Shown here one piece after another: positions 1 through 64,000 of a stretch of DNA of 64,000 bases. The position numbers were made by a program, and so were the translations under genes. The stretch covers positions 1,687,501 through 1,751,500 of the forward strand of contig NZ_CP120373.1 of assembly GCF_029892065.1 (NCBI RefSeq), in the 5' to 3' direction. The DNA comes from Sinorhizobium garamanticum (lineage in GTDB: Bacteria; Pseudomonadota; Alphaproteobacteria; Rhizobiales; Rhizobiaceae). Under the pieces are notes generated by a model. It ran no database searches. It had not been told where the DNA came from and saw only the letters and a list, made by a program, of their open reading frames with translations. The first letter of the stretch is position 1. The number at the start of each line of letters is the position of its first letter.

Positions 1-1091
<1,091 letters not shown>

Positions 1092-1306
1092 CCATTGCTC
1101 ATGCTCATCATAGATGAGCATCGCAATTCTTTGTCCTCACGCGCGTAGCGCTGCGGACGGCGCGCCGGACGTCCGGCGGCTCGGCTCTGCCGGCTGCTGG
1201 AAATATCCGGATAAGACGCAAGACGTGTTCAAAACAAAAGAAGTGAAAACTTCACCAGCTTCTCGATTAAAGTTTGCTCCGCAAGGAGCAACGCTTGCGC
1301 TTTGCC
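1092..1306 (+). other. 23S-5S spacer of the rrn operon
   Basis: This transcribed spacer starts with a short hairpin-forming stretch (gctcatgctcatcatagatgagc) that may belong to 23S processing. It then holds AT-richer sequence (about 1215-1275) and a gctccgcaaggagc hairpin near 1276-1289 just before 5S. I see no gene in it. Confidence 0.6.
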
Positions 1307-1424
1307 GACCTGGTGGTTCTGGCGGGGTGGCTGCACCCGTTCCCATTCCGAACACGGCCGTGAAACGCCCCAGCGCCGATGGTACTTCGTCTTAAGACGC
1401 GGGAGAGTAGGTCGCTGCCAGGTC
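1307..1424 (+). rRNA. rrf: 5S ribosomal RNA
   Basis: The ends pair (gacctgg with ccaggtc). The interior holds the typical 5S features: cccattccgaacacgg (loop B/C), a gccgatggta segment and gggagagtaggtcgctgcc at the 3' side. It follows 23S on the same strand, as expected for an rrn operon. The ends were set from helix I pairing and could be off by one or two bases. Confidence 0.93.
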
Positions 1425-1487
1425 TGCAAATCGCAAGCAAAAACAAAACATCTTCTCCTCACAAAACGCGGCCCAAGCCGAAATCAA

Positions 1488-1511
1488 AAGGGCCGCAACC
1501 AAGCGGCCCTT
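1488..1511 (+). terminator. Hairpin between 5S rRNA and tRNA-fMet
   Basis: A nine-base-pair stem (aagggccgc / gcggccctt) with a six-base loop. The downstream sequence (gtgctttga) has only a weak T content, so it may be a processing hairpin or a partial terminator rather than a strong one. The operon-terminal candidate is the hairpin at 19342, now separated from the tRNA by the island. Confidence 0.45.
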
Positions 1512-1532
1512 GTGCTTTGAACGGAAAAACCA

Positions 1533-3540
<2,008 letters not shown>

Positions 3541-3579
3541 AAATGGCTCTACGCGGAATCAGGGTCGACAAAACCTAGT

Positions 3580-3592
3580 GGGAAATTTTCCC
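3580..3592. promoter_or_regulatory. Palindrome upstream of the recombinase gene
   Basis: gggaaattttccc is a perfect 13-base palindrome around a central T/A, about 40 bp upstream of the recombinase start codon. Its position in the promoter region suggests an operator for control of the recombinase, but no regulator can be assigned from the sequence. Confidence 0.4.
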
Positions 3593-3659
3593 TTTCCAAG
3601 CCGGTGCGCGAAATTTGTTGCGTGCCGGCTTGGACATGACCGATTGATCAAACGGTCGC

Positions 3660-4178
3660 TCAGCGAGAGAGCCCGGGCTCGAAGAGTTCTGTTGTCGCGT
3701 AGTGCCGGCGCATTCCGACCGCATCAACCAGAATACCGGCGCTCTTCTTGATCCGCAGCAGGTCGAGCACGAAACTCGTCTCGAACACGATTCCGAAATA
3801 CAGATTGTCAGCTGCGTCGCGCCAGGTCGGGTCAATGACCTTGTCATCGGCGTCGACAAGCCATGCGTGCTGCATCGGAATCGCCAGTTCGGCGTCCATC
3901 GCGTAGCCCTCGGCGTAACGGACGGTGGTATCACCCGCCGCCAAACGTGAGATCAGAACCTGCGTTGCGTTGTCGAAGCATTGCTTCGCGGGGCGGCGGG
4001 TGAACCAGATGGGGTTGGTGTCCGCCGGCTCGAAGGTCTTCCCGTATCGCAGCAAAGCGCCTGCCGGTCCGAAGCCACGCTCCATCTCCGCATTCATCCG
4101 AATGAACGCGACAAGCTGTTCGAGATAGGGATCGGAGGCCATTTGATTTTGGCAGTCGAAGTTCAAAGCGTTGGTCAT
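3660..4178 (-). CDS. Papain/transglutaminase-like fold protein, unknown role
   Basis: A predicted 172-residue cytoplasmic protein without signal peptide. It shows an ordered Cys-His-Asp set: Cys67 (QCFDNA), His104 (QHAWLVD) and Asp116 (VIDPTW). That spacing and the HAW...DPTW pattern are typical of transglutaminase/papain-like folds, in which the three residues form a catalytic triad. The start was set at the ATG preceded by ggggagacc; an upstream in-frame start would add 50 residues without such a site. It is transcribed toward the recombinase. The substrate is unknown; a protease, amidase or peptide-modifying role is possible. Confidence 0.65.
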   Translation of the reverse strand: MTNALNFDCQNQMASDPYLEQLVAFIRMNAEMERGFGPAGALLRYGKTFEPADTNPIWFTRRPAKQCFDNATQVLISRLAAGDTTVRYAEGYAMDAELAIPMQHAWLVDADDKVIDPTWRDAADNLYFGIVFETSFVLDLLRIKKSAGILVDAVGMRRHYATTELFEPGLSR

Positions 4179-4834
4179 TATGGTCTCCCCGCGCGTGGCG
4201 CATCGTTTGATCTTCAAGGATGTCGGAAAAAACGATGGCGGGACCGTGGGAGCCGATCTTGTCCGCCGCTGGCTCTCTGACGACAGGTCGGTGATCCCTT
4301 CACGCTCCACACACGACCGGGACGACACTGTCGTGATCGTTCAAATAGCCGGGACTGCCGAAATAACAAGTGGGATAGGGGGCGAGTGTGCGGTGATCTC
4401 GCGGCTTGGTTAAGGAAGCAGCCTCGTTCGTTAACCTTTCGGCTGCTCGGTCACGACCGACTTGCCGACGCTTATCAACCTATCGCAACCGTCACTCCCG
4501 GCGATCGGCGTCCGTCTGGATCATGGATGAGGTGTTGAAAAGCATCGCTGTATCGATAGCGGAACGGGCCCAAAATCGTCCTCTTTCATTCACCTGAAAT
4601 AAATCATAGGTTGATTTAGCTTTGACATAATTAAAATGCGAACTAAAAAATTTTGCCTCACTGAATCCATTGAGAAATTTGCGGTGACCGGTCGGCCGGA
4701 ATCCCGATAGTAGGCGAAAAGGCGTTAAATAACATAGGGATGACAATTGCGGTTGTAACGCCTTTCCGAAATCCATGTCACCATTGTCTCACGGTCGCTG
4801 ATGAAGACCGGATGAAAACGGAGACAAGGAACGA
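4179..4834. other. Intergenic region inside the island
   Basis: This divergent gap of about 650 bp separates the papain-like gene (minus strand) and the DUF3102-like gene (plus strand). It holds an AT-rich patch near 4600-4670 with a TTGACA-like hexamer at 4622-4627, but no clear -10 box at the right distance. The short reading frames here lack ribosome sites and look non-coding. Confidence 0.4.
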
Positions 4835-5920
4835 ATGGCGAAATACACTCATAAGAAGAGGGCGGCTGTTGCCCAGACCAAGCTTGGGCCGACCATCACC
4901 CCTGCCCAGGAGGACGAACTGAAGTGGCTACGGGACGCGTTCCAGTCGCTCGGACGCCGGACGACAGCGCAGGCCTTCGAGATCGGCGGCTACCTCGTGC
5001 GCGCAAAGTCCATTCTCCCGGAGAAGGCGCTGGGCGCATGGATCAAGACGGTGTGCAAGTTCACGCCGAAGACCGGTCGCAACTACATGGCGGTCCACGC
5101 GAACCTGGCGGAATATAAAGAGCGGCTCGAGGCAGCGGCGGTTGCTCCGACAGTCCTGTTCGTTCTGGCTCACGCCGAACAGCCGGACGTCGAACGGGTC
5201 ATCTCGGCGATCGAGACCGGCGAGCAGCTGACCGTGGCCCAGGTCAAGGCGATGGTGGGCGTCGAGGCAAAGCGAAAGTCGGCTACCACTGACGATGCTC
5301 TCAATGTTGGCGGCCTCGCCGGCTTGCGTAAGGCTGCCGAGTTGAAGACCACGCAGGACGTTACTCAGTTCCACGGGCTAATGTCCGCCGTCCTCAAGCG
5401 AGTTGAGAAGGCCATGGAGCCGATCGCCAAGGGCAGGGCGGTGAAGAAGGGGATGCTCCAGGAGGCGATTGTGTACGATTGCCGTCACGCCCACGATCTT
5501 CTCAACAGCATCGCCGCGCCTATGAAGGCGGAAATGGTTGCACATGTGAATTGGCGGCCAGCTCATCTGCCCACAGGCAGCGCATGGCGTACGGTACAGG
5601 CGTTGCTTCACCGTATGGGCGGCGTCGACGGTTGGCCGGATCGGACCGAGTTTGTCGGCTGGCTTCAGGACGAGGTCATTCCGGCGCTGCGCTTCGTGGT
5701 TCATGGGGAGGCGCTGACCTCGACGGAGGAGAAACCGGAGATCGCCGATGCGAGTGATCAGCTTGCATCGCAGGAACCGGTAGAGGCCAACGACCGGGTG
5801 CAAAGGGGAGAAGAGGCGACGCTGGCTCAGATCAACAGCGTGTTCAACGGATTTATCGCGCCGGCGCCGGCGGGCAACTCCCAGAAGCGCCGGTCCGTGC
5901 CCTCGGCCGTCGCGGCGTAG
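4835..5920 (+). CDS. DUF3102-like DNA-binding protein
   Basis: A predicted 361-residue soluble protein. Residues 46-91 (AFEIGGYLVRAK ... TPKTGRNYMAVHANL) match the pattern of DUF3102 proteins: a cell- or element-associated helix-turn-helix-like module with 'EIG..L..AK..L....F..W' followed by 'R..Y..'. The rest is mostly helical and ends in a low-complexity tail with a polar stretch near 300-330. An intrinsic terminator follows directly. Proteins of this kind are frequent on plasmids and islands and may serve in replication, partition or regulation; the exact function is unknown here. Confidence 0.6.
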   Translation: MAKYTHKKRAAVAQTKLGPTITPAQEDELKWLRDAFQSLGRRTTAQAFEIGGYLVRAKSILPEKALGAWIKTVCKFTPKTGRNYMAVHANLAEYKERLEAAAVAPTVLFVLAHAEQPDVERVISAIETGEQLTVAQVKAMVGVEAKRKSATTDDALNVGGLAGLRKAAELKTTQDVTQFHGLMSAVLKRVEKAMEPIAKGRAVKKGMLQEAIVYDCRHAHDLLNSIAAPMKAEMVAHVNWRPAHLPTGSAWRTVQALLHRMGGVDGWPDRTEFVGWLQDEVIPALRFVVHGEALTSTEEKPEIADASDQLASQEPVEANDRVQRGEEATLAQINSVFNGFIAPAPAGNSQKRRSVPSAVAA

Positions 5921-5945
5921 TGATCCCGGCAAGGCGACACCCATG

Positions 5946-5972
5946 GCCCCGCTTGCGCGGGGCTATTTTTTT
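5946..5972 (+). terminator. Intrinsic terminator after the DUF3102-like gene
   Basis: A perfect seven-base-pair GC stem (gccccgc / gcggggc) with a four-base loop, followed by tattttttt. It separates this gene from the nuclease-AAA-peptidase gene set. Confidence 0.88.
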
Positions 5973-6456
5973 GGCCGCTGGCTGCCGCGTGTCCCGTTAA
6001 CCATGCCGGAGCTCTGTCGTTCCGGATGTGTTCCAACCGGCTTGCCGGACCCGATTCTCCGGGCTATGTCGACGGGGTCAGCAGAAATCAAATATCTGCA
6101 GACACTTAGCGGCCCCCGCCGGTGCTGGTAACACCAACGAGGACCTGACCCGCAACCTTGTCGTAGAAGGACTTGGGCTATGTCGACCCATATCTGCTTC
6201 GCTTCCGAACGGGAAGCTTTCTCGTCTCCTGATCCTGTTGACGATCGTGCGTCGCCGCGGCGCCGGTTGGCGTGCTTCACGATCCCGTGCGCCTCTGGGC
6301 TGGCACTCGCCTGATTCCAACAGCTGATCGTCCCTGACTTCGGACACGGCTTCGTTTGAAGCCCGCCGGCCACCTGATGCGGAAATCATTTCCGCGTCGG
6401 ACGTCGTGCGCCTGAAGTTTGCCGGCCGGTCGCCATCGTCAGCAGGAGCAGTACCA
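5973..6456. other. Intergenic region before the nuclease-like gene
   Basis: A gap of about 480 bp that presumably holds the promoter of the downstream operon. A palindromic stretch, ggaaatcatttcc, sits at 6381-6393 and is followed by gcgtc. The same 18-base string with one change recurs at 19248-19265, near the right end of the island. No convincing gene is seen. Confidence 0.4.
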
Positions 6457-7368
6457 ATGACGACCATTCTTTCCGGTGCGCCTGGCGCGCCAGCCTATCC
6501 GCATGCCGTCGATCTCGAAGTCCTTGAGCCGCGCTTCGAAGTCCTCATCGACGAGCTTTCGTTGCAACCCTTCTCCGCCGGCGCGCTTTCCAAGGCGCTT
6601 GCCGGCGGTGTCTCTGAAGCCGCCGCGGTGCTTCGTGCCATTCCGATTCAGGAAGGGCGGCTGCTCGAGCGCGGCATTGGGATCATCGCCGACCTTAACC
6701 CGGACCTCGTGGTGCTGACGCAAAATCTGCGGCTGCCGGTCACGAAGACGGCGCTCGAGCTGGTCGAGAAAAACGATCCGAAACACTTTCGGTCCCTGAC
6801 GCTCGATGCGGACAACGGCGGGCGCAAAACGTATACGCCGGACCTGATCATCGTGAACCGAAAGACGAAGCTCGCGCACGTCATCGACGTCAAGCGCAGC
6901 CTCGGCTCTTACGAAGTCTCCCGTATCAACGAGCTGAAGAGCCGTATGCTGGCGGCGGCGCTCGTCGTTCCCGATCTCCTCTACCGCGACCATCATCGGC
7001 TGGTGGCCGAAGAAGTCCGCGTCGTCATCCTCAATGCGGAAAACCAGCGCTCCGACATTGCCGGTGGCGTCTGGCCGCTCAGCGATCTCGATCATCTCAT
7101 CGAGGTCGGCGGGGCGGGGAAGGCGATCGGCATGCTGCGCGATCGCTTCCATGGCCGGATCGACGAGAACTGGAAACTGGCTCGGAATGCCTTTGCCGGG
7201 CCAAAGGAGGAATGGGCTCGTCGCGGTGCCTCGGCGGACATCGCAGACGCGAACGGAAACGAGACGTGCGACCCAGGCGCTGGCTCGATCACCGAATTCC
7301 ATCAGCCGGCCGGTCGTGGCCAAATCCGTGTCGGTTTTGCCCGCATCCCACGGATCGGCACGGGCTGA
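6457..7368 (+). CDS. PD-(D/E)XK nuclease-like protein
   Basis: A predicted 303-residue soluble protein. Residues 128-146 show the hallmark of the restriction-endonuclease-like fold: Pro128-Asp129 (YTPDLIIV), then 14 residues, then Asp144-Val-Lys146 (HVIDVKRS), with Glu71 as a possible earlier metal ligand. In PD-(D/E)XK nucleases these residues bind the metal ion that cuts DNA. The start was set at the ATG with aggag just upstream; a longer frame begins 17 codons earlier. It heads a group with three downstream genes that overlap each other and end in an AAA+ ATPase and a metalloprotease. Family membership is read from the motif alone; the target is unknown. Confidence 0.6.
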   Translation: MTTILSGAPGAPAYPHAVDLEVLEPRFEVLIDELSLQPFSAGALSKALAGGVSEAAAVLRAIPIQEGRLLERGIGIIADLNPDLVVLTQNLRLPVTKTALELVEKNDPKHFRSLTLDADNGGRKTYTPDLIIVNRKTKLAHVIDVKRSLGSYEVSRINELKSRMLAAALVVPDLLYRDHHRLVAEEVRVVILNAENQRSDIAGGVWPLSDLDHLIEVGGAGKAIGMLRDRFHGRIDENWKLARNAFAGPKEEWARRGASADIADANGNETCDPGAGSITEFHQPAGRGQIRVGFARIPRIGTG

Positions 7369-7446
7369 CCGCCCACCGACTTCTTTCCGCTTTCCGTTCC
7401 ATCGTTCACGCCGAACAAGCACGTTCGGCGACAGGAGACGTCTGTC

Positions 7447-7863
7447 ATGAGCCGACACACTGCCAACGTGATCCCTTTCCCCAACAACCCTGCGCACCAG
7501 GCACCTTCGACTCCGAAGCCATCCAGTCGGCCGAAGCGACTGGCGAAGCTGGAAGAGGTGACGAGCCGCGGCGCAGCCCGATCGCTGGCCATTCCTCAGG
7601 CCATGGCCGTTTGCGCGGCAACGTCCGATGCCTTGCCCGATCCGGCGATCGTCGCCCAGGTCGTGATCGGCTTTGCCCGACGCAAGGGCATCGCCATGTC
7701 CAGCATCCCGAAAATCTTCCGCGCGCAACTTCTTGCGCTGTGTGCGGCCGGCGATCCGACGGCGCTGATGTTACGCGACTGGCTCGATGGCAATCGCCAG
7801 CTGCTGGTCATCGATGGGATGCTCACACCTCGTGGGGCCCATGGAACGGGGGAGGGTGCTTGA
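7447..7863 (+). CDS. Small protein of the AAA-protease operon, unknown function
   Basis: A predicted 138-residue protein that I do not recognise. It has a proline- and lysine-rich, probably unstructured N-terminal third (residues 8-35), then a helical, Ala/Leu-rich part without signal peptide or membrane segment. Its stop codon overlaps the start codon of the ATPase gene (TGATG), so the two are translationally coupled and probably made in fixed ratio. It may be an adaptor or regulator for the ATPase-protease pair; that is inference from position only. Confidence 0.6.
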   Translation: MSRHTANVIPFPNNPAHQAPSTPKPSSRPKRLAKLEEVTSRGAARSLAIPQAMAVCAATSDALPDPAIVAQVVIGFARRKGIAMSSIPKIFRAQLLALCAAGDPTALMLRDWLDGNRQLLVIDGMLTPRGAHGTGEGA

Positions 7864-9899
7864 TGGAAACCCTGACTGATCGCATCACGCGCTACCTGCT
7901 TGCCCGCATCCGCCGCCTGGCCATCCTCGATCTTTACGAGCGCGCCGCCGTTGCCGGATTGCTGGAGGCGGACTTCATCGTCGCCGGCGACGAAACGACC
8001 GGGACGGTCTGGCGTGTCCCGGAGCAATCCTTGCGTCTGCTCCATGCCGATCCGGTCAAGGCGCAGGCGGAAATCACGCGACGTCTCGGAAAGGCACCGC
8101 ACAAGACGACGGCGATCGACGTGCTGATCCAGGACCTCCCCGCAGAGCCCGTCCATGGAAAACTTCGTTCTGCCCCGAAGGGCAGGACCGATCGGGAAAA
8201 CCTTGCCGCGGGCCGCCTGAAATCGGGACCGGTCGTTGCCGCTCAGGTTCCGGAGAAGACGCCATCGGCGTCCAGCGAATTCCTGGCGCTGCTTCGGGAG
8301 CACATTGCTCCGCCCAGCGTCGCCCATGTCGCCGTCGCCCTCCTGGTCGCCCGTGCCGTTGGTTCAAGCGTTCCCGGATTATCGGCACTGTCAGCCGTCC
8401 TTCGGAACCCTGGAGCCTTCGTGCTGATCAAAGCGCCGGTTGGCCGTTTCGAACGCCGCTTCGGCCTTATGCTCGAGGACGGCCTGATCGTTCCTTACTG
8501 GACCAAGCTAGAAGACGTCCATCGCAGCAGCCCGCTCTCGGATGGTTACGGAGAGCGCCGTCGTGGAAAGACCCGCAAGACGATCAAGACACTTGCCGGG
8601 ACAGATGTGCCGAAGGCGGTCGAGCGGTCGTTGAGCCGGTTCCTTGTGGATGTACTGCTGGAGCGGTCAGCGCCCGTGGTCCTTGCCGATGAGACAAAAA
8701 CCGCCCTTCCGCCTTTTGTGTCCATGACGCCCGACCTTTTGCTTGAGTGCGGTGGTCTCGATCACGAACTGATGGCGGAACTCCTGCAGATGTGTTGCGA
8801 CATCGCGCCGAAGCAGTCGCTACGGCAGATGGAGAAGATAGCGCTTGATCTTGAGGGCCTCTCGATCGATGCGCTGGCGCTGGCTGTTCGTCCCGGACGC
8901 GGTCTCGAACACATTCTGTCGATCCTCGAAGTCCTCGGCGAACGGGCGCGCTCCTCCGACAAGTCGGACGATGACGACGATGATGGCCGCGGCTCCGGGC
9001 GCAGCAGCGATCGGTCTGGGCGGCCGAAGGTCAAGAGCCGGTTTTTGATCAAGGACGGTGATGACCTACCAAAATCCGTGGATGGGATCGATGTCGTTCA
9101 GCCGGAGAAGCCGGCGGAGACATCTGGGAAGGAGAGCAGCGGCAGCGCATCCGTTGATCCAGCCAATCCGGAACACAGCCGGCTGCGTCAGTTGCGGGTC
9201 GAGACACTCTCGGGCTATGGCGACGCACGCGACTGGGCGCTCGACCTCAAGACAGACCTTCAGCTTTGGCGCGACGGTGGGCTGGCCTGGAGCGAGATGA
9301 GTACGAAACTGATCCTGTCGGGACCGCCCGGCACCGGCAAGACGACCTATGCCCGCGCGCTTTGCAATAGTTTGCAGGTTCCGCTGCTGGTGACGTCGGT
9401 GGCGTCCTGGCTTGAACCCGGTTATCTCGGCGACGTCCTCAAGCGCATGTCCAAGGCCTTCGAAGTGGCACGGGAAAACGCTCCGGTCATCCTGTTCATC
9501 GACGAAGTCGATAACATCGGAAACCGGTCCGCAGGTCGACGGGAGCAGCATGACGACTATTGGCGCTCGCTGATTAACCGTCTTCTCGAGCTTCTCGACG
9601 GGACTTCGAAGACCGAGGGCGTGATCGTCGTGGCGGCAACGAACCTCCCCGAAAAGATCGATCCGGCCCTGTTGCGATCCGGGCGGTTGGAAAAGCATGT
9701 CGCGATCTCCATGCCGGATATGGAGGCGCTTACCGGCATCCTCGCTCATCATCTCGGAGCTGATCTGGCTGGTGTGTTGGCGTCTGCGCCGTCGGGCAGC
9801 CCCAAAACGATCGAAACAGCACGGCAGAACCAGGCCTATGCTGGCAGTGATGCAGACGTCATTGACCAATACAATCGAGGAGTTTCCCAAGATGTCTGA
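7863..9899 (+). CDS. Soluble AAA+ ATPase, FtsH/Cdc48-like module
   Basis: A 678-residue protein with an undescribed N-terminal region of about 400 residues, an acidic/serine-rich linker (run of six Asp near 364-369) and a classical AAA+ module. The module shows Walker A GPPGTGKTT (about 486-494), Walker B VILFIDEVD (about 541), sensor 1 VVAATN and the second region of homology with DPALLRSGR (arginine finger). No transmembrane helix is present, unlike FtsH. The module stops after the second region of homology; the helical lid (TGADIERLV) is encoded at the start of the next gene, which overlaps this one by eight bases. The pair therefore looks like a divided FtsH-type unfoldase/protease. The start uses the ATG that overlaps the upstream stop; the frame is open further upstream. 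Confidence 0.85.
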   Translation: METLTDRITRYLLARIRRLAILDLYERAAVAGLLEADFIVAGDETTGTVWRVPEQSLRLLHADPVKAQAEITRRLGKAPHKTTAIDVLIQDLPAEPVHGKLRSAPKGRTDRENLAAGRLKSGPVVAAQVPEKTPSASSEFLALLREHIAPPSVAHVAVALLVARAVGSSVPGLSALSAVLRNPGAFVLIKAPVGRFERRFGLMLEDGLIVPYWTKLEDVHRSSPLSDGYGERRRGKTRKTIKTLAGTDVPKAVERSLSRFLVDVLLERSAPVVLADETKTALPPFVSMTPDLLLECGGLDHELMAELLQMCCDIAPKQSLRQMEKIALDLEGLSIDALALAVRPGRGLEHILSILEVLGERARSSDKSDDDDDDGRGSGRSSDRSGRPKVKSRFLIKDGDDLPKSVDGIDVVQPEKPAETSGKESSGSASVDPANPEHSRLRQLRVETLSGYGDARDWALDLKTDLQLWRDGGLAWSEMSTKLILSGPPGTGKTTYARALCNSLQVPLLVTSVASWLEPGYLGDVLKRMSKAFEVARENAPVILFIDEVDNIGNRSAGRREQHDDYWRSLINRLLELLDGTSKTEGVIVVAATNLPEKIDPALLRSGRLEKHVAISMPDMEALTGILAHHLGADLAGVLASAPSGSPKTIETARQNQAYAGSDADVIDQYNRGVSQDV

Positions 9900-10641
9900 A
9901 GCCACCCTCACATCCACACCTGAGCATCACCCCGATCTTCGGCAACTGGCGTTGCTGGCGACCGGCAGTACCGGAGCCGACATCGAACGACTTGTTCGTG
10001 ACGTTCGCCGGAAAACCAGAAGGCAGCAGCGGTCGCCGACCTGGAGCGATCTCGAGCATGCCTTGCTTGCCGACCAGATGAAACTCTCGGACGATGTGCG
10101 CTGGCGCACCGCCATCCACGAGGTCGGTCATACGATCGCCTTCCATGACATGGGGATCGCCGAGGTCATCACCGTAAGCATCGGGATCGGAGGAATGGGA
10201 CAGGTTGTCAGCCGGCAGCATAACCATTTGCGGCAGACGCAGGACTGGCTGATGAGAACCATCGCATGCATGCTGGCCGGGCGGACGGCAGAGCTGTTGA
10301 TGTTTGGCGAGGCGGTGGCCGGGGCAGGTGGATACGATGACAGCGATCTGGCCAAGGCAACCGCATATGCGGTTGCCGCCGAAACCCGACTTGGCTTCTC
10401 CGATCATCAGCCGCTGCTCTATCGATCTGCGGCGGGAAGCATCAACGAACTCAGTCTCGACCGGCATCTGGCTGACCGGGTCAACAGTCGCCTGATGGAA
10501 GCCGAAGCGATGGCTCGCACTCTACTGGAGAACCGACGGGACGTGCTGGTCGCCATCGCCATGCGGTTGAAGGATGTCGGGGTCATGACGGGCGAGGAGA
10601 TCACGCGCCTGCTCATCGCGTCTCCCGGTCCACGGACCTGA
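9892..10641 (+). CDS. FtsH-type (M41-like) zinc metalloprotease with AAA lid
   Basis: A predicted 249-residue protein. Residues 15-58 resemble the C-terminal lid of an FtsH AAA module (GSTGADIERLV ... WSDLEHAL). The rest is an M41 peptidase domain with His76-Glu77-x-x-His80 (IHEVGH) and the distal zinc ligand Asp152 in DLAKAT, plus the FtsH-like stretch IACMLAGRTAELLMFGE (125-141). It has no ATPase or membrane part of its own. Its ATG lies within the last codons of the ATPase gene, with gaggag upstream, so it is translationally coupled. Presumably it assembles with that ATPase into a soluble energy-dependent protease; substrate unknown. Confidence 0.83.
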   Translation: MSEATLTSTPEHHPDLRQLALLATGSTGADIERLVRDVRRKTRRQQRSPTWSDLEHALLADQMKLSDDVRWRTAIHEVGHTIAFHDMGIAEVITVSIGIGGMGQVVSRQHNHLRQTQDWLMRTIACMLAGRTAELLMFGEAVAGAGGYDDSDLAKATAYAVAAETRLGFSDHQPLLYRSAAGSINELSLDRHLADRVNSRLMEAEAMARTLLENRRDVLVAIAMRLKDVGVMTGEEITRLLIASPGPRT

Positions 10642-10670
10642 CGAAATCCAACGGGGCGGCTCCCAAACCG

Positions 10671-10762
10671 CGATTCCGACCGGCGCCACTCCGATTCACA
10701 CATCCCAAACGCCGATTCCAAAGCCGCGGAAATCGATTCCGATCTGCGGAAGTTCGATTCCC
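10671..10762. repeat. Five-unit direct repeat with exact 21-bp period
   Basis: The core cgattc(c) starts at 10671, 10692, 10713, 10734 and 10755, exactly 21 bp apart; flanking bases are only partly conserved (cggaa before units 4 and 5, cccaaac before units 1 and 3). Two helical turns per unit puts every core on the same face of DNA, as in iterons or cooperative binding arrays. Two more cores, at 11098 and 11140, are 42 bp apart, with a weaker one (cgttgcc) at 11119. The array follows the peptidase gene and is outside any convincing gene. Confidence 0.75.
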
Positions 10763-11294
10763 GCCCCGGTACCGGCACCGTTGGGATGAGTTCGGGTGAC
10801 CTGCCATCGGCAGCCGTCCGAGGTGGTGAAGGCTACAAGAAGACGATGACGCGGTGCATGGAGTGACCCGGTCGATGCCCCACCACAATATAGTCGGAAA
10901 GGTGGTGGGAAAGGCTTCAGGGTACGTTGTCGAGAGTTGTGATGCTGTCCACCCCCGAAGGCGGCATCTCAACGTGGCGGCAATGCGCTTCACGCCGGAT
11001 CAAGTCTTCTGCAAATCAATTCCCATCAGATCAAAGCACCATGCCTTGGTCTACGTTCCGGGCAACTCGAAAAACATCATCTCAATTTACCCTTCCGCGA
11101 TTCCTGTTCCAATTTTGTCGTTGCCAAAATCCTGATCGCCGATTCCGGCAAACCGCGTTTGCAGGCCGGAGGTCGTCTGGCTGGCGATTGGAGACGATCC
11201 AGCCCTTCCTGTCCGAAATGTCAACACAGGCAGTCGCGCTTGTTCCTTGCATGGCCGGCCCCGAGGCTGAGGCTCCACAACAAGGAGACAGGCA
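10763..11294. other. Intergenic region downstream of the 21-bp array
   Basis: About 530 bp without a convincing gene. It contains the second, sparser set of 21-bp-phased cgattcc cores (11098-11146). Short frames here lack ribosome sites. Confidence 0.4.
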
Positions 11295-11636
11295 ATGCCC
11301 CGGAAATCAAAGAAACAACGCAATGCAGAACAGGCAGTTCGCCAGCAGAATGTGAGGGATGCGGCCAAGGCCCGACGCCGGCCGTCGCGTGACGATCTCG
11401 CGAGGGTGCTGCTCTGGCAGATGATCACGGCGGCCCAGGGACGGGCCGATGCGCGGATTGCCCTGGAAAAACTCAGCGAAGCCATCGTCGGCGAGCTGGA
11501 ACGCCAGGGTTTTGATGTCCGGGAAAGCGAGAATGTCTTCGACGACTTGGCTGACCATTACTCGGATGGCCTGCCTCCGTTCCGGCCAAAGCGGCACCTG
11601 AAGTCTCAATCGGTAGCTTCTGGGCCAAGGCAGTAA
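11295..11636 (+). CDS. Small basic protein, unknown function
   Basis: A predicted 113-residue protein with a strongly basic N-terminus (first 30 residues rich in Lys, Arg and Gln) and a helical middle part (residues 36-75). A good ribosome site, aaggag, lies 7 bases before the ATG. There is no signal peptide or membrane helix. The charge pattern would fit nucleic-acid binding. I do not recognise the family; it sits alone between the repeat region and the restriction operon. Confidence 0.6.
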   Translation: MPRKSKKQRNAEQAVRQQNVRDAAKARRRPSRDDLARVLLWQMITAAQGRADARIALEKLSEAIVGELERQGFDVRESENVFDDLADHYSDGLPPFRPKRHLKSQSVASGPRQ

Positions 11637-12144
11637 TGGCTTGATACCGTTCTGTTCCCTCGCTCTTCGTCTGGTGCTCCTGGGTACCATTCCGCAAACG
11701 GCGTTCCATCCGATCCCTACGCCTTCCCCCCATTACTCCTGATCACGACGTTTGCGTGGGAATCGGAAAACTCAGCATCCGAGGGAGTTCTGTGCCCGAT
11801 GGCCACCATTCCGGTGAGTTGTGACTTCGGTCGATCTGATGCCACCACGGATTGAGGAGGCTACGCGCGCATTCCAATCTCATTCGGCGAAGGGTGCTAT
11901 TTCGGCAGATTAAGTCGCCCGTGGCAAAACCATCGAGGCTGGAATTGGGCCGCTCCGGAGTTGAGGTTTAGACAGCCGGTGTTCTAACAGCCGAGCATTT
12001 GAAACCTACAGACGAAACGGCTTATAGACTAGGCTCAGGGAGCGAATCGGCAAGTTTCAAAGTCGGCGGGTTGTGGCGATTTTCATAAAGAGGGGATCGA
12101 GCGCGGAACCAGCTGGCAAAAGCGGAAGCAAGAAGGAATAGAGC
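11637..12144. other. Intergenic region upstream of hsdM
   Basis: About 500 bp that mark the switch from GC-rich island DNA to the AT-richer restriction cassette. It should hold the hsdM promoter; I cannot pick a confident -35/-10 pair. No gene is seen. Confidence 0.4.
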
Positions 12145-13686
12145 ATGACAAGCGCTGAACAACGCGCCGAGCTACAACGCCGAATCTGGCAGATCGCCAA
12201 TGATGTGCGAGGCGCGGTTGATGGCTGGGACTTCAAGCAATACGTGCTTGGCACCCTGTTCTACCGCTTTATCAGCGAAAATTTTGCGAGCTACATCGAA
12301 GCCGATGACGACAGCATCAATTATGCGGAATTGCCCGATGGCGTTATTACGCCAGAAATCAAAGATGATGCGATCAAAACCAAAGGGTATTTCATCTATC
12401 CTGGCCAGCTATTTGCCAATGTCGCAAAGAAAGCCAACACCAACGAGAGCCTGAATACCGACCTGGCAAAAATCTTCGGGGACATCGAAGCATCAGCCAA
12501 CGGCTATCCATCTGAAGCTGACATCAAGGGTCTGTTTGCCGACTTTGATACAACCAGCAACCGCCTTGGCAACACGGTGAAAGATAAGAATGCCCGTTTG
12601 GCCGCTGTAATCAAAGGCGTGGCAGAGCTGAATTTCGGCGATTTTAACGGCAGCCAGATCGACCTTTTCGGTGATGCCTACGAATTCCTTATCTCCAATT
12701 ACGCCGCCACTGCTGGGAAGTCCGGCGGGGAGTTTTTTACACCGCAACATGTGTCGAAGTTGATTGCGAAGCTTGCCATGCACAAGCAAACCAGCGTCAA
12801 CAAGATTTATGATCCGGCGTGTGGTTCAGGGTCCCTGCTGTTGCAGGCCAAAAAGCACTTTGACGCACATATCGTGGAGGAGGGTTTTTTCGGTCAGGAG
12901 ATCAACCATACGACCTATAACCTCGCCCGCATGAACATGTTTTTGCATAACATCAACTACGACAAGTTCAATATCGGGTTGGGCAATACGCTGATCGAAC
13001 CGCATTTTGGTGATGACAAGCCGTTTGATGCCATCGTTTCCAACCCGCCTTATTCGGTGAAATGGGTAGGCTCCGATGACCCGACACTGATCAACGACGA
13101 TCGCTATGCCCCTGCGGGTGTACTTGCACCAAAATCCAAAGCGGATTTCGCTTTCGTACTGCACACGCTTAGCTACCTCTCCAGCAAGGGTCGCGCTGCC
13201 ATTGTTTGCTTTCCAGGTATTTTCTACCGTAGCGGTGCTGAACAGAAAATTCGGCAATATCTGGTGGATAACAACTTCGTGGAAACCGTGATTTCATTGG
13301 CTCCCAACCTATTTTTTGGCACCACCATTGCCGTGAATATTCTGGTCCTTTCCAAACACAAGACCGATACCAACACGCAATTTATCGACGCGAGCGGCCT
13401 ATTTAAAAGAGGGGCCAACAACAATTTTCTGACCGATAAACATATCGAAGAAATCATGCAGGTCTTCGATAGCAAGGCGAATTTTGAGCATTTTGCCAAA
13501 TCCATTCCCATTGAGGCCATCGCTGCGAACGATTACAACCTTTCGGTCAGCTCCTATGTAGAATCCAAAAACAACCGAGAAGTGGTGGATATCGCCGAGC
13601 TGAATACCGAATTGAAAACGACGGTTACTAGAATTGACCAGTTGCGGGCGGAGATTGAGGCCATCGTTGCGGAGATTGAAGCATGA
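12145..13686 (+). CDS. hsdM: Type I restriction-modification methyltransferase subunit
   Basis: A 513-residue N6-adenine DNA methyltransferase subunit (HsdM). It shows the AdoMet-binding motif [11 protein letters not shown] (near residue 223) and the catalytic motif IV NPPYS (near 302), with the N-terminal HsdM helical domain before them. The length and order fit the type IC (EcoR124I/EcoprrI) group. The ATG is preceded by aaggaatagagc. It overlaps hsdS by four bases (ATGA). Base composition is clearly more AT-rich than the rest of the window, pointing to acquisition of hsdM-hsdS-prrC-hsdR as one cassette. Confidence 0.96.
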
Positions 13687-14876
13687 GCAAGCTGGGTTAT
13701 TTGGAAAAGCTTCTGGATGGAGCTGGGGTGGAGTGGAAGCCTTTAGAGAAGGTAGGGACGTTTCAAAGAGGCAAGAGGTTTGTAAGAAGCGATATGGGTT
13801 CGGTCGGAATCCCGTGCATTCATTACGGCGACATTTACACCCGTTACGGCGTTTGGATAAAAGAAGCTAAAGCATTTCTAAATGAAAACTTAGCCTCGAA
13901 GTTGAGAGCCGCAAATCCCGGCGATGTTGTCATTGTTGCTGCGGGTGAGACCATAGAAGATATTGGTAACGGCACGGCGTGGCTGGGTACCGATGACGTA
14001 GTAATTCACGATGCCTGTTTCTCGTTTAAAAGCCAACTGAACCCGAAATATGTCTCATATTTCTTGAGAACGGAAATATTTAAGGAACAAATTAAAAGTA
14101 AAATCTCTAGTGGAAAGATATCCTCAATAAACGCGAGAGGCTTGGGTCAAGCTAATATCCCCATCCCATGCCCAAAAAGCCCGGAAAAATCGCTGGCGAT
14201 TCAGGCGGAGATTGTGCGCATTTTAGACGCATTTACCGAGCTTACCGCAGAGCTTACAGCAGAGCTTACCGCCCGCAAAAAACAATATAACCATTATCGT
14301 GACCAACTACTCACGTTTGATGACCGTGAAGTGGAATGGAGGGTTTTGGGGGATTTATGTAGCATTAGTGTAGGGCAATCGCCGGAGATTGATGAAATAG
14401 GCGAGTATCCGTTCGTCAATGCAGGAACAACGCCATCAGGTTATCTTTCTGCCTACAATACGGACGCAGACACAATTACAACTCCTTCCCGGGGACAGGG
14501 CGGAATTGGATATGTGGGCTATCAAAAAACGCGATTTTGGTGTGGTCCGCTATGCTACAGAATTCGCAGTGCAAGTAAAAATTTTAGTACACGGTTTTTA
14601 TACTATGTCATGGCCAGTCGCATGGAGGACATAGTAGGGCTAGCGAATATGGCAGGAGTTCCCGCGCTGAACAAAAAAGATTTGGTCGGATTTCCAGTGC
14701 CTCTACCATCCATTGAAGAACAGGCCCGCATCGTCGCCATCCTCGATAAATTCGATGCCCTTACCAACTCGTCTCAGGAAGGCTTGCCGCGTGAAATTGC
14801 GCTGCGCCATAAGCAATATAAATATTACCGCGACTTGCTGCTGAGCTTCCGCAAGTCTGAAGGGATGGTTGCGTAA
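13683..14876 (+). CDS. hsdS: Type I restriction-modification specificity subunit
   Basis: A 397-residue DNA-sequence recognition subunit with two target-recognition domains (about 15-165 and 215-345). These are separated and followed by the conserved helical spacers ([12 protein letters not shown] ... [12 protein letters not shown] and [13 protein letters not shown] ... [12 protein letters not shown]). The central spacer carries tandem Thr-Ala-Glu-Leu repeats, which in the EcoR124I family set the distance between the two half-sites of the recognition sequence. The gene starts within the last codon of hsdM, and prrC begins one base after its stop. The target sequence cannot be read from the protein. 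Confidence 0.95.
14241..14276 (+). repeat. 12-bp repeats coding the HsdS TAEL spacer
   Basis: Three near-identical 12-base units (cttaccgcagag, cttacagcagag, cttaccgcccgc) encode [12 protein letters not shown] in the central spacer of HsdS. In EcoR124I and its derivative the number of such units is two or three, and it changes the recognition spacer by one base. The units could expand or contract by recombination or slippage. Confidence 0.85.
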
Positions 14877-14877
14877 G

Positions 14878-16044
14878 ATGAGCAAGACGCTGAAGGAGGT
14901 CGCTGAAGAGCTCAAGCGCACCAACAAAACGGTGCAGTTAATCTATGCCTTTAATGGAACGGGCAAGACCCGTCTCTCGCGGGAATTCAAAAACCTTGTT
15001 GCGCCCAAAAATGGCGATGCTGGCGGTGATGAAGCGGAAGCAAAATTGTCGCGCACTAAAATCCTCTATTATAACGCTTTCACGGAAGACCTGTTTTATT
15101 GGGATAACGACTTGACGCTGGATGCCGAGCCTAAGCTAAAAATTCAGCCCAATACCTTTACCGACTGGATTTTGAGAGATCAGGGGCAAGACCAATACGT
15201 CATCAGCAATTTTCAGCGCTACGCCGATAACAGGCTGACCCCGCATTTTAGTGAGGATTTCAGTGAAGTCACATTTTCTATTGAGCGCGGGACGGATGAG
15301 CGTTCAGGGAATTTAAAAATCTCAAAGGGTGAAGAAAGCAATTTCATCTGGAGCATTTTTTACACGCTTCTGGACCAGGTGATTACCATTCTCAATGTCT
15401 CCGAGGTGAGTGAGCGCGAGACAGATCAGTTTAACCGGCTGGAATATGTATTTATTGATGACCCTGTCAGCTCGCTGGATGAGAACCATCTGATCGAGCT
15501 GGCGGTCAATTTGGCGCGTCTGATTAAGTCTAACCAATCGGGCTTGAAGTTTATCATCACCACGCACAACCCGCTTTTCTATAACGTGCTTTTCAATGAG
15601 CTGGCGAGCGATGAAAAAACATTAAACTACAAGTCGAAATTCTTCGGTAAGTATAGGCTAGATAAAATAGAGGACGGCACGTTTCATCTGGAGGAACAGA
15701 GTAACGATTCCCCATTTTCATATCATCTGTTCTTGATGAATGAGCTGCTCAGCGCCACGAGCAGCGGTCAAATCAGAAAATATCATTTCAATTTCTTGAG
15801 AAATATACTGGAGAAAACCTCCACATTCCTCGGTTATAAAAAATGGGGCGATCTTTTGCCAAAAACCAATGACGGAACGTCAGCCCCCTACATGTCTAGG
15901 ATAATAAATATCTCCAGCCACTCAAAGCATGCGGGAGAAGAGGTCGCTGACCTTACCGAAGATGACAAGCGTGTCTTAGGCTATTTGGTCAATGAATTGA
16001 TTAGGGATTATCGTTTCCAGCGACCGGAGGGGCAAAATGGTTGA
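14878..16044 (+). CDS. prrC: Anticodon nuclease PrrC (tRNA-Lys cleaving)
   Basis: A 388-residue toxin-like RNase of the PrrC family, lying between hsdS and hsdR exactly as in the E. coli prr locus. The N-terminal two thirds form an ABC-type ATPase: Walker A FNGTGKT (25-31), KGEESNFIW (150-158) at the signature position, Walker [13 protein letters not shown] (190-201) and the H-loop ITTH (His230). The C-terminal third has the nuclease triad pattern Arg308-xxx-Glu312 (LRNILEKT) and His348 (SSHSKH), matching R320/E324/H356 of E. coli PrrC. Known PrrC is held silent by its restriction complex and cuts tRNA-Lys at the anticodon when a phage inhibitor blocks that complex. The start is the ATG one base past the hsdS stop; the end overlaps hsdR by eight bases. 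Confidence 0.93.
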
Positions 16045-19000
16045 ACAGACCATACCTATCGCGGAATCAAACCGCTTCATCGTTTTGGATAGATATGCCA
16101 AGGAATGGGGGGCGTACGATGGTTACCAGAGCGAAGGTGATCTGGAACGTGAGCTTGTTCAGGACCTAGTTAATCAGGGCTATGAATTCGTGGCCAAGCT
16201 CAACACCGCTGAAGCCATGCTGGCCAATGTTCGTCTGCAGCTGCAAACCTTGAACGACGTGCAATTTGCTGACAGCGAATGGCTGCGGTTTGTGGAGAGC
16301 TACCTGGACAGGCCCAGCGATAGCATCGTTGATAAAACGCGTAAAATTCACGATGATTATATTCATGACTTCGTTTTTGATGATGGCCATATCCAGAATA
16401 TCTTTCTGCTTGATAAAAAGAACATTGCCCGCAACAAAGTGCAAGTGATCAAGCAATTTGAACAAACCGGCACGCACGCCAATCGCTACGACGTTACCAT
16501 CTTGGTCAACGGCTTGCCGCTGGTGCAGATTGAGCTGAAAAAGCGCGGCGTCTCCATTCGCGAAGCCTTCAATCAGATACACCGTTACAGCAAAGAGAGC
16601 TTTAACAGCAACAGTTCTCTTTTTAGATATGTGCAGCTATTTGTCATTTCCAATGGTACGGATAGCCGTTACTTCGCTAACACCACGCAGCGCAACAAAA
16701 ACAGCTTTGACTTCACCATGAACTGGGCAAAGTCTGATAACGGTCTGATTAGAGACTTAAAAGACTTTACGGCGACGTTTTTCCAAAAAAACACTTTGCT
16801 GAACGTGCTGCTACATTATTCGGTTTTCGATGTGAGCGACACTTTGTTGGTGATGAGGCCTTACCAGATTGCCGCCACCGAGCGAATTCTATGGAAAATT
16901 AAGAGTTCATTTGAAGCCAAAAACTGGAGCAAACCGGAAAGCGGGGGATATATCTGGCACACTACCGGTTCTGGCAAAACACTAACCAGCTTTAAGGCGG
17001 CGCGTCTGGCGACTGAACTTGATTTCATCGACAAGGTGTTTTTTGTCGTGGACAGAAAAGACCTCGATTATCAGACAATGAAGGAATACCAGCGCTTCTC
17101 GCCGGACAGTGTTAATGGCTCCGACAGCACTGCCGGACTCAAGCGTAATCTGGAAAAAGACGACAATAAGATCATCGTCACCACGATCCAGAAGCTCAAT
17201 AACCTGATGAAGAGCGAAGGCGATCTGCCCATTTACCACAAGCAGGTGGTCTTCATTTTTGATGAATGCCACCGCAGCCAATTTGGTGAAGCGCAGAAGA
17301 ATTTGAAGAGGAAGTTTAAGCGCTTCTATCAGTTTGGTTTTACCGGCACGCCGATCTTCCCTCAGAACGCTTCGGGCGCAGAAACCACTGCAAGTGTGTT
17401 TGGCCGCGAGCTACATTCCTATGTCATCACAGATGCCATTCGTGATGAAAAGGTGCTGAAATTCAAGGTGGACTACAACGATGTTCGCCCCCAGTTCAAA
17501 GCCATCGAAACCGAGCAAGATGAGAAAAAGCTCAATGCAGCGGAAAACAAAAGAGCCCTGTTGCACCCGGAGCGAATCCGCGAAATTTCTCAATATATTC
17601 TGAATAACTTTCGCCAGAAGACTCACCGCCTGCAAGGGGGAAACAAAGGCTTTAATGCCATGTTCGCCGTGAGCGGCGTGGAAGCCGCGAAGCAGTATTA
17701 TGAGACCCTGAACAAGCTTCAGGCGAATAGCGGGAAGCCGCTTAGAATCGCGACTATATTTTCCTATGCTGCCAATGAAGAGCAGGACGCTGTTGGTGAC
17801 ATTCAGGATGAAAGTTTTGATGTATCGGCCATGAATAGCAGCGCCAAGGAGTTTTTAAGCGCCGCTATCGCTGACTATAATACGTTTTTTAGGACCAACT
17901 TCAGCGTGGATGGTAACGGTTTCCAAAACTACTACCGCGATCTGGCGCAGCGCGTTAAATCCAAAGAAGTCGATTTGCTGATTGTGGTCGGCATGTTTCT
18001 GACCGGCTTCGATGCTCCTACACTCAATACGCTGTTCGTGGATAAAAACCTGCGCTATCACGGCTTGATTCAAGCCTATTCGCGTACCAATCGCATTTTC
18101 GATGCGACTAAAACCTTTGGTAATATTGTCACGTTCCGTGATTTGGAGGAGGCAACTGTCAACGCCATTACCCTGTTTGGTGATACGAACACCAAAAACG
18201 TGGTGCTCGAAAAAAGCTATCAGGAATATATGGAGGGCTTCACTGATGTCGTGACCGGTGAGGCACGGCGCGGTTTTGTAGATGTGGTAACCGAGCTGGA
18301 GCTGCGCTTCCCCAATCCTGATGAAATCATTAAAGAAAGCGACAAAAAGGCCTTTGCCAAACTCTTTGGCGAATATTTGCGCGTGGAAAACGTGCTGCAA
18401 AACTACGATGAATTTGCAAGCTTGAAAGCCCTGCAGAGCGTAGACACGAGTAACCCGGAGGCAGTTGAAGCTTTCAAAGCCGAGCACCATTTGAGCGATG
18501 ATGATATCGCTGTGCTAAAGGCGATTAGAGTGCCGGCAGAGCGCAAAATTCAAGACTATCGATCAATTTACAACGACATCCGAGATTGGTTACGTAGAGA
18601 GAAAGCAGCCAACGAGGCAGACAAGTCCACCGTTGATTGGGATGATGTTGTGTTTGAGGTGGACCTGCTAAAGTCCCAAGAGATCAATCTCGACTACATT
18701 CTGGAGCAGATTTTTGAAAACAATAAAAAGGTGAAAGACAAAGCCGCACTTGTTGACGATGTGCGACGCATGATCAGAGCCAGCCTCGGCAATCGCGCAA
18801 AAGAAAGCCTGTTGGTCGATTTTATCAATCAAACTGATCTGGATAAGATCGGCGACAAGGCCAGCGTGATTGATGCCTTTTTCACTTTCGCCCAAGCCGA
18901 GCAACAGCGTGAGGCTGAAGACTTGATTAGCGCTGAAGGCCTGAATGTCGAAGCTGCAAAGCGCTACATAACGAATTCGATCAAGCGTGAATTCGCCAGT

Positions 19001-19138
19001 GATAATGGCACTGAACTGAACGCTATTCTGCCAAAAATGAGCCCGCTAAATCCGCAGTACCTGACCAAAAAACAGACCGTTTTCCAAAAGATCGTGCTGT
19101 TCGTCGAGAAGTTCAAAGGTGTTGGAGGACAAATTTAA
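16037..19138 (+). CDS. hsdR: Type I restriction-modification endonuclease/translocase subunit
   Basis: A 1033-residue motor and nuclease subunit. The N-terminal nuclease core has Asp152 and Glu166-Leu-Lys168 (YDV ... QIELKKRG), one position from the D151/E165/K167 set of EcoR124I. It is followed by superfamily 2 helicase motifs: Walker A TTGSGKT (near 310), DECH (near 410) and a [12 protein letters not shown] segment. A helical C-terminal domain binds the HsdM/S core. Length and residues place it in the type IC group. It is the last gene of the cassette; no terminator is seen before the right island end. Together with HsdM, HsdS and PrrC it should form a complete active locus: no frameshift or stop is visible. 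Confidence 0.96.
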
Positions 19139-19247
19139 AGATTGAGTGAGCCGGTTCGATGATTTAGGTATTGCCTACAAACACAAACCGGCCATGGTGT
19201 GGATCACTTATAATGAGCCGATGCCCGGAAAAGTCGTTGCGGCTGAA

Positions 19248-19265
19248 GGAAATTATTTCCGCGTC
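19248..19265. promoter_or_regulatory. Palindromic element shared with the island interior
   Basis: ggaaattatttccgcgtc differs in one base from the stretch at 6381-6398, and its first 13 bases are a near-perfect palindrome. It lies about 45 bp inside the right attachment repeat. It could be an arm or accessory binding site for recombination, or the operator of an island regulator. The short open frame running across 19146-19712 crosses the att site and is not treated as a gene. Confidence 0.35.
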
Positions 19266-19307
19266 AGGTCGCATCTGTCTTATGTCTACAAGTCTCTGTG
19301 TGCTCAG

Positions 19308-19320
19308 GCCCCCGCAACCA
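19308..19320 (+). other. Right attachment site (attR core)
   Basis: gcccccgcaacca repeats the final 13 bases of tRNA-fMet exactly and in the same orientation. The sequence after it (aattcacgcacaatatc, then a terminator) is what one expects originally followed the tRNA. This marks the right edge of the island. Confidence 0.8.
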
Positions 19321-19341
19321 AATTCACGCACAATATCAAAA

Positions 19342-19368
19342 GGCTCCGAGGAAACTCGGAGCCTTTTT
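19342..19368 (+). terminator. Intrinsic terminator, probably original rrn-tRNA end
   Basis: A perfect nine-base-pair stem (ggctccgag / ctcggagcc) with a gaaa loop and a run of five T. It lies 21 bp beyond the right attachment repeat, where it would have ended the rrn-tRNA-fMet transcript before island insertion. Confidence 0.88.
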
Positions 19369-19972
19369 GCGTTCTGAGGCCAGCCCGGCCGAAGCCGCCG
19401 CTCAAGCTGCAACCACGCCGGCGCGCCCCGATGAGCCGATCGTCCGCCGCTCCAGATACGCGTGCCGCTTCCCAGCGGGGCAGCGGCTTCCCCAGGACAT
19501 CGTCGGCCCCGTCGCCGCCTGAACGCCCGCCATCCGCCATGGACTTGCGGGCACGCTGGTGCCCGGAGCCCGGCGATGGCTTGGGTCTAGTAAGCGCCAG
19601 ATTTGTCGGTGCGAAAGCGGCGCTTGCCGGCTTCGTTCCCGGATTTCCGGGTTGGTCCGGTCACTCGGAGATTCCTCTGTACTCATTTCAGCGTCGATTC
19701 CATTCGCAATAAGCTGGCGACCTGAGACCGTAGCTTCGCTATATTGAGGCCGACGACGAGGAACTCCTGAGGCGCATCCGATTGCTGCCAACTGGTTTCC
19801 GAACGCGAGATCATGCTGCAGCAGGTTTGCGATCGAGGACCGAGTCGTGGAGGCTGACCGCACCAAGGGTGGCGGACCGGCTGGCTCCGGCCGATGCGGA
19901 TTTGCTCAATAACTCAGGTATTGTGCCGCCGTCAGAGGGCGGCGCTCCAATGCCACGAGACGGAGACACAGA
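19369..19972. other. Intergenic region, no supported gene
   Basis: About 600 bp of GC-rich sequence with several overlapping open frames on both strands. None has a ribosome site, a recognisable protein pattern or a clear codon bias. It may contain decayed coding sequence; I see nothing identifiable. Confidence 0.4.
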
Positions 19973-20470
19973 ATGTCGGACAACCATCATCATGACCGCG
20001 ACGACGAAGGGGACCGGTGGAAGCATAACGGCGTTCGCGTCATCAAGGGCGACCAACTTGATGACAACACGCCCCAGACGCCTGGCATGTACCGGCAGGC
20101 GGCCATCAACCATGCCCGTGTCGGTGCTCAGAAGATCTGGGCGGGCACCGTGGCCATCGAACCGAATGCCAAGACCGGCGTGCATCACCATGGTCCGCTT
20201 GAAAGCGTGATATTCGTTCTTCGCGGCAAGGCGCGCATGCGTTGGGGCGACAGGCTCGAATATGTGGCGGAGGCAGGCCCAGGCGACTTCATCTACGTGC
20301 CGCCCTATGTTCCGCACCAGGAAATCAATGCGGATCCCGACCACGTGCTCGAATGTGTCCTGGTTCGATCCGACAACGAGGCCGTGGTGGTCAACATCAC
20401 TGATGTCGATCCGGTGGAAAAGCCGGAGGAAGTCTATTGGGTCGATCCGATCCACAAGCGTCCGGGTTGA
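19973..20470 (+). CDS. Single-domain cupin protein
   Basis: A predicted 165-residue cupin. The two cupin motifs are visible: HHHGPLESVIFVLRG (residues about 63-77, metal-ligand His cluster and Glu) and PGDFIYVPPYVPHQE (about 99-113, second-motif His). The N-terminus is polar and His/Asp-rich, ending before the conserved GVRVIKGDQL stretch. An ATG with cggaga upstream supports the start. Small cupins of this type may be dioxygenases, isomerases or binding proteins; the substrate cannot be deduced. Confidence 0.8.
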   Translation: MSDNHHHDRDDEGDRWKHNGVRVIKGDQLDDNTPQTPGMYRQAAINHARVGAQKIWAGTVAIEPNAKTGVHHHGPLESVIFVLRGKARMRWGDRLEYVAEAGPGDFIYVPPYVPHQEINADPDHVLECVLVRSDNEAVVVNITDVDPVEKPEEVYWVDPIHKRPG

Positions 20471-20534
20471 TCGCTTCCGAACGGACCTGAAGGATGCCCT
20501 ATTCTCCGAACGGTTGGACCAGTGGCCCGAGCCG

Positions 20535-20640
20535 CTACTGCATGTTTCCTTAAATCGTATCCGATTTAAGGATAAAACGTGCAGCAGTTCAAAGTGTTAC
20601 AGCGTCCTTTGCGCGTCTGATAAGACGCGCGGCGCTGTAG
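20535..20640 (+). repeat. RIME-like intergenic mosaic element, copy 1
   Basis: About 106 bp with two palindromes: ttaaatcg ... cgatttaa inside ctgcatg ... cgtgcag, and gcgcgtct ... agacgcgc inside acagcg ... cgctgt. Closely similar copies lie at 42135-42241 (same orientation) and 43981-44080 (inverted). Size and double-palindrome layout match the rhizobial RIME family. Confidence 0.8.
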
Positions 20641-20653
20641 TGGCGCAAGAGCG

Positions 20654-21454
20654 TCATTCCAGCGCCTCCACAAAGCGGATGATGTCACCGACCATGCGGG
20701 TGTCCCATATGTCGTTGTGGCCAGAGCCGTCGTAGATCAGCATCTGCTTGGGCTCGGAAGCAATGTCAAAGAGAGCCTCGCCCGAGGACAGCGGGATGAT
20801 GGCGTCGCGCCGACCGTGGATAAACAGCTTCGGTTGTCTCACCTCTGCTATTCTTAAATCCGAACGGAAGGGATCCTTGAGAAGAAGGCTGACCGGAAAA
20901 AATGGGTATTGCGCCTGAGCGAGTGACAGGACCGACAGATAGGCCGAAACCAGAACGACGGCGGAAGCCGGTCTTTGCCAGGCCGTATTCACGGCGACGC
21001 CGCTTCCCAGCGACTGACCGATCACAACGATCTTGCCTTCCGTGCGTCCCGAGAGCCAGTCGTAGGCGGCAAGGCCGTCGGTCAGCAGTCCGACCTCGCT
21101 CGGGGTGCCGGTTGATCCGGGATAGCCGCGATAGGAGATTGCGAGCAGGCCGATGCCCCGCGACTCCAGCGCCTGGGCGAGGAAGTCATAGTTGCCGATC
21201 CGGTCGGCATTGCCGAGAAAGAACAGCATCGACGCCTTGTCGGGTTTGCCTCGGCTGTAGGTCCCGTGAAGCGTCTCTCCGTCGGGCGTCCTGATAGAAA
21301 CGCTTTCTCCCCAACTCGCCTGCTCCGGGCCCGGTGTCCAGCTTGCACCGGGATAGAGGATGGTGCGCTGTGACACATATATGATGCCGAGCAGCGACAT
21401 ATAGGCGAAAGCCGCCATCAGGGATAACATCAGCAGGAGTTTTGTGGCGGTCAC
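20654..21454 (-). CDS. Alpha/beta hydrolase, membrane-anchored
   Basis: A predicted 266-residue serine hydrolase. One N-terminal hydrophobic segment (residues 5-27) anchors or exports it. The catalytic triad is readable: Ser148 in GQSLGSG, Asp217 in HGRRDAIIP and His246 in GSGHND, with the oxyanion stretch FFLGNA (78-83). The pattern resembles the BEM46/YfhR-like group. A GTG start preceded by ggtgga is preferred; the frame stays open another 115 codons, but that part overlaps the divergent small gene at 21581 and does not look like protein. Substrate unknown. Confidence 0.78.
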   Translation of the reverse strand: MTATKLLLMLSLMAAFAYMSLLGIIYVSQRTILYPGASWTPGPEQASWGESVSIRTPDGETLHGTYSRGKPDKASMLFFLGNADRIGNYDFLAQALESRGIGLLAISYRGYPGSTGTPSEVGLLTDGLAAYDWLSGRTEGKIVVIGQSLGSGVAVNTAWQRPASAVVLVSAYLSVLSLAQAQYPFFPVSLLLKDPFRSDLRIAEVRQPKLFIHGRRDAIIPLSSGEALFDIASEPKQMLIYDGSGHNDIWDTRMVGDIIRFVEALE

Positions 21455-21580
21455 GACAACATCCACCCGCGGCTCGATTAAACATATATCGTACCGGGAA
21501 GCTGTCCACAGCGCGGCGCGTCTCATCAGCCGCGCAAGGAGGCCGATGGACAGTCGGCGCAGGGCAACGGCGAGCACGCC

Positions 21581-21823
21581 ATGCAAGTTCACGTCGAGAC
21601 TTATATGGAAGAAGGCGCCGAGAAGCTTCGACGGTTCTGCCTCAACGGCAGGCAGATCGAAGTGACCGAAAACATCGATCAGTGGCATGGTGCCGACTAC
21701 CGATATTTCAAGGTCAAGGGCAGCGACGGCAACGTCTACATTCTCCATCGGGACGATATTTCGACGGAGTGGGCGCTGACGATGTACCAGCGCTCGCATT
21801 CACGGGGAGGCAGCGACCCGTGA
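21581..21823 (+). CDS. Small conserved-looking protein, unknown function
   Basis: A predicted 80-residue soluble protein with a compact alternating pattern (LNGRQIEV ... YRYFKVKGSDGNVYILHRDD) that suggests a small beta-rich fold. It has no signal peptide. It diverges from the hydrolase gene with about 125 bp between starts. The ribosome site is weak (ggcgag). I do not recognise the family. Confidence 0.5.
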   Translation: MQVHVETYMEEGAEKLRRFCLNGRQIEVTENIDQWHGADYRYFKVKGSDGNVYILHRDDISTEWALTMYQRSHSRGGSDP

Positions 21824-21894
21824 CTACAGCGGATCGGGACGCCTCCCGGAAAGGCCAAGCCCGACCGGTTCCCTTAATCTTCAGCGTCCGAATT

Positions 21895-22149
21895 TCAGGT
21901 CATTTTCCGAACGACCCAGAGCGACCGGCCCGCATGAGCGATTCCAGGCACGAGTCGAAGGCGCGGATTATCCTTGAGTCGCTCAGCCTCGGTCATGTCG
22001 AGAAGCAGGACCTCATCATCGGTCTCGTTTGCATTCGGAGTAATCCAGCAGCGCTTGTCCTCGCAACAAAGCCCGGCTTCCGGATTTTCCTGGAGGTACT
22101 CAATCGCATATTCAGCGTCCACTTTTCTCGGTCCAGGGTCGACGTTCAT
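21895..22149 (-). CDS. Small protein, unknown function
   Basis: A predicted 84-residue protein with a strong ribosome site (ggaggagag) before its ATG, which decides the start over an upstream in-frame ATG. It is acidic in the middle (ANETDDEVLLLDMTEAE) and has a CC-x3-C cluster (CCEDKRC) that could bind a metal. No homologous family is recognised. Confidence 0.55.
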   Translation of the reverse strand: MNVDPGPRKVDAEYAIEYLQENPEAGLCCEDKRCWITPNANETDDEVLLLDMTEAERLKDNPRLRLVPGIAHAGRSLWVVRKMT

Positions 22150-22287
22150 TTGCTCTCTCCTCCGTCCGATCGCTTGGCAACCGTGCTTGATTATGCGCCT
22201 CTGCGTGGCTTTGAGCACTCAAGAAGCAACCGCCGTCTGCTTACCACTCCAGCAGCCGAACACTCCGCCCGCAATCTGTGCTGATCA

Positions 22288-22306
22288 CTAAATAATCTGA
22301 CAGCGC
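22288..22306 (+). promoter_or_regulatory. 19-bp motif, copy 1 (upstream of DUF1127 gene)
   Basis: ctaaataatctgacagcgc occurs here and, with one change, at 23481-23499. Both copies sit about 60-80 bp upstream of a small gene, and an AraC-type regulator gene lies between them. Here aatctgac is also repeated in inverted form (gtcagatt) about 20 bp further on. It is a candidate operator or shared promoter element. Confidence 0.55.
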
Positions 22307-22362
22307 CAGGCGCGGCGGTGCGTCAGATTCTTCTCACGAAGACGATGAGAGGAGATCACTCG

Positions 22363-22614
22363 ATGTTGGACAGCACCTCGCTTTACGAGAATCAAGCCCA
22401 CGTCGCGCCAAAACTCATTCCACCGCAGCCGAGGGTTCCTGCCTTTGCTGCGCTCGAAGGGCGGGGCCTAGCCTTCCGGCTGCTCGCTCGGCTTGCCCGG
22501 TGGATGGATACGCGGCGCGGACGCTTGGACCTGCTTCAGCTTTCCGACTATCAGTTGAAGGATATTGGCCTGTCCCGCGGGGCTGCCTATAACGACTTCT
22601 ACAAACGCGATTAG
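22363..22614 (+). CDS. DUF1127 family small protein
   Basis: A predicted 83-residue protein whose C-terminal part (LDLLQLSDYQLKDIGLSRG) is the typical DUF1127 signature of small arginine-rich proteins common in rhizobia; related short ones act in RNA and phosphate/carbon regulation. The start is the ATG with gaggag upstream, not the earlier in-frame ATG. It is followed after ten bases by the AraC-type gene on the same strand, and a 19-bp candidate operator lies upstream. Confidence 0.85.
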   Translation: MLDSTSLYENQAHVAPKLIPPQPRVPAFAALEGRGLAFRLLARLARWMDTRRGRLDLLQLSDYQLKDIGLSRGAAYNDFYKRD

Positions 22615-22624
22615 CAGGACCGCC

Positions 22625-23455
22625 ATGTCCCAGTTTTCGTGCCAGACGATTCTCGCGACGTCGACCGTCACGTTTCGCGACGTGGTCTGCGACGGATCAT
22701 GCCGCGGCAAGAGCGCGCAGGAATGCGCGCATTCGACAAGCCTGGTCTATCCCTATCGCGGCGTCTTCATGCGGCATGTCGGTAAGAGCGATACCGTAGC
22801 TGAGTCCAACCAGGTGATTTTCTTCAATCACGGCGAAGAATACCGCATCAGCCATCCGATCGCGGGCGGCGATGCTTGTCTCGATGTGAAAGTCAGCGAC
22901 GAAATCCTTGCCGAGCTCGCGTCGCCGCAGCAGTTGCGTTCTGGCGCAAGCGTCTCATTCAGGCGCCAGCGCCGGAGAATCGATGCGCGCGCTCAGGCGC
23001 TCGTCGCATTGTTGCGCCATAGCCTTGGTCGCGGCATTGCCGAGACGCTGGAAGCCGAGACCCTCACGCTGACGCTCATCAGGCGCTCCCTCGGCGAACG
23101 AACTTCGCATGGAGCGGCCGGCACCTATGGCGGCGAAAAACTGGTCGATCGGGCAAAACTGGTGCTCTCGGCCGACACTGGGCGGCGCTGGACGCTGGGC
23201 GAGGTCGCGAAAGAGGTCGGCGTCTCGCCGGTCTATCTGACCCAGGTCTTCCAGCAGGTCGAGGCCATGCCGCTTTACCGTTATCATCTGCGCCTGCGAT
23301 TGGCGCGGGCCCTCGACTTGCTCGGCTCGCATCGTGACCTGACTGCGCTCGGTCTCGAGCTCGGTTTTTCAAGCCACAGCCATTTCAGCTCCGCCTTTAA
23401 ACAGGCCTATGGCCGCACGCCGGCTGAATTCCAACGCACGCTTCGTCTTCGTTGA
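22625..23455 (+). CDS. AraC-family transcriptional regulator
   Basis: A predicted 276-residue regulator. The C-terminal 100 residues hold the two helix-turn-helix units of the AraC family: WTLGEVAKEVGVSPVYLTQVF and LTALGLELGFSSHSHFSSAF, ending in GRTPAEFQR. The N-terminal half would be the sensing domain (Cys-containing CDGSCRGKSAQEC near 20-33). The start ATG has agcagga upstream and lies ten bases after the DUF1127 gene, so the two are probably co-transcribed. Two copies of a 19-bp motif flank the pair. Confidence 0.9.
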   Translation: MSQFSCQTILATSTVTFRDVVCDGSCRGKSAQECAHSTSLVYPYRGVFMRHVGKSDTVAESNQVIFFNHGEEYRISHPIAGGDACLDVKVSDEILAELASPQQLRSGASVSFRRQRRRIDARAQALVALLRHSLGRGIAETLEAETLTLTLIRRSLGERTSHGAAGTYGGEKLVDRAKLVLSADTGRRWTLGEVAKEVGVSPVYLTQVFQQVEAMPLYRYHLRLRLARALDLLGSHRDLTALGLELGFSSHSHFSSAFKQAYGRTPAEFQRTLRLR

Positions 23456-23480
23456 AGCGCGTTACTTTCAAGCGAATTCG

Positions 23481-23499
23481 CTAAAAAATCTGACAGCGC
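23481..23499 (+). promoter_or_regulatory. 19-bp motif, copy 2 (upstream of small Cys protein)
   Basis: ctaaaaaatctgacagcgc, one base different from the copy at 22288-22306. It lies 64 bp upstream of the small Cys-rich gene and just after the AraC-type gene. It is a candidate site for that regulator. Confidence 0.55.
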
Positions 23500-23562
23500 G
23501 AAGGAAGCAGGCATGGTCTTCTTGCGGGCGTCGAAGCAACGACGAAAGAGGAGGCGAACACC

Positions 23563-23721
23563 ATGAACCCGAAAACCTGTGCAGCCTGCGATTGCGAGCT
23601 TGATCAACAGAGCATCAAGGTCAAGCTCGGCGGCAAGGCGGTGGAAGTCTGCTGCGAGGAATGCGCCACGGCACTTGGCGAAGCCGAAGCGGCGAGAACG
23701 TCAGCCAAGGCCGAGAAATAA
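23563..23721 (+). CDS. Small Cys-rich metal-binding-type protein (52 aa)
   Basis: A short gene with ribosome site gaggcg before ATG. The 52-residue product has Cys pairs CAACDC (6-11) and CCEEC (31-35), a treble-clef or zinc-ribbon-like spacing, with the middle part KVKLGGKAVEV between the knuckles. It probably binds zinc or another metal. It shares the upstream 19-bp motif with the DUF1127 gene and is likely controlled with it. No named family is recognised. Confidence 0.7.
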   Translation: MNPKTCAACDCELDQQSIKVKLGGKAVEVCCEECATALGEAEAARTSAKAEK

Positions 23722-23751
23722 AAAAGAGCCTGCTCAGTCTTGAGCAGGCTC
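23718..23751 (-). terminator. Intrinsic terminator of the flavoprotein gene
   Basis: An eleven-base-pair stem (gagcctgctca / tgagcaggctc) with a four-base loop. The flanking A run (aataaaaaa) gives a U tract on the minus-strand transcript, so it ends the gene at 23798-26359; it may also act weakly on the plus strand. Confidence 0.82.
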
Positions 23752-23797
23752 GCTTGTCGTCATTGCGCCGACAATTGCCTGACGCTGTAGCCTCAGG

Positions 23798-26359
23798 TCA
23801 GGTCCGGGGCTTCAGGTTCTCCGGGTCGTAGAGCGGCTTGTAGCCGACACCGGCGACTTCGACCGGATAGGTCTCGCCGAAGTATTCCACGTTGAGCTTG
23901 CGGCCCACCTGGCAATAGGACCAGGGAAGATAGGCCAGCGCAATGTTCTTGCCGATCGTCGGACCGTAGGCGATCGAGGTTGTGAACGACCGGCGGCCGA
24001 GTTCGTCGACGAGCGTTTCGCCGGTCTCCGGATCCATGACCGGCAGGATGCCGACCGGATAGCGGGCGACACCCTTGGAGTCGACATTATCAGTCATGAC
24101 CAGCGTGCAGAGCATCGCCGGCTGATGCGGGCGGGCGCGATGTTCGAGATGCTTGGCCTTGCCGCGGAAATCCGCCTCCTTGACCTTCGGGCGGGCAAGG
24201 TCGGCTTCCAAAAGGTTGTACTCGGTGAGGAGATCGGCGTTCTGCAGGCGCAGGCTCTTCTCCATGCGGCGGCTGTTGGCATAGGTTTCGACGCCGAAGG
24301 CCATCACGCCGGTTGCCCGGAGCGCGTCCCAGACCGCGAGCGCATCGCCATAGGCCATGTGCAGTTCCCAGCCCTGTTCGCCGACATAGGAGATCCGGAA
24401 GGCGGTCACGTCCTTGCCGGCAATGCGGATCGGCTTGATCGCGGCGAAGGGGAAGTTCTCCGGCGCCAGACCCTCAGGTTTCTCGACGACCTTCTGCAGT
24501 GTCGTGCGTGCGTTCGGCCCCCAAAGGCCGATCGTCACGTATTTCTCGGTGACGTCGGTGACCGTCACGTCAAAACCCTTGTCCTCGGCGATCCGGCGCA
24601 CATAGTGGAAGTCGCGCGGGCCGGCGTCGGCGCCGTCGATGACGCGGCAGCGGTCGGCCATGCGGATGACGGTGAGGTCGGCGCGCACCATGCCCTCGTC
24701 GTCGAGGAAGTGGGTGTAGATGCCCTTGCCGATATTGGCGTCGCCGCCGATCTTGGCCGCGCAGATCCACTCCATCAGCTCGACATGGTCAGGGCCTTCC
24801 ACATCGAACATGTAGAAGTGCGACAGGTTCACCATGCCGCAATCCTCGCTCATGGCGAGATGCTCGGCATTGGAAACGCGCCAGAAATGGCGGTTGTCCC
24901 ACTCGTTCTCGCGCACCGGAACGCGGTCGCCGTATTTCTCGAGCAGGTGTTCGTTGGCAGCGTAGCCGTGGGCGCGCTCCCAGCCGCCGAGCTCCATGAA
25001 GTAGCCACCGAGTTCCTTCTCGCGCTGCCAGAAGGGCGAGCGGCGCACGTCGCGGCCGGTGTCATAGGGTTCGCGCGGATGGACGGCCGGATTGTAGATC
25101 TTCCGCGCGGCCTCGCCGCAGCGGCCTTCGATGAACGTCTCCTCAAGCATGTGCGGGTAGAAGCGCGAATAATCGATCTTGTTGTGGTCGATCGAGGTGC
25201 GTCCGTCGGTCATCCAGTCGGCGACGAGCTTGCCGAAGCCTGGGCCATCCTTCACCCAGATGGCGACGCAGTACCACAGGCCCCGGACCTTCTGGCTTTC
25301 GCCGACGGAAGGCCCGCCATCCGTCGTTACCTGCAGCAGGCCGTTGAAGGAGTGGCTTTCATTGTAGCCGAGCTCGCCGAGGATCGGGGTCAGTTCCATC
25401 GCCCGCTCCAGCGGCTCCAGGATCTGTTCCATTTCCAGGTCGCGCTGCGAAGGCGAAAGGCGGGCTTCATGCTTTTCGAGAAGCTCGCGCGGATGGCAGA
25501 GCCGCGGGTTCGTCTCCTCGTAATAGCCCCACTCGATCTGGCCGCCTTCGGCAGTCTTGGGGTCGCCGGTATCACGCATATAGGCGGAGTTGCCCTGGTC
25601 GCGCAGAAGCGGCCAGCCGATTTCCTTGCCGGTGCCCTCGAATTCGTTGTAGGGGCCGAAGAAGGTGAGCGGATGGTCGACCGGCATAACCGGCAGGTCC
25701 TCCCCCACCATTTCCGCGATCAGCCGGCCCCAGAGACCGGCGCAAACGATGACGTAATCGGCTTCGATCGTGCCGCGGTGGGTGACCACGCCCTTGATGC
25801 GGCCGTCCTTGACGATGAGCGACTGCGCGGGTGTGTTGGCGAATGCCTGGAGCTTACCGGCGGTGACAGCCTGGTCGACGAGCTTGCCCGCAACCGTCTG
25901 CGAGCGAGGGATGACGAGGCCGGCGTCCGGATCCCAGAGCCCGCCCTGCACCATGCTTTCCTCGATCAGCGGGAACTTCTCCTTGATCTCCGCCGGCTCG
26001 ATCAGTCGCGCGCGGGTGCCGAAGGCCTTGCCGGAGGCCACTTTGCGCTTGATCTCGTCCATGCGGCCGTCGTCGCCGACGCGGGCGACCTCGAGGCCGC
26101 CGATGCGGGCGTAGTGGCCCATCTTCTCGTAGAAATCGACCGAGTAGAGCGTCGTCCAACAGGACAGAAAGTCGTGGCTGGTCGCGTAGCAGAAGTCGGA
26201 GGCATGCGCCGTCGAGCCGATGTCGGTCGGGATGCCGGATTTGTCGATGCCGACGATGTCATCCCATCCACGCTCGATCAGGTGATGCGCGATCGACGCG
26301 CCAACGATGCCCCCGAGCCCAATGATTACGACCTTCGCCTTTTGCGGAAACTCTGCCAT
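23798..26359 (-). CDS. Dimethylglycine/sarcosine dehydrogenase-like flavoprotein
   Basis: A predicted 853-residue cytoplasmic oxidoreductase. The N-terminal FAD-binding Rossmann motif is VVIIGLGGIVGASIAHH (about 10-26), followed by a DAO-type oxidoreductase domain to about residue 400. The second half resembles the folate-binding GcvT-type aminomethyltransferase and its C-terminal barrel. This two-domain layout is shared by dimethylglycine and sarcosine dehydrogenases, which oxidise N-methyl groups and hand the carbon to tetrahydrofolate. A role in glycine-betaine/choline or related N-methyl compound use is likely. It stands alone with its own terminator. Confidence 0.85.
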   Translation of the reverse strand: MAEFPQKAKVVIIGLGGIVGASIAHHLIERGWDDIVGIDKSGIPTDIGSTAHASDFCYATSHDFLSCWTTLYSVDFYEKMGHYARIGGLEVARVGDDGRMDEIKRKVASGKAFGTRARLIEPAEIKEKFPLIEESMVQGGLWDPDAGLVIPRSQTVAGKLVDQAVTAGKLQAFANTPAQSLIVKDGRIKGVVTHRGTIEADYVIVCAGLWGRLIAEMVGEDLPVMPVDHPLTFFGPYNEFEGTGKEIGWPLLRDQGNSAYMRDTGDPKTAEGGQIEWGYYEETNPRLCHPRELLEKHEARLSPSQRDLEMEQILEPLERAMELTPILGELGYNESHSFNGLLQVTTDGGPSVGESQKVRGLWYCVAIWVKDGPGFGKLVADWMTDGRTSIDHNKIDYSRFYPHMLEETFIEGRCGEAARKIYNPAVHPREPYDTGRDVRRSPFWQREKELGGYFMELGGWERAHGYAANEHLLEKYGDRVPVRENEWDNRHFWRVSNAEHLAMSEDCGMVNLSHFYMFDVEGPDHVELMEWICAAKIGGDANIGKGIYTHFLDDEGMVRADLTVIRMADRCRVIDGADAGPRDFHYVRRIAEDKGFDVTVTDVTEKYVTIGLWGPNARTTLQKVVEKPEGLAPENFPFAAIKPIRIAGKDVTAFRISYVGEQGWELHMAYGDALAVWDALRATGVMAFGVETYANSRRMEKSLRLQNADLLTEYNLLEADLARPKVKEADFRGKAKHLEHRARPHQPAMLCTLVMTDNVDSKGVARYPVGILPVMDPETGETLVDELGRRSFTTSIAYGPTIGKNIALAYLPWSYCQVGRKLNVEYFGETYPVEVAGVGYKPLYDPENLKPRT

Positions 26360-26739
26360 GAGTGCGACCCTAGTTAGTTTGGAAGCCGGATATTAGGGCT
26401 TGCAGCGTCACGACTACAGCCTGTCTACGACAAAATCATCATGCTGCACGACCAGATCGATGCGGGCCACGAAATGGCGCTGCACGAATATCGGGTCGGG
26501 CATGTCACTGATATCGTGACGAAAACGCCGGAGAGAAGCGAAAAGAATTCCGACTCGCAAGAAAAATCCGGAAACGTTCGAATGCGCCACCAAACGCGAC
26601 GTCTGCTTTGGTGGTTGTTGCCTCTGGCCGATCCTTCCCTTGCGAGGAGATAGCTGGCAGGCCGGGGGATCAATGCTGCTGCCCCGAACGTATTTTGTTA
26701 ATAAGTTTCCATACCGCCGAAGGCCAGATCAGTGACTTC
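26360..26739. other. Intergenic region, nothing identified
   Basis: This 380-bp gap should hold the promoter of the minus-strand flavoprotein gene at its left side. Overlapping frames have no ribosome sites. No repeat or RNA gene was recognised. Confidence 0.4.
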
Positions 26740-27414
26740 TCATCTTCCGACCCTCGCCACGGGAGTCAACGGCCTTGGAATGAACATAGGAACGCTGCTG
26801 GCGTATCTGGCGTATTCGGGGAAGCTGCGGCGCAAGACGCGCTCCTCGTTGAACATTCGCCTGAACTGAAATGCGAAGTGGACGACACCGACCAGCAACG
26901 CAGCCAGCGACCAGTTCGCGATCAGGAACCCAACGGTGCTAATTGCCTCCGCAGCGTATAGTGGGTGGCGGACGATCGCATAAGGCCCGTTGGTAACGAG
27001 ATTGCGAGCCGTCGCCATTACCGAGAACGAACGCCCTAGCCAGAACAGACAGTAGATCGACAGTGCCGTGCCGATGAGGATCAGGACAGTCGACACGATC
27101 AACGCCGCCGATCCGACTGTTCCCCTTGGCAGCACTACGAGGACCATCACCCCAAACGTCCCCGCGAGCGCGCTCAGTCGGGGCTCTATTCCCTCCGCGC
27201 TCTGCCGTGGCGGCAGACGGATCACCGTTAGGCCGACAACCAAGCACAGGAATAGCAAGCCCAACAATCGCGAAGAAAGGGCGAGCGGCCACAATTCCAC
27301 GCTTTCGCGAAGCCGAATGATCGAGATGATTGAGGCGATCTGCTGCAGCGTCAGGAAAAGGAAAACAAGTATGAGGGAAAGCTTGCCAATAATATCTTCA
27401 AGCCTGCTGATCAT
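26740..27414 (-). CDS. Isoprenylcysteine/phospholipid methyltransferase-like membrane protein
   Basis: A predicted 224-residue integral membrane protein with about five hydrophobic segments. The C-terminal half has the family pattern GPYAIVRHPLYAAE (about 143-156) and NEERVLRRSFPEYARY (about 190-205), which form the AdoMet-binding part of ICMT/PEMT-type methyltransferases. Its start overlaps the stop of the desaturase-like gene (ATGA), so the two form an operon. In bacteria such proteins methylate small or lipid substrates; the substrate here is unknown. Confidence 0.8.
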   Translation of the reverse strand: MISRLEDIIGKLSLILVFLFLTLQQIASIISIIRLRESVELWPLALSSRLLGLLFLCLVVGLTVIRLPPRQSAEGIEPRLSALAGTFGVMVLVVLPRGTVGSAALIVSTVLILIGTALSIYCLFWLGRSFSVMATARNLVTNGPYAIVRHPLYAAEAISTVGFLIANWSLAALLVGVVHFAFQFRRMFNEERVLRRSFPEYARYASSVPMFIPRPLTPVARVGR

Positions 27415-28226
27415 GTGCGCGCGTCTCCCGGTTCTTCTGACAGCTCACCCGCGGGTACTCGGCCGGCAAGCTGCTTGAGCGGATAGGCGAGTTGCTGGTG
27501 GTAGAGCGGCGGCACCGGTTCATCGGTGCCGTAGACCCTCGGCATCCGCTCAGGCATGTACAGAGTGCCCGCCAGGGCATCGATGAAGGGCAGTTGGCCG
27601 GCGAAGTTTTTGTCGTAAGCCTGTCGTTCGTTGGCATGGTGCCAGTGATGGAATTGTGGAGAGGCTAGCACCCATTTGAGAGGACCGAACCTGATCCGCG
27701 TGTTGGAATGGATCAGAAGCGATTGCCCCTGATAAACCAAAGCATAGACCGCGATCGCCGTGCCGGAGAAGCCAAGGGCATAAACCGGAAGCAGAGAGGC
27801 GGTCATGGTGACGATCTGGTCAACCGGATGAACACGATGGGCGGCCAGCCAATCCATTTCTTCAATGCTGTGATGGATAGCGTGAAACTTCCAGAGGAAG
27901 GGCACGGCATGGAAGACGCGGTGTGCAAGGTAAAAACCCGTATCGGCGACAAGGATGACCTCGACCGCCTGCAGCCATATCGGCTGGGCTTGCACAACAC
28001 CGGTCAGGCCTTCCGGGACCACGAAACGGATGGCGATCATCAGCAGGCCAACCAGGACGAGGACACCGAGCTTGATCAGGATGCCGTTGAAGAAGAGATA
28101 GATCGCGTCATTCAGCCAGTGCTTTCGCAGCACTTTTTGGTCAGCATCAAGTGGAAGAAGCCGCTCGAGCGGAATGAAGATCATGGCGATGATCAAGATC
28201 GCCTTGAGGTCTAAGAGTTCAAGCAT
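27411..28226 (-). CDS. Sterol desaturase/fatty acid hydroxylase family protein
   Basis: A predicted 271-residue membrane-bound di-iron oxygenase. The histidine clusters are present in order: HRVFH (about 102-106), HAIHH (about 115-119) and HHWHH (about 193-197), which bind the two irons. Hydrophobic segments precede and separate them. It is the first gene of a two-gene operon with a methyltransferase-like protein, so the pair may modify one lipid or isoprenoid. The substrate cannot be told from the sequence. Confidence 0.88.
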   Translation of the reverse strand: MLELLDLKAILIIAMIFIPLERLLPLDADQKVLRKHWLNDAIYLFFNGILIKLGVLVLVGLLMIAIRFVVPEGLTGVVQAQPIWLQAVEVILVADTGFYLAHRVFHAVPFLWKFHAIHHSIEEMDWLAAHRVHPVDQIVTMTASLLPVYALGFSGTAIAVYALVYQGQSLLIHSNTRIRFGPLKWVLASPQFHHWHHANERQAYDKNFAGQLPFIDALAGTLYMPERMPRVYGTDEPVPPLYHQQLAYPLKQLAGRVPAGELSEEPGDART

Positions 28227-28512
28227 GGCGCCTCACGAGATACTAGATTACGCCAACGGCCGCCTCGATGCCGATCACAGCTTCGGTCATATCCGGGGGG
28301 CGCTGCAGAATTCATGATCACCCCCGACGCTCTACAACGGAGAGGTCGTAGGGTCTCACGTCCAAAGTTGCAGTCAAGGATTAAGGATACAGCCCAAAAG
28401 TGGTAGGAAGGTCGACTTGGATCGTTGCGGCGAGCGGCGCGCAACATCCTCTCGAGGCCGGCTTGGAGGTATCTGGCTCTGCTCATGACCACGAAAGCCC
28501 CACGCCTGCGCC

Positions 28513-29034
28513 TCACGCCACGTCCGGCCGCAACGCCATCACGGCAAGTGTGGCCGCGACCATGATGACGCCGTAGGGGATCTTGCGGGTGGTGCGGATT
28601 TCCTCAAGCCGCGTCACCACGGAAAAGTGGGCGAGTTGCAGCGGCATCGGCAATTTGAGAATCACGAGAGTCACGATGCCGCCGATCAAAAGGAAGACCG
28701 CGAAGGGCAGCATGCCTAGCCAGCCAACGAAGAGGCCGATCGGCAGGAAAAGCTTGGCGTCGCCGGCGCCGAAGAGGCCGAAGAGCCAGAGGGCGAAGCC
28801 CAGCGCAAAGAGCAGGAGACCGGCGCCGACATCGCCGCCGATCCCGGCGAAGGAAAAGAGCGCTGCACCGATATCGTCGGCCGTCAGCAGCGCCACTGCG
28901 GCGTTGACGGCATAAAGGCCGACAAGGGCGAGAACGGTGGCATTCGGGATTTTCCAGCTGCGGAAGTCGCTCCAGGCGGCATAGAGGAAAAGCAATACTG
29001 AGAGAGCAGTAAAAATGCTGACTGTTTGTGTCAT
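28513..29034 (-). CDS. cpaA: Prepilin peptidase CpaA/TadV
   Basis: A predicted 173-residue inner-membrane aspartic protease that cleaves the Flp pilin and pseudopilin leaders. The two catalytic aspartates are Asp23 (AWSDFRSWKIPN) and Asp92 in the GxGD motif (FGAGDAKL). Several hydrophobic segments surround them. The start ATG lies behind aaggag; the frame is open 13 codons further upstream. It is transcribed away from the pilin gene, with a shared 320-bp control region. Confidence 0.92.
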   Translation of the reverse strand: MTQTVSIFTALSVLLFLYAAWSDFRSWKIPNATVLALVGLYAVNAAVALLTADDIGAALFSFAGIGGDVGAGLLLFALGFALWLFGLFGAGDAKLFLPIGLFVGWLGMLPFAVFLLIGGIVTLVILKLPMPLQLAHFSVVTRLEEIRTTRKIPYGVIMVAATLAVMALRPDVA

Positions 29035-29196
29035 CTTTTGCTTTTCTCCTTCGGCTTTACGCGATGTCACCAATAAAAGCGATTGACCCGCAGTTCTTCT
29101 AAGTCTTTCGGATTAGAAAATATCAAGAAATATTTCCGTGTGTCGCATTGCGGCAGACGAGTCGCGAAATATTCCAACCGCTTGCCGGTTTCGATT

Positions 29197-29270
29197 TTAA
29201 CCATAAAATAGAGATGCCGAAACTGCCTACATTTAAGCAGTTGACGATATAATAATTAAGAGATTATTAA
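29197..29270 (+). promoter_or_regulatory. CtrA-type binding sites upstream of the pilin gene
   Basis: ttaagagattattaa at 29256-29270 is an exact TTAA-N7-TTAA match, the consensus of the cell-cycle regulator CtrA. A half-site ttaaccat lies at 29197-29204. Both are upstream of the Flp pilin (start 29354). CtrA control of pilin genes is established in Caulobacter; here it is predicted from the motif. Confidence 0.7.
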
Positions 29271-29353
29271 TCATGGCAGTCGGAGAGGTGGTCTCGATGA
29301 CAGGCGGGCCGGGGGAAATTGCGGTACGCCAAATATTTTGGAGGTAATTCTCG

Positions 29354-29560
29354 ATGAAAGCTTTTGTGTCTAAAGTATCCGCTTTCGCGCGGGAAGAAGA
29401 TGGCGTAGCGCTGTCGGAATATCTGATTCTTTTGGGTCTGCTCGTGGGCGGGGTCATTACTGCTGTGACGACTGCCGGCACCAACCTGGACACGGCATGG
29501 GATAACTGGGGCAGTTTCTTCCTCACGCTGGATGACAAGGCGCCAACGGCCACGCCGTAA
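29354..29560 (+). CDS. pilA: Flp/Fap-type pilin
   Basis: A 68-residue prepilin. A short leader ends at Gly17, and the mature N-terminus VALSEYLILLGLLVGG has Glu22-Tyr23 at the positions that define Flp pilins, within the hydrophobic assembly helix. The prepilin peptidase encoded next door would cut after Gly17. CtrA-type sites lie upstream and a terminator-like hairpin follows, so the pilin can be made in excess of the assembly proteins. Confidence 0.95.
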   Translation: MKAFVSKVSAFAREEDGVALSEYLILLGLLVGGVITAVTTAGTNLDTAWDNWGSFFLTLDDKAPTATP

Positions 29561-29568
29561 AATGACCC

Positions 29569-29606
29569 GGGAGAGGGGTTTTTGTTAACTCCTCTCCCTT
29601 ATTTTA
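29569..29606 (+). terminator. Terminator or attenuator between pilA and cpaB
   Basis: An eight-base-pair stem (gggagagg / cctctccc) with a T-rich loop, followed by ttatttta. It is located between the pilin and its assembly genes on the same strand. Confidence 0.7.
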
Positions 29607-29650
29607 GTAATTGTCGAAAAGTATATTCGATTACGTATGGAGTATCGGCG

Positions 29651-30649
29651 ATGCGCTCCTCGACGATCGTTAGTCTCGCTGTTGCTGTTTTACTTGCCTT
29701 TGCCGCGGTTTTTGCGACCAGAACCTATCTGACCGACCAGCAGGCGCGGCTTGCGGCAGCCAACGCGCCGAAATCCGAACAGAGAACGCTCGTGGTCGCA
29801 GCCAAGCCCATGCGCTTCGGGGACCGCGTGCGACCCGAAAACCTCAAGACCATTCCCTGGCCCTCTGAGCAGCGACCCGATGGCTCGTTTCAGACACTCG
29901 AGATGGTCGTCGGGAATGATGACGCTCCGCGCTATGCGATGGAGGCGATCGATCCGGGCGAGCCCGTGCTTGCCTCGAAGATTACCGGAGCAGGCGAGCG
30001 CGCCACTCTGTCGGCGGCGCTCGACCAGGGCATGAAGGCGGTTTCGATCCGCGTCAACGACGTCCTCGGCGTTGCCGGCTTCGTGAGGCCGTCCGACCGC
30101 GTCGACGTGCTTCTAACCCGGGTCATCCGCGCTCAGAACGGCAGCGAGCAGACCTATGTCGATGTGCTGCTGCAGGGTGTGAAGGTGCTCGCGGTGGACC
30201 AGACAGCGGATGAGCGCAAGGACGAACCATCCGTCGTCAAGACGGTCACTTTCGAGGTGACGACCGACGAGGCGCAGCGCCTGACGCTCGGCTCCACAAT
30301 CGGCACCTTGTCGCTCGCACTGCGCAATATCGCTTCCTCCAATGTCGAACAGACCCGTCCGATCACTGTTGCCGATCTCGGCGGCGGCTTGATTTCGACC
30401 GAACTCACCAACAATACTGACGACGGGCGATTCGAGACGATCGAGAAGCTCGTGCGCAAGGTTGGCGACGAGTTGGGGAGCCGGATCGACTCCGTCGAAG
30501 GCAAGATGAAGCAGCCTGTTCGCGAGAAACAGGTGCAGATTGTCGAGCGCAAGGTCGAGCCGGTCTTGCCGGTGGAGCCAAAGTGGGCGACCGTGGGTGT
30601 CTGGAACACGACCAAACGTGAGGAGCACCGGGTGGGACTGATCCAGTGA
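29651..30649 (+). CDS. cpaB: Pilus assembly protein CpaB (RcpC)
   Basis: A 332-residue periplasmic protein. After an N-terminal hydrophobic segment (residues 5-25) comes the SAF-like region (TLVVAAKPMRFGDRV ... LKTIPWP) and the CpaB core (VSIRVNDVLGVAGFVRPSDRVDVLLT). It is thought to stabilise or gate the secretin. The ATG with tggag upstream was chosen; an upstream in-frame start has no site. A charged C-terminal tail (REKQVQIVERKVEP) is unusual in detail. Confidence 0.93.
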   Translation: MRSSTIVSLAVAVLLAFAAVFATRTYLTDQQARLAAANAPKSEQRTLVVAAKPMRFGDRVRPENLKTIPWPSEQRPDGSFQTLEMVVGNDDAPRYAMEAIDPGEPVLASKITGAGERATLSAALDQGMKAVSIRVNDVLGVAGFVRPSDRVDVLLTRVIRAQNGSEQTYVDVLLQGVKVLAVDQTADERKDEPSVVKTVTFEVTTDEAQRLTLGSTIGTLSLALRNIASSNVEQTRPITVADLGGGLISTELTNNTDDGRFETIEKLVRKVGDELGSRIDSVEGKMKQPVREKQVQIVERKVEPVLPVEPKWATVGVWNTTKREEHRVGLIQ

Positions 30650-30727
30650 TATCAAATGCGGCCTGCCGCTGGGGTGGCGGGCCGGACTGCGAGGAGAGGG
30701 GCTGAGGCAGGAATGTTGAGGGGAAGC

Positions 30728-32203
30728 ATGAAGGGGGCGGCGAGAGCCAGGTCCCTCGCGGCACTGGTCGCGGCAATTTCGGCCTGTGGCCTTCTCGGAC
30801 CCGGTTCGGCCGGGCAGGCGGATGCCCAGGAAAAGTTCATCAACCTCGGCGGATCCGTCCAGCAGGTCACGCTGCCGCCGAACGACACGATGACGATCAG
30901 GACCGGCAAGCCATTCGGCGATCTGGTCATCGGCAGCGCCGAACTTATCGATGTCGTACCGCTCTCCGACCGGTCGCTGTTCATCCGTGGCAAGCAGATC
31001 GGCGCCACCAATATCTCGGTCTATGATGACGACAAAAACCTTCTCGGCGTCATCGACATCCGCGTCGCCAGCGATTTCAGCGAAGCGGCGGCGGCCATTC
31101 GTTCCGCCGCACCCTCCGCGCAAGTCCGGGTATTCAATTCCAACGATCGCATCCGGCTGACGGGTGTGGTGCGCGACGCGGTCGAGTTGCAACGGGTGAT
31201 CGAGATTGCCCAATCCTATTCCGCACAGCCGGTGCTGAACCAGTTGCGCGTCGCCGATTCCCAGCAGGTGATGCTGGAGGTGCGGGTGATCGAGGCCTCG
31301 CGCCAGACCGGCCGCGACCTCGGTATCGGCTGGTCCGGCCACGGCCGGAACGGCATCGGCAAGGCAACACACAGCCAGGGTATCAGCGTCGATGACGACG
31401 GCAATCTCGTCCGCACCCTCGAAGACGCTGCGGGCGCGGCGACGGGCATGCAGCCCTTCGGGCAGCTGATCGCCAAGGTGCTGGAGATTGCCGGCGGTCG
31501 GATCGACATCGTCATCAATGCGCTGGAGCAGAAGGGCTTGGTGCGCCGGCTGGCGCAGCCGAACCTGATCGCCATGAGCGGCGAGACCGCGAGCTTCCAT
31601 GCCGGCGGCGAGGTGCCGATCCAGACGACGGTCGCCAACGGTGCCACGGTCGCGACCGAAACCGACTACCGGCCGTTCGGCGTCAGGCTCACCTTCACGC
31701 CGGTGGTGCTCGACAACGGGCTCATCAGTCTCAGGATCGAGCCGGAAGTCTCGGAGCTCGACACCTCGATCAACGTCAACGGCAATCCCGGCTTCATCTC
31801 GCGCGCGGCGAAGACCACGGTGGCGCTGCGCGACGGCCAGAGCTTCGCCATGGCCGGGTTGCTGCAGTCGATCAATGCCAAGGACGTGCAACAATTGCCG
31901 TGGGTGTCGCAGGTTCCGGTGATCGGCGCGCTGTTCCGCTCGACGAGCTTCCTGAAGCGGGAGTCCGATCTCGTCATCATCGTCACGCCGCACATCGTGC
32001 GGCCGTCCGCACCCGGCGAGGACCTCTACACTCCGCTCGACCAGACGCGCTCGTCGAACGACGTCGAGCTTTTCGCCCTCGGGCTGCTCGAGGTCGACAA
32101 GGACATGCTGCGCCGCTTCAAGAATGGCGAAGGCGTCAAGGGGCCCTATGGCCACCGTCTCGATCTCGATGTGGGAGGCCAAGTTGCTGTTGCGAAAAAA
32201 TAA
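30728..32203 (+). CDS. cpaC: Outer-membrane secretin CpaC (RcpA)
   Basis: A 491-residue protein. A signal peptide (about residues 1-35, with a cut expected near AQA/DAQ) is followed by the BON/pilus-specific N domain (GDLVIGSAELIDVVPLSDRSLFI) and the secretin domain, ending with PVIGALFRS and LVIIVTPHIVRP. It forms the outer-membrane pore for the pilus. The ATG behind gagggga is preferred over two further upstream. The lipoprotein gene starts within its last codons. Confidence 0.93.
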   Translation: MKGAARARSLAALVAAISACGLLGPGSAGQADAQEKFINLGGSVQQVTLPPNDTMTIRTGKPFGDLVIGSAELIDVVPLSDRSLFIRGKQIGATNISVYDDDKNLLGVIDIRVASDFSEAAAAIRSAAPSAQVRVFNSNDRIRLTGVVRDAVELQRVIEIAQSYSAQPVLNQLRVADSQQVMLEVRVIEASRQTGRDLGIGWSGHGRNGIGKATHSQGISVDDDGNLVRTLEDAAGAATGMQPFGQLIAKVLEIAGGRIDIVINALEQKGLVRRLAQPNLIAMSGETASFHAGGEVPIQTTVANGATVATETDYRPFGVRLTFTPVVLDNGLISLRIEPEVSELDTSINVNGNPGFISRAAKTTVALRDGQSFAMAGLLQSINAKDVQQLPWVSQVPVIGALFRSTSFLKRESDLVIIVTPHIVRPSAPGEDLYTPLDQTRSSNDVELFALGLLEVDKDMLRRFKNGEGVKGPYGHRLDLDVGGQVAVAKK

Positions 32204-32525
32204 ACGCGCACTGCTGGTCATCGCTGCCGCGAGCCTCGTTTCCGGCTGTGCCGACTACCTGAACCACAGGGATTCGATCACCTTCGGACTTGGAAACGCG
32301 GTGGAGGCGAACAAGGGCATCCACACGCAGGAGCCTTTCCCGCGGGTGGCGCACAACACGCGCATTCACAGTGACGGCAAGGTGATCAACCGGGTCATCC
32401 GCACCTATCAGGGTGGCGGGCAGGGCGGCGCCGCGCCGACGCCCACGGCCGTGATCCTGCCGGGGGCCACGTTGCCTCCTGGCACGGGTGGCGGTAACGG
32501 CGGCGGCAACGGCGGGGGATACTGA
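32184..32525 (+). CDS. Small lipoprotein of the Tad cluster (CpaD position)
   Basis: A 113-residue lipoprotein. The 22-residue leader ends in the lipobox LVSGC, so Cys22 should be acylated. The body contains HRDSITFGLGNAVEANKG and the tail is Gly-rich (GGGNGGGNGGG). A TTG start with gggagg five bases upstream gives a leader of the usual length; an ATG five codons earlier, inside the secretin gene, is the alternative. It holds the position of CpaD in the cluster and is much shorter than typical CpaD, but the N-terminal core resembles it. Confidence 0.75.
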   Translation: MLLRKNKRALLVIAAASLVSGCADYLNHRDSITFGLGNAVEANKGIHTQEPFPRVAHNTRIHSDGKVINRVIRTYQGGGQGGAAPTPTAVILPGATLPPGTGGGNGGGNGGGY

Positions 32526-32621
32526 CGGTGGCCGCAAGAGAGAGTGAACGGCGGGGGCGCCGGAAGGGAATGTAACAGAACAGCACGGCGGAGGAACCGC
32601 CGCGATCCGAGGGGCATGCCA

Positions 32622-34220
32622 ATGTTGCGTAAAGCTATCAAGGGCTTCTGGGACGATCATCGTGGCTACGTCATTGCCCTGACGCTGATTTCCATGCCAC
32701 TCCTGCTCGGCTTCTCGCTGCTCGTCATCGATGTCGGGCGCACCGGCAATCTCCACACCGATCTCCAGAACGCCGTCGACGCTATGGCGCTTGCCGGCGC
32801 CCGCGAGCTCGACGGCCGCGACGACGCGATCACCCGAGCCGATGCGGCGATCGAAGCACTCGCCAACAGCGCTGCCTTCGGCGGCGGCGGCACCGGCATG
32901 TCGCTCGGCTCGCACATCACCGTGACCTACGATGCGGGCAATGATGCCGGAAGCACGGTTACCGTCACATATCTCAAGGAAATTCCCGCGAGCGACGACG
33001 ATCCGATCACCGCAGCCATGGCGGCGACGACAGCGAGCGAGGCATCCTACGCCCGGGTTGTCGCAAAGGACCAGGCGCTGACGACGATTTTCCCGCTTCC
33101 CGTCGGTTTCAATCGCGACACGGTCAATGTTTCGGCCGAAGCGGTGGCCGTCTACCGGGCAAGCGCCTGCGACGTGACGCCGATCTATATCTGCAATCCG
33201 TTCGAGCCGCCTGGCAACACCAGCGCTGCCGCAAACGAACAGGCGACCGAGGCGCTGCACACGAATTTCGCGACCGGTAATCTTTATGGGCGGCAGATCG
33301 AACTCCACAGCACGTCCTCGTCCGCGCCAGGACCCGGAAATTTCGGATTTCTGGCGACCTACGGCAATGGCGCGAACGTGCTGGCTGAAGCGCTGGCTAC
33401 GGGTTCGCCGGGCGTTTGCTACAAGCAGCACGCGCTGGAAACGAAGACCGGTGCGATGGCCGGACCGGTCGAGGCGGGGCTCAATACGCGCTTCGGCTTG
33501 TATTCGGGGTCATTCGGGAGCGCGCATGACGACGGCCGCTACAGGCCGGCACGCAACGTGCGCTCCGCACAGGCGCAAACGGGCGGCGCCAACAAGATCT
33601 GTGGCGAGTACAATCCGGTCATGGCCGGAAGCACCGTCGGCAACGTCAGCCAGGCGGTGCCGCTCGGCTACGGAGCGTCCATGACCCCGCTTGCCGGCGG
33701 CAAGGTCAGCAGCGGCAACGACTGGCAGTACGGGACCTATTGGAACGTGGCCCAGGGGACGGCCGCTCCCTCGGTCGGGACGATCCTGAGCAACCATTCC
33801 AGCTACCCGTCGCCCACTGGCTCGCCATCGCAGCCATCGGCCTATGACGTGTATCGTTACGAGCTCAACAATCCCACTCTCATCAACCACGCCTCGGCAA
33901 ATGGCGAGAAGGGCGCGCCTTTGACAGGCGGTCAATGCTACACCGGGCCGGACCTTTCAAACTATACGAGTGGTGACTATGGCGATCGCCGCGAGATTTT
34001 CGCCGCCATCGTCAACTGCGGTTACGAAAATGCCGTCGGCCACCTCAACGGCCACAAGGAGACGCAGGCCATCGCCTTCGCCCGCATGTTCCTGACCAAG
34101 CCCGCGATCCAGGATGGCAACGAGCGCTATCTGTCGCTCGAAATGATCGACATCACCGGCAAGGGCGGTCGCGGCACCCTCGACGAGTTCCTGCGTGAAG
34201 AGGCGGAGCTGGTCCGATGA
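32622..34220 (+). CDS. TadG-like pilus assembly protein
   Basis: A predicted 532-residue protein. A hydrophobic segment near the N-terminus (residues 15-38, GYVIALTLISMPLLLGFSLLVIDVGR) is followed by the conserved HTDLQNAVDAMALAGARELDGR, the hallmark of TadG/TadE-like proteins. The remainder is a large periplasmic domain with several Cys. The ATG six bases downstream of the first candidate has better ribosome-site spacing (gaggggc). Overlaps the next gene by four bases. Confidence 0.85.
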   Translation: MLRKAIKGFWDDHRGYVIALTLISMPLLLGFSLLVIDVGRTGNLHTDLQNAVDAMALAGARELDGRDDAITRADAAIEALANSAAFGGGGTGMSLGSHITVTYDAGNDAGSTVTVTYLKEIPASDDDPITAAMAATTASEASYARVVAKDQALTTIFPLPVGFNRDTVNVSAEAVAVYRASACDVTPIYICNPFEPPGNTSAAANEQATEALHTNFATGNLYGRQIELHSTSSSAPGPGNFGFLATYGNGANVLAEALATGSPGVCYKQHALETKTGAMAGPVEAGLNTRFGLYSGSFGSAHDDGRYRPARNVRSAQAQTGGANKICGEYNPVMAGSTVGNVSQAVPLGYGASMTPLAGGKVSSGNDWQYGTYWNVAQGTAAPSVGTILSNHSSYPSPTGSPSQPSAYDVYRYELNNPTLINHASANGEKGAPLTGGQCYTGPDLSNYTSGDYGDRREIFAAIVNCGYENAVGHLNGHKETQAIAFARMFLTKPAIQDGNERYLSLEMIDITGKGGRGTLDEFLREEAELVR

Positions 34221-34699
34221 TCGCGCTTAGGGCTTTCATTCTTCGCCGGTTCCGTTTCTCCTTCTGGTCGAGGGACGAGGGGGCGGTGCTGGCCGAGGCG
34301 CTTATCGCGATTCCGTTCGTGACGTTCTTTGCGGCCGGTATTCTCGAGTTCGGCAATATCTTCTGGGAGCGCATGCAGATCGACGCCGGTCTGCGCGATG
34401 CTGGGCGCTATCTCTCGCGCTGCCGGCCGACGTCTCCGACCTACACGTCGACCTGCTCGCAGGCGACTGCGAAACTCATCGCCTTCTACGGCACGCAAAG
34501 CCCGGGGGCGGACGCGGCGCTGCGTGTGCCCGGCTGGGGCCCAAATCTTGCCGACATCACGGTCAATGCGGTCGGCGCCGACGGGACGTTTACCATAGAG
34601 ACGGCGCATCTCTACGAAGCGTCTCTATTCTTTGGCTGGCTCGGCATCGATGCGATCACCATCAACGCCTCGCACGAAGAGAGGTATATGGGATGGTGA
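34217..34699 (+). CDS. tadE: TadE-like pseudopilin
   Basis: A 160-residue protein. The stretch DEGAVLAEALIAIPFVTFFAAGILEFGNIF (about 20-49) is a TadE-type prepilin-like segment, with a Gly-Ala junction as the cut site for the prepilin peptidase. The C-terminal part is a soluble domain with two Cys. The start overlaps the TadG-like stop by ATGA and its end overlaps the next gene, indicating tight co-translation. Confidence 0.85.
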   Translation: MIALRAFILRRFRFSFWSRDEGAVLAEALIAIPFVTFFAAGILEFGNIFWERMQIDAGLRDAGRYLSRCRPTSPTYTSTCSQATAKLIAFYGTQSPGADAALRVPGWGPNLADITVNAVGADGTFTIETAHLYEASLFFGWLGIDAITINASHEERYMGW

Positions 34700-35313
34700 A
34701 TTCTCGATCACGTATACCTTTCCAGCAGGACGAAAGCGGCATTGCGCTTTCCGAGGCGCTGATCACCTTTCCCATCGTACTCCTGGTGTTCGCGACCTTC
34801 GTCGAGTTCGGCTACGCCATGTCGCAATGGAACCAGACGGTGAAGGCGCTGCAATACGGCGCGAGACTGGCTGCCGTTTCCGATCCTCTGACCAGCGACT
34901 TCGACGCAGTGTTTCCGGCGGAGGCAGCAGATCCGCTGAACAACGGCACGGCGACGCCCAACAATGCGGCGATCTCCTCCACTTGCGGGCCGGCTCTCGC
35001 AAACTGCAGCGCCGAATTGACCCGGATCGTCACTGGCAGCGACGGCGACTGCGCGGCCGGCGACCCGCGCCCTGGCATCTGCGATCTCAACTGGCGCATC
35101 CAGCCGGAGAATCTGGTGGTCACCTATCAGCGCTCGGGTCTCGGCTATTGGGGCCGGCCCGAGGGCGCGGTGCTGACGATGCGTATGGAGGTTCGCAACA
35201 TCACCTTCGACCTGCCCGTGCTCGGCGTCCTGCTCGGGCTCGACGACATTACCGTTCCCGCCCATCCGGTGACGATTACGACGGAAGACCTGAAGACGTG
35301 CTCAACCTGCTGA
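34693..35313 (+). CDS. TadE/TadF-like pseudopilin
   Basis: A 206-residue second pseudopilin. The N-terminal DESGIALSEALITFPIVLLVFATFVEFGYA (about 13-42) has the processing motif and hydrophobic helix, followed by QTVKALQYGARLAA. The rest contains six Cys, including a final CSTC, which suggests disulfides in the periplasm. Together with the preceding gene it should form the minor pseudopilin pair needed for Flp pili. Confidence 0.83.
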   Translation: MVNSRSRIPFQQDESGIALSEALITFPIVLLVFATFVEFGYAMSQWNQTVKALQYGARLAAVSDPLTSDFDAVFPAEAADPLNNGTATPNNAAISSTCGPALANCSAELTRIVTGSDGDCAAGDPRPGICDLNWRIQPENLVVTYQRSGLGYWGRPEGAVLTMRMEVRNITFDLPVLGVLLGLDDITVPAHPVTITTEDLKTCSTC

Positions 35314-35340
35314 ACCCTTAATAATGCGTGGGAAAGCGAG

Positions 35341-36483
35341 ATGACAGCTCATATGAACTTCGCAACATCCACCAAGATCCTTGTCCTTTCCGACGATGCG
35401 GCGGCGGCGAGCTTCATGCTCGACACGTTCGGTTCGCTGTCGCGTTACGAGGTGCGCCATATGGCGCTGAAGGCGCTGGGTGACGCCGCGCGGTTCGATC
35501 CGACGCAGTTCAATCTGATCGTGCTTGATGTCGACAACGGCGAAATGCTGAATAGTCCGGAGCTCTTTGCCTTCCGCGGACGCCATCGCGACATTCCGCT
35601 GGTCGTCGTCTCGGAAGACCTGGCGGACGAGATGCTGCGGCTGCTCTTCCGCCTGAACGGCAACGACTGGCTCAAAAAACCGCTGGAGCGCCGCTCGCTG
35701 ATCGACATGATCTCGACGCATGCGCCGGGAACCGGGGCGTCCGACAGCCGGGTTCACGCGGTCGTCTCCGCGGTCGGCGGCGCGGGCGCCAGCGTCATTT
35801 CTTCGTCGCTTGCCCATGCGCTTGCGCAGCCCACGAAAAACGGCGCGCCGCGTGTCGATCTGTTCGACATGGATTTTTCCTCCGGGTCGCTCGGCTACTA
35901 TCTCAACCTTGTCAGCGATTACGATCTGATGCCTGTCATCACCAATCCGTCGCGCGTCGATCTCGAATTCATCGACCTGGTGCGCAAGCGTCACTCGGGC
36001 GGCTTTTCCCTGCTGTCTTTCAAGCAGCCGTCGGTGCTGCTCGCAGCGAAAGGCGCCGAGCTGGTGTTGCGCATGCTGGACGTCGCTGCCTTCGAGAGCG
36101 ATCACACCGTCATCGACATGCCGCATTATGAGACGCCGTGGAAAGCCGACGTGCTTTCGTCGGTCAACAGCGTCTACATCGTGACCGAAATGACGATCCC
36201 GGCGCTTCACCAGGCCAAGGATCTCTTCCTCAACGTGGTGCGGTTGCGCGGAAATGCGGACTCGATCTTTGTCGTCATCAACAAATACCGCAGCAAGCTC
36301 TTCAGTCTTGGCGTGCGTCGGCAGCAGGTGGACAAAGTCTTCAAGGACACACGCGCGCATATCGTTGCCTATGACTGGGACACCCTGAGCGAAGCGTTGA
36401 ACCGCGGCGTGCTGCCCTTCGAGGTGAACGCACGCTCCGGCTTCTGCAAGGCCGTCAACAAGCTCGGAGCGCTTGTCCGATGA
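35341..36483 (+). CDS. cpaE: Pilus localisation ATPase-like protein CpaE/TadZ
   Basis: A 380-residue protein with a receiver-like N-terminal domain (KILVLSDD ... LIVLDVD ... WLKKPLERRSLI, about 12-125) and a MinD/ParA-like domain. The Walker A box reads VGGAGASV (145-152), lacking both lysines of a standard KGGVGKT box; CpaE/TadZ proteins are known for such atypical boxes. It positions the pilus machine at a cell site. It ends in an ATGA overlap with a small reading frame before cpaF. Confidence 0.92.
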   Translation: MTAHMNFATSTKILVLSDDAAAASFMLDTFGSLSRYEVRHMALKALGDAARFDPTQFNLIVLDVDNGEMLNSPELFAFRGRHRDIPLVVVSEDLADEMLRLLFRLNGNDWLKKPLERRSLIDMISTHAPGTGASDSRVHAVVSAVGGAGASVISSSLAHALAQPTKNGAPRVDLFDMDFSSGSLGYYLNLVSDYDLMPVITNPSRVDLEFIDLVRKRHSGGFSLLSFKQPSVLLAAKGAELVLRMLDVAAFESDHTVIDMPHYETPWKADVLSSVNSVYIVTEMTIPALHQAKDLFLNVVRLRGNADSIFVVINKYRSKLFSLGVRRQQVDKVFKDTRAHIVAYDWDTLSEALNRGVLPFEVNARSGFCKAVNKLGALVR

Positions 36484-36638
36484 TCGTACGCGTTCGGGTG
36501 AGCAGCGAAGAAACGCCGGAGCAGCGCACGGCCTCCGGATGCTTCCGCATGAGCAATGCCGGCGTCATCGATCTTTACGACCGGGTGAAAGTCGGAACCA
36601 CGGTGATTGTGAAACAGTCGAACGGAGTGAAAGGCTGA
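36480..36638 (+). CDS. Short coupled ORF between cpaE and cpaF (52 aa)
   Basis: A 52-residue predicted protein starting MIVRVRVSSEETPEQ and ending KVGTTVIVKQSNGVKG. Its ATG overlaps the cpaE stop (ATGA) and its stop overlaps the cpaF start (TGATG), so the three would be translated in series. The composition (alternating basic, Val- and Thr-rich) suggests a small beta fold. No family is recognised; coding status is inferred from the double coupling, which ordinary noise would rarely give. Confidence 0.6.
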   Translation: MIVRVRVSSEETPEQRTASGCFRMSNAGVIDLYDRVKVGTTVIVKQSNGVKG

Positions 36639-38089
36639 TGGCAACCGGGTTCATGGGACGTTTCTACAAGCAGCCGCAGCCGGAGGGGCGCGAAGAGCCG
36701 AAAAGTGCCGATGTCCTTCCGGCCGGCCCGGCCGCAAACACGGCTCCCCCGACCCAAGCCGCCGCGGCGGCTGCCGTGGCCGAGGATGCGTCGCTCGGCC
36801 GGGATATGGTCGCCGAACGGGTCAACCTGCACCGCTATCTGCTCGACCGGATCAACCTCGGCATTCTCGACACGCTCGACAACGAAGAGATCGCGACCGA
36901 GATCAGGCCGCTCGTCAAGGACTATATCCGGCGCAACAATTTCCCGCTGAATGCCGTGGAAATCAACGACCTGATCCGCGACATCACCGACGAGATGCTC
37001 GGCCTCGGGCCGATAGAGCCGCTACTCGCCGACGAGACCATCGCCGACATCCTGATCAACGGCCACAAGAGCGTCTATGTGGAACGGCGCGGCAAGCTCG
37101 AGAGCACCGCGGTCCGCTTCAAGGACGAGGATCACCTGCTCCGGGTGATCAACAAGATCGTCTCGGCTGTCGGTCGCCGCGTCGATGAATCGACGCCGAT
37201 GGTCGATGCCCGCCTCAAGGACGGATCGCGCGTCAACGTGGCGATCCGGCCGATCTCCGTCGACGGCCCGCTGGTTTCGATCCGCAAGTTCACCCGCAAG
37301 CCGCTGACGCTGGAGCGCCTCGTCGAAAACGGCGCGATGGCGAACGCCATGCGCATCCTCCTGAGTGCCGCGGTCAAGGGCAAGGTGTCGATGATCATTT
37401 CGGGCGGCACCGGTTCGGGCAAGACGACGTTGCTCAATGCGCTTTCGTCGCAGATTTCGCCGGCAGAACGCCTGATCACCATCGAGGACGCAGCCGAACT
37501 GCAGCTCCAGCAGCCGCATGTCGGCCGTATGGAAACCAGGCCGCCGACGCTCGACGGCCGCAACGAGGTTCGTCAGCGCGAGCTCCTGAAAAACGCGCTG
37601 CGCATGCGGCCCGACCGCATCATCGTCGGCGAGGTGCGCGGCGAGGAGGCTTTCGACATGCTGCAGGCGATGAACACCGGCCACGAGGGGTCGATGACGA
37701 CCATCCATGCCAACACCCCGCGCGATGCGGTCGGCCGACTGGAACAGATGGTCGGCATGGCCGGCATGCCGATGTCGCAGCTCAGCATCCGTTCGCAGAT
37801 CGCCTCGGCCATTACGCTCATCGTTCAGGTGCAGCGTCTGAGCGACGGCAGCCGCAGGATCGTCTCGATTTCCGAGATCACCGGCATGGAGGGCGAAGTC
37901 GTCCAGATGCAGGAGATCATGCGCTTCAAGAAAACCGGGACGGGAGAGGATGGCCGCATCCAGGGCGAGTTCCGCGCGACAGGCCTCCGCCCGCGCTTCA
38001 TGGAGGAATTCGCCGAACTCGGGATCGCCGTGCCTGTATCGATCTTCGAGCCCGGCAGACCATTGCAAACGGGGCCAGCCCAATCATGA
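36638..38089 (+). CDS. cpaF: Tad pilus secretion ATPase CpaF/TadA
   Basis: A 483-residue hexameric ATPase that powers pilus extension and retraction. Walker A is GGTGSGKTT (about 256-264), Walker B lies in RIIVGEVRGEEAFDML, and the His box is GHEGSMTTIHANTPRDA. An N-terminal helical region (DRINLGILDTLDNEEIATEIRPLV) is typical. The start that overlaps the stop of the short ORF was chosen; a longer frame exists but its N-terminus overlaps that ORF. The end overlaps tadB by ATGA. Confidence 0.96.
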   Translation: MATGFMGRFYKQPQPEGREEPKSADVLPAGPAANTAPPTQAAAAAAVAEDASLGRDMVAERVNLHRYLLDRINLGILDTLDNEEIATEIRPLVKDYIRRNNFPLNAVEINDLIRDITDEMLGLGPIEPLLADETIADILINGHKSVYVERRGKLESTAVRFKDEDHLLRVINKIVSAVGRRVDESTPMVDARLKDGSRVNVAIRPISVDGPLVSIRKFTRKPLTLERLVENGAMANAMRILLSAAVKGKVSMIISGGTGSGKTTLLNALSSQISPAERLITIEDAAELQLQQPHVGRMETRPPTLDGRNEVRQRELLKNALRMRPDRIIVGEVRGEEAFDMLQAMNTGHEGSMTTIHANTPRDAVGRLEQMVGMAGMPMSQLSIRSQIASAITLIVQVQRLSDGSRRIVSISEITGMEGEVVQMQEIMRFKKTGTGEDGRIQGEFRATGLRPRFMEEFAELGIAVPVSIFEPGRPLQTGPAQS

Positions 38090-39039
38090 CGCTCACCCTG
38101 CTTTACGCCGCCGTGTTCATCGCGGCGCTTGTCTCCGCCGAAGCCCTGCTGCGCGGCTACTTCCAGACGTCCGAACGCCATAAGGCGGTGAACCGTCGCC
38201 TGAGCCTCCTCGATGGGAGTGAGGATCACGGCAAGGCCTACCGCGACATGCTGAAGGAGCGCGGTGCAGGCGAGAACTGGCGATCGCTTCCCCTGATGCA
38301 GCGGCTGAGGCAGCTCTACACCCAGTCCGGCATCAAGTTCGATGCGAAGCGATTCGTACTCTATGCGATCGCCGGGGCACTCCTCGTCTGGCTGGTCGTC
38401 CAGTTCCTCGTGCCGAGCAACCTGATCCGGATCCCCGTTTTTCTCGCCGTCTGCTTCCTTATTCCCGTGCTCATCGTCTGGCGTGCGCGGGCAAGCCGCA
38501 TGCGCAAATTTACGGAAAAACTTCCAGAGGCGCTCGACGTGGCCAATCGAAGCCTTGCGGCTGGGCATCCCCTGCCGGCGGCGATCGCGCTCGTCGCGCG
38601 CGAAATGCCCGATCCGATCGGCAGCGAGTTTGGCCTTCTGTCGGATGAACTGACCTATGGGGTGACACTCGACGACGCGCTCGTCAATCTTTCCGACCGC
38701 GTCGGTGTCGAGGACCTGAACCTCCTGGCGATCTCGCTCAGCGTGCAGGCTGGAACGGGCGGCAATCTCGTTGAAATCCTGCAGAATCTGTCGAAGACCT
38801 TGCGTGACCGGTCGATGCTGAAGGCCAAGGTCAAGGCGATTTCGTCGGAAGGGCGCATCACCGCGATCTTCATGTCGCTCTATCCGTTCCTTCTCTACGC
38901 GATGATCAAGACGCTCTCGCCGACCTATTTCGATCCCGTCTGGGACAGCGGCTACGGAACGATCGTCGTTAGCGTGCTGCTTGTCATCATGGCGATCGGC
39001 AACGTCATTCTCTACAAGATGGTCAACTTCGAGTACTGA
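38086..39039 (+). CDS. tadB: Inner-membrane platform protein TadB
   Basis: A 317-residue T2SSF-type membrane protein. Hydrophobic segments lie at about 1-25, 88-130 and 265-315, with the cytoplasmic GSPF-like domain between (KLPEALDVANRSLAAGHPLPAAI, VQAGTGGNLVEILQNLSKTLRDR). It pairs with TadC as the platform on which CpaF acts. Overlaps cpaF by four bases. Confidence 0.94.
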   Translation: MTLTLLYAAVFIAALVSAEALLRGYFQTSERHKAVNRRLSLLDGSEDHGKAYRDMLKERGAGENWRSLPLMQRLRQLYTQSGIKFDAKRFVLYAIAGALLVWLVVQFLVPSNLIRIPVFLAVCFLIPVLIVWRARASRMRKFTEKLPEALDVANRSLAAGHPLPAAIALVAREMPDPIGSEFGLLSDELTYGVTLDDALVNLSDRVGVEDLNLLAISLSVQAGTGGNLVEILQNLSKTLRDRSMLKAKVKAISSEGRITAIFMSLYPFLLYAMIKTLSPTYFDPVWDSGYGTIVVSVLLVIMAIGNVILYKMVNFEY

Positions 39040-39046
39040 GGCCGCG

Positions 39047-39994
39047 ATGTCGAGCGAGTACGGGATCTACTTCATCGTCTTTTTCTCGGTGCTGATCTTT
39101 TCAGGCGCAGCGTCCGAACTGATCTTTCGGCGGCGCGAGGTCGGCGTCCGGCTGTCGGAAACGAGTGCGAAGGCGGGCGGCGAGGAGTTCCACCTGGGAG
39201 ACGCCGCAATCGCTGATCTCGGCGAGGCTGAAAATCGGCTGATCCGCCGCTACTTCGAGATCACCCGACGCGACGCGAACGCGAATTCCACGCAGAACCG
39301 GCTGATCCGTGCCGGCTATTTCAGCGCCAGCGCGGTGACGGTCTTTCAGGTCATCCGCGCCGTCGTGTGCCTGGGCGTCGTGGCGGTAACAGTCTGGGCT
39401 CTCGGCCGCTTCCTTCCCGAGCTGTCGCAGTTCGCGATCCTGGTGATGGCCATGTTTGCGGCCGGCATCGCCTTTGTCCTGGTCAACATTTATATCGACC
39501 GGCGCGGTGACGCGAAGGAGCGGGAATATCGCCGCCTGTTTCCCGATTTCATGGACATGCTGATCGTCTGCCTCGACGCCGGCATGAGCCTGGAAGCGGC
39601 GGCTAACCGCGTCGCCCGGGAATTCGTCGACAAGCGCAAGGATTTCGGCCTGCATCTTTCGATCATGATGCTGGAAGTGCGGGGCGGACGCCGGCTGCGC
39701 GAGGCCTTGGCCAATCTTGCCGCGCGGTTGCGGATCGACGAGGCACGGGTGCTTTCCGTGCTCTTTCGCCAGTCGGAGGAACTGGGAACCAGCGTGACCC
39801 AGACGCTGCGCGTCTACAGCAAGGAAATGCGCGACCTTCGGGTCGTGCGGGCCGAAGAGAAGGCCAATGCCTTGCCGATCAAGATGCTGCTGCCGCTCGG
39901 CGCCTTCCTGTTTCCGGTGAGCCTCATCATCGTGCTCGTGCCCATCGTCATGCGTGTTGTCAGTGTTCTCTCCGGCCTCAAGCCCGGCGGATAA
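39047..39994 (+). CDS. tadC: Inner-membrane platform protein TadC
   Basis: A 315-residue T2SSF-type protein. It has an N-terminal hydrophobic segment (5-22), a pair near 100-145, the GSPF-like domain (FPDFMDMLIVCLDAGMSLEAA ... LRVYSKEMRDLRVVRAEEKA) and a C-terminal hydrophobic hairpin. The start ATG follows gagg just after the tadB stop; a frame open further upstream overlaps tadB. Confidence 0.93.
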   Translation: MSSEYGIYFIVFFSVLIFSGAASELIFRRREVGVRLSETSAKAGGEEFHLGDAAIADLGEAENRLIRRYFEITRRDANANSTQNRLIRAGYFSASAVTVFQVIRAVVCLGVVAVTVWALGRFLPELSQFAILVMAMFAAGIAFVLVNIYIDRRGDAKEREYRRLFPDFMDMLIVCLDAGMSLEAAANRVAREFVDKRKDFGLHLSIMMLEVRGGRRLREALANLAARLRIDEARVLSVLFRQSEELGTSVTQTLRVYSKEMRDLRVVRAEEKANALPIKMLLPLGAFLFPVSLIIVLVPIVMRVVSVLSGLKPGG

Positions 39995-40009
39995 AACAGC
40001 GAGGTCCTT

Positions 40010-41314
40010 ATGCACTATTCGCCCGATCAAGGCCGCGAAGATTTCGCGCTCACGCTCGATCCGCGAATGCCGCTCGCGCCTGCTGGTGCGGAAGAAACCG
40101 GTCTCGAACTGTCCTTCATGCTGCGCCTGGCAGCAAAGTGTGCAGCCGAGCAGGATACCGTCACCCCGTCGCATCTGGCCGCCCGGATGAAATTGCCGAA
40201 GGCGGTGGTCAATCTCCTCGTCAAGGAACTGGTAAAGCTTGCCTTCCTCGAAGCGAGGGGGCTCGCCGGCGAGGACGTCAAATCCGACATTCGCTACGCG
40301 CTTTCGACGAAGGGCCGCGAGTACGCCCAGGCGGCGTTGCGGCAATCGCAATATGTCGGGCCGGCGCCGGTGTCGCTCGATGCCTTCTGCCGGCAGCTCG
40401 AATTGCAATCGATCCACCACGAGCGTGTGACCCAGGAACGATTGACCGAAAGTCTCAAGGGGCTGGTGCTGTCACCGTCCCTCGTCGAAAAGCTTGGCCC
40501 GGCGATGAATTCAGGCCAGTCGATCCTGCTCTACGGACCGCCGGGCAACGGCAAGACCAGCATCGCCGAACGCTCCGCGCGGCTGTTTCTCCAGACGATC
40601 TGGGTCCCTTACGCGATCGAGGTCGGCGGCTTCGTGATCAGCTTCTACGACGAGGCCGTGCACCAGCCGGTCGGCGAGGCCTCTGGAAATCCGTATCCGA
40701 AGGCCGATCAGCGATGGGTCGAGTGCCGGCGGCCGGTGATCAAGACCGGCGGCGAACTGACGCTCGACCTCCTCGATCTCGCCTTCAGCGATGGATCGAA
40801 CGTCTACGAGGCCCCGCTGCACCTCAAGGCTTCCGGCGGCGTTTTCATCATCGACGATTTCGGTCGCCAGCAGGTGTTGCCGCAAGCGTTGATCAATCGC
40901 TGGATCGTGCCGCTCGAGCGCGGATATGACTTTCTCACGCTGCATACGGGCAAGAAGTTCAAGGTTCCGTTCGACGAACTTGTGGTCTTCTCGACCAATA
41001 TCGCCCCGAAGGATCTCTCCGACGAGGCGGGTCTGCGGCGTCTCAAGTACAAGATATTTGTGAATAACCCGTCGCGAGACGAATATATCCGGATCTTCGA
41101 GTCTTATGCGCGCGAAGTCGCGGTAGACATAAAGGTCAGTGATTTGCACCTGTTCTGCGACCGTAAGTACAGCGGTGCATCGCTGGCGTCCTGTTACCAC
41201 CCGAAGTACCTGCTGGATTTCATCGGGTCCTATTGCACGTTCAACGCGATGCCGAAGGTGGCTTCGCTGGAAATGCTGGAGCGGGCGTGGGAGGGTGTGT
41301 TCACGCTGGACTAG
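40010..41314 (+). CDS. AAA ATPase of the Tad cluster
   Basis: A 434-residue soluble protein. Its N-terminal part (about 30-110) has a winged-helix-like pattern (VTPSHLAARMKLPKAVVNLLVKELV ... YALSTKGREYA). The ATPase part shows GPPGNGKTS (about 176-184), VFIIDDFGRQ (about 277-286) and VVFSTNIAPKDL as sensor 1. Similar ATPases occur with alphaproteobacterial pilus clusters; the role is unknown, perhaps regulatory. It follows tadC by 15 bases, in the same operon. Confidence 0.8.
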   Translation: MHYSPDQGREDFALTLDPRMPLAPAGAEETGLELSFMLRLAAKCAAEQDTVTPSHLAARMKLPKAVVNLLVKELVKLAFLEARGLAGEDVKSDIRYALSTKGREYAQAALRQSQYVGPAPVSLDAFCRQLELQSIHHERVTQERLTESLKGLVLSPSLVEKLGPAMNSGQSILLYGPPGNGKTSIAERSARLFLQTIWVPYAIEVGGFVISFYDEAVHQPVGEASGNPYPKADQRWVECRRPVIKTGGELTLDLLDLAFSDGSNVYEAPLHLKASGGVFIIDDFGRQQVLPQALINRWIVPLERGYDFLTLHTGKKFKVPFDELVVFSTNIAPKDLSDEAGLRRLKYKIFVNNPSRDEYIRIFESYAREVAVDIKVSDLHLFCDRKYSGASLASCYHPKYLLDFIGSYCTFNAMPKVASLEMLERAWEGVFTLD

Positions 41315-41433
41315 GCGCTGGAAGGCGCTGGACTGGGGGAAGAAAGCGGGTGTGCACCTTATTAAGAAATGCCTGAAATACTGATGCAGAAGACTTCGGG
41401 GACTTGACCCCTGCTTGCGGCGGAGTTGTGCGG

Positions 41434-42003
41434 ATGACCAGTATTCCGGATATCGATGTCGAACCTGGCGGCGCGCGGCAGCGCGGCGAGCGGCCGGCCA
41501 AAGAGCCGAGCCGTTCGAAAGGGGCTTCGCTGATTGCGATCGCGTTGCTGCTGCTGCCATTGAATGCCGGCATTCTCCTTTACACCGCGAAGAATGCGGC
41601 CGACCTACGGGATAGCCGCGAGACGCTTGCTGCGCTCAAGCGCTCCATCGACGGCCTGAAAGAGCTTGTCGACAAACAGGGGCGGCATATCGTCAGAAGC
41701 GCTAAGGCCGAGGACGTGGCAATCGTTCGTCAGCGTTTGGAAAGCCTGCGCAAACAGGTCGCCGATTTCGATGCCGGCATGCGTTCCGGTTTGGTTGCCT
41801 CCGGCGGAAGCCTGATTATGAGCGCGCCCGGAAAGGGCGCGACACAACGGCTGGAACCGTCAGCCAATGCCGCCGCCGAGCTGCAGGTCGCGGATGACAG
41901 CCTCGCCTTGGCCGGTGCCGAAGGCGTATCCGTCGCGGATTTGCCGCATTACGAACGATCAGTCTCGCCCGAGGGCAAACTTATTCTGCGGAAGGTGCGC
42001 TAA
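41434..42003 (+). CDS. Single-span membrane protein with coiled coil
   Basis: A predicted 189-residue protein with a short basic cytoplasmic N-terminus, a single transmembrane helix (31-51, ASLIAIALLLLPLNAGILLY) and a long charged helix (55-120) that is probably a coiled coil. The C-terminal part is Ala- and Ser-rich. It is the last plus-strand gene of the pilus group. Its function is unknown; it could be a scaffold or cell-envelope anchor. The ATG with ggcggag upstream was used. Confidence 0.6.
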   Translation: MTSIPDIDVEPGGARQRGERPAKEPSRSKGASLIAIALLLLPLNAGILLYTAKNAADLRDSRETLAALKRSIDGLKELVDKQGRHIVRSAKAEDVAIVRQRLESLRKQVADFDAGMRSGLVASGGSLIMSAPGKGATQRLEPSANAAAELQVADDSLALAGAEGVSVADLPHYERSVSPEGKLILRKVR

Positions 42004-42134
42004 GCCTCGTATTTTCGCGAGGAGGCGGATTCTGCGAAGGCCGCGTCGAAGCCATCAAAGATATATTAGCGGGAGCGAAATTTCGTTACCCTTTCTTGGG
42101 CCGTCGTTGCTGGTCCGCAAGCTTCAGTCGGCGG

Positions 42135-42241
42135 CTACTGCATGTTGCCTTAAATCGTACTCGATTTAAGGATAAAAACATGCAGCAAATTCAAAGTGCT
42201 ACAGCGTCCTTTGCGCGTCTGAAAAGACGCGCGGCGCTGTA
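42135..42241 (+). repeat. RIME-like intergenic mosaic element, copy 2
   Basis: Same double palindrome as the copy at 20535: ctgcatg..ccttaaatcg..cgatttaag..catgcag and ctacagcg..gcgcgtct..agacgcgc..cgctgt. It lies between the pilus operon and the TPR lipoprotein gene. Confidence 0.82.
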
Positions 42242-42263
42242 AAGCGCTTGTCTTTGCGCAGTC

Positions 42264-42791
42264 CTATCGCTGCGCGAACTTCACGCTGTTTTTCATGAGT
42301 TCGAGATTTCGGGCCGTAGTCTCGTTTGTCGGATCGAGTTCGTATGCCTTCAGAAAGTAGCGCCGCGCCTTGGGCAGGTCGCCGCGCAGAAGATGCGAGT
42401 ATCCGATATTGTTGTAGTAGACCGCGGTGTTACCGATCATGCCGGAGAGTTGCTGGTAGGCACGGTCGGAGGTATCGAACCGGCCGATCATGTCGGCGGA
42501 GGCGGCAAAGCCAAGCCAGGCGGACGGATCCTTAGGAAAGACGGTAACGGCCCGTTTGTAGATGGCGTAGGACTTGCCGTAGTTCTTTTCCTGGAACTGC
42601 AGCTTTCCCTTGGTTACCAGTTCATCGTTCTTGTAGAAGGCGACGGCCGAATCATCCTCGAGCGTTTTGGCGCTATCGCCGAAGGCTGCCAAGTCGTCGA
42701 AAGCAGCTGATTGACAGCCCGCCAGCGCAACCCCGCCCACGAGCAATAAGGTAAGGCATCTGATCTGCGATCTGATCTGAGAAGTTGCCAT
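42264..42791 (-). CDS. TPR lipoprotein, TadD-like
   Basis: A predicted 175-residue lipoprotein. The leader ends at lipobox VALAGC (Cys26) and the body holds TPR units (LQFQEKNYGKSYAIYKRAV, AVYYNNIGYSHLLRG, ARRYFLKAYELDP). TPR lipoproteins of this type (TadD) help assemble the pilus secretin in the outer membrane. It lies at the end of the pilus cluster on the opposite strand, which fits a supporting role in Flp pilus assembly. Confidence 0.82.
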   Translation of the reverse strand: MATSQIRSQIRCLTLLLVGGVALAGCQSAAFDDLAAFGDSAKTLEDDSAVAFYKNDELVTKGKLQFQEKNYGKSYAIYKRAVTVFPKDPSAWLGFAASADMIGRFDTSDRAYQQLSGMIGNTAVYYNNIGYSHLLRGDLPKARRYFLKAYELDPTNETTARNLELMKNSVKFAQR

Positions 42792-43099
42792 TCATTCCCC
42801 CAATTTTTGGGCAGCGTAGCTTTGCATATGCAATCGCTCACGGAAAATCTTCCTGAAAAAAAGCTAATAAATGAAGAATTGAAACAACGAGTCGCATTAA
42901 AGAGACACATCGTGTATCTCCGGCCGTCTTCGGCATTTGCCGACTGATCGAAATGAACAATGTTCCGGCCGAATTGCCGGTAAAATCAGTCGTGCCGGTC
43001 TAAGCAGAAAAGTGACGATCGGTAAGCTCCAGTTAAGCGTCGTCTTATATAAGAAGAGTGTCAGAGCGGCCGCGCTCCAGGCAAAGGAGATGCCAACGC

Positions 43100-43603
43100 A
43101 TGCGCGCTTTAATTCTAACGTTTCTCCGACTTGGCCCATGTGGCGCCTATGCCTTGGCGGCCATGTTTCTGTGCAGCATGGTTCTGCTCGCCCATTATCC
43201 CGCGAGCGAGTTCGCCTGGTGGCTCTACATGACGATACTCCCGGTCATGCGCGAGCCGGTCTTCATGCTTCTTGCCGTTCCAGGCATTGGGCTTTGGGGT
43301 GCCGCCGCAATTCTGGTACTCACAGCGCTTTTCGGTATCCTTCTGGCGATCCGGCCAGAACGATATCAGCGCATGCGTTTCGTCCACGCGCATGTCGCCC
43401 TGATCGCGACCGCGCTTACTGCCGTACGGGCGGTGCAAATGCAGGCCGGTCTTTCGGGGCTCTCGCTGCCCGAGGTTCTGCGCGGTGACTGGTCCTTCCT
43501 GCCGCTCGCCTATTCGCCGCTTGGGACCGTGCTTTTCCTTTTTGTCCTCGCTGCATGTGTCTGCTCTCATGCCGCGATCATTCGGCGCATCCGCGTAAGG
43601 TAG
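43100..43603 (+). CDS. Four-span membrane protein, unknown function
   Basis: A predicted 167-residue protein with four hydrophobic segments (about 15-33, 42-72, 96-115, 133-158) and short loops with Arg-rich cytoplasmic ends (RPERYQRMR, RRIRVR). No conserved motif is seen. An aaggag lies 12 bases upstream of the chosen ATG; a longer frame starts 14 codons earlier with no better site. Confidence 0.6.
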   Translation: MRALILTFLRLGPCGAYALAAMFLCSMVLLAHYPASEFAWWLYMTILPVMREPVFMLLAVPGIGLWGAAAILVLTALFGILLAIRPERYQRMRFVHAHVALIATALTAVRAVQMQAGLSGLSLPEVLRGDWSFLPLAYSPLGTVLFLFVLAACVCSHAAIIRRIRVR

Positions 43604-43827
43604 CGACCGTCAGCGTCCCCGCCTTGCGAGTCTAGGTCTGACAGCATGGGCGGGACCGCGTGCTGGGGTGATGGCCGACTCGATCTCCAGTAGGAGCCCG
43701 GTTCGGTCCAAAGCTCCTGCACGCCCGCTCGGAAGCGATCCCTCGCTCGCGATCGGCTAAGTCCGGAATTTCGGCGATATCCAGATGTTCGATGCGGCGG
43801 CCGCGCATGAGCGCTCTATTCGTTCGC
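43604..43827. other. Intergenic region before the permease remnant
   Basis: GC-rich sequence of about 220 bp with no supported gene. The last part, gcggcggccgcg near 43795, may be eroded sequence of the permease gene that follows. Confidence 0.35.
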
Positions 43828-43968
43828 CTGCACTATTGGCAGGTCATGCGCAAGATCGTCATTCCGCAGGTTCTGAAGAAAGTGATTCTACCGATGGTGG
43901 GGCTATCCATCGGCCTGTTTCAGGATAGGACACTGATCACGATCGCATTTCTCCAATGGAAGATGTAA
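43828..43968 (+). pseudogene. Fragment of an amino-acid ABC transporter permease
   Basis: One frame reads HYWQVMRKIVIPQVLKKVIL, PMVGLSIGLFQDRTLITIA and stops at taa. This is the conserved cytoplasmic/EAA-loop region and last helix start of polar amino-acid permeases (compare YWQTMRLVVLPQALKIV with a following PP.VGQFI.LFKDTTL pattern). The upstream domains and start are missing, and the end is cut. The remnant lies between the membrane protein gene and a RIME-like repeat. Confidence 0.75.
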
Positions 43969-43980
43969 CGGTGAACCTCA

Positions 43981-44080
43981 AAGCGCCGTGCGTCTATTCA
44001 GACGCGCGAAGGACGCTGTAGCACTTTGAATTGCTGCATGTTTCCTTAAATCGGCTAGGATTTAAGGAAACATGCAGCAG
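43981..44080 (-). repeat. RIME-like intergenic mosaic element, copy 3 (inverted)
   Basis: The reverse complement of copies 1 and 2, with the ttaaatcg...aggatttaa and gcgtct...agacgc palindromes. It occupies the sequence directly upstream of the ureidoglycine gene, so that gene's longest open frame wrongly starts inside the repeat. Confidence 0.8.
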
Positions 44081-44111
44081 GCGCCGAATGGAATGTCATG
44101 GAGGACAGGAA

Positions 44112-44936
44112 TTGGCTGAACGGACCTACTTCGCACCGAAGGGCGGCGCGCCCATGCAGACGGAACTCCTCACCGGGCGCGCTGTCTTCACGGAAGCCTA
44201 TGCGGTGATTCCGAAGGGCGTGATGATGGATATCGTCACAAGCTACCTCCCCTTCTGGGAAAACACCCGCCTCTGGGTCCTCTCGCGTCCACTGTCCGGA
44301 TTCGCCGAAACTTTCTCGCAATATATCATGGAGGTCGGACCGGGCGGCGGCAGTGATCGGCCCGAGCTCGATTCCGCGGCCGAAGGCGCGCTGTTCGTGA
44401 TGGAAGGCGAGGTTACCGTCGAACTCGACGGCAGGTCGCATGTGCTTCGCCCGGGCGGTTTTGCCTTCATTCCCCCGGCAAGTGCCTGGCGGCTGCGCAA
44501 CCATGGGAACGTGCCCGCGCGGTTCCACTGGATCCGCAAGGCCTACGAGGCCGTCGAAGGGCTCGATGCGCCGGAGGCATTCTTCACTAACGAGGCCGAC
44601 ATCACGCCCGCGCCCATGCCCGGAACTGACGGCAAATGGGCGACGACGCGGTTCGTCGATCCGGCGGATATGCGCCACGACATGCACGTGACCATCGTGA
44701 CCTTCGAGCCGGGTGCGGTCATTCCGTTCGCGGAAACCCATGTCATGGAGCACGGGCTCTATGTTCTCGAAGGCAAGGCCGTCTATCGGCTGAACCAGGA
44801 CTGGGTCGAGGTCGAGGCGGGCGATTTCATGTGGCTGCGCGCCTTCTGCCCGCAGGCCTGCTACGCCGGAGGCCCGGGCAACTTCCGCTATCTGCTTTAC
44901 AAGGACGTCAATCGGCATATGCGCCTGTCGCGATAG
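44112..44936 (+). CDS. (S)-ureidoglycine aminohydrolase
   Basis: A predicted 274-residue bicupin enzyme that splits ammonia from (S)-ureidoglycine in allantoin breakdown. The second cupin carries the metal ligands in the family order: Glu208, His210, His214 (ETHVMEH) and Gln248 (PQACY). The N-terminal cupin lacks such a set. Length agrees with the E. coli enzyme (AllE). A TTG start with ggagg upstream is preferred, since the longer frame starts inside a RIME repeat. No other allantoin genes are adjacent. Confidence 0.86.
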   Translation: MAERTYFAPKGGAPMQTELLTGRAVFTEAYAVIPKGVMMDIVTSYLPFWENTRLWVLSRPLSGFAETFSQYIMEVGPGGGSDRPELDSAAEGALFVMEGEVTVELDGRSHVLRPGGFAFIPPASAWRLRNHGNVPARFHWIRKAYEAVEGLDAPEAFFTNEADITPAPMPGTDGKWATTRFVDPADMRHDMHVTIVTFEPGAVIPFAETHVMEHGLYVLEGKAVYRLNQDWVEVEAGDFMWLRAFCPQACYAGGPGNFRYLLYKDVNRHMRLSR

Positions 44937-44957
44937 GCAGGCAGTAGGCGAGCGGTC

Positions 44958-45452
44958 TCAGATCAGCCGCTCGTCGAAATTGGGGCGCGAGCGGATGAAC
45001 GACCAGAGCGCCTTGCTGATGTCGGTGATCTCACGGATCGCGTTTTCCAGACGCGCCATTTCGCGCGCATCGAGTTGTTCCACCTTGCCGTAGCGAATCT
45101 CCTTCTCGCCTTCGACCAGGCGCATCAACTGCGTGCTCGATATCTCTCCTTGCTCATCGAAGGAGTAGATGCAGTGGCTGTACTTGTTGCGCATTTTCGA
45201 CTGCTGTTTCAGCCGCTCGGTGATCGACAGGACCTTGTCGCGCGTTTCGGGCGGGGTTGCCGGCAGCTTCGCCAGGCGCTCCGTGAGGTCGATTCGCGCG
45301 CGCGTGGTATTCAGTGTCAGAAAGACGATGATGGCCGATTCCTTGTCGACCTTCAGCAGGTGCGCGATGATGTAAATCAACAGGCTTTCGGTGTTGGTCC
45401 AGACGTAGTTCAAGCGACCAACCAGCAAAAGCACTTCCTGAGCTGCCGCCAT
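44958..45452 (-). CDS. Small protein with HEPN-like RNKYSH motif
   Basis: A predicted 164-residue helical protein. The central stretch carries Arg88-x4-His93 (RNKYSH), the spacing of the catalytic R-x4-6-H motif of HEPN-fold RNases and nucleotidyl-transferase partners. Flanking helices are long and charged (ITERLKQQSKM; GKVEQLDAREMARLENAIREI). No partner toxin or antitoxin gene is adjacent. The motif may be accidental, so the function remains open. The gene lies just downstream of hlyD on the same strand. Confidence 0.55.
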   Translation of the reverse strand: MAAAQEVLLLVGRLNYVWTNTESLLIYIIAHLLKVDKESAIIVFLTLNTTRARIDLTERLAKLPATPPETRDKVLSITERLKQQSKMRNKYSHCIYSFDEQGEISSTQLMRLVEGEKEIRYGKVEQLDAREMARLENAIREITDISKALWSFIRSRPNFDERLI

Positions 45453-45463
45453 GACGCTTCCCC

Positions 45464-46813
45464 TCAGGTCTCCTTGAATGCCCGCGACATGCTGTCGGTG
45501 ATAGGCTTCGTCAGGTATTCGAAAAACGTTCGTTCGGATGTGGTGATCAGGATCTCGGCCGGCATCCCGGGTACCGGGTGAAAACCATGAATGCGATTGA
45601 TCTCGCTGGCAGGTACCTCCACGCGGACGATGTAGACGTCGCGTTGCTGTCCGCCGGCCACTTCCTCGATGGAATCGGCCGAGACATAGAAGAGCTTGCC
45701 TTTCAGAACGGGCGTCGTGCGGCGGTTCAGCGCGGAAAGGCGTATCGTTGCATCCTCGCCGACCTTAAGCTGATCGATGGCCGTTCGAAGCACCTGGGCC
45801 TCGATGATCAGCGGCACATTGGCCGGCAGGATCTCCATGATCGGTTTGCCCGTCGCGATCACGCCGCCGGCGGTATGGAAATAGCTGCGCACGACAGTCC
45901 CGTCGACGGGGGAACGAATGGTGGCACGGTCGAGCACCTCGGCCGCCTCGCGGACCTGCTGGCGCACGGCATCAAGGTCGGCTTCGGCCCCTTCCAGACC
46001 GTCCAGTGCAGTCTGCTTGTTGGTGTTGATGGCAATGACAGCTTCCTGGCGATAGCGATCGATCTGGGTGAGGCTCTCTCTCACCTCCGATTCGAGCCTG
46101 CCGATTTCGCCCATCGCGTCGGCGATCGCCCGGTCTAGCGCCAGGAGTTCCGGCCGCCTGATCAGGCCGCGTTCGGCCAGCCTGCTCTTGGATTCGCGCT
46201 CTTCCGCCAGGATCTCCATCTGTTTGTTGAAGGACGCCCGCTGCAGATCGTAGCCCCTGGCGCGAAATTCGAGAGAGCGAATGTTCTGGTCGATGAGGTT
46301 CAGTTGATCCCGCAGCTTGATCTTCTTGCTCTGGAAAATAACGTTCTGGCTTTCGATGATCGCCCGCACGTCTCCATCGTCCGCCTGCTCGGCGACGATA
46401 TCCGGTACCTTGAAGGTGTCGCTGCCCATCGCTTCCGCGCGAAGTCGCGCGACCACCGCTTCCAGGCGAAGGCGCTTGAGGTTGAGCATGCGCGCATTGG
46501 CGCGCGCCGGGGTCTGGTCGAGTTTCACCAGTATATCTCCGGCTCTTACCTTCTCTCCTTCGTTGACCAGCAGCTGCTCGATGATGCCGCCTTCGAGGTG
46601 CTGGATGATCTTGTTGTTGCCGTTGGCGACGAAACTTCCCTGGGCGATGATCGCCGCTGCCAGCGGTGCGGCAAAGGCCCAATAGCCGAAGCCGCCGAAG
46701 GACGCCGCGATCAGGGCAAGACCCGCGAAGCTGTGGAGCCTGATCGAGCGGGGGACCTCGGAATACCACTCCGCAGCATTGTGCGGATCGGCGCTTTTCC
46801 TGCGCTTGCTCAT
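45464..46813 (-). CDS. Type I secretion adaptor (HlyD/PrtE family)
   Basis: A 449-residue membrane-fusion protein. An N-terminal single membrane helix (about 22-48) is followed by the lipoyl-like half (QHLEGGIIEQLLVNEGEKVRAGDILVKLD), long coiled-coil hairpin arms (about 110-290) and a C-terminal beta domain that ends in GFHPVPGMPAEILITTSERT. It links the inner-membrane ABC exporter to a TolC-type channel that must be encoded elsewhere. ATG overlaps the exporter stop codon (ATGA), so it is co-translated with it. Confidence 0.94.
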   Translation of the reverse strand: MSKRRKSADPHNAAEWYSEVPRSIRLHSFAGLALIAASFGGFGYWAFAAPLAAAIIAQGSFVANGNNKIIQHLEGGIIEQLLVNEGEKVRAGDILVKLDQTPARANARMLNLKRLRLEAVVARLRAEAMGSDTFKVPDIVAEQADDGDVRAIIESQNVIFQSKKIKLRDQLNLIDQNIRSLEFRARGYDLQRASFNKQMEILAEERESKSRLAERGLIRRPELLALDRAIADAMGEIGRLESEVRESLTQIDRYRQEAVIAINTNKQTALDGLEGAEADLDAVRQQVREAAEVLDRATIRSPVDGTVVRSYFHTAGGVIATGKPIMEILPANVPLIIEAQVLRTAIDQLKVGEDATIRLSALNRRTTPVLKGKLFYVSADSIEEVAGGQQRDVYIVRVEVPASEINRIHGFHPVPGMPAEILITTSERTFFEYLTKPITDSMSRAFKET

Positions 46814-48900
46814 TGGCGACCTCCGCGAATACGTGACTGTGCCCCGTCGTGGTTCGGCGCCGCGCCAAGTGCGGCGAGAACTTCGTTTCGCGCGCCGAAC
46901 ATGGCAACGGTTCCTTCGTTGAGCACCATGATCTTGTCGACGCATTGCAAGAGTGCCGGGCGCTGGGTGACGGTCACGGTCGTGATGCCCTGGTTCTTCG
47001 CATGGAGAAGCGCGCGGGCAAGCGCTGCCTCGCCATTGCTGTCGAGATTGGAATTCGGCTCGTCGAGGACGACGAATTTGGGATTGCCGAAGAAGGCCCG
47101 TGCGAGTGCAATGCGCTGCTTCTGTCCGCCGGAGAGGGGAGCGCCGTCCGCAGCGACCACTGTCTCGTAGCCTTGGGGGAACGTGGCGATCAGATCATGC
47201 ACGTCGGCAAGCACGGCCGCATCGTAGATCATCGCATCCTCGACATCGTCGCGCATGCGACAGATGTTCGCCTTGATCGTGCCGGGGAAGAGCTGCACGT
47301 CCTGCGGCAGATAGCCGATGCTTTCGCCGAACTGACGCTGGTCCCAGTTTCTCAAGTCCATGAGATCGAGCCGGACGCTGCCGGATGTCGGCAGGATCGA
47401 TCCGACCAGCATCTTGCCGAGCGTCGTCTTGCCGGAGCCGGAGTTGCCGATGATCGCGAGCGCTTCTCCTTTGGAGAGCGAGAAGGATATGCCGTTCAAG
47501 ATCACGCGTTTCTGCGGCGGCGGCACGAAGAGAATGCGCTCGACGTCGAGTCGGCCCTCCGGGTTTGGCAAACGCAGCCGGGGGAAATTCAGCGGCGAGC
47601 CCAGGAGAAGTTGCCTGATCCGGCCATAGGCCGCGCGCGAGTGATTGAGCTGGTTCCAGCCCTCGATCGCACCTTCGACCGGTGCGAGTGCGCGGCCGGC
47701 AATGATGGAGGCGGCGATGACCATGCCACCCGTCAGCTGGCCCATCATCGCCAAATGCGCGCCCCAGCCCAGGAGCGCCACCTGGGTGAACATCCGCACG
47801 CCCTTCGAGGCGCCGGCGAACATGATGTTGCGGTCCTGGGCATAGACCTGCGCCTTGAGCGAGGCGGCCGTCTCGTGCCCCCACATCTTCACCGCCTCCG
47901 GAATCATCGCCAGCGCATTGATGATCTGCGCATTGCGCGACATCGAATCGAGATGAAAATTGGCGCGGCCGAGGTAGCTGTTGGCCTCGCTGAACGATCG
48001 CGTCGTTGCCTTCTGGTTGAGATAGGCAATGATGAAAAGAACGACGCAGCACGAGATGACGATCAGCCCAAGCTGAGGCTGGATCAAGTAGACGACGACC
48101 ACGAAAAGCGGGGTCAGAGGTGCGTCAAGGAACGAGACCAGCGTACCCGACGTGATGAAGGCACGAAGCTGCTGCAGGTCGCTCAGCACCTGGTAGTCTC
48201 GCCCGCTGCCGTGCAGCGATGCTCGCGCGGCGGCGCTGAGGATCGGTGCGCCGAGCTGGACTTCGATCTCGACGGCGGTCCGCATCAGGATGAAGCGGCG
48301 AATGGAATCGAGAACCACCTGCAGAACAATCGCCCCGACGACGGCGATCGTCAGCATCAGCAAAGTGTCTTGCGACCGACTTGTCAGAACCCGGTCGGAA
48401 ATCTGGAACAGGTAGATCGGGATGGCGAGCACGAGGACGTTGATCGCGACGGTGAAGACGACGACGATCAGCATGTTGTGCTGGACGGCCGCCAGGCAGT
48501 TTTGCAGGCTTGCAGCGAAGTTTACCGGTCCCGTGCGCTTGTGAAATGCGTCCTTTCCCTCTCCGCCATTGTCGGCTGCGTCCCTGCCGTCGGCGTCACG
48601 CGCGGTCGGACGGCGCTCGCCCTCCCTGAAGGGGCCTGGCTCATTGTTGATCGTCGGCGACAGCGGCCCCGGCCGGCTCTTGATCTCGTCGCGCTTGCCG
48701 CTTTCGTTGCCGCGCGTCTTTTTCCTTTCGGTGCCCGGCTGTTCCGGATGCGATGGGCCTTCGGCGTCCTGATCGGATGTTGTGGGTTCCTCGAAGGTAG
48801 AGATTGGCGGAACCTTGGGCGTGCCAGGTAGATTCAGCTCCGGTGCCGAGCGCGACAACGGTTTGCCTTCATCGACATACCGTTTGGACAGATCGTTCAT
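46810..48900 (-). CDS. Type I secretion ABC exporter (PrtD family)
   Basis: A 696-residue ABC transporter half with six membrane segments (about 140-400) and an ATPase domain. It has Walker A GNSGSGKTT, the signature LSGGQKQRIALARA and Walker B VVLDEPNSNLD. The H-loop position reads VTQRP (Gln646) where PrtD-type proteins normally have a histidine. Compared with usual family members (about 570-600 residues) it has an extra N-terminal region of some 120 residues, rich in Pro, Glu, Lys and Asp and probably disordered. It should export the acidic proteins encoded directly upstream. Confidence 0.92.
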   Translation of the reverse strand: MNDLSKRYVDEGKPLSRSAPELNLPGTPKVPPISTFEEPTTSDQDAEGPSHPEQPGTERKKTRGNESGKRDEIKSRPGPLSPTINNEPGPFREGERRPTARDADGRDAADNGGEGKDAFHKRTGPVNFAASLQNCLAAVQHNMLIVVVFTVAINVLVLAIPIYLFQISDRVLTSRSQDTLLMLTIAVVGAIVLQVVLDSIRRFILMRTAVEIEVQLGAPILSAAARASLHGSGRDYQVLSDLQQLRAFITSGTLVSFLDAPLTPLFVVVVYLIQPQLGLIVISCCVVLFIIAYLNQKATTRSFSEANSYLGRANFHLDSMSRNAQIINALAMIPEAVKMWGHETAASLKAQVYAQDRNIMFAGASKGVRMFTQVALLGWGAHLAMMGQLTGGMVIAASIIAGRALAPVEGAIEGWNQLNHSRAAYGRIRQLLLGSPLNFPRLRLPNPEGRLDVERILFVPPPQKRVILNGISFSLSKGEALAIIGNSGSGKTTLGKMLVGSILPTSGSVRLDLMDLRNWDQRQFGESIGYLPQDVQLFPGTIKANICRMRDDVEDAMIYDAAVLADVHDLIATFPQGYETVVAADGAPLSGGQKQRIALARAFFGNPKFVVLDEPNSNLDSNGEAALARALLHAKNQGITTVTVTQRPALLQCVDKIMVLNEGTVAMFGARNEVLAALGAAPNHDGAQSRIRGGRQ

Positions 48901-48921
48901 GGCACTCCCTCGCGATCGTCG

Positions 48922-51006
48922 TTATGTCAGCACCGTGTGCATGACGTCGTTCCATTGACCGTCGCTCCACGATGTCCCGTTGGCGGTATCGCCGACGCGC
49001 TCGCCGGTGGGTGCCGGATCGTCTTCGCCGACAAATGCAATGACCTCGTTTGCAAGGCCGTCCGGCTGGAAGCGCAGCGTGTCGCCATCACGGCCGATGT
49101 CGACAATCCCGGACTGAATGAGAATCGTGTCGGAGTAGACCTCGCCGCCGACATAGGTCGTCTGGCCGAAACTGTCGTAGTCGATGATCTGGGCGACGTT
49201 GACCACCGTATTGCTGCCGACGTGAACGGTCACCTCGGTGTCGAGCCCTTCTTCCGGCGTGCCGCCGGCCGTGTAGGTGATGGCGTCGGCGTCACCGAGA
49301 ATGCTGACCTGTTTGATGACGTTGACGTCATAGAGATTGCCGGTGATGTAGAGGACGTGCAGGCTCGAGTACCCTGCGAAGTCCTGGTCGTTCGCCAGTG
49401 CTTCCGGCACGTCATCCGTGCCCTCGCGAATATTGTCGACGACCTGGTGCATGTAGTCCGGCACGCTCTCGAAGCGCTCGTTGTCGCCGATGTTCTCGAT
49501 CGATCCCGCGTTCCAGACGAGATTGCCGCCTTCATCAAGAGTGATGCCGTTGCCGGCGGAGATCCCCTGGATCTGATCGTTGTCGTACAGGACCGAAACC
49601 TGGCTGATGAGGTTCATGTCCAGGATATGGCCACCCACGATTACAAGGTCGTACTGGCTGCCGAAATCGACGAACGAGGCGAAATTGACCGCGACGTTAC
49701 CGCCTGTGAGCACGGTGGTTTCCGCGCCGCTGGTCGTAATGGAGACCGTGTCGTTGTCGCTGACGTAATTATACTGTTCGATCCAGTGGACGATCGACAG
49801 ATCGCCCTCGATGACGTTGACGCGCCAGCTCGTCGGGAAGGCCGACAATTGATCTGCGGCGCCTGCCATCTCCCCTGCCGGCGCGTCGAACTCATGACGC
49901 TCGAAATTCGCGATGTTCATGGCGATGGTTTGCGAGACGGCTTCGTAAGCGCCCTCGGCAAAGGAGGCATTCACCTTGTCGTTGTCGGCGTAGACGTAGG
50001 ATTGTGAGATGACGTCGATCTGATGGTAGTGGCCCATCACAACCGTGACCGATGCGGTTGCGCTGGCGCTGACGATGCTTGCGAAGCTGCTGACCTTGTT
50101 GGCCCCCGCCTCGACTTCTAGCGCGCTGCCGTTGTCGCTGTTCGGCTGAATGGCGCCATTCGCGCCGGGGGGCAGAAAGTTGGCGAGTTCCGGAAGAACC
50201 TCGACATGCGCGCCGTTCACGTGGACGCCTTCGATGTCGTCCGCTGCGCGAACCTCTGTGCCGCGGTCATCTTCCGGCAAATCGGCCGGAGCGACTGTCG
50301 CGGATAACGTCTGGTCCACGGGCGTAGCGTGGTCGTCCGACTGCTGCGGCTCGTCGGCGCGCACAGTCGCGGCGAGGGCCTTGAGATGCGCGGCAAGCGC
50401 CGCAAGCGCCCCGGAACTGTCGATCTGGCCCAATTGCGCGAGCGGTGAGGCGTTCGTCGCTTCCTCGACGTATTCCGCGAGCTTTTCGGTGACGTAGCTC
50501 GCGTCACCGGCCGCCGTCGGTGAACCGCTCATGTCGAGGACGTCGTCGTCGTGAAGGAGATTGACCTGCAGAATCTGACCGCTGACCGAACCCGCGTCCC
50601 CCTGGACGACCGGCGCCTGCTCCGGTGCCGCATGGTGCGGCGCCATGTGGTCCGGTGCGATGCCGGACGGACCTGCGACGGTGCTGAAAAGCCTGGGCTG
50701 GATGGTCAAGTCGTCCAGCGAGACGGGATCAGGGGACGTGTCGTCGGAGAATTGCGAGCGTCCGACGATATCGAAGCCCTCGAGGCGGTAGCCTGATGGT
50801 TGATACGAAATGTCCGGATCGTAGTCTTTCAGTTCGAAAGAGCACTTGAAATCGGGTAGTGGTGTGTCGCCGCCGCTGTCCTCAGGCGCAGGCTTCCGGG
50901 TTTCACTGCCTTGCAGATATTGATGCCTTATGCGTGCCTCGTCGGTCGCCGTCTCGAACAGCCCAAGGAAATGCGCAACGATTTCGTTGACCTTCTCCGC
51001 GTGCAT
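48922..51006 (-). CDS. Repeat-containing acidic protein, probable type I secretion substrate
   Basis: A 694-residue acidic protein without an N-terminal signal peptide. From about residue 320 on it has four to five modules of roughly 65-100 residues, each with the pattern hhhhG-x4-hNhIxQxxhLxDNDxh: GHYHQIDVISQSYVYADNDKV-type, then near 401-421, 458-479, 556-576 and 620-644. A partial copy lies near 142-159. It sits directly upstream of the ABC exporter and HlyD genes, the usual site for a substrate gene. No RTX nonapeptides are present. Function after secretion is unknown. Start set at the ATG inside a longer frame. Confidence 0.72.
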   Translation of the reverse strand: MHAEKVNEIVAHFLGLFETATDEARIRHQYLQGSETRKPAPEDSGGDTPLPDFKCSFELKDYDPDISYQPSGYRLEGFDIVGRSQFSDDTSPDPVSLDDLTIQPRLFSTVAGPSGIAPDHMAPHHAAPEQAPVVQGDAGSVSGQILQVNLLHDDDVLDMSGSPTAAGDASYVTEKLAEYVEEATNASPLAQLGQIDSSGALAALAAHLKALAATVRADEPQQSDDHATPVDQTLSATVAPADLPEDDRGTEVRAADDIEGVHVNGAHVEVLPELANFLPPGANGAIQPNSDNGSALEVEAGANKVSSFASIVSASATASVTVVMGHYHQIDVISQSYVYADNDKVNASFAEGAYEAVSQTIAMNIANFERHEFDAPAGEMAGAADQLSAFPTSWRVNVIEGDLSIVHWIEQYNYVSDNDTVSITTSGAETTVLTGGNVAVNFASFVDFGSQYDLVIVGGHILDMNLISQVSVLYDNDQIQGISAGNGITLDEGGNLVWNAGSIENIGDNERFESVPDYMHQVVDNIREGTDDVPEALANDQDFAGYSSLHVLYITGNLYDVNVIKQVSILGDADAITYTAGGTPEEGLDTEVTVHVGSNTVVNVAQIIDYDSFGQTTYVGGEVYSDTILIQSGIVDIGRDGDTLRFQPDGLANEVIAFVGEDDPAPTGERVGDTANGTSWSDGQWNDVMHTVLT

Positions 51007-51154
51007 TACCCCGATCCTTCCCTCCGGCAGCAAAGGGAGACCTCGGCGGGCCGACTGGCGATTGCCAAGGCGCGCTGAACCGACCCCAAATCAACCATCC
51101 ATCTGTGCACCAGCGCGGCCGGCCAGCGCACATTTCTTCGTCTCCAAGGATCAA

Positions 51155-51859
51155 TCAACCGTCGCTGTCCTGCCCAGTAGAGGTCACGTCCAAGTCGCCG
51201 CCGACGACATTGACATCGACGGCGTTGCTAAGGAGGTTCGCGCCCTGAACGATCTCCTGATGGAACTCCCCGCTTGCAAGGGTCACGGATGCATCGGCCT
51301 TGGCACTGGCATCAACCTCGTGACCGACCTTGAGATCCCAGTCGGAGCTCGTGCCGAAGTGCATGCCGTCGCCGCTCTCCGCATGCCCGCCATCCGCATT
51401 CGAAGCGTTGTCGGGATTGGCGTTGTTCATCTTGACGCTATAGGCATGATCCTGATCGGCGAGGCTGTTTGCCTGCACGATGGTGAACCCGGTGTCGTTT
51501 CCGACGGCGCTCAGCGAATGATCGAGGATGCGATCGAGGTTCAGGCTGAAGGAAAGGTCGTCGCCGAGATTGAAGGTGACGTCAGTGGCGATGCCGACAT
51601 TGCCGAAGCCGCTTGTGTCGTCCAGTGCCGGAGGCTCGCTGACGGAAGGATGGTTGTCCTCACCGGTTTCTTTTGCGTCGATCTTGCTGGTGATGTTGTT
51701 GCCGTCGGCAATGCTGCGATGGCTTGTCGCGTCGAAGTCGACGTTTTTGGCATGGACGCTGCCACTCGCAAGCCCGTCGGCAAGCACGCCAATCTTCAAG
51801 TCGTCATCGGTGTTGATACTGTTGTCGGCCCGAAAATCCTTTAACGGGGTATCGGTCAT
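51155..51859 (-). CDS. Acidic small repeat protein, probable second secretion substrate
   Basis: A 234-residue very acidic protein, rich in Asp, Asn and Ser, with no signal peptide. Its last third contains QEIVQGANLLSNAVDVNVVG and GGDLDVTS, which echo the modules of the larger neighbour. A ribosome site (gggag) precedes the ATG. It is the first gene of the group ending in the exporter pair, so it is another candidate substrate or a chaperone-like partner. Confidence 0.6.
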   Translation of the reverse strand: MTDTPLKDFRADNSINTDDDLKIGVLADGLASGSVHAKNVDFDATSHRSIADGNNITSKIDAKETGEDNHPSVSEPPALDDTSGFGNVGIATDVTFNLGDDLSFSLNLDRILDHSLSAVGNDTGFTIVQANSLADQDHAYSVKMNNANPDNASNADGGHAESGDGMHFGTSSDWDLKVGHEVDASAKADASVTLASGEFHQEIVQGANLLSNAVDVNVVGGDLDVTSTGQDSDG

Positions 51860-52874
51860 CTACAACTCCCTTCGCAGAGGGAGCCAGCACCGAAACCCTT
51901 TCATCTTTTATAGGATTTTTGCGGAGCTGGCTCTCTTTTGAAGTTCAGACGAATCAGTATAAAATGTAATTCGTCTGTTGGGTTCCGATATTTTCCCTTT
52001 GTATTCATAGTATAATTGCTTGTATGTACTTCTACATAAATTGCTACGTACTACAAATACCGGTTACATCATATGTCGAGTAGCAGCTCGATATATGTAC
52101 TCCGCGGCTGCGACGCATGATACAAAAGCAGTCCGTGGGTCGTGCAAACTCAAGCGCGACGATGGTAGTGTGAGCCTGAATGCGGATGAACGAAAGACAT
52201 CAATTGTGGTTAGTCTCTTGTATTCAATGGCTTTTTTGAATCTTTAGCCGTGCCGATCGATGAGGTTAAGATAATGTTAATACTTGCGAATCTGGCGCAG
52301 TGCGCTTGAAGGTGGTTCGGTTCGCCGCGGCGCCCGCGATTAAACGGCTGATCAGCGAATAACAAGATTTCATGGGCTAATTCAAATTGTTAGGAATTGG
52401 CATCGATCGACGCCGTCGTGCGCGCGCGGCAAAAGTCGTGGCCTGCCAATTTTGGGTTGCCCCGAACACGTCTACCACCTTCGATGTGGTGGCGCATAAT
52501 CCATTGTAGCTATGTCGACGGCTCGCCCTTGCTCCTCCGTCCTAGCCGAGCAAAGGCGGGCACCCATCGCCCGCTTTTGCGGTCACTACGATCGTCTGGA
52601 ATTCCCCTCGAAAACCAGGGGGTGTTTGGTCCGGGGCCTTTCGAGGCCGATTGGCCCAAAATTGGTTCGTTTTCGGACGATTTAGACGCGAAGGTGAGGA
52701 GCATCTAACCCTTTTGGGTGGTTTCGCCTCCCCCATCTTTACGATACATTAGCTATAGCGAATTTTTTGTTCGTTTTTTTTGCGCAGTATTTGAAGAAAT
52801 TTTCAAACGCGGGCTGCTCCAAGTGGGGTTGGAACACCCATTAAAATAAATGGGAATTCCCAAGGAGGGGATAA
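51860..52874. other. 1-kb divergent control region
   Basis: An unusually long, AT-rich gap between the secretion genes (minus) and the LuxR-type gene (plus). It contains an inverted repeat at 52070-52097 (catatgtcgag / ctcgatatatg), a hairpin at 52552-52578 (gcgggc / gcccgc with flanking A and T runs), and two palindromes in the leader of the LuxR gene: cccatt..aatggg at 52837-52854 and tgggaattccca at 52851-52862. Possible small RNA or complex promoter; no protein gene is supported. Confidence 0.5.
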
Positions 52875-53663
52875 ATGTATCGTACGAGCTCGAACCTGAG
52901 CAATTTTGAAGACAACAACAAAGTATTAACCACGAAAAGTAAAATCGTAATGCTCGCCAAGGTGGATCTGTTCGCCGAATGCCTGATGCAGGCGGTCGGC
53001 GCGCGGTTTCAGGGCCAGGACGTCGTCAGCCTGTCCGATCCCGACAGCCTGCTTGACGGCAACCTCGTCGACGTCACGCTGGTGATGCTTTATCGCTTGC
53101 CGGTGGCGACGTTTCCGTCCGTTCTCAGGATGATCCATGAATTCCACCCGAAGGCCGCGATCGGGCTCGTGGTGGAGGATGCGGAGGTGCTCGATTCATC
53201 GATCGCCAGCTTTGTCGATGAAGGACTGATCCACGGCGTGCTGCCTCTCAATCTTCATCTGGACGTCTGCTTGACCGTTATCGATCTTCTGATGAAGGGC
53301 GGTGAACATTTTCCGGCGGCGCTGGTCAGGCGCCTTGCGCCGGTAAGACTCGCCGGCGAGACCCTTCGCGCCCGGCGGGAAGCGGTTGTCGAAGCCTTTG
53401 TTGCCCCGGAGCCGAAGCGCGATGCTCGCATGGGTGTGCTGACCGCGCGCGAGGTGCAGATTCTCGATCTGATCTGCATGGGGACACAGAACAAGATCAT
53501 TGCCGATCGTCTCGGTCTGTCGGAAAACACCGTAAAGGTCCATGTGCGCAACATCTACAAGAAGATGAACGTGCGTAACCGGACGGAAGCCGCGTCCCGC
53601 TATTTCACGCATGAGGCGGACCGCGGTATGTCCGAAGCGCGGCTCGGTTCGCGCTGGAACTGA
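52875..53663 (+). CDS. LuxR-family transcriptional regulator
   Basis: A 262-residue protein. The C-terminal HTH (LTAREVQILDLICMGTQNKI, IADRLGLSENTVKVHVRNIYKK; about 191-236) is of the LuxR/NarL type. The N-terminal half is receiver-like but lacks an obvious acidic phosphorylation cluster, so it may be an atypical response regulator. A strong ribosome site (aaggagggg) precedes the start, and palindromes lie in the leader. Its divergent position suggests control of the adjacent secretion genes; that is inference. Confidence 0.9.
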   Translation: MYRTSSNLSNFEDNNKVLTTKSKIVMLAKVDLFAECLMQAVGARFQGQDVVSLSDPDSLLDGNLVDVTLVMLYRLPVATFPSVLRMIHEFHPKAAIGLVVEDAEVLDSSIASFVDEGLIHGVLPLNLHLDVCLTVIDLLMKGGEHFPAALVRRLAPVRLAGETLRARREAVVEAFVAPEPKRDARMGVLTAREVQILDLICMGTQNKIIADRLGLSENTVKVHVRNIYKKMNVRNRTEAASRYFTHEADRGMSEARLGSRWN

Positions 53664-53688
53664 CGAGAGTTCGCGGCTTTTCGAACAA

Positions 53689-53719
53689 AAGGGCCCCTCG
53701 CTGCCGGCGAGGGGCCCTT
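53689..53719. terminator. Bidirectional terminator between LuxR gene and hpd
   Basis: A strong GC stem (aagggcccctcgc / gcgaggggccctt) with a small loop, an A run before it and ctgttt after it. It serves the converging luxR-type and hpd transcripts. Confidence 0.88.
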
Positions 53720-53742
53720 CTGTTTGTCTCGATACCGAAGAC

Positions 53743-54855
53743 CTATTCGGCCGCCTGCGGTCCAAGTGCGCCGCGGCGGATCTGATCGGCTTCGATCGAT
53801 TCGAACAGGGCGCGGAAATTGCCCTCACCGAAGCCTTCATCCCCCTTGCGCTGGATGAACTCGAAGAAGATCGGTCCGATGACGGTCCTCGAGAAGATCT
53901 GCAGCAGGATCTTCGTCATGCCGCCATTCACCACGCCTTCGCCATCGATCAGGATGCCGTGTTTCTTCATCCGCTCGATCGGCTCGTCATGGCCGTGGAC
54001 GCGCTCGCGCGACATTTCGTAGTAGGTCTCCGGTGGTCCGGGCATGAATTTGAGACCATTTTCCGCAAGCTTGTCGGTCGCGTCGTAGATTGCTTCGGTT
54101 CCGACCGCGATGTGCTGAATGCCTTCGCCCTTGTACTTCTTCAGATATTCCTCGATCTGACTGGTGTCGTCCTTCGACTCGTTCAAGGGGATGCGGATCT
54201 TGCCGCAAGGCGAGGTGATCGCGCGGCTGACGAGGCCGGTGATGCGGCCGTCTATGTCGAAGAAGTGGATCTGTTTGAAGTTGAACAGTTCACGGTAGAA
54301 CGCCCACCACTTGTCCATGTTGCCGCGATAGACGTTATGGGTCAGGTGGTCGAGATAGTAGAAGCCGACGCCCGTGGGCTTCGGATCGCGCTCGCCCAGC
54401 CATTCGAACTCGGCATCATAGGCCGAGCCCTTTTCGCCGTATGTTTCGACGAAGTAGAGGAGCGAGCCGCCAATGCCGACGATTGCCGGAACATCGAGGC
54501 ACTTGTCGCCTCCGGTATAGGGCTCGGCGCCCTTGGAAACGGCGTGCTCGAATGCATGCTTCGCGTCGACGACGCGCCAGGCCATCGACGGAGCGCAAGG
54601 GCCGTGCTTGTCGACGAAGCGCATGGCATGAGAGCCCGGCTCGGCGTTGACGATGTAGTTGATGTCGCCCTGCCGCCAGACAGTGATGTCCTTCGTCCGG
54701 TGCTTGGCGACGGCCATATATCCCATGCGGGTGAAAAGCTCGTTCAGCTTCTCCGGCTCGGGATGCGCGAATTCGACGAACTCGAAACCGTCCGTCCCGG
54801 CGGGGTTGTCCGCGCTGATTTTCGGGGGTGGTGCGTCGTGCGGGAACGGGCCCAT
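53743..54855 (-). CDS. hpd: 4-hydroxyphenylpyruvate dioxygenase
   Basis: A 370-residue iron enzyme that turns 4-hydroxyphenylpyruvate into homogentisate in tyrosine breakdown. The iron ligands are His170 (LDHLTHNV), His248 (IQHIAVGT) and Glu332 (FFEFIQR), at the spacing known for the family. The start ATG follows agaggagg; two in-frame ATGs upstream are less likely. It is divergent from an Lrp-type regulator, and the rest of the pathway (hmgA, fahA, maiA) lies 1.2 kb away. Confidence 0.96.
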   Translation of the reverse strand: MGPFPHDAPPPKISADNPAGTDGFEFVEFAHPEPEKLNELFTRMGYMAVAKHRTKDITVWRQGDINYIVNAEPGSHAMRFVDKHGPCAPSMAWRVVDAKHAFEHAVSKGAEPYTGGDKCLDVPAIVGIGGSLLYFVETYGEKGSAYDAEFEWLGERDPKPTGVGFYYLDHLTHNVYRGNMDKWWAFYRELFNFKQIHFFDIDGRITGLVSRAITSPCGKIRIPLNESKDDTSQIEEYLKKYKGEGIQHIAVGTEAIYDATDKLAENGLKFMPGPPETYYEMSRERVHGHDEPIERMKKHGILIDGEGVVNGGMTKILLQIFSRTVIGPIFFEFIQRKGDEGFGEGNFRALFESIEADQIRRGALGPQAAE

Positions 54856-54929
54856 CGGAAGCCTCCTCTTCATTCTTCCAAACTTTGCTGGAGTATGGCG
54901 CAAATCGGATGCATGATGCTTGTATTCTT

Positions 54930-54951
54930 GCGTGAATTCGGCGATTCAACG
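54930..54951. promoter_or_regulatory. Imperfect palindrome between hpd and the Lrp gene
   Basis: gcgtgaat tcggcg attcaacgc forms an inverted repeat with one extra base. It lies in the 130-bp divergent promoter region and is a plausible binding site for the Lrp-type protein encoded next to it. Confidence 0.45.
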
Positions 54952-54987
54952 CATGAATTGTGCGGCAGAGTGGGCGAGGGCGCATGA

Positions 54988-55467
54988 ATGGAGCAGCTTG
55001 ACGGATTTGATCTCAAGATCCTCGGCGAACTGCAGCGCGATGGGCATCTGACCAACAACGAATTGTCCGAGCGCATCGCGCTTTCGCCGTCCCAATGTTC
55101 GCGTCGGCGGTCGCGATTGGAGGCGGAAGGCTATATCACCGGCTATCAGGCGCAGATCGACCGGCAGAAGCTGGGGCTCGATCTGATGGTGGTGATCTCG
55201 GTGACGCTCGCCACGCACAATCGCGACAATGCCAAGCGTTTCGGCAAGCTGGTGTCCGGTTTGCCCGAAGTGCTGGAGGCCTACGCGCTGACGGGGGAGA
55301 TGGACTATCACTTACGCGTCGTGACACCGGACCTCGCCGGGCTTTCGCGTTTCGTCAACGACGTGCTTCTGCCGCATGACAGCGTCCAGCACGTGAAGAC
55401 ATCGATCGTGCTCGAAACGCTGAAGAGTTTCGAAGGGCTGCCGATACCGGAGCGGGTGAAGGGTTAG
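54988..55467 (+). CDS. Lrp/AsnC-family transcriptional regulator
   Basis: A 159-residue regulator. The N-terminal winged helix (DLKILGELQRDGHLTNNELS, ERIALSPSQCSRRRSRLEAEGYI) and the C-terminal RAM ligand-binding domain (LMVVISVTL ... VLEAYALTGEMDYHLRVV) are complete. It is transcribed away from hpd, so it probably senses an aromatic amino acid or its product and controls that gene. Its last four bases overlap the convergent marR-type gene. Confidence 0.92.
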   Translation: MEQLDGFDLKILGELQRDGHLTNNELSERIALSPSQCSRRRSRLEAEGYITGYQAQIDRQKLGLDLMVVISVTLATHNRDNAKRFGKLVSGLPEVLEAYALTGEMDYHLRVVTPDLAGLSRFVNDVLLPHDSVQHVKTSIVLETLKSFEGLPIPERVKG

Positions 55468-55928
55468 CCACCTTCTGGCGCGGCCGATTTCTTCATCGCG
55501 CGTTCGACGGCGCGCAGGCCCGTGGAAAGCGCCGCCATGTCTTCTGTTCCGAGCATCGAAAGCAGCTCGGCCTGATAGCGGCTGGCGAGTTCGGTCAGTT
55601 CCTTGTAGGCCTGCTCACCTGCGGGCGTCAGCGCCAGATGCTCGAACCGGCGGTCGCGACCGTCCTCCTCGCGCTTCAGCCAGCGTCGCTGTTCGAGGCT
55701 GAAGACGGCGCGGCTAACCTTCGTCTTGTGCATGGTGGAATGCGCGCCGATTTCGGTCGCCGTCATGCTGCGGCCGGAACTCCCGAGCGCGGCGAGCGTT
55801 CGCCATTCGGGACGGGTAAGCTGGTAACGTGCCTTGTACTGCGCGGCAAAGCGCAGGGCCACGAATTCCGCCGCCCGGTTGAGCCGATACGGCAGGAAGT
55901 TCTCGAGTTCGAACCCATCCCGCGCCAT
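55464..55928 (-). CDS. MarR-family transcriptional regulator
   Basis: A 154-residue protein with the winged-helix core WRTLAALGSSGRSMTATEIG and the recognition stretch MHKTKVSRAVFSLEQRRWLKR, followed by the wing DGRDRRFEHLALT. The ATG with aaggaagacgcc upstream was preferred to one 16 codons earlier that sits in the operator region. It is divergent from hmgA and is probably its repressor (a role like HmgR). The gene ends by converging onto the Lrp-type gene. Confidence 0.9.
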   Translation of the reverse strand: MARDGFELENFLPYRLNRAAEFVALRFAAQYKARYQLTRPEWRTLAALGSSGRSMTATEIGAHSTMHKTKVSRAVFSLEQRRWLKREEDGRDRRFEHLALTPAGEQAYKELTELASRYQAELLSMLGTEDMAALSTGLRAVERAMKKSAAPEGG

Positions 55929-55938
55929 GGCGTCTTCC

Positions 55939-55973
55939 TTGATAGTTACAAAATCAATAGTTACGATTGCAAC
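55939..55973. promoter_or_regulatory. Putative MarR operator in the hmgA promoter
   Basis: Two direct copies of atagttac (55942-55949 and 55957-55964) overlap inverted repeats ttgat..atcaa (55939-) and gttacgattgcaac (55960-55973). They lie in the short divergent region between the marR-type gene and hmgA, where a repressor of both would bind. Confidence 0.6.
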
Positions 55974-56005
55974 CAATATAGCGAGGAGAAGAGGAGGTGC
56001 AAGTC

Positions 56006-57367
56006 ATGTTGGAAAAGGCGGAAAAGCAACACGAAGCCGGCACGGGTGCGGAACGGGCGCTCTCCTACATGCCCGGATTTGGCAACGATTTCGAGACCGA
56101 AAGCTTGCCTGGCGCGCTGCCTCAGGGCCAGAACAGCCCGCAGAAATGCGAATATGGACTATACGCGGAGCAGCTTTCCGGTTCTCCGTTCACCGCGCCG
56201 CGCGGCACCAACGAGCGTTCCTGGCTTTACCGCATTCGCCCGAGCGTCAGGCACACCGGACGTTTCAAGAAGATCGACTATCCGCACTGGAAGACGGCGC
56301 CGCACATTGCCGAGCATTCGCTGGCGCTCGGTCAACTGCGCTGGAGCCCGTTGCCGACGCCTTCGGAGAAGCTGAACTTCCTGGAAGGTATCCGTACCAT
56401 GACCACCGCCGGCGATGTCCTCACGCAGGCGGGGATGGCGGCGCACACCTACACTTTCAATGCCGACATGGTCGACGACTATTTCTTCAATGCCGACGGC
56501 GAACTTTTGATCGTGCCGGAAACCGGCGCGATCCGCGTCTTCACCGAACTCGGCAAGATGGACGTTGAACCGTCGGAAATCTGCATCGTGCCGCGCGGGA
56601 CAATGTTCAAGGTCACTCGGCTCAGCGAGGAAAAGGTGTGGCGCGGGTACATTTGCGAGAACTACGGCGCGAAGTTCACCCTGCCGGATCGCGGGCCGAT
56701 CGGCGCCAATTGCCTTGCCAACCCGCGCGATTTCAAGACACCGGTCGCCGCCTACGAGGACAAGGAAATGCCGTGCCGTGTCCATGTGAAATGGTGCGGC
56801 TCCTTCCATGTCACCGAGATCGGCCATTCGCCGCTCGACGTCGTTGCCTGGCACGGCAACTACGCGCCCTACAAATACGACCTGAAGACGTTCTCTCCGG
56901 TCGGCGCGATCCTGTTCGACCATCCCGATCCGTCTATCTTCACCGTGCTGACGGCGCCATCGGGCGAGGAGGGCACGGCCAATGTCGATTTCGTCATCTT
57001 CCCGCCGCGCTGGCTGGTCGCCGAACACACGTTCCGCCCGCCCTGGTATCACCGCAACATCATGAGCGAGTTTATGGGGCTGATCTATGGGCGCTACGAC
57101 GCCAAGGAGGAAGGTTTCGTGCCAGGCGGCATGAGCCTGCACAACATGATGCTGCCGCACGGGCCGGACTCCACCGGTTTCGAGAAGGCATCGAATGGAG
57201 AGTTGAAGCCGGTGAAGCTCGAAAACACCATGGCTTTCATGTTCGAAACCCGCTTCCCGCAGCAGTTGACGAAGTTCGCTGCGGAGTTGGAGACCCTGCA
57301 GGACGATTACATCGACTGCTGGTCCGGGCTCGAGCGGAAATTCGACGGTACGCCCGGAATCAAGTGA
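56006..57367 (+). CDS. hmgA: Homogentisate 1,2-dioxygenase
   Basis: A 453-residue ring-opening iron dioxygenase that makes maleylacetoacetate. The iron-site stretch [16 protein letters not shown] (His and Glu six apart) and the following LPHGPD (third ligand His) are intact. The whole chain matches the family from [11 protein letters not shown] onward. A strong ribosome site (gaggaggtg) precedes the ATG. It leads an operon with fahA and maiA under the MarR-type regulator. Confidence 0.97.
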
Positions 57368-57450
57368 CATCCGGCGAAGAACCGTGACATGCTCTCGGAA
57401 TCCGCGCCGTCCGGTGCGGATCAACAAAACACATCGGGAAACACCAGTCC

Positions 57451-58467
57451 ATGAAACTCGCGACGCTGAAAGACTCCACCCGCGACGGCAAGCTCGTCGT
57501 GGTCTCGAAAGACCTGACCCGCTGCTCCGAGGTCGGCCATATCGCCCGCACGCTGCAGGCGGCGCTTGACGATTGGGCGCATGCCGGCCCACGGCTTGCG
57601 CTCGTCGCGGAAGGCATCGAGACTGGATCCCAGCCGACCATGCGCTTTCACGAGCACGATGCGGCCTCGCCTTTGCCGCGGGCGTATCAGTGGGCCGACG
57701 GTTCGGCCTATGTCAATCATGTCGAGCTTGTCAGGAAAGCGCGCAATGCCGAGATGCCGGCGAGTTTCTGGACCGATCCGCTGATCTATCAGGGCGGCTC
57801 CGACAGTTTTCTCGGACCGCGCGATCCGATCGCGATGGCGGACGAAGCCTGGGGCATCGACATGGAGGGCGAAGTCGCCGTCGTCGTCGATGACGTGCCG
57901 ATGGGGGCGAGCCTCGAAGAGGCCCGGCGGGCGATCCGCCTTGTGATGCTTGTCAACGATGTTTCGCTGCGCGGCCTGATCCCCGCCGAACTCGCCAAGG
58001 GCTTCGGCTTCTATCAGTCGAAACCGTCGTCCGCCTTCTCGCCGGTTGCGGTAACGCCCGACGAACTGGGCGATGCCTGGGATGGGGGCAAGCTGCATCT
58101 GCCGCTTCACGTCGACCTCAACGGCAAGCCGTTCGGTCGTGCCAATGCCGGCGTCGACATGACCTTCGACTTCCCGCAATTGATCGCGCATGCGGCCCGT
58201 ACGCGACCGCTTTCGGCCGGCACGATCATCGGTTCCGGCACCGTTTCCAACAAGCTTGATGGTGAACCGGGCAAGCCGGTAGCGGCAGGCGGGGCCGGCT
58301 ATTCCTGCATCGCCGAGATCCGCATGATCGAGACGATCGACAGCGGTGCGCCGAAAACGCACTTCCTCAAGTTCGGTGACGTGGTCCGGATCGAGATGAA
58401 GGATGCTGCCGGCCATTCGATCTTTGGCGCCATCGAACAGACTGTCGAGAAATACGATCGCGGCTGA
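57451..58467 (+). CDS. fahA: Fumarylacetoacetase
   Basis: A 338-residue hydrolase of the FAH family that splits fumarylacetoacetate to fumarate and acetoacetate, the last step of the homogentisate route. The metal-binding acidic residues lie in GIDMEGEVAVVVDD and the conserved LVNDVSLR/GFGFYQSKPSSAF stretches and GTIIGSGTVSN are present. It follows hmgA by 83 bases and precedes maiA by 33. Confidence 0.94.
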   Translation: MKLATLKDSTRDGKLVVVSKDLTRCSEVGHIARTLQAALDDWAHAGPRLALVAEGIETGSQPTMRFHEHDAASPLPRAYQWADGSAYVNHVELVRKARNAEMPASFWTDPLIYQGGSDSFLGPRDPIAMADEAWGIDMEGEVAVVVDDVPMGASLEEARRAIRLVMLVNDVSLRGLIPAELAKGFGFYQSKPSSAFSPVAVTPDELGDAWDGGKLHLPLHVDLNGKPFGRANAGVDMTFDFPQLIAHAARTRPLSAGTIIGSGTVSNKLDGEPGKPVAAGGAGYSCIAEIRMIETIDSGAPKTHFLKFGDVVRIEMKDAAGHSIFGAIEQTVEKYDRG

Positions 58468-58500
58468 CGGTGCGCGAGACCGATCGGATCGGAGGCAAAG

Positions 58501-59142
58501 GTGGCGAACGAAGCCGTTCTTTACGACTATTGGCGCTCGTCGGCGAGCTATCGCGTGCGGATCGCGCTCAATCTGCTCGGCGAGACCTACGCCTCCGTTC
58601 CGGTCGATCTCCTCGCCAAGGCCCATCGCGGGCCGGACCATCTGGCGCGCAATCCGCAAGGCCTGGTGCCGGTGCTCGATATCGATGGCCAACGCTTTAC
58701 TCAGTCTCTGGCGATTATCGAGTATCTGGCGGAGACGAGGGAAGGTAGCGGCTTTCTGCCTGCCGACGCGATCGGTCGGCAGCGGGTGCGTGCGCTGTCC
58801 TATGCCATCGCGATGGATATCCATCCCGTCTGCAATCTCGGGGTGATTGGTTATGTCATGGCCAGTGCCGAGGACGGCGAAGCGGCGCGACGCGCCTGGA
58901 TGCACAAGTTCATCGGCGAAGGCCTTGCTGCCTTCGAGCGCATGCTCGATCACCCATCCACCGGCGAGTTCTGCCATGGCGACCGGCCGACGATGGCGGA
59001 TTTCTGTTTGGTGCCGCAGGTCTACAACGCACGGCGCTGGGGCGTCGATCTCGCCGCTTGCCAAAGGATCGTTGCCATCGACGCGCGCTGCGCTGAGATC
59101 GAGGCTTTCGCGAGCGCGCATCCCGATCGGGTGAAGTCCTAA
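58501..59142 (+). CDS. maiA: Maleylacetoacetate isomerase (zeta-class GST)
   Basis: A 213-residue glutathione-dependent isomerase. The N-terminal thioredoxin-like domain carries the zeta signature YDYWRSSASYRVRIALN with the SSxxxR catalytic motif. The C-terminal helical domain follows (AMDIHPVCNLGV). A GTG start with ggaggc upstream is used. It converts the product of HmgA into the substrate of FahA. Confidence 0.94.
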   Translation: MANEAVLYDYWRSSASYRVRIALNLLGETYASVPVDLLAKAHRGPDHLARNPQGLVPVLDIDGQRFTQSLAIIEYLAETREGSGFLPADAIGRQRVRALSYAIAMDIHPVCNLGVIGYVMASAEDGEAARRAWMHKFIGEGLAAFERMLDHPSTGEFCHGDRPTMADFCLVPQVYNARRWGVDLAACQRIVAIDARCAEIEAFASAHPDRVKS

Positions 59143-59304
59143 GCGAGGCTCCCAAGCAGAGCTCTCCGGCATCGCTGGCCGTGGCCTGTTCCGTCCAGCC
59201 GATGTCGCGAATGGATCGGCGGGTCTTAAATCGTCACGCTAGTTTTCGCGTCACTGCCCGTATAAGGGCGCGCCGGAAACACCTCTAGAGCGAGAGACCC
59301 ATCG

Positions 59305-60189
59305 ATGAAAAGCTATGTGCTGACCGTCACCTGCAAATCCACCCGCGGCATCGTCGCCGCCGTCACCGGCTATCTTGCGGAAAAGGGCTGTTACATCAGC
59401 GACAGCTCGCAGTTCGACGATCTCGAAACGGGTCTGTTCTTCATGCGGCTCAGCTTCATCAGCCAGGATGGCGCGAAGCTGGAGGAACTGCGCGAAGGCT
59501 TTGCACCGGTTATCGAGCGCTTCAAGATGACGATGGAAATCCGCGATTCCGAGGAGCGCATGAAGGTGCTCTTGATGGTGTCGCGTTTCGGCCATTGCCT
59601 CAACGACCTGCTCTATCGCTGGAAGATCGGCGCGCTGCCGATCGACATCGTCGGCGTCGTCTCCAACCACTTCGACTACCAGAAGGTCGTCGTCAACCAC
59701 GACATCCCCTTCCACTGCATCAAGGTGACGAAGGAGAACAAGCCGAAGGCCGAAGCCCACCTGATGGAGATCGTCGAGCAGACCGGCGCGGAACTGATTG
59801 TGCTCGCCCGTTACATGCAGGTGCTGTCGGATGCGCTCTGCAAGAAGATGTCGGGGAAGATCATCAACATCCACCATTCGTTCCTGCCGAGCTTCAAGGG
59901 CGCCAACCCTTACAAGCAAGCCTATGAGCGCGGCGTCAAGCTGATCGGCGCGACGGCGCATTACGTCACCGCCGATCTCGACGAGGGGCCGATCATCGAG
60001 CAGGACATCGCCCGCATCACCCATGCGCAAAGCGCCGAAGATTATGTCTCGATCGGCCGCGACGTCGAAAGCCAGGCGCTGGCCCGCGCCGTGCACGCCC
60101 ATATCCATCACCGCTGCTTCATCAACGGCAACCGCGTCGTCGTTTTCCCGCCGAGCCCGGGAAGTTATGCGTCGGAGCGGATGGGGTGA
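59305..60189 (+). CDS. purU: Formyltetrahydrofolate deformylase
   Basis: A 294-residue enzyme releasing formate from 10-formyl-tetrahydrofolate to balance one-carbon and purine pools. An N-terminal ACT-like domain (VLTVTCKSTRGIVAAVTGYL) precedes the hydrolase domain with catalytic stretch NIHHSFLPSFKG and the Asp in ADLDEGPIIEQD. It follows maiA after a 160-bp gap with its own likely promoter. Confidence 0.95.
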   Translation: MKSYVLTVTCKSTRGIVAAVTGYLAEKGCYISDSSQFDDLETGLFFMRLSFISQDGAKLEELREGFAPVIERFKMTMEIRDSEERMKVLLMVSRFGHCLNDLLYRWKIGALPIDIVGVVSNHFDYQKVVVNHDIPFHCIKVTKENKPKAEAHLMEIVEQTGAELIVLARYMQVLSDALCKKMSGKIINIHHSFLPSFKGANPYKQAYERGVKLIGATAHYVTADLDEGPIIEQDIARITHAQSAEDYVSIGRDVESQALARAVHAHIHHRCFINGNRVVVFPPSPGSYASERMG

Positions 60190-60284
60190 TCGCCAAGCGT
60201 TGTCTTGGCGCATTCGCGGGCTATAGTCTCTCTGAGCGTGCCGATTCCACGGTCGACGGCGAGATAGCGGCGCGTTGCCCCAAA

Positions 60285-60381
60285 CCCTAACCCTCTCCCC
60301 GCAGGCGGGAGAGGGGACTTAGGCGGCGGGACATGTACCTTCTCCCGCGAGCGGGGAGAAGGTCGCGGCAGCGGGATGAGG
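60285..60381 (+). repeat. REP-like palindromic repeat
   Basis: Two palindromes, ccctctccccgc..cgggagaggg and ccttctcccgc..gcggggagaagg, followed by tcgcggcagcgggatgagg. The same units recur at 61629-61800. They form a short intergenic repeat family distinct from RIME. Confidence 0.75.
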
Positions 60382-60416
60382 CGCGGAAACGCTGCTCTCC
60401 ATTTGGGAGGACGAAG

Positions 60417-61598
60417 ATGAGCAATCGCGATCCAGTCGTTATCGTGTCGGCGGCGCGTACGCCGATGGGTGCCTTTCAGGGAGGACTGAAGGACCTGACG
60501 GCACCGGAACTCGGCGCCGTCGCCTTGAAGGCGGCTCTCGAACGCGCCGCTCTCGATGCGGTCGACGAGGTCCTGATGGGCAACGTCCTGCCGGCCGGCA
60601 TCGGCCAGAATCCCGCTCGACAGGCGGCCCTTGGCGCCGGCCTCGGACAGGAAACCCCCTCGACCACGGTCTCGAAGGTCTGCGGCTCAGGCATGAAGGC
60701 GCTCATGCTCGGCCACGATGCGCTTCTCTCCGGCAGTGCGTCGGTGATCGCCGCCGGCGGCATGGAGTCGATGACCAACGCCCCCTATCTGCTGCCCAAG
60801 GCGCGTGGCGGTTTCCGGCTCGGCCACGGCGAGGTCAAGGACCACATGTTCCTCGACGGGCTGGAGGACGCCTATTCCGGTCGGTTGATGGGCACCTATG
60901 CCGAGGATACGGCGCAGCATTACCAATTTTCCCGGGCCGATCAGGACGCCTTCGCGCTGCGCTCGCTCGAACGGGCGTTGAAGGCGGCAGAGGACAAGTC
61001 CTTTGCCGACGAACTTGTGGCGATCGTGGATGGCGGCAAACGCGGCAGCGCCAATCTCGACCGGGATGAGGGGCCGACGAAGGTCGATCCGGCGAAGATA
61101 CCGAAGCTGAAACCCGCCTTCCGCGACGGCGGCAGCGTCACTGCTGCCAATTCCTCCTCCATCTCCGACGGCGCCGCCGCCCTGATCCTGATGCGCGCGA
61201 GCGAGGCGGAGAAGCGCGGGCTGACGCCGCTTGCGATCGTCGCCGGCCATGCCGGCCATGCCCAGGAGCCGGCGTGGTTTACCACAGCGCCGATCGGCGC
61301 CATCGAAAAGCTCATCGACAAGCTCAACTGGGAGAAGGGCAGCGTCGGGCTCTACGAGATCAACGAGGCCTTCGCCGTCGTTGCCATGGCGGCGATCCGC
61401 GATCTCGGCCTTTCCGACGACATCGTCAACATCCACGGTGGCGCCTGCGCGGTCGGCCACCCGATCGGCGCCTCCGGCGCCCGGATTGTCGTGACGCTGC
61501 TCCATGCAATGCGCGCCAACGGCGTCAAGCGGGGCATCGCCTCGCTCTGCATCGGCGGCGGCGAAGCGACGGCGGTCGGGCTGGAGCTGCTGCAGTAG
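60417..61598 (+). CDS. Acetyl-CoA acetyltransferase (thiolase)
   Basis: A 393-residue thiolase. The nucleophile Cys89 lies in KVCGSGMKA, the active His in CAVGHPIGASGAR and the second Cys in CIGGGEA. The start ATG follows gggaggacgaag; the frame is open upstream through the REP repeat. It converges on the branched-chain 2-oxoacid dehydrogenase operon. It could serve acetoacetyl-CoA formation from the acetoacetate released by FahA or in leucine breakdown; which one is not decided by the sequence. Confidence 0.93.
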   Translation: MSNRDPVVIVSAARTPMGAFQGGLKDLTAPELGAVALKAALERAALDAVDEVLMGNVLPAGIGQNPARQAALGAGLGQETPSTTVSKVCGSGMKALMLGHDALLSGSASVIAAGGMESMTNAPYLLPKARGGFRLGHGEVKDHMFLDGLEDAYSGRLMGTYAEDTAQHYQFSRADQDAFALRSLERALKAAEDKSFADELVAIVDGGKRGSANLDRDEGPTKVDPAKIPKLKPAFRDGGSVTAANSSSISDGAAALILMRASEAEKRGLTPLAIVAGHAGHAQEPAWFTTAPIGAIEKLIDKLNWEKGSVGLYEINEAFAVVAMAAIRDLGLSDDIVNIHGGACAVGHPIGASGARIVVTLLHAMRANGVKRGIASLCIGGGEATAVGLELLQ

Positions 61599-61628
61599 GA
61601 GGCTACGGGAGTTTGCCCGTCACCCTAG

Positions 61629-61800
61629 CCCTCTCCCGGCAGGCGGGGAGAGGGGACGAGGTCGTGCCTCGATCTTCGGCCCTACCACGGTGCAATTGAA
61701 CATTCCGAGCTTCAAAAGTAACCGGTGATGGGAAATGAGTGGGCGCGGCATCGCCCCTTCTCCCCGCCTGCGGGGAGAAGGTCGCGGCAGCGGGATGAGG
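61629..61800. repeat. REP-like palindromic repeats, second locus
   Basis: ccctctcccggc..ggggagaggg at 61629-61654 and ccttctccccgc..gcggggagaagg at 61756-61781, followed by the same tcgcggcagcgggatgagg tail as the repeat at 60285. It fills the gap between the convergent thiolase and lpd genes and may act in transcription termination. Confidence 0.75.
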
Positions 61801-61835
61801 GGCAGCCGTCTCGCCCTGCCGAGGGCGGTCGCGCC

Positions 61836-63230
61836 TCAAATATGCAGCGCGTGCCCCAATCCCTTGAAGGCCGCTTCCTGGAAAGCTTCAGATTGGGTCG
61901 GGTGCGCATGGATCGTGCCGGCGATGTCCTCAAGCCGCGCGCCCATCTCGATCGCCAGCGCAAAGGTCGCCGAGAGTTCCGAGACGCCATGGCCGACTGC
62001 GTGGATGCCGAGCACCAGATGATTGTCGGCACGTGCGACGACGCGGATGAAACCGTCTTCGGAAAGCGTCGTCATGGCGCGGCCGTTCGCCTGGAAGGGA
62101 AACTGGCCGATCTTGATCTCGACGCCGGTCGCGCGCGCCTCGTCCGGTGAAAGGCCGGCGCTGACGATCTCCGGGTCGGTGAAGCAGACGGCCGGGACGC
62201 AATGCTTGTCCCAACTCCGCTTACGTCCGGCGACGATCTCGGCCACCATTTCGCCTTGCGCGATGGCACGGTGCGCGAGCATCGGTTCACCGGTGACGTC
62301 GCCGATCGCATAAATGCCGCGCATCGAGGTGCGGCACTGGTCATCGATGCGGATGAATCTCCCGGCGAGGTCGAGATCGATCTCCTCAATGCCCCATCCT
62401 TCCGTGACGGGCCTGCGGCCGACGGTCACGAGGACCTTTTCGGCGGGCACCTCGAAGGGTCGGCCGTTTTCTTCCGCAAGCAAACCGCGGCCATCGGCCG
62501 AGAGCCGTTTGGCGGCAGTGCGCGTGAAAACATCGATGCCGAGTTCGCCAAGGCGCTTCATCACCGGCTTCGAAAGCTCCGCGTCGTATTGCGGCAGGAT
62601 ACGATCCATGGCTTCGAGCACGGTGACCTTCGAGCCGAGCTTGGCGAAGGCGATGCCGAGTTCGAGGCCGATATAGCCGCCGCCGATGACGGCCAGCGTC
62701 TCGGGAACCGCTTTCAGCGCCAGCGCGCCGGTCGAGGAGATAACGTTCTCGCCGAAGGGCAGGTCGGGCAGTTCGACCGGCGCGGAGCCGGTGGCGATGA
62801 CGACCGCCTCGGCACGAATGCGCTGCAGACCGGTCTCGGTCTCGACGTCCACGGTCTTGCCGTCGACGAAGCGTGCCTCGCCGACAACCGCCTTGACGCC
62901 CGCCTTTTTCAGCAGGCCCGTGACGCCGCCGTTCAACCGCCCGACGATGCCGTCCTTCCAGGCGACGGTGCGCGCGAGGTCGATCGCCGGCGTGCTCAGC
63001 GAAAGTCCGAGCGGGCTCTTGCCGGATGCCGCCGCGCGGAGTTTGTGAAATTCCTCGGCCGCATGGATCAGCGCCTTCGAGGGGATGCAGCCGACATTGA
63101 GGCAGGTGCCGCCGGCCTTCGCCTTTTCGACGATCACGGTGTCGACGCCGAGCTGGCCGGCGCGGATGGCGCAGACATAGCCGCCGGGACCGGCACCAAG
63201 CACCAGAAGCTTGCAGGAGATTTCCTTCAT
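61836..63230 (-). CDS. lpd: Dihydrolipoamide dehydrogenase (E3)
   Basis: A 464-residue flavoprotein that reoxidises the lipoyl groups of E2. FAD motif LVLGAGPGGYVCA, redox disulfide GGTCLNVGCIPSK, NAD motif VIGGGYIGLELG and the C-terminal His-Pro/Glu pair (HAHPTQSEAF) are intact. Only seven bases separate it from the E2 gene upstream on the same strand, so it belongs to the branched-chain 2-oxoacid dehydrogenase operon. Confidence 0.95.
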   Translation of the reverse strand: MKEISCKLLVLGAGPGGYVCAIRAGQLGVDTVIVEKAKAGGTCLNVGCIPSKALIHAAEEFHKLRAAASGKSPLGLSLSTPAIDLARTVAWKDGIVGRLNGGVTGLLKKAGVKAVVGEARFVDGKTVDVETETGLQRIRAEAVVIATGSAPVELPDLPFGENVISSTGALALKAVPETLAVIGGGYIGLELGIAFAKLGSKVTVLEAMDRILPQYDAELSKPVMKRLGELGIDVFTRTAAKRLSADGRGLLAEENGRPFEVPAEKVLVTVGRRPVTEGWGIEEIDLDLAGRFIRIDDQCRTSMRGIYAIGDVTGEPMLAHRAIAQGEMVAEIVAGRKRSWDKHCVPAVCFTDPEIVSAGLSPDEARATGVEIKIGQFPFQANGRAMTTLSEDGFIRVVARADNHLVLGIHAVGHGVSELSATFALAIEMGARLEDIAGTIHAHPTQSEAFQEAAFKGLGHALHI

Positions 63231-63237
63231 GATCGCA

Positions 63238-64000
63238 TCATCCTTCCACGAAAATCAGCGCCGGCGTTTCGAGCAGCGTCTTCAGCCGCTGGACGAAGGT
63301 CGCGGCGTCCCAGCCGTCGATGACGCGGTGATCGAAGCTCGATGAGAGATTCATGATCTTGCGCGGAACGAATTGCGTCCCGTCCCACACAGGACGGATG
63401 GCGATCTTGTTGACCCCGACGATCGCCACCTCCGGATGGTTGATGACGGGCGTCGAGGCGATGCCGCCAAGCGCGCCTAGGGAAGAGATGGTAATGGTCG
63501 AACCGGTCAGTTCGTCGCGGGTCGCGGTCCCGGTGCGGGCGGCATCCGCCAGCCTGTTCAGCTCTGCGGCGCAGTCCCAGATTCCGCGTGCCTCGGCATG
63601 GCGCACGACTGGAACGGTCAGGCCGGCTGGGGTCTGGGTGGCGATGCCGATATGAACGGCGGCATGCCGATGAATAACGCCGGTGCCATCGTCGAAGGTG
63701 GCATTGACGCCCGGCTGCGCGGCGACGGTCTTGACCAGCGCCCGCATCAGGAAGGGCAGGACCGTCAGCTTTGGCTGATCGGGTTTGCGGTCGCGGTTCA
63801 TCATCGCGCGCAGGTCTTCAAGCGCCGTCATGTCCATTTCCTCCACATAGGTGATGTGGGGAATGCGCGAGGTGGAGAGCGTCATCTTCTCGGCGATACG
63901 GCGCCTGAGACCGGTGACCTTGATTTCCTCCACTGCGGTCTTGCGGACAAGACCGATAACTGCGGGCGCCGGCTGGGCGCCGCGGCTCAGAAAGAGATCG
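63238..64000 (-). CDS. bkdB: 2-oxoacid dehydrogenase E2 acyltransferase, partial
   Basis: The C-terminal part (about 254 codons) of a lipoyl-dependent acyltransferase; the lipoyl and peripheral-subunit domains lie beyond the window edge. The catalytic domain begins near VTGLRRRIAEKM and ends with the active motif FDHRVIDGWDA (His and Asp) and FVEG. The frame stays open past the edge, with GLVRKTAVEEIKV read before the first in-window start-like codon. Next to E3, and by resemblance, it belongs to the branched-chain (BkdB) type; pyruvate or acetoin complexes are less likely alternatives. Confidence 0.88.
   Translation of the reverse strand, partial: DLFLSRGAQPAPAVIGLVRKTAVEEIKVTGLRRRIAEKMTLSTSRIPHITYVEEMDMTALEDLRAMMNRDRKPDQPKLTVLPFLMRALVKTVAAQPGVNATFDDGTGVIHRHAAVHIGIATQTPAGLTVPVVRHAEARGIWDCAAELNRLADAARTGTATRDELTGSTITISSLGALGGIASTPVINHPEVAIVGVNKIAIRPVWDGTQFVPRKIMNLSSSFDHRVIDGWDAATFVQRLKTLLETPALIFVEG

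Follow-up and report, generated by a model that had tools for sequence, protein, structure and literature searches.

Does the gene between hsdS and hsdR in a restriction operon of Sinorhizobium garamanticum encode a genuine anticodon nuclease, and would it read the same tRNA as its E. coli counterpart? The operon lies in a stretch of 64,000 nucleotides (contig NZ_CP120373.1, positions 1,687,501 to 1,751,500), here called the window, and positions below are counted from its first letter unless a locus handle precedes them. With a probability of about 0.8 we read the gene as a genuine PrrC: an NTPase head joined to an RNase, presumably silenced by the type IC HsdMSR complex and cutting tRNA-Lys(UUU) upon a block of restriction. 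Passages of PMC3014915 describe E. coli PrrC (EcoPrrC) as silenced by the Hsd complex, freed on unmodified DNA by Stp together with GTP and dTTP, and cutting 5' of the wobble base. In our reading, the window protein joins a Rad50-like ABC NTPase head to a putative HEPN-type RNase domain at its C-terminus, and it shares one operon with the type IC HsdMSR complex that presumably holds it silent. A phage protein that blocks the restriction complex on unmodified DNA would be the trigger. The head would then bind and hydrolyse nucleotide to release the nuclease, whose residues R308, E312 and H348 would cleave tRNA-Lys(UUU) in its anticodon loop; translation would stop and the infected cell would yield no phage. 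We infer silencing, trigger and cleavage by the window PrrC from this parallel, and its second-line role in abortive infection is likewise carried over from E. coli.

The operon is apparently a complete type IC (EcoR124-family) system (Table 1). HsdM and HsdR are matched by models of Pfam, NCBIfam and PADLOC, and HsdS by those of Pfam and PADLOC. All four genes are open and tightly packed, with a 4-bp overlap between hsdM and hsdS, 1 bp between hsdS and prrC and an 8-bp overlap between prrC and hsdR. Coordinates and models agree with the order hsdM-hsdS-prrC-hsdR, which the earlier note had likened to the E. coli prr locus. A central repeat can be read in the HsdS sequence of the window, and the central TAEL repeats of HsdS presumably tie the system to EcoR124. 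The number of these repeats varies among relatives, with three TAEL units in an E. coli and a Klebsiella plasmid locus (L032 and L038) and two in another Klebsiella plasmid locus (L037), and is possibly a spacer-length switch of DNA specificity.

Table 1. Location of the operon, its prrC motifs and neighbouring features in the window
Feature	Position	Strand	Basis or remark
tRNA-Met gene	1630-1706		upstream of the operon
Low-GC segment covering the operon	12001..19000		GC 0.45-0.50, 1-kb steps
hsdM, type I DNA methyltransferase subunit, 513 aa	12145..13686	+	TIGR00497 E=6.3e-196; Pfam HsdM_N, N6_Mtase
hsdS, specificity subunit, 397 aa	13683..14876	+	Pfam Methylase_S; PADLOC Specificity_I E=2.5e-115
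prrC, anticodon nuclease, 388 aa	14878..16044	+	PADLOC PrrC model and alignment to E. coli PrrC
Walker A FNGTGKT, residues 25-31	14950..14970	+
Degenerate ABC signature KGEESNFIW, residues 150-158	15325..15351	+	sequence and alignment
Walker B / D-loop, residues 192-201	15451..15480	+	alignment
Linchpin His H230	15565..15567	+	invariant in PrrC family alignment A1
tRNA-recognition loop, short form NDSPFSYH, residues 276-283	15703..15726	+	alignment
Catalytic R308 (= E. coli R320)	15799..15801	+	R in 114/114 rows
Catalytic E312 (= E. coli E324)	15811..15813	+	E in 114/114 rows
Catalytic H348 (= E. coli H356)	15919..15921	+	H in 114/114 rows
hsdR, type IC restriction subunit, 1033 aa	16037..19138	+	TIGR00348 E=5.7e-207; EcoR124_C, HSDR_N, SWI2_SNF2

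The prrC frame begins with ATG and has zero internal stops; a start at an in-frame TTG (14869) would lengthen the protein by 3 residues. In the Walker A motif, N26, G29, K30 and T31 are invariant in both PrrC family alignments (A1 and A2), and I193, D194, D195, P196, S199, L200 and D201 of the Walker B and D-loop region are invariant in A1. The name of the linchpin His is that used in passages of PMC2610378. The PADLOC PrrC model (PDLC02360) matches residues 3-385 with E=8.7e-147 and 487 bits, followed by a runner-up family at 56 bits; the weaker PADLOC matches are PDC-S06, LmuB and AriA. Since Pfam returns AAA_13 only and no NCBIfam profile matches the protein at E<=0.001, annotation based on these two collections misses the name PrrC. 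A fold search with the predicted model finds a Rad50-like head, the match covering residues 1-286. Because this search barely covered the C-terminus, the putative HEPN-type domain there is assigned from the helix pattern and from excerpts of PMC3710099. At 388 aa and free of an insert, the protein lies inside the size range of 341-416 aa that passages of PMC2610378 give for PrrCs, which have no zinc-hook insert. Judged by its sequence, the gene is an intact, genuine PrrC, a fresh member of an already known family and ordinary in itself. The earlier note had recognized it as a PrrC from FNGTGKT, KGEESNFIW and R308/E312/H348; these hallmarks are all found at the residues it gave, and family model, alignment, gene order and the predicted Rad50-like head bear out the identification.

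The comparison set draws on genomes, viral contigs and plasmids. Genome loci are the best 80 of at least 336 relatives, ranked by similarity to the window, and viral contigs gave 68 loci, of which 34 (L153-L186) are weak partial matches and were not used. From plasmids, 7 loci were aligned out of 113 records with a match to the window PrrC, and three further plasmid loci (L187-L189) are of a distant operon type. The resulting alignment has 114 rows (the window with 80 genome, 22 viral, 7 plasmid and 4 further genome rows), and 13 distant PrrC-type rows extend it to 127. The catalytic triad is invariant throughout the 114 rows. Among the best 80 genome loci the order hsdM-hsdS-prrC-hsdR is seen in 73; the other 7 end at a contig edge, with hsdS-prrC-hsdR or prrC-hsdR visible.

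As E. coli reference we used a PrrC of 396 aa encoded on plasmid CP057689 (locus L032), known by its annotation as anticodon nuclease and by its residues D287, R320, E324 and H356, which stand at the published positions (passages of PMC2610378 and PMC3014915). It is 60% identical to the window protein over 372 aligned residues. EcoprrI and the window system have in common the gene order, the NTPase motifs, the triad and the size of the protein. R308, E312 and H348 share columns with E. coli R320, E324 and H356, as the earlier note's alignment check had called for. Two differences are found. The first concerns the tRNA-recognition segment, residues 284-294 with D287 in E. coli, which according to excerpts of PMC3014915 only some PrrCs conserve. 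Here D277 of the window is aligned with D287, a column that holds D in 111 of the 114 rows, while the loop reads NDSPFSYH in the window against GDSNKSFSYH in E. coli and is thus two residues shorter. The second is the interval between the catalytic Glu and His (E-H interval), 36 in the window against 32 in E. coli, and the four extra residues reported in the earlier note are therefore real.

Both differences divide the family. Among the 127 aligned rows, 50 have a long loop (GDSNKSFSYH-like) and 77 a short one. An E-H interval of 32 occurs in 41 of the 50 long rows and in zero short rows, an interval of 36 in 59 of the 77 short rows and in zero long rows, and the remaining values are 33, 34, 35, 37, 39 and 40. 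The window PrrC belongs to the short-loop class, which is found across many phyla, and lies outside the long-loop clade of the E. coli protein. In a tree of 93 PrrC rows with the loop and E-H columns removed, 36 of the 37 long-loop rows group as a single clade nested among the short-loop rows (bootstrap 100, SH-aLRT 99). A viral contig row (L139) with the long-loop motif and A in the D287 column sits among the short-loop rows, possibly as a recombinant or through parallel change.

The direction of the change depends on taking the distant operon type as root, and one row of that type, L151, forms a very long branch. The outgroup consists of PrrC-type proteins about one third identical and is short-loop; its gene order is hsdR-hsdS-prrC-hsdM in 10 of 12 viral rows, with the upstream part hidden in the other 2, and its hsdR genes were called with the window HsdR as query. 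On the chosen rooting, the long-loop state of E. coli looks derived and the E. coli enzyme looks like an offshoot. Since the outgroup is short-loop on this rooting, the four additional residues of the window would be the state common to the outgroup. The earlier note had taken the longer interval as a hint of another target. This hint loses its force, because 36 is the commonest short-loop state and the E. coli value of 32 appears to be the derived one. Passages of PMC3014915 state that substrates may vary since the recognition sequence varies among PrrCs; to this the present analysis adds two linked length changes and their probable direction. In the literature consulted, the way PrrC recognises its tRNA was established with the E. 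coli protein, a member of an apparently derived clade.

Which tRNA would the short-loop enzyme cut? By similarity, the tRNA genes of the host include a tRNA-Lys(UUU) with TGACTTTTAATCA and a tRNA-Lys(CUU). The anticodon core TGACTTTTAATCA of tRNA-Lys(UUU) is identical to that of the E. coli substrate, which argues against a changed target. We infer tRNA-Lys as the target of the window PrrC from the E. coli enzyme, which cuts tRNA-Lys according to passages of PMC2610378 and PMC3014915. Similar activities of the H. influenzae and S. mutans enzymes are mentioned as unpublished in an excerpt of PMC2610378; the PrrC of Streptococcus azizii (L113) is short-loop. A second enzyme that brackets the window PrrC is PrrC170 of Klebsiella quasipneumoniae, for which the passages of PMC11555353 report activity against phages and a tRNA-Lys target found by tRNA sequencing. 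As in the window, this PrrC belongs to a type I operon, although the genes are listed and cloned as HsdR, HsdS, PrrC, HsdM and the protein and EcoPrrC share only 35% identity. In the operon type that matches PrrC170, the PrrC proteins have about 33% identity to the window PrrC and 32-33% to the E. coli one; their loops are short and their E-H intervals are 33-36. From its gene set and identity PrrC170 is probably short-loop itself, and its target is the sole one in these published passages possibly of the window's kind.

These data bear on an alternative that we consider unlikely, in which the same architecture is kept and the short loop reads another tRNA, either the CUU isoacceptor or one with a differently modified wobble base. 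Because the loop that contacts the wobble base is two residues shorter than in E. coli, target or modification preference could indeed differ, and the longer E-H interval and the variation of substrates with recognition sequence allowed for in PMC3014915 also speak for it. However, D277 is kept at the wobble-contacting position, the outgroup is short-loop too, and the tRNA-Lys target of PrrC170, a likely outgroup member, argues against a changed target in the short-loop class. A genuine PrrC directed at tRNA-Lys(UUU) thus stays the preferred reading.

The origin of the operon raises a further question, namely whether the toxin is of any use to this host. Over the first 30 kb, GC content reaches its minimum at the operon, the other 1-kb steps between 1 and 29 kb having GC contents of 0.55-0.64. 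A 21-bp duplicate of the 5' part of the upstream tRNA-Met gene lies at 1533-1553, and a 14-mer search for a far copy of this gene gave the 21-bp local duplicate and one 14-bp match. The tRNA-Met gene is overlapped by a minus-strand ORF of 625 aa (1663-3540) that by eye resembles a large serine recombinase, and the segment 1533-3540 is likely an island end. Within the host's taxonomic class a strong PrrC match (E<=3.2e-127) is found in 8 of 385 genomes, its own included, and a weak one in 23 more of the 385. Four of the 7 other strong-match genomes were used here (L003, L004, L007 and L009); L199 and L200, from the host's family and order, were left out of the comparison. No match is found in the 32 other genomes of the genus. 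Of the named DNA matches to a 24-kb piece, the best is Sinorhizobium, at 84% identity across 53% of the piece, in loose agreement with the earlier note's word rhizobium. The GC minimum, this absence from the genus and the tRNA-Met gene with its recombinase-like ORF together suggest an acquired island, and the operon is likely of foreign origin, gained by horizontal transfer. Elsewhere in the window (7212-10641), an AAA ATPase ORF (7212-9899) overlaps a Peptidase_M41 ORF (9697-10641), an FtsH-like pair in two frames.

Since none of the 32 other genus genomes matches, prrC may be a recent, unselected arrival. It could then be an idle passenger that came in with the restriction operon and that is silent, weakly expressed or lacking a trigger in this host. 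The low-GC segment fits this picture. The Stp search adds to it: a check for Stp-like peptides in phages of the host, proposed in the earlier note, yielded no homologue from a rhizobial phage among the matches listed (772 phage records, E up to 1), where the names are those of enterobacterial hosts or bare phage names. Nevertheless, we regard an idle passenger as quite improbable, as the catalytic and NTPase motifs are intact, all four genes are open and the triad is kept in every one of the 114 rows. Another family of toxin also comes into question, since RloC shares with the window PrrC an ABC head and a C-terminal nuclease with R-x3-E-...-H. Unlike it, RloC carries a zinc-hook coiled-coil insert, measures 658-897 aa, is rarely linked to restriction loci and excises the wobble nucleotide (passages of PMC2610378). 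That the gene encodes such an RloC-like or AAA_13 defence protein, an ABC-HEPN toxin placed in the operon by chance, is next to negligible in spite of the lone AAA_13 match in Pfam and the PDC-S06, LmuB and AriA matches in PADLOC, as 388 aa leave no room for the insert of RloC, the PrrC model outscores the next by 487 to 56 bits and the gene order is that of the prr locus.

With a genuine PrrC as the preferred reading, the value added by the comparison lies in the two-class structure and in an apparent exchange of prrC between restriction backbones. On a HsdR tree of 86 rows, filtered to less than 97% HsdR identity and with no filter on PrrC, the loop class requires 27 changes, and 19 of these changes are forced by well-supported branches. 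Shuffling the classes gives a mean of 28.0 changes, with 204 of 500 shuffles as low as 27, and on the PrrC tree the class requires only 2. Thus, the class of PrrC shows no correlation with the HsdR beside it, which was unexpected. An earlier count had used rows filtered by PrrC identity (78 HsdR rows, 69 operons) and was repeated on 87 operons with this filter removed; the HsdR tree carries a warning for two long branches that meet (L113 and L138).

Among the 87 operons, the two members of a pair differ in class in 128 of 253 pairs at 85-90% HsdR identity, in 24 of 68 at 90-95% and in 2 of 3 above 95%, and about half would be expected by chance. The lower share at 90-95% indicates that some co-inheritance remains. 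Pairwise identities of PrrC and HsdR are also still correlated, with a Spearman coefficient of 0.36 against 0.72 for HsdM and HsdR, and this too speaks against entirely free exchange. In some operons HsdR is 94-96% identical yet PrrC only 53-58%, as in L085/L056 (HsdR 96.2%, HsdM 95.0%, PrrC 57.4%) and L038/L037 (94.0%, 98.6% and 57.0%). Counter-examples are L038/L102, with HsdR at 93.8% and PrrC at 95.7%, and L109/L090, identical throughout.

One site on Klebsiella IncFIB plasmids is found in three states with nearly identical flanks: short-loop (L037), long-loop (L038) and no prrC (L207). Between L037 and L038 the flanks are 98.6-98.9% identical in DNA. With gap columns counted, hsdS is 51% and prrC 50% identical, and hsdR likewise diverges over roughly its first 360 bp. 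In L207 no prrC is annotated at the shared site, and the gap between hsdS and hsdR is 116 bp. This locus and one from Psychrobacter (L208) are examples of EcoR124-family systems that have HsdM, HsdS and an HsdR with about 79% identity to that of the window, and whose hsdS-hsdR junction, unlike the window's, lacks prrC. In plasmid records, a HsdR relative (at least 60% identity) is found 1010 times against 113 records with a PrrC match out of 72,556, so the prrC slot of plasmids appears mostly empty.

Does prrC move together with hsdS? In L127/L053 the DNA identities are 80% for hsdM, 78% for hsdS and 80% for hsdR against 38% for prrC (gap columns counted; PrrC protein identity 56%), and prrC can therefore differ when hsdS does not. 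The reverse is seen as well: of 20 pairs with PrrC at least 77% identical, 14 are listed and 13 of these have HsdS at 30-45% identity, HsdS having been read in 59 operons only. A comparison of PrrC class with slices of 60 columns of HsdM and HsdR found no co-segregation in 25 slices (lowest p 0.203), with operon pairs of at least 75% PrrC identity removed, which lowers agreement. Because this test drops pairs by PrrC identity, the count on the HsdR tree is the main evidence.

On these comparisons prrC behaves as an exchangeable slot. A broader proposal, which we offer tentatively and consider clearly less likely than not, is that prrC and hsdS are each replaced separately while the hsdM and hsdR arms stay constant, and that any EcoR124-family complex could guard either loop class. 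As the short loop may read the anticodon differently, such swaps would change the attacked tRNA or wobble modification, and thereby the phage tRNA or repair trick that no longer works. Free exchange of prrC, if real, requires a silencing interface of a general kind, and complexes of the EcoR124 family are predicted to hold PrrCs of either class silent. Natural operon pairs would then allow a test of the way in which a restriction enzyme notices that it is inhibited and frees its guard toxin. Among the matches listed in a literature search, titles and abstract beginnings gave no report of prrC exchange between hsd backbones; subscription papers lie mostly outside this search.

Some relatives have further genes at the locus. 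In a Salinivibrio locus (L035:6743-6943), a small winged-helix regulator gene stands between prrC and hsdR. An annotated 3'-phosphatase gene (L032:10070-10576) adjoins the prr locus on the E. coli plasmid, which also carries phage genes. The distant PrrC type is found in longer operons on two Klebsiella plasmids (L187 and L189), in the order hsdR, TrlF-like ATPase, RNA-binding-domain protein, hsdS, prrC and hsdM.
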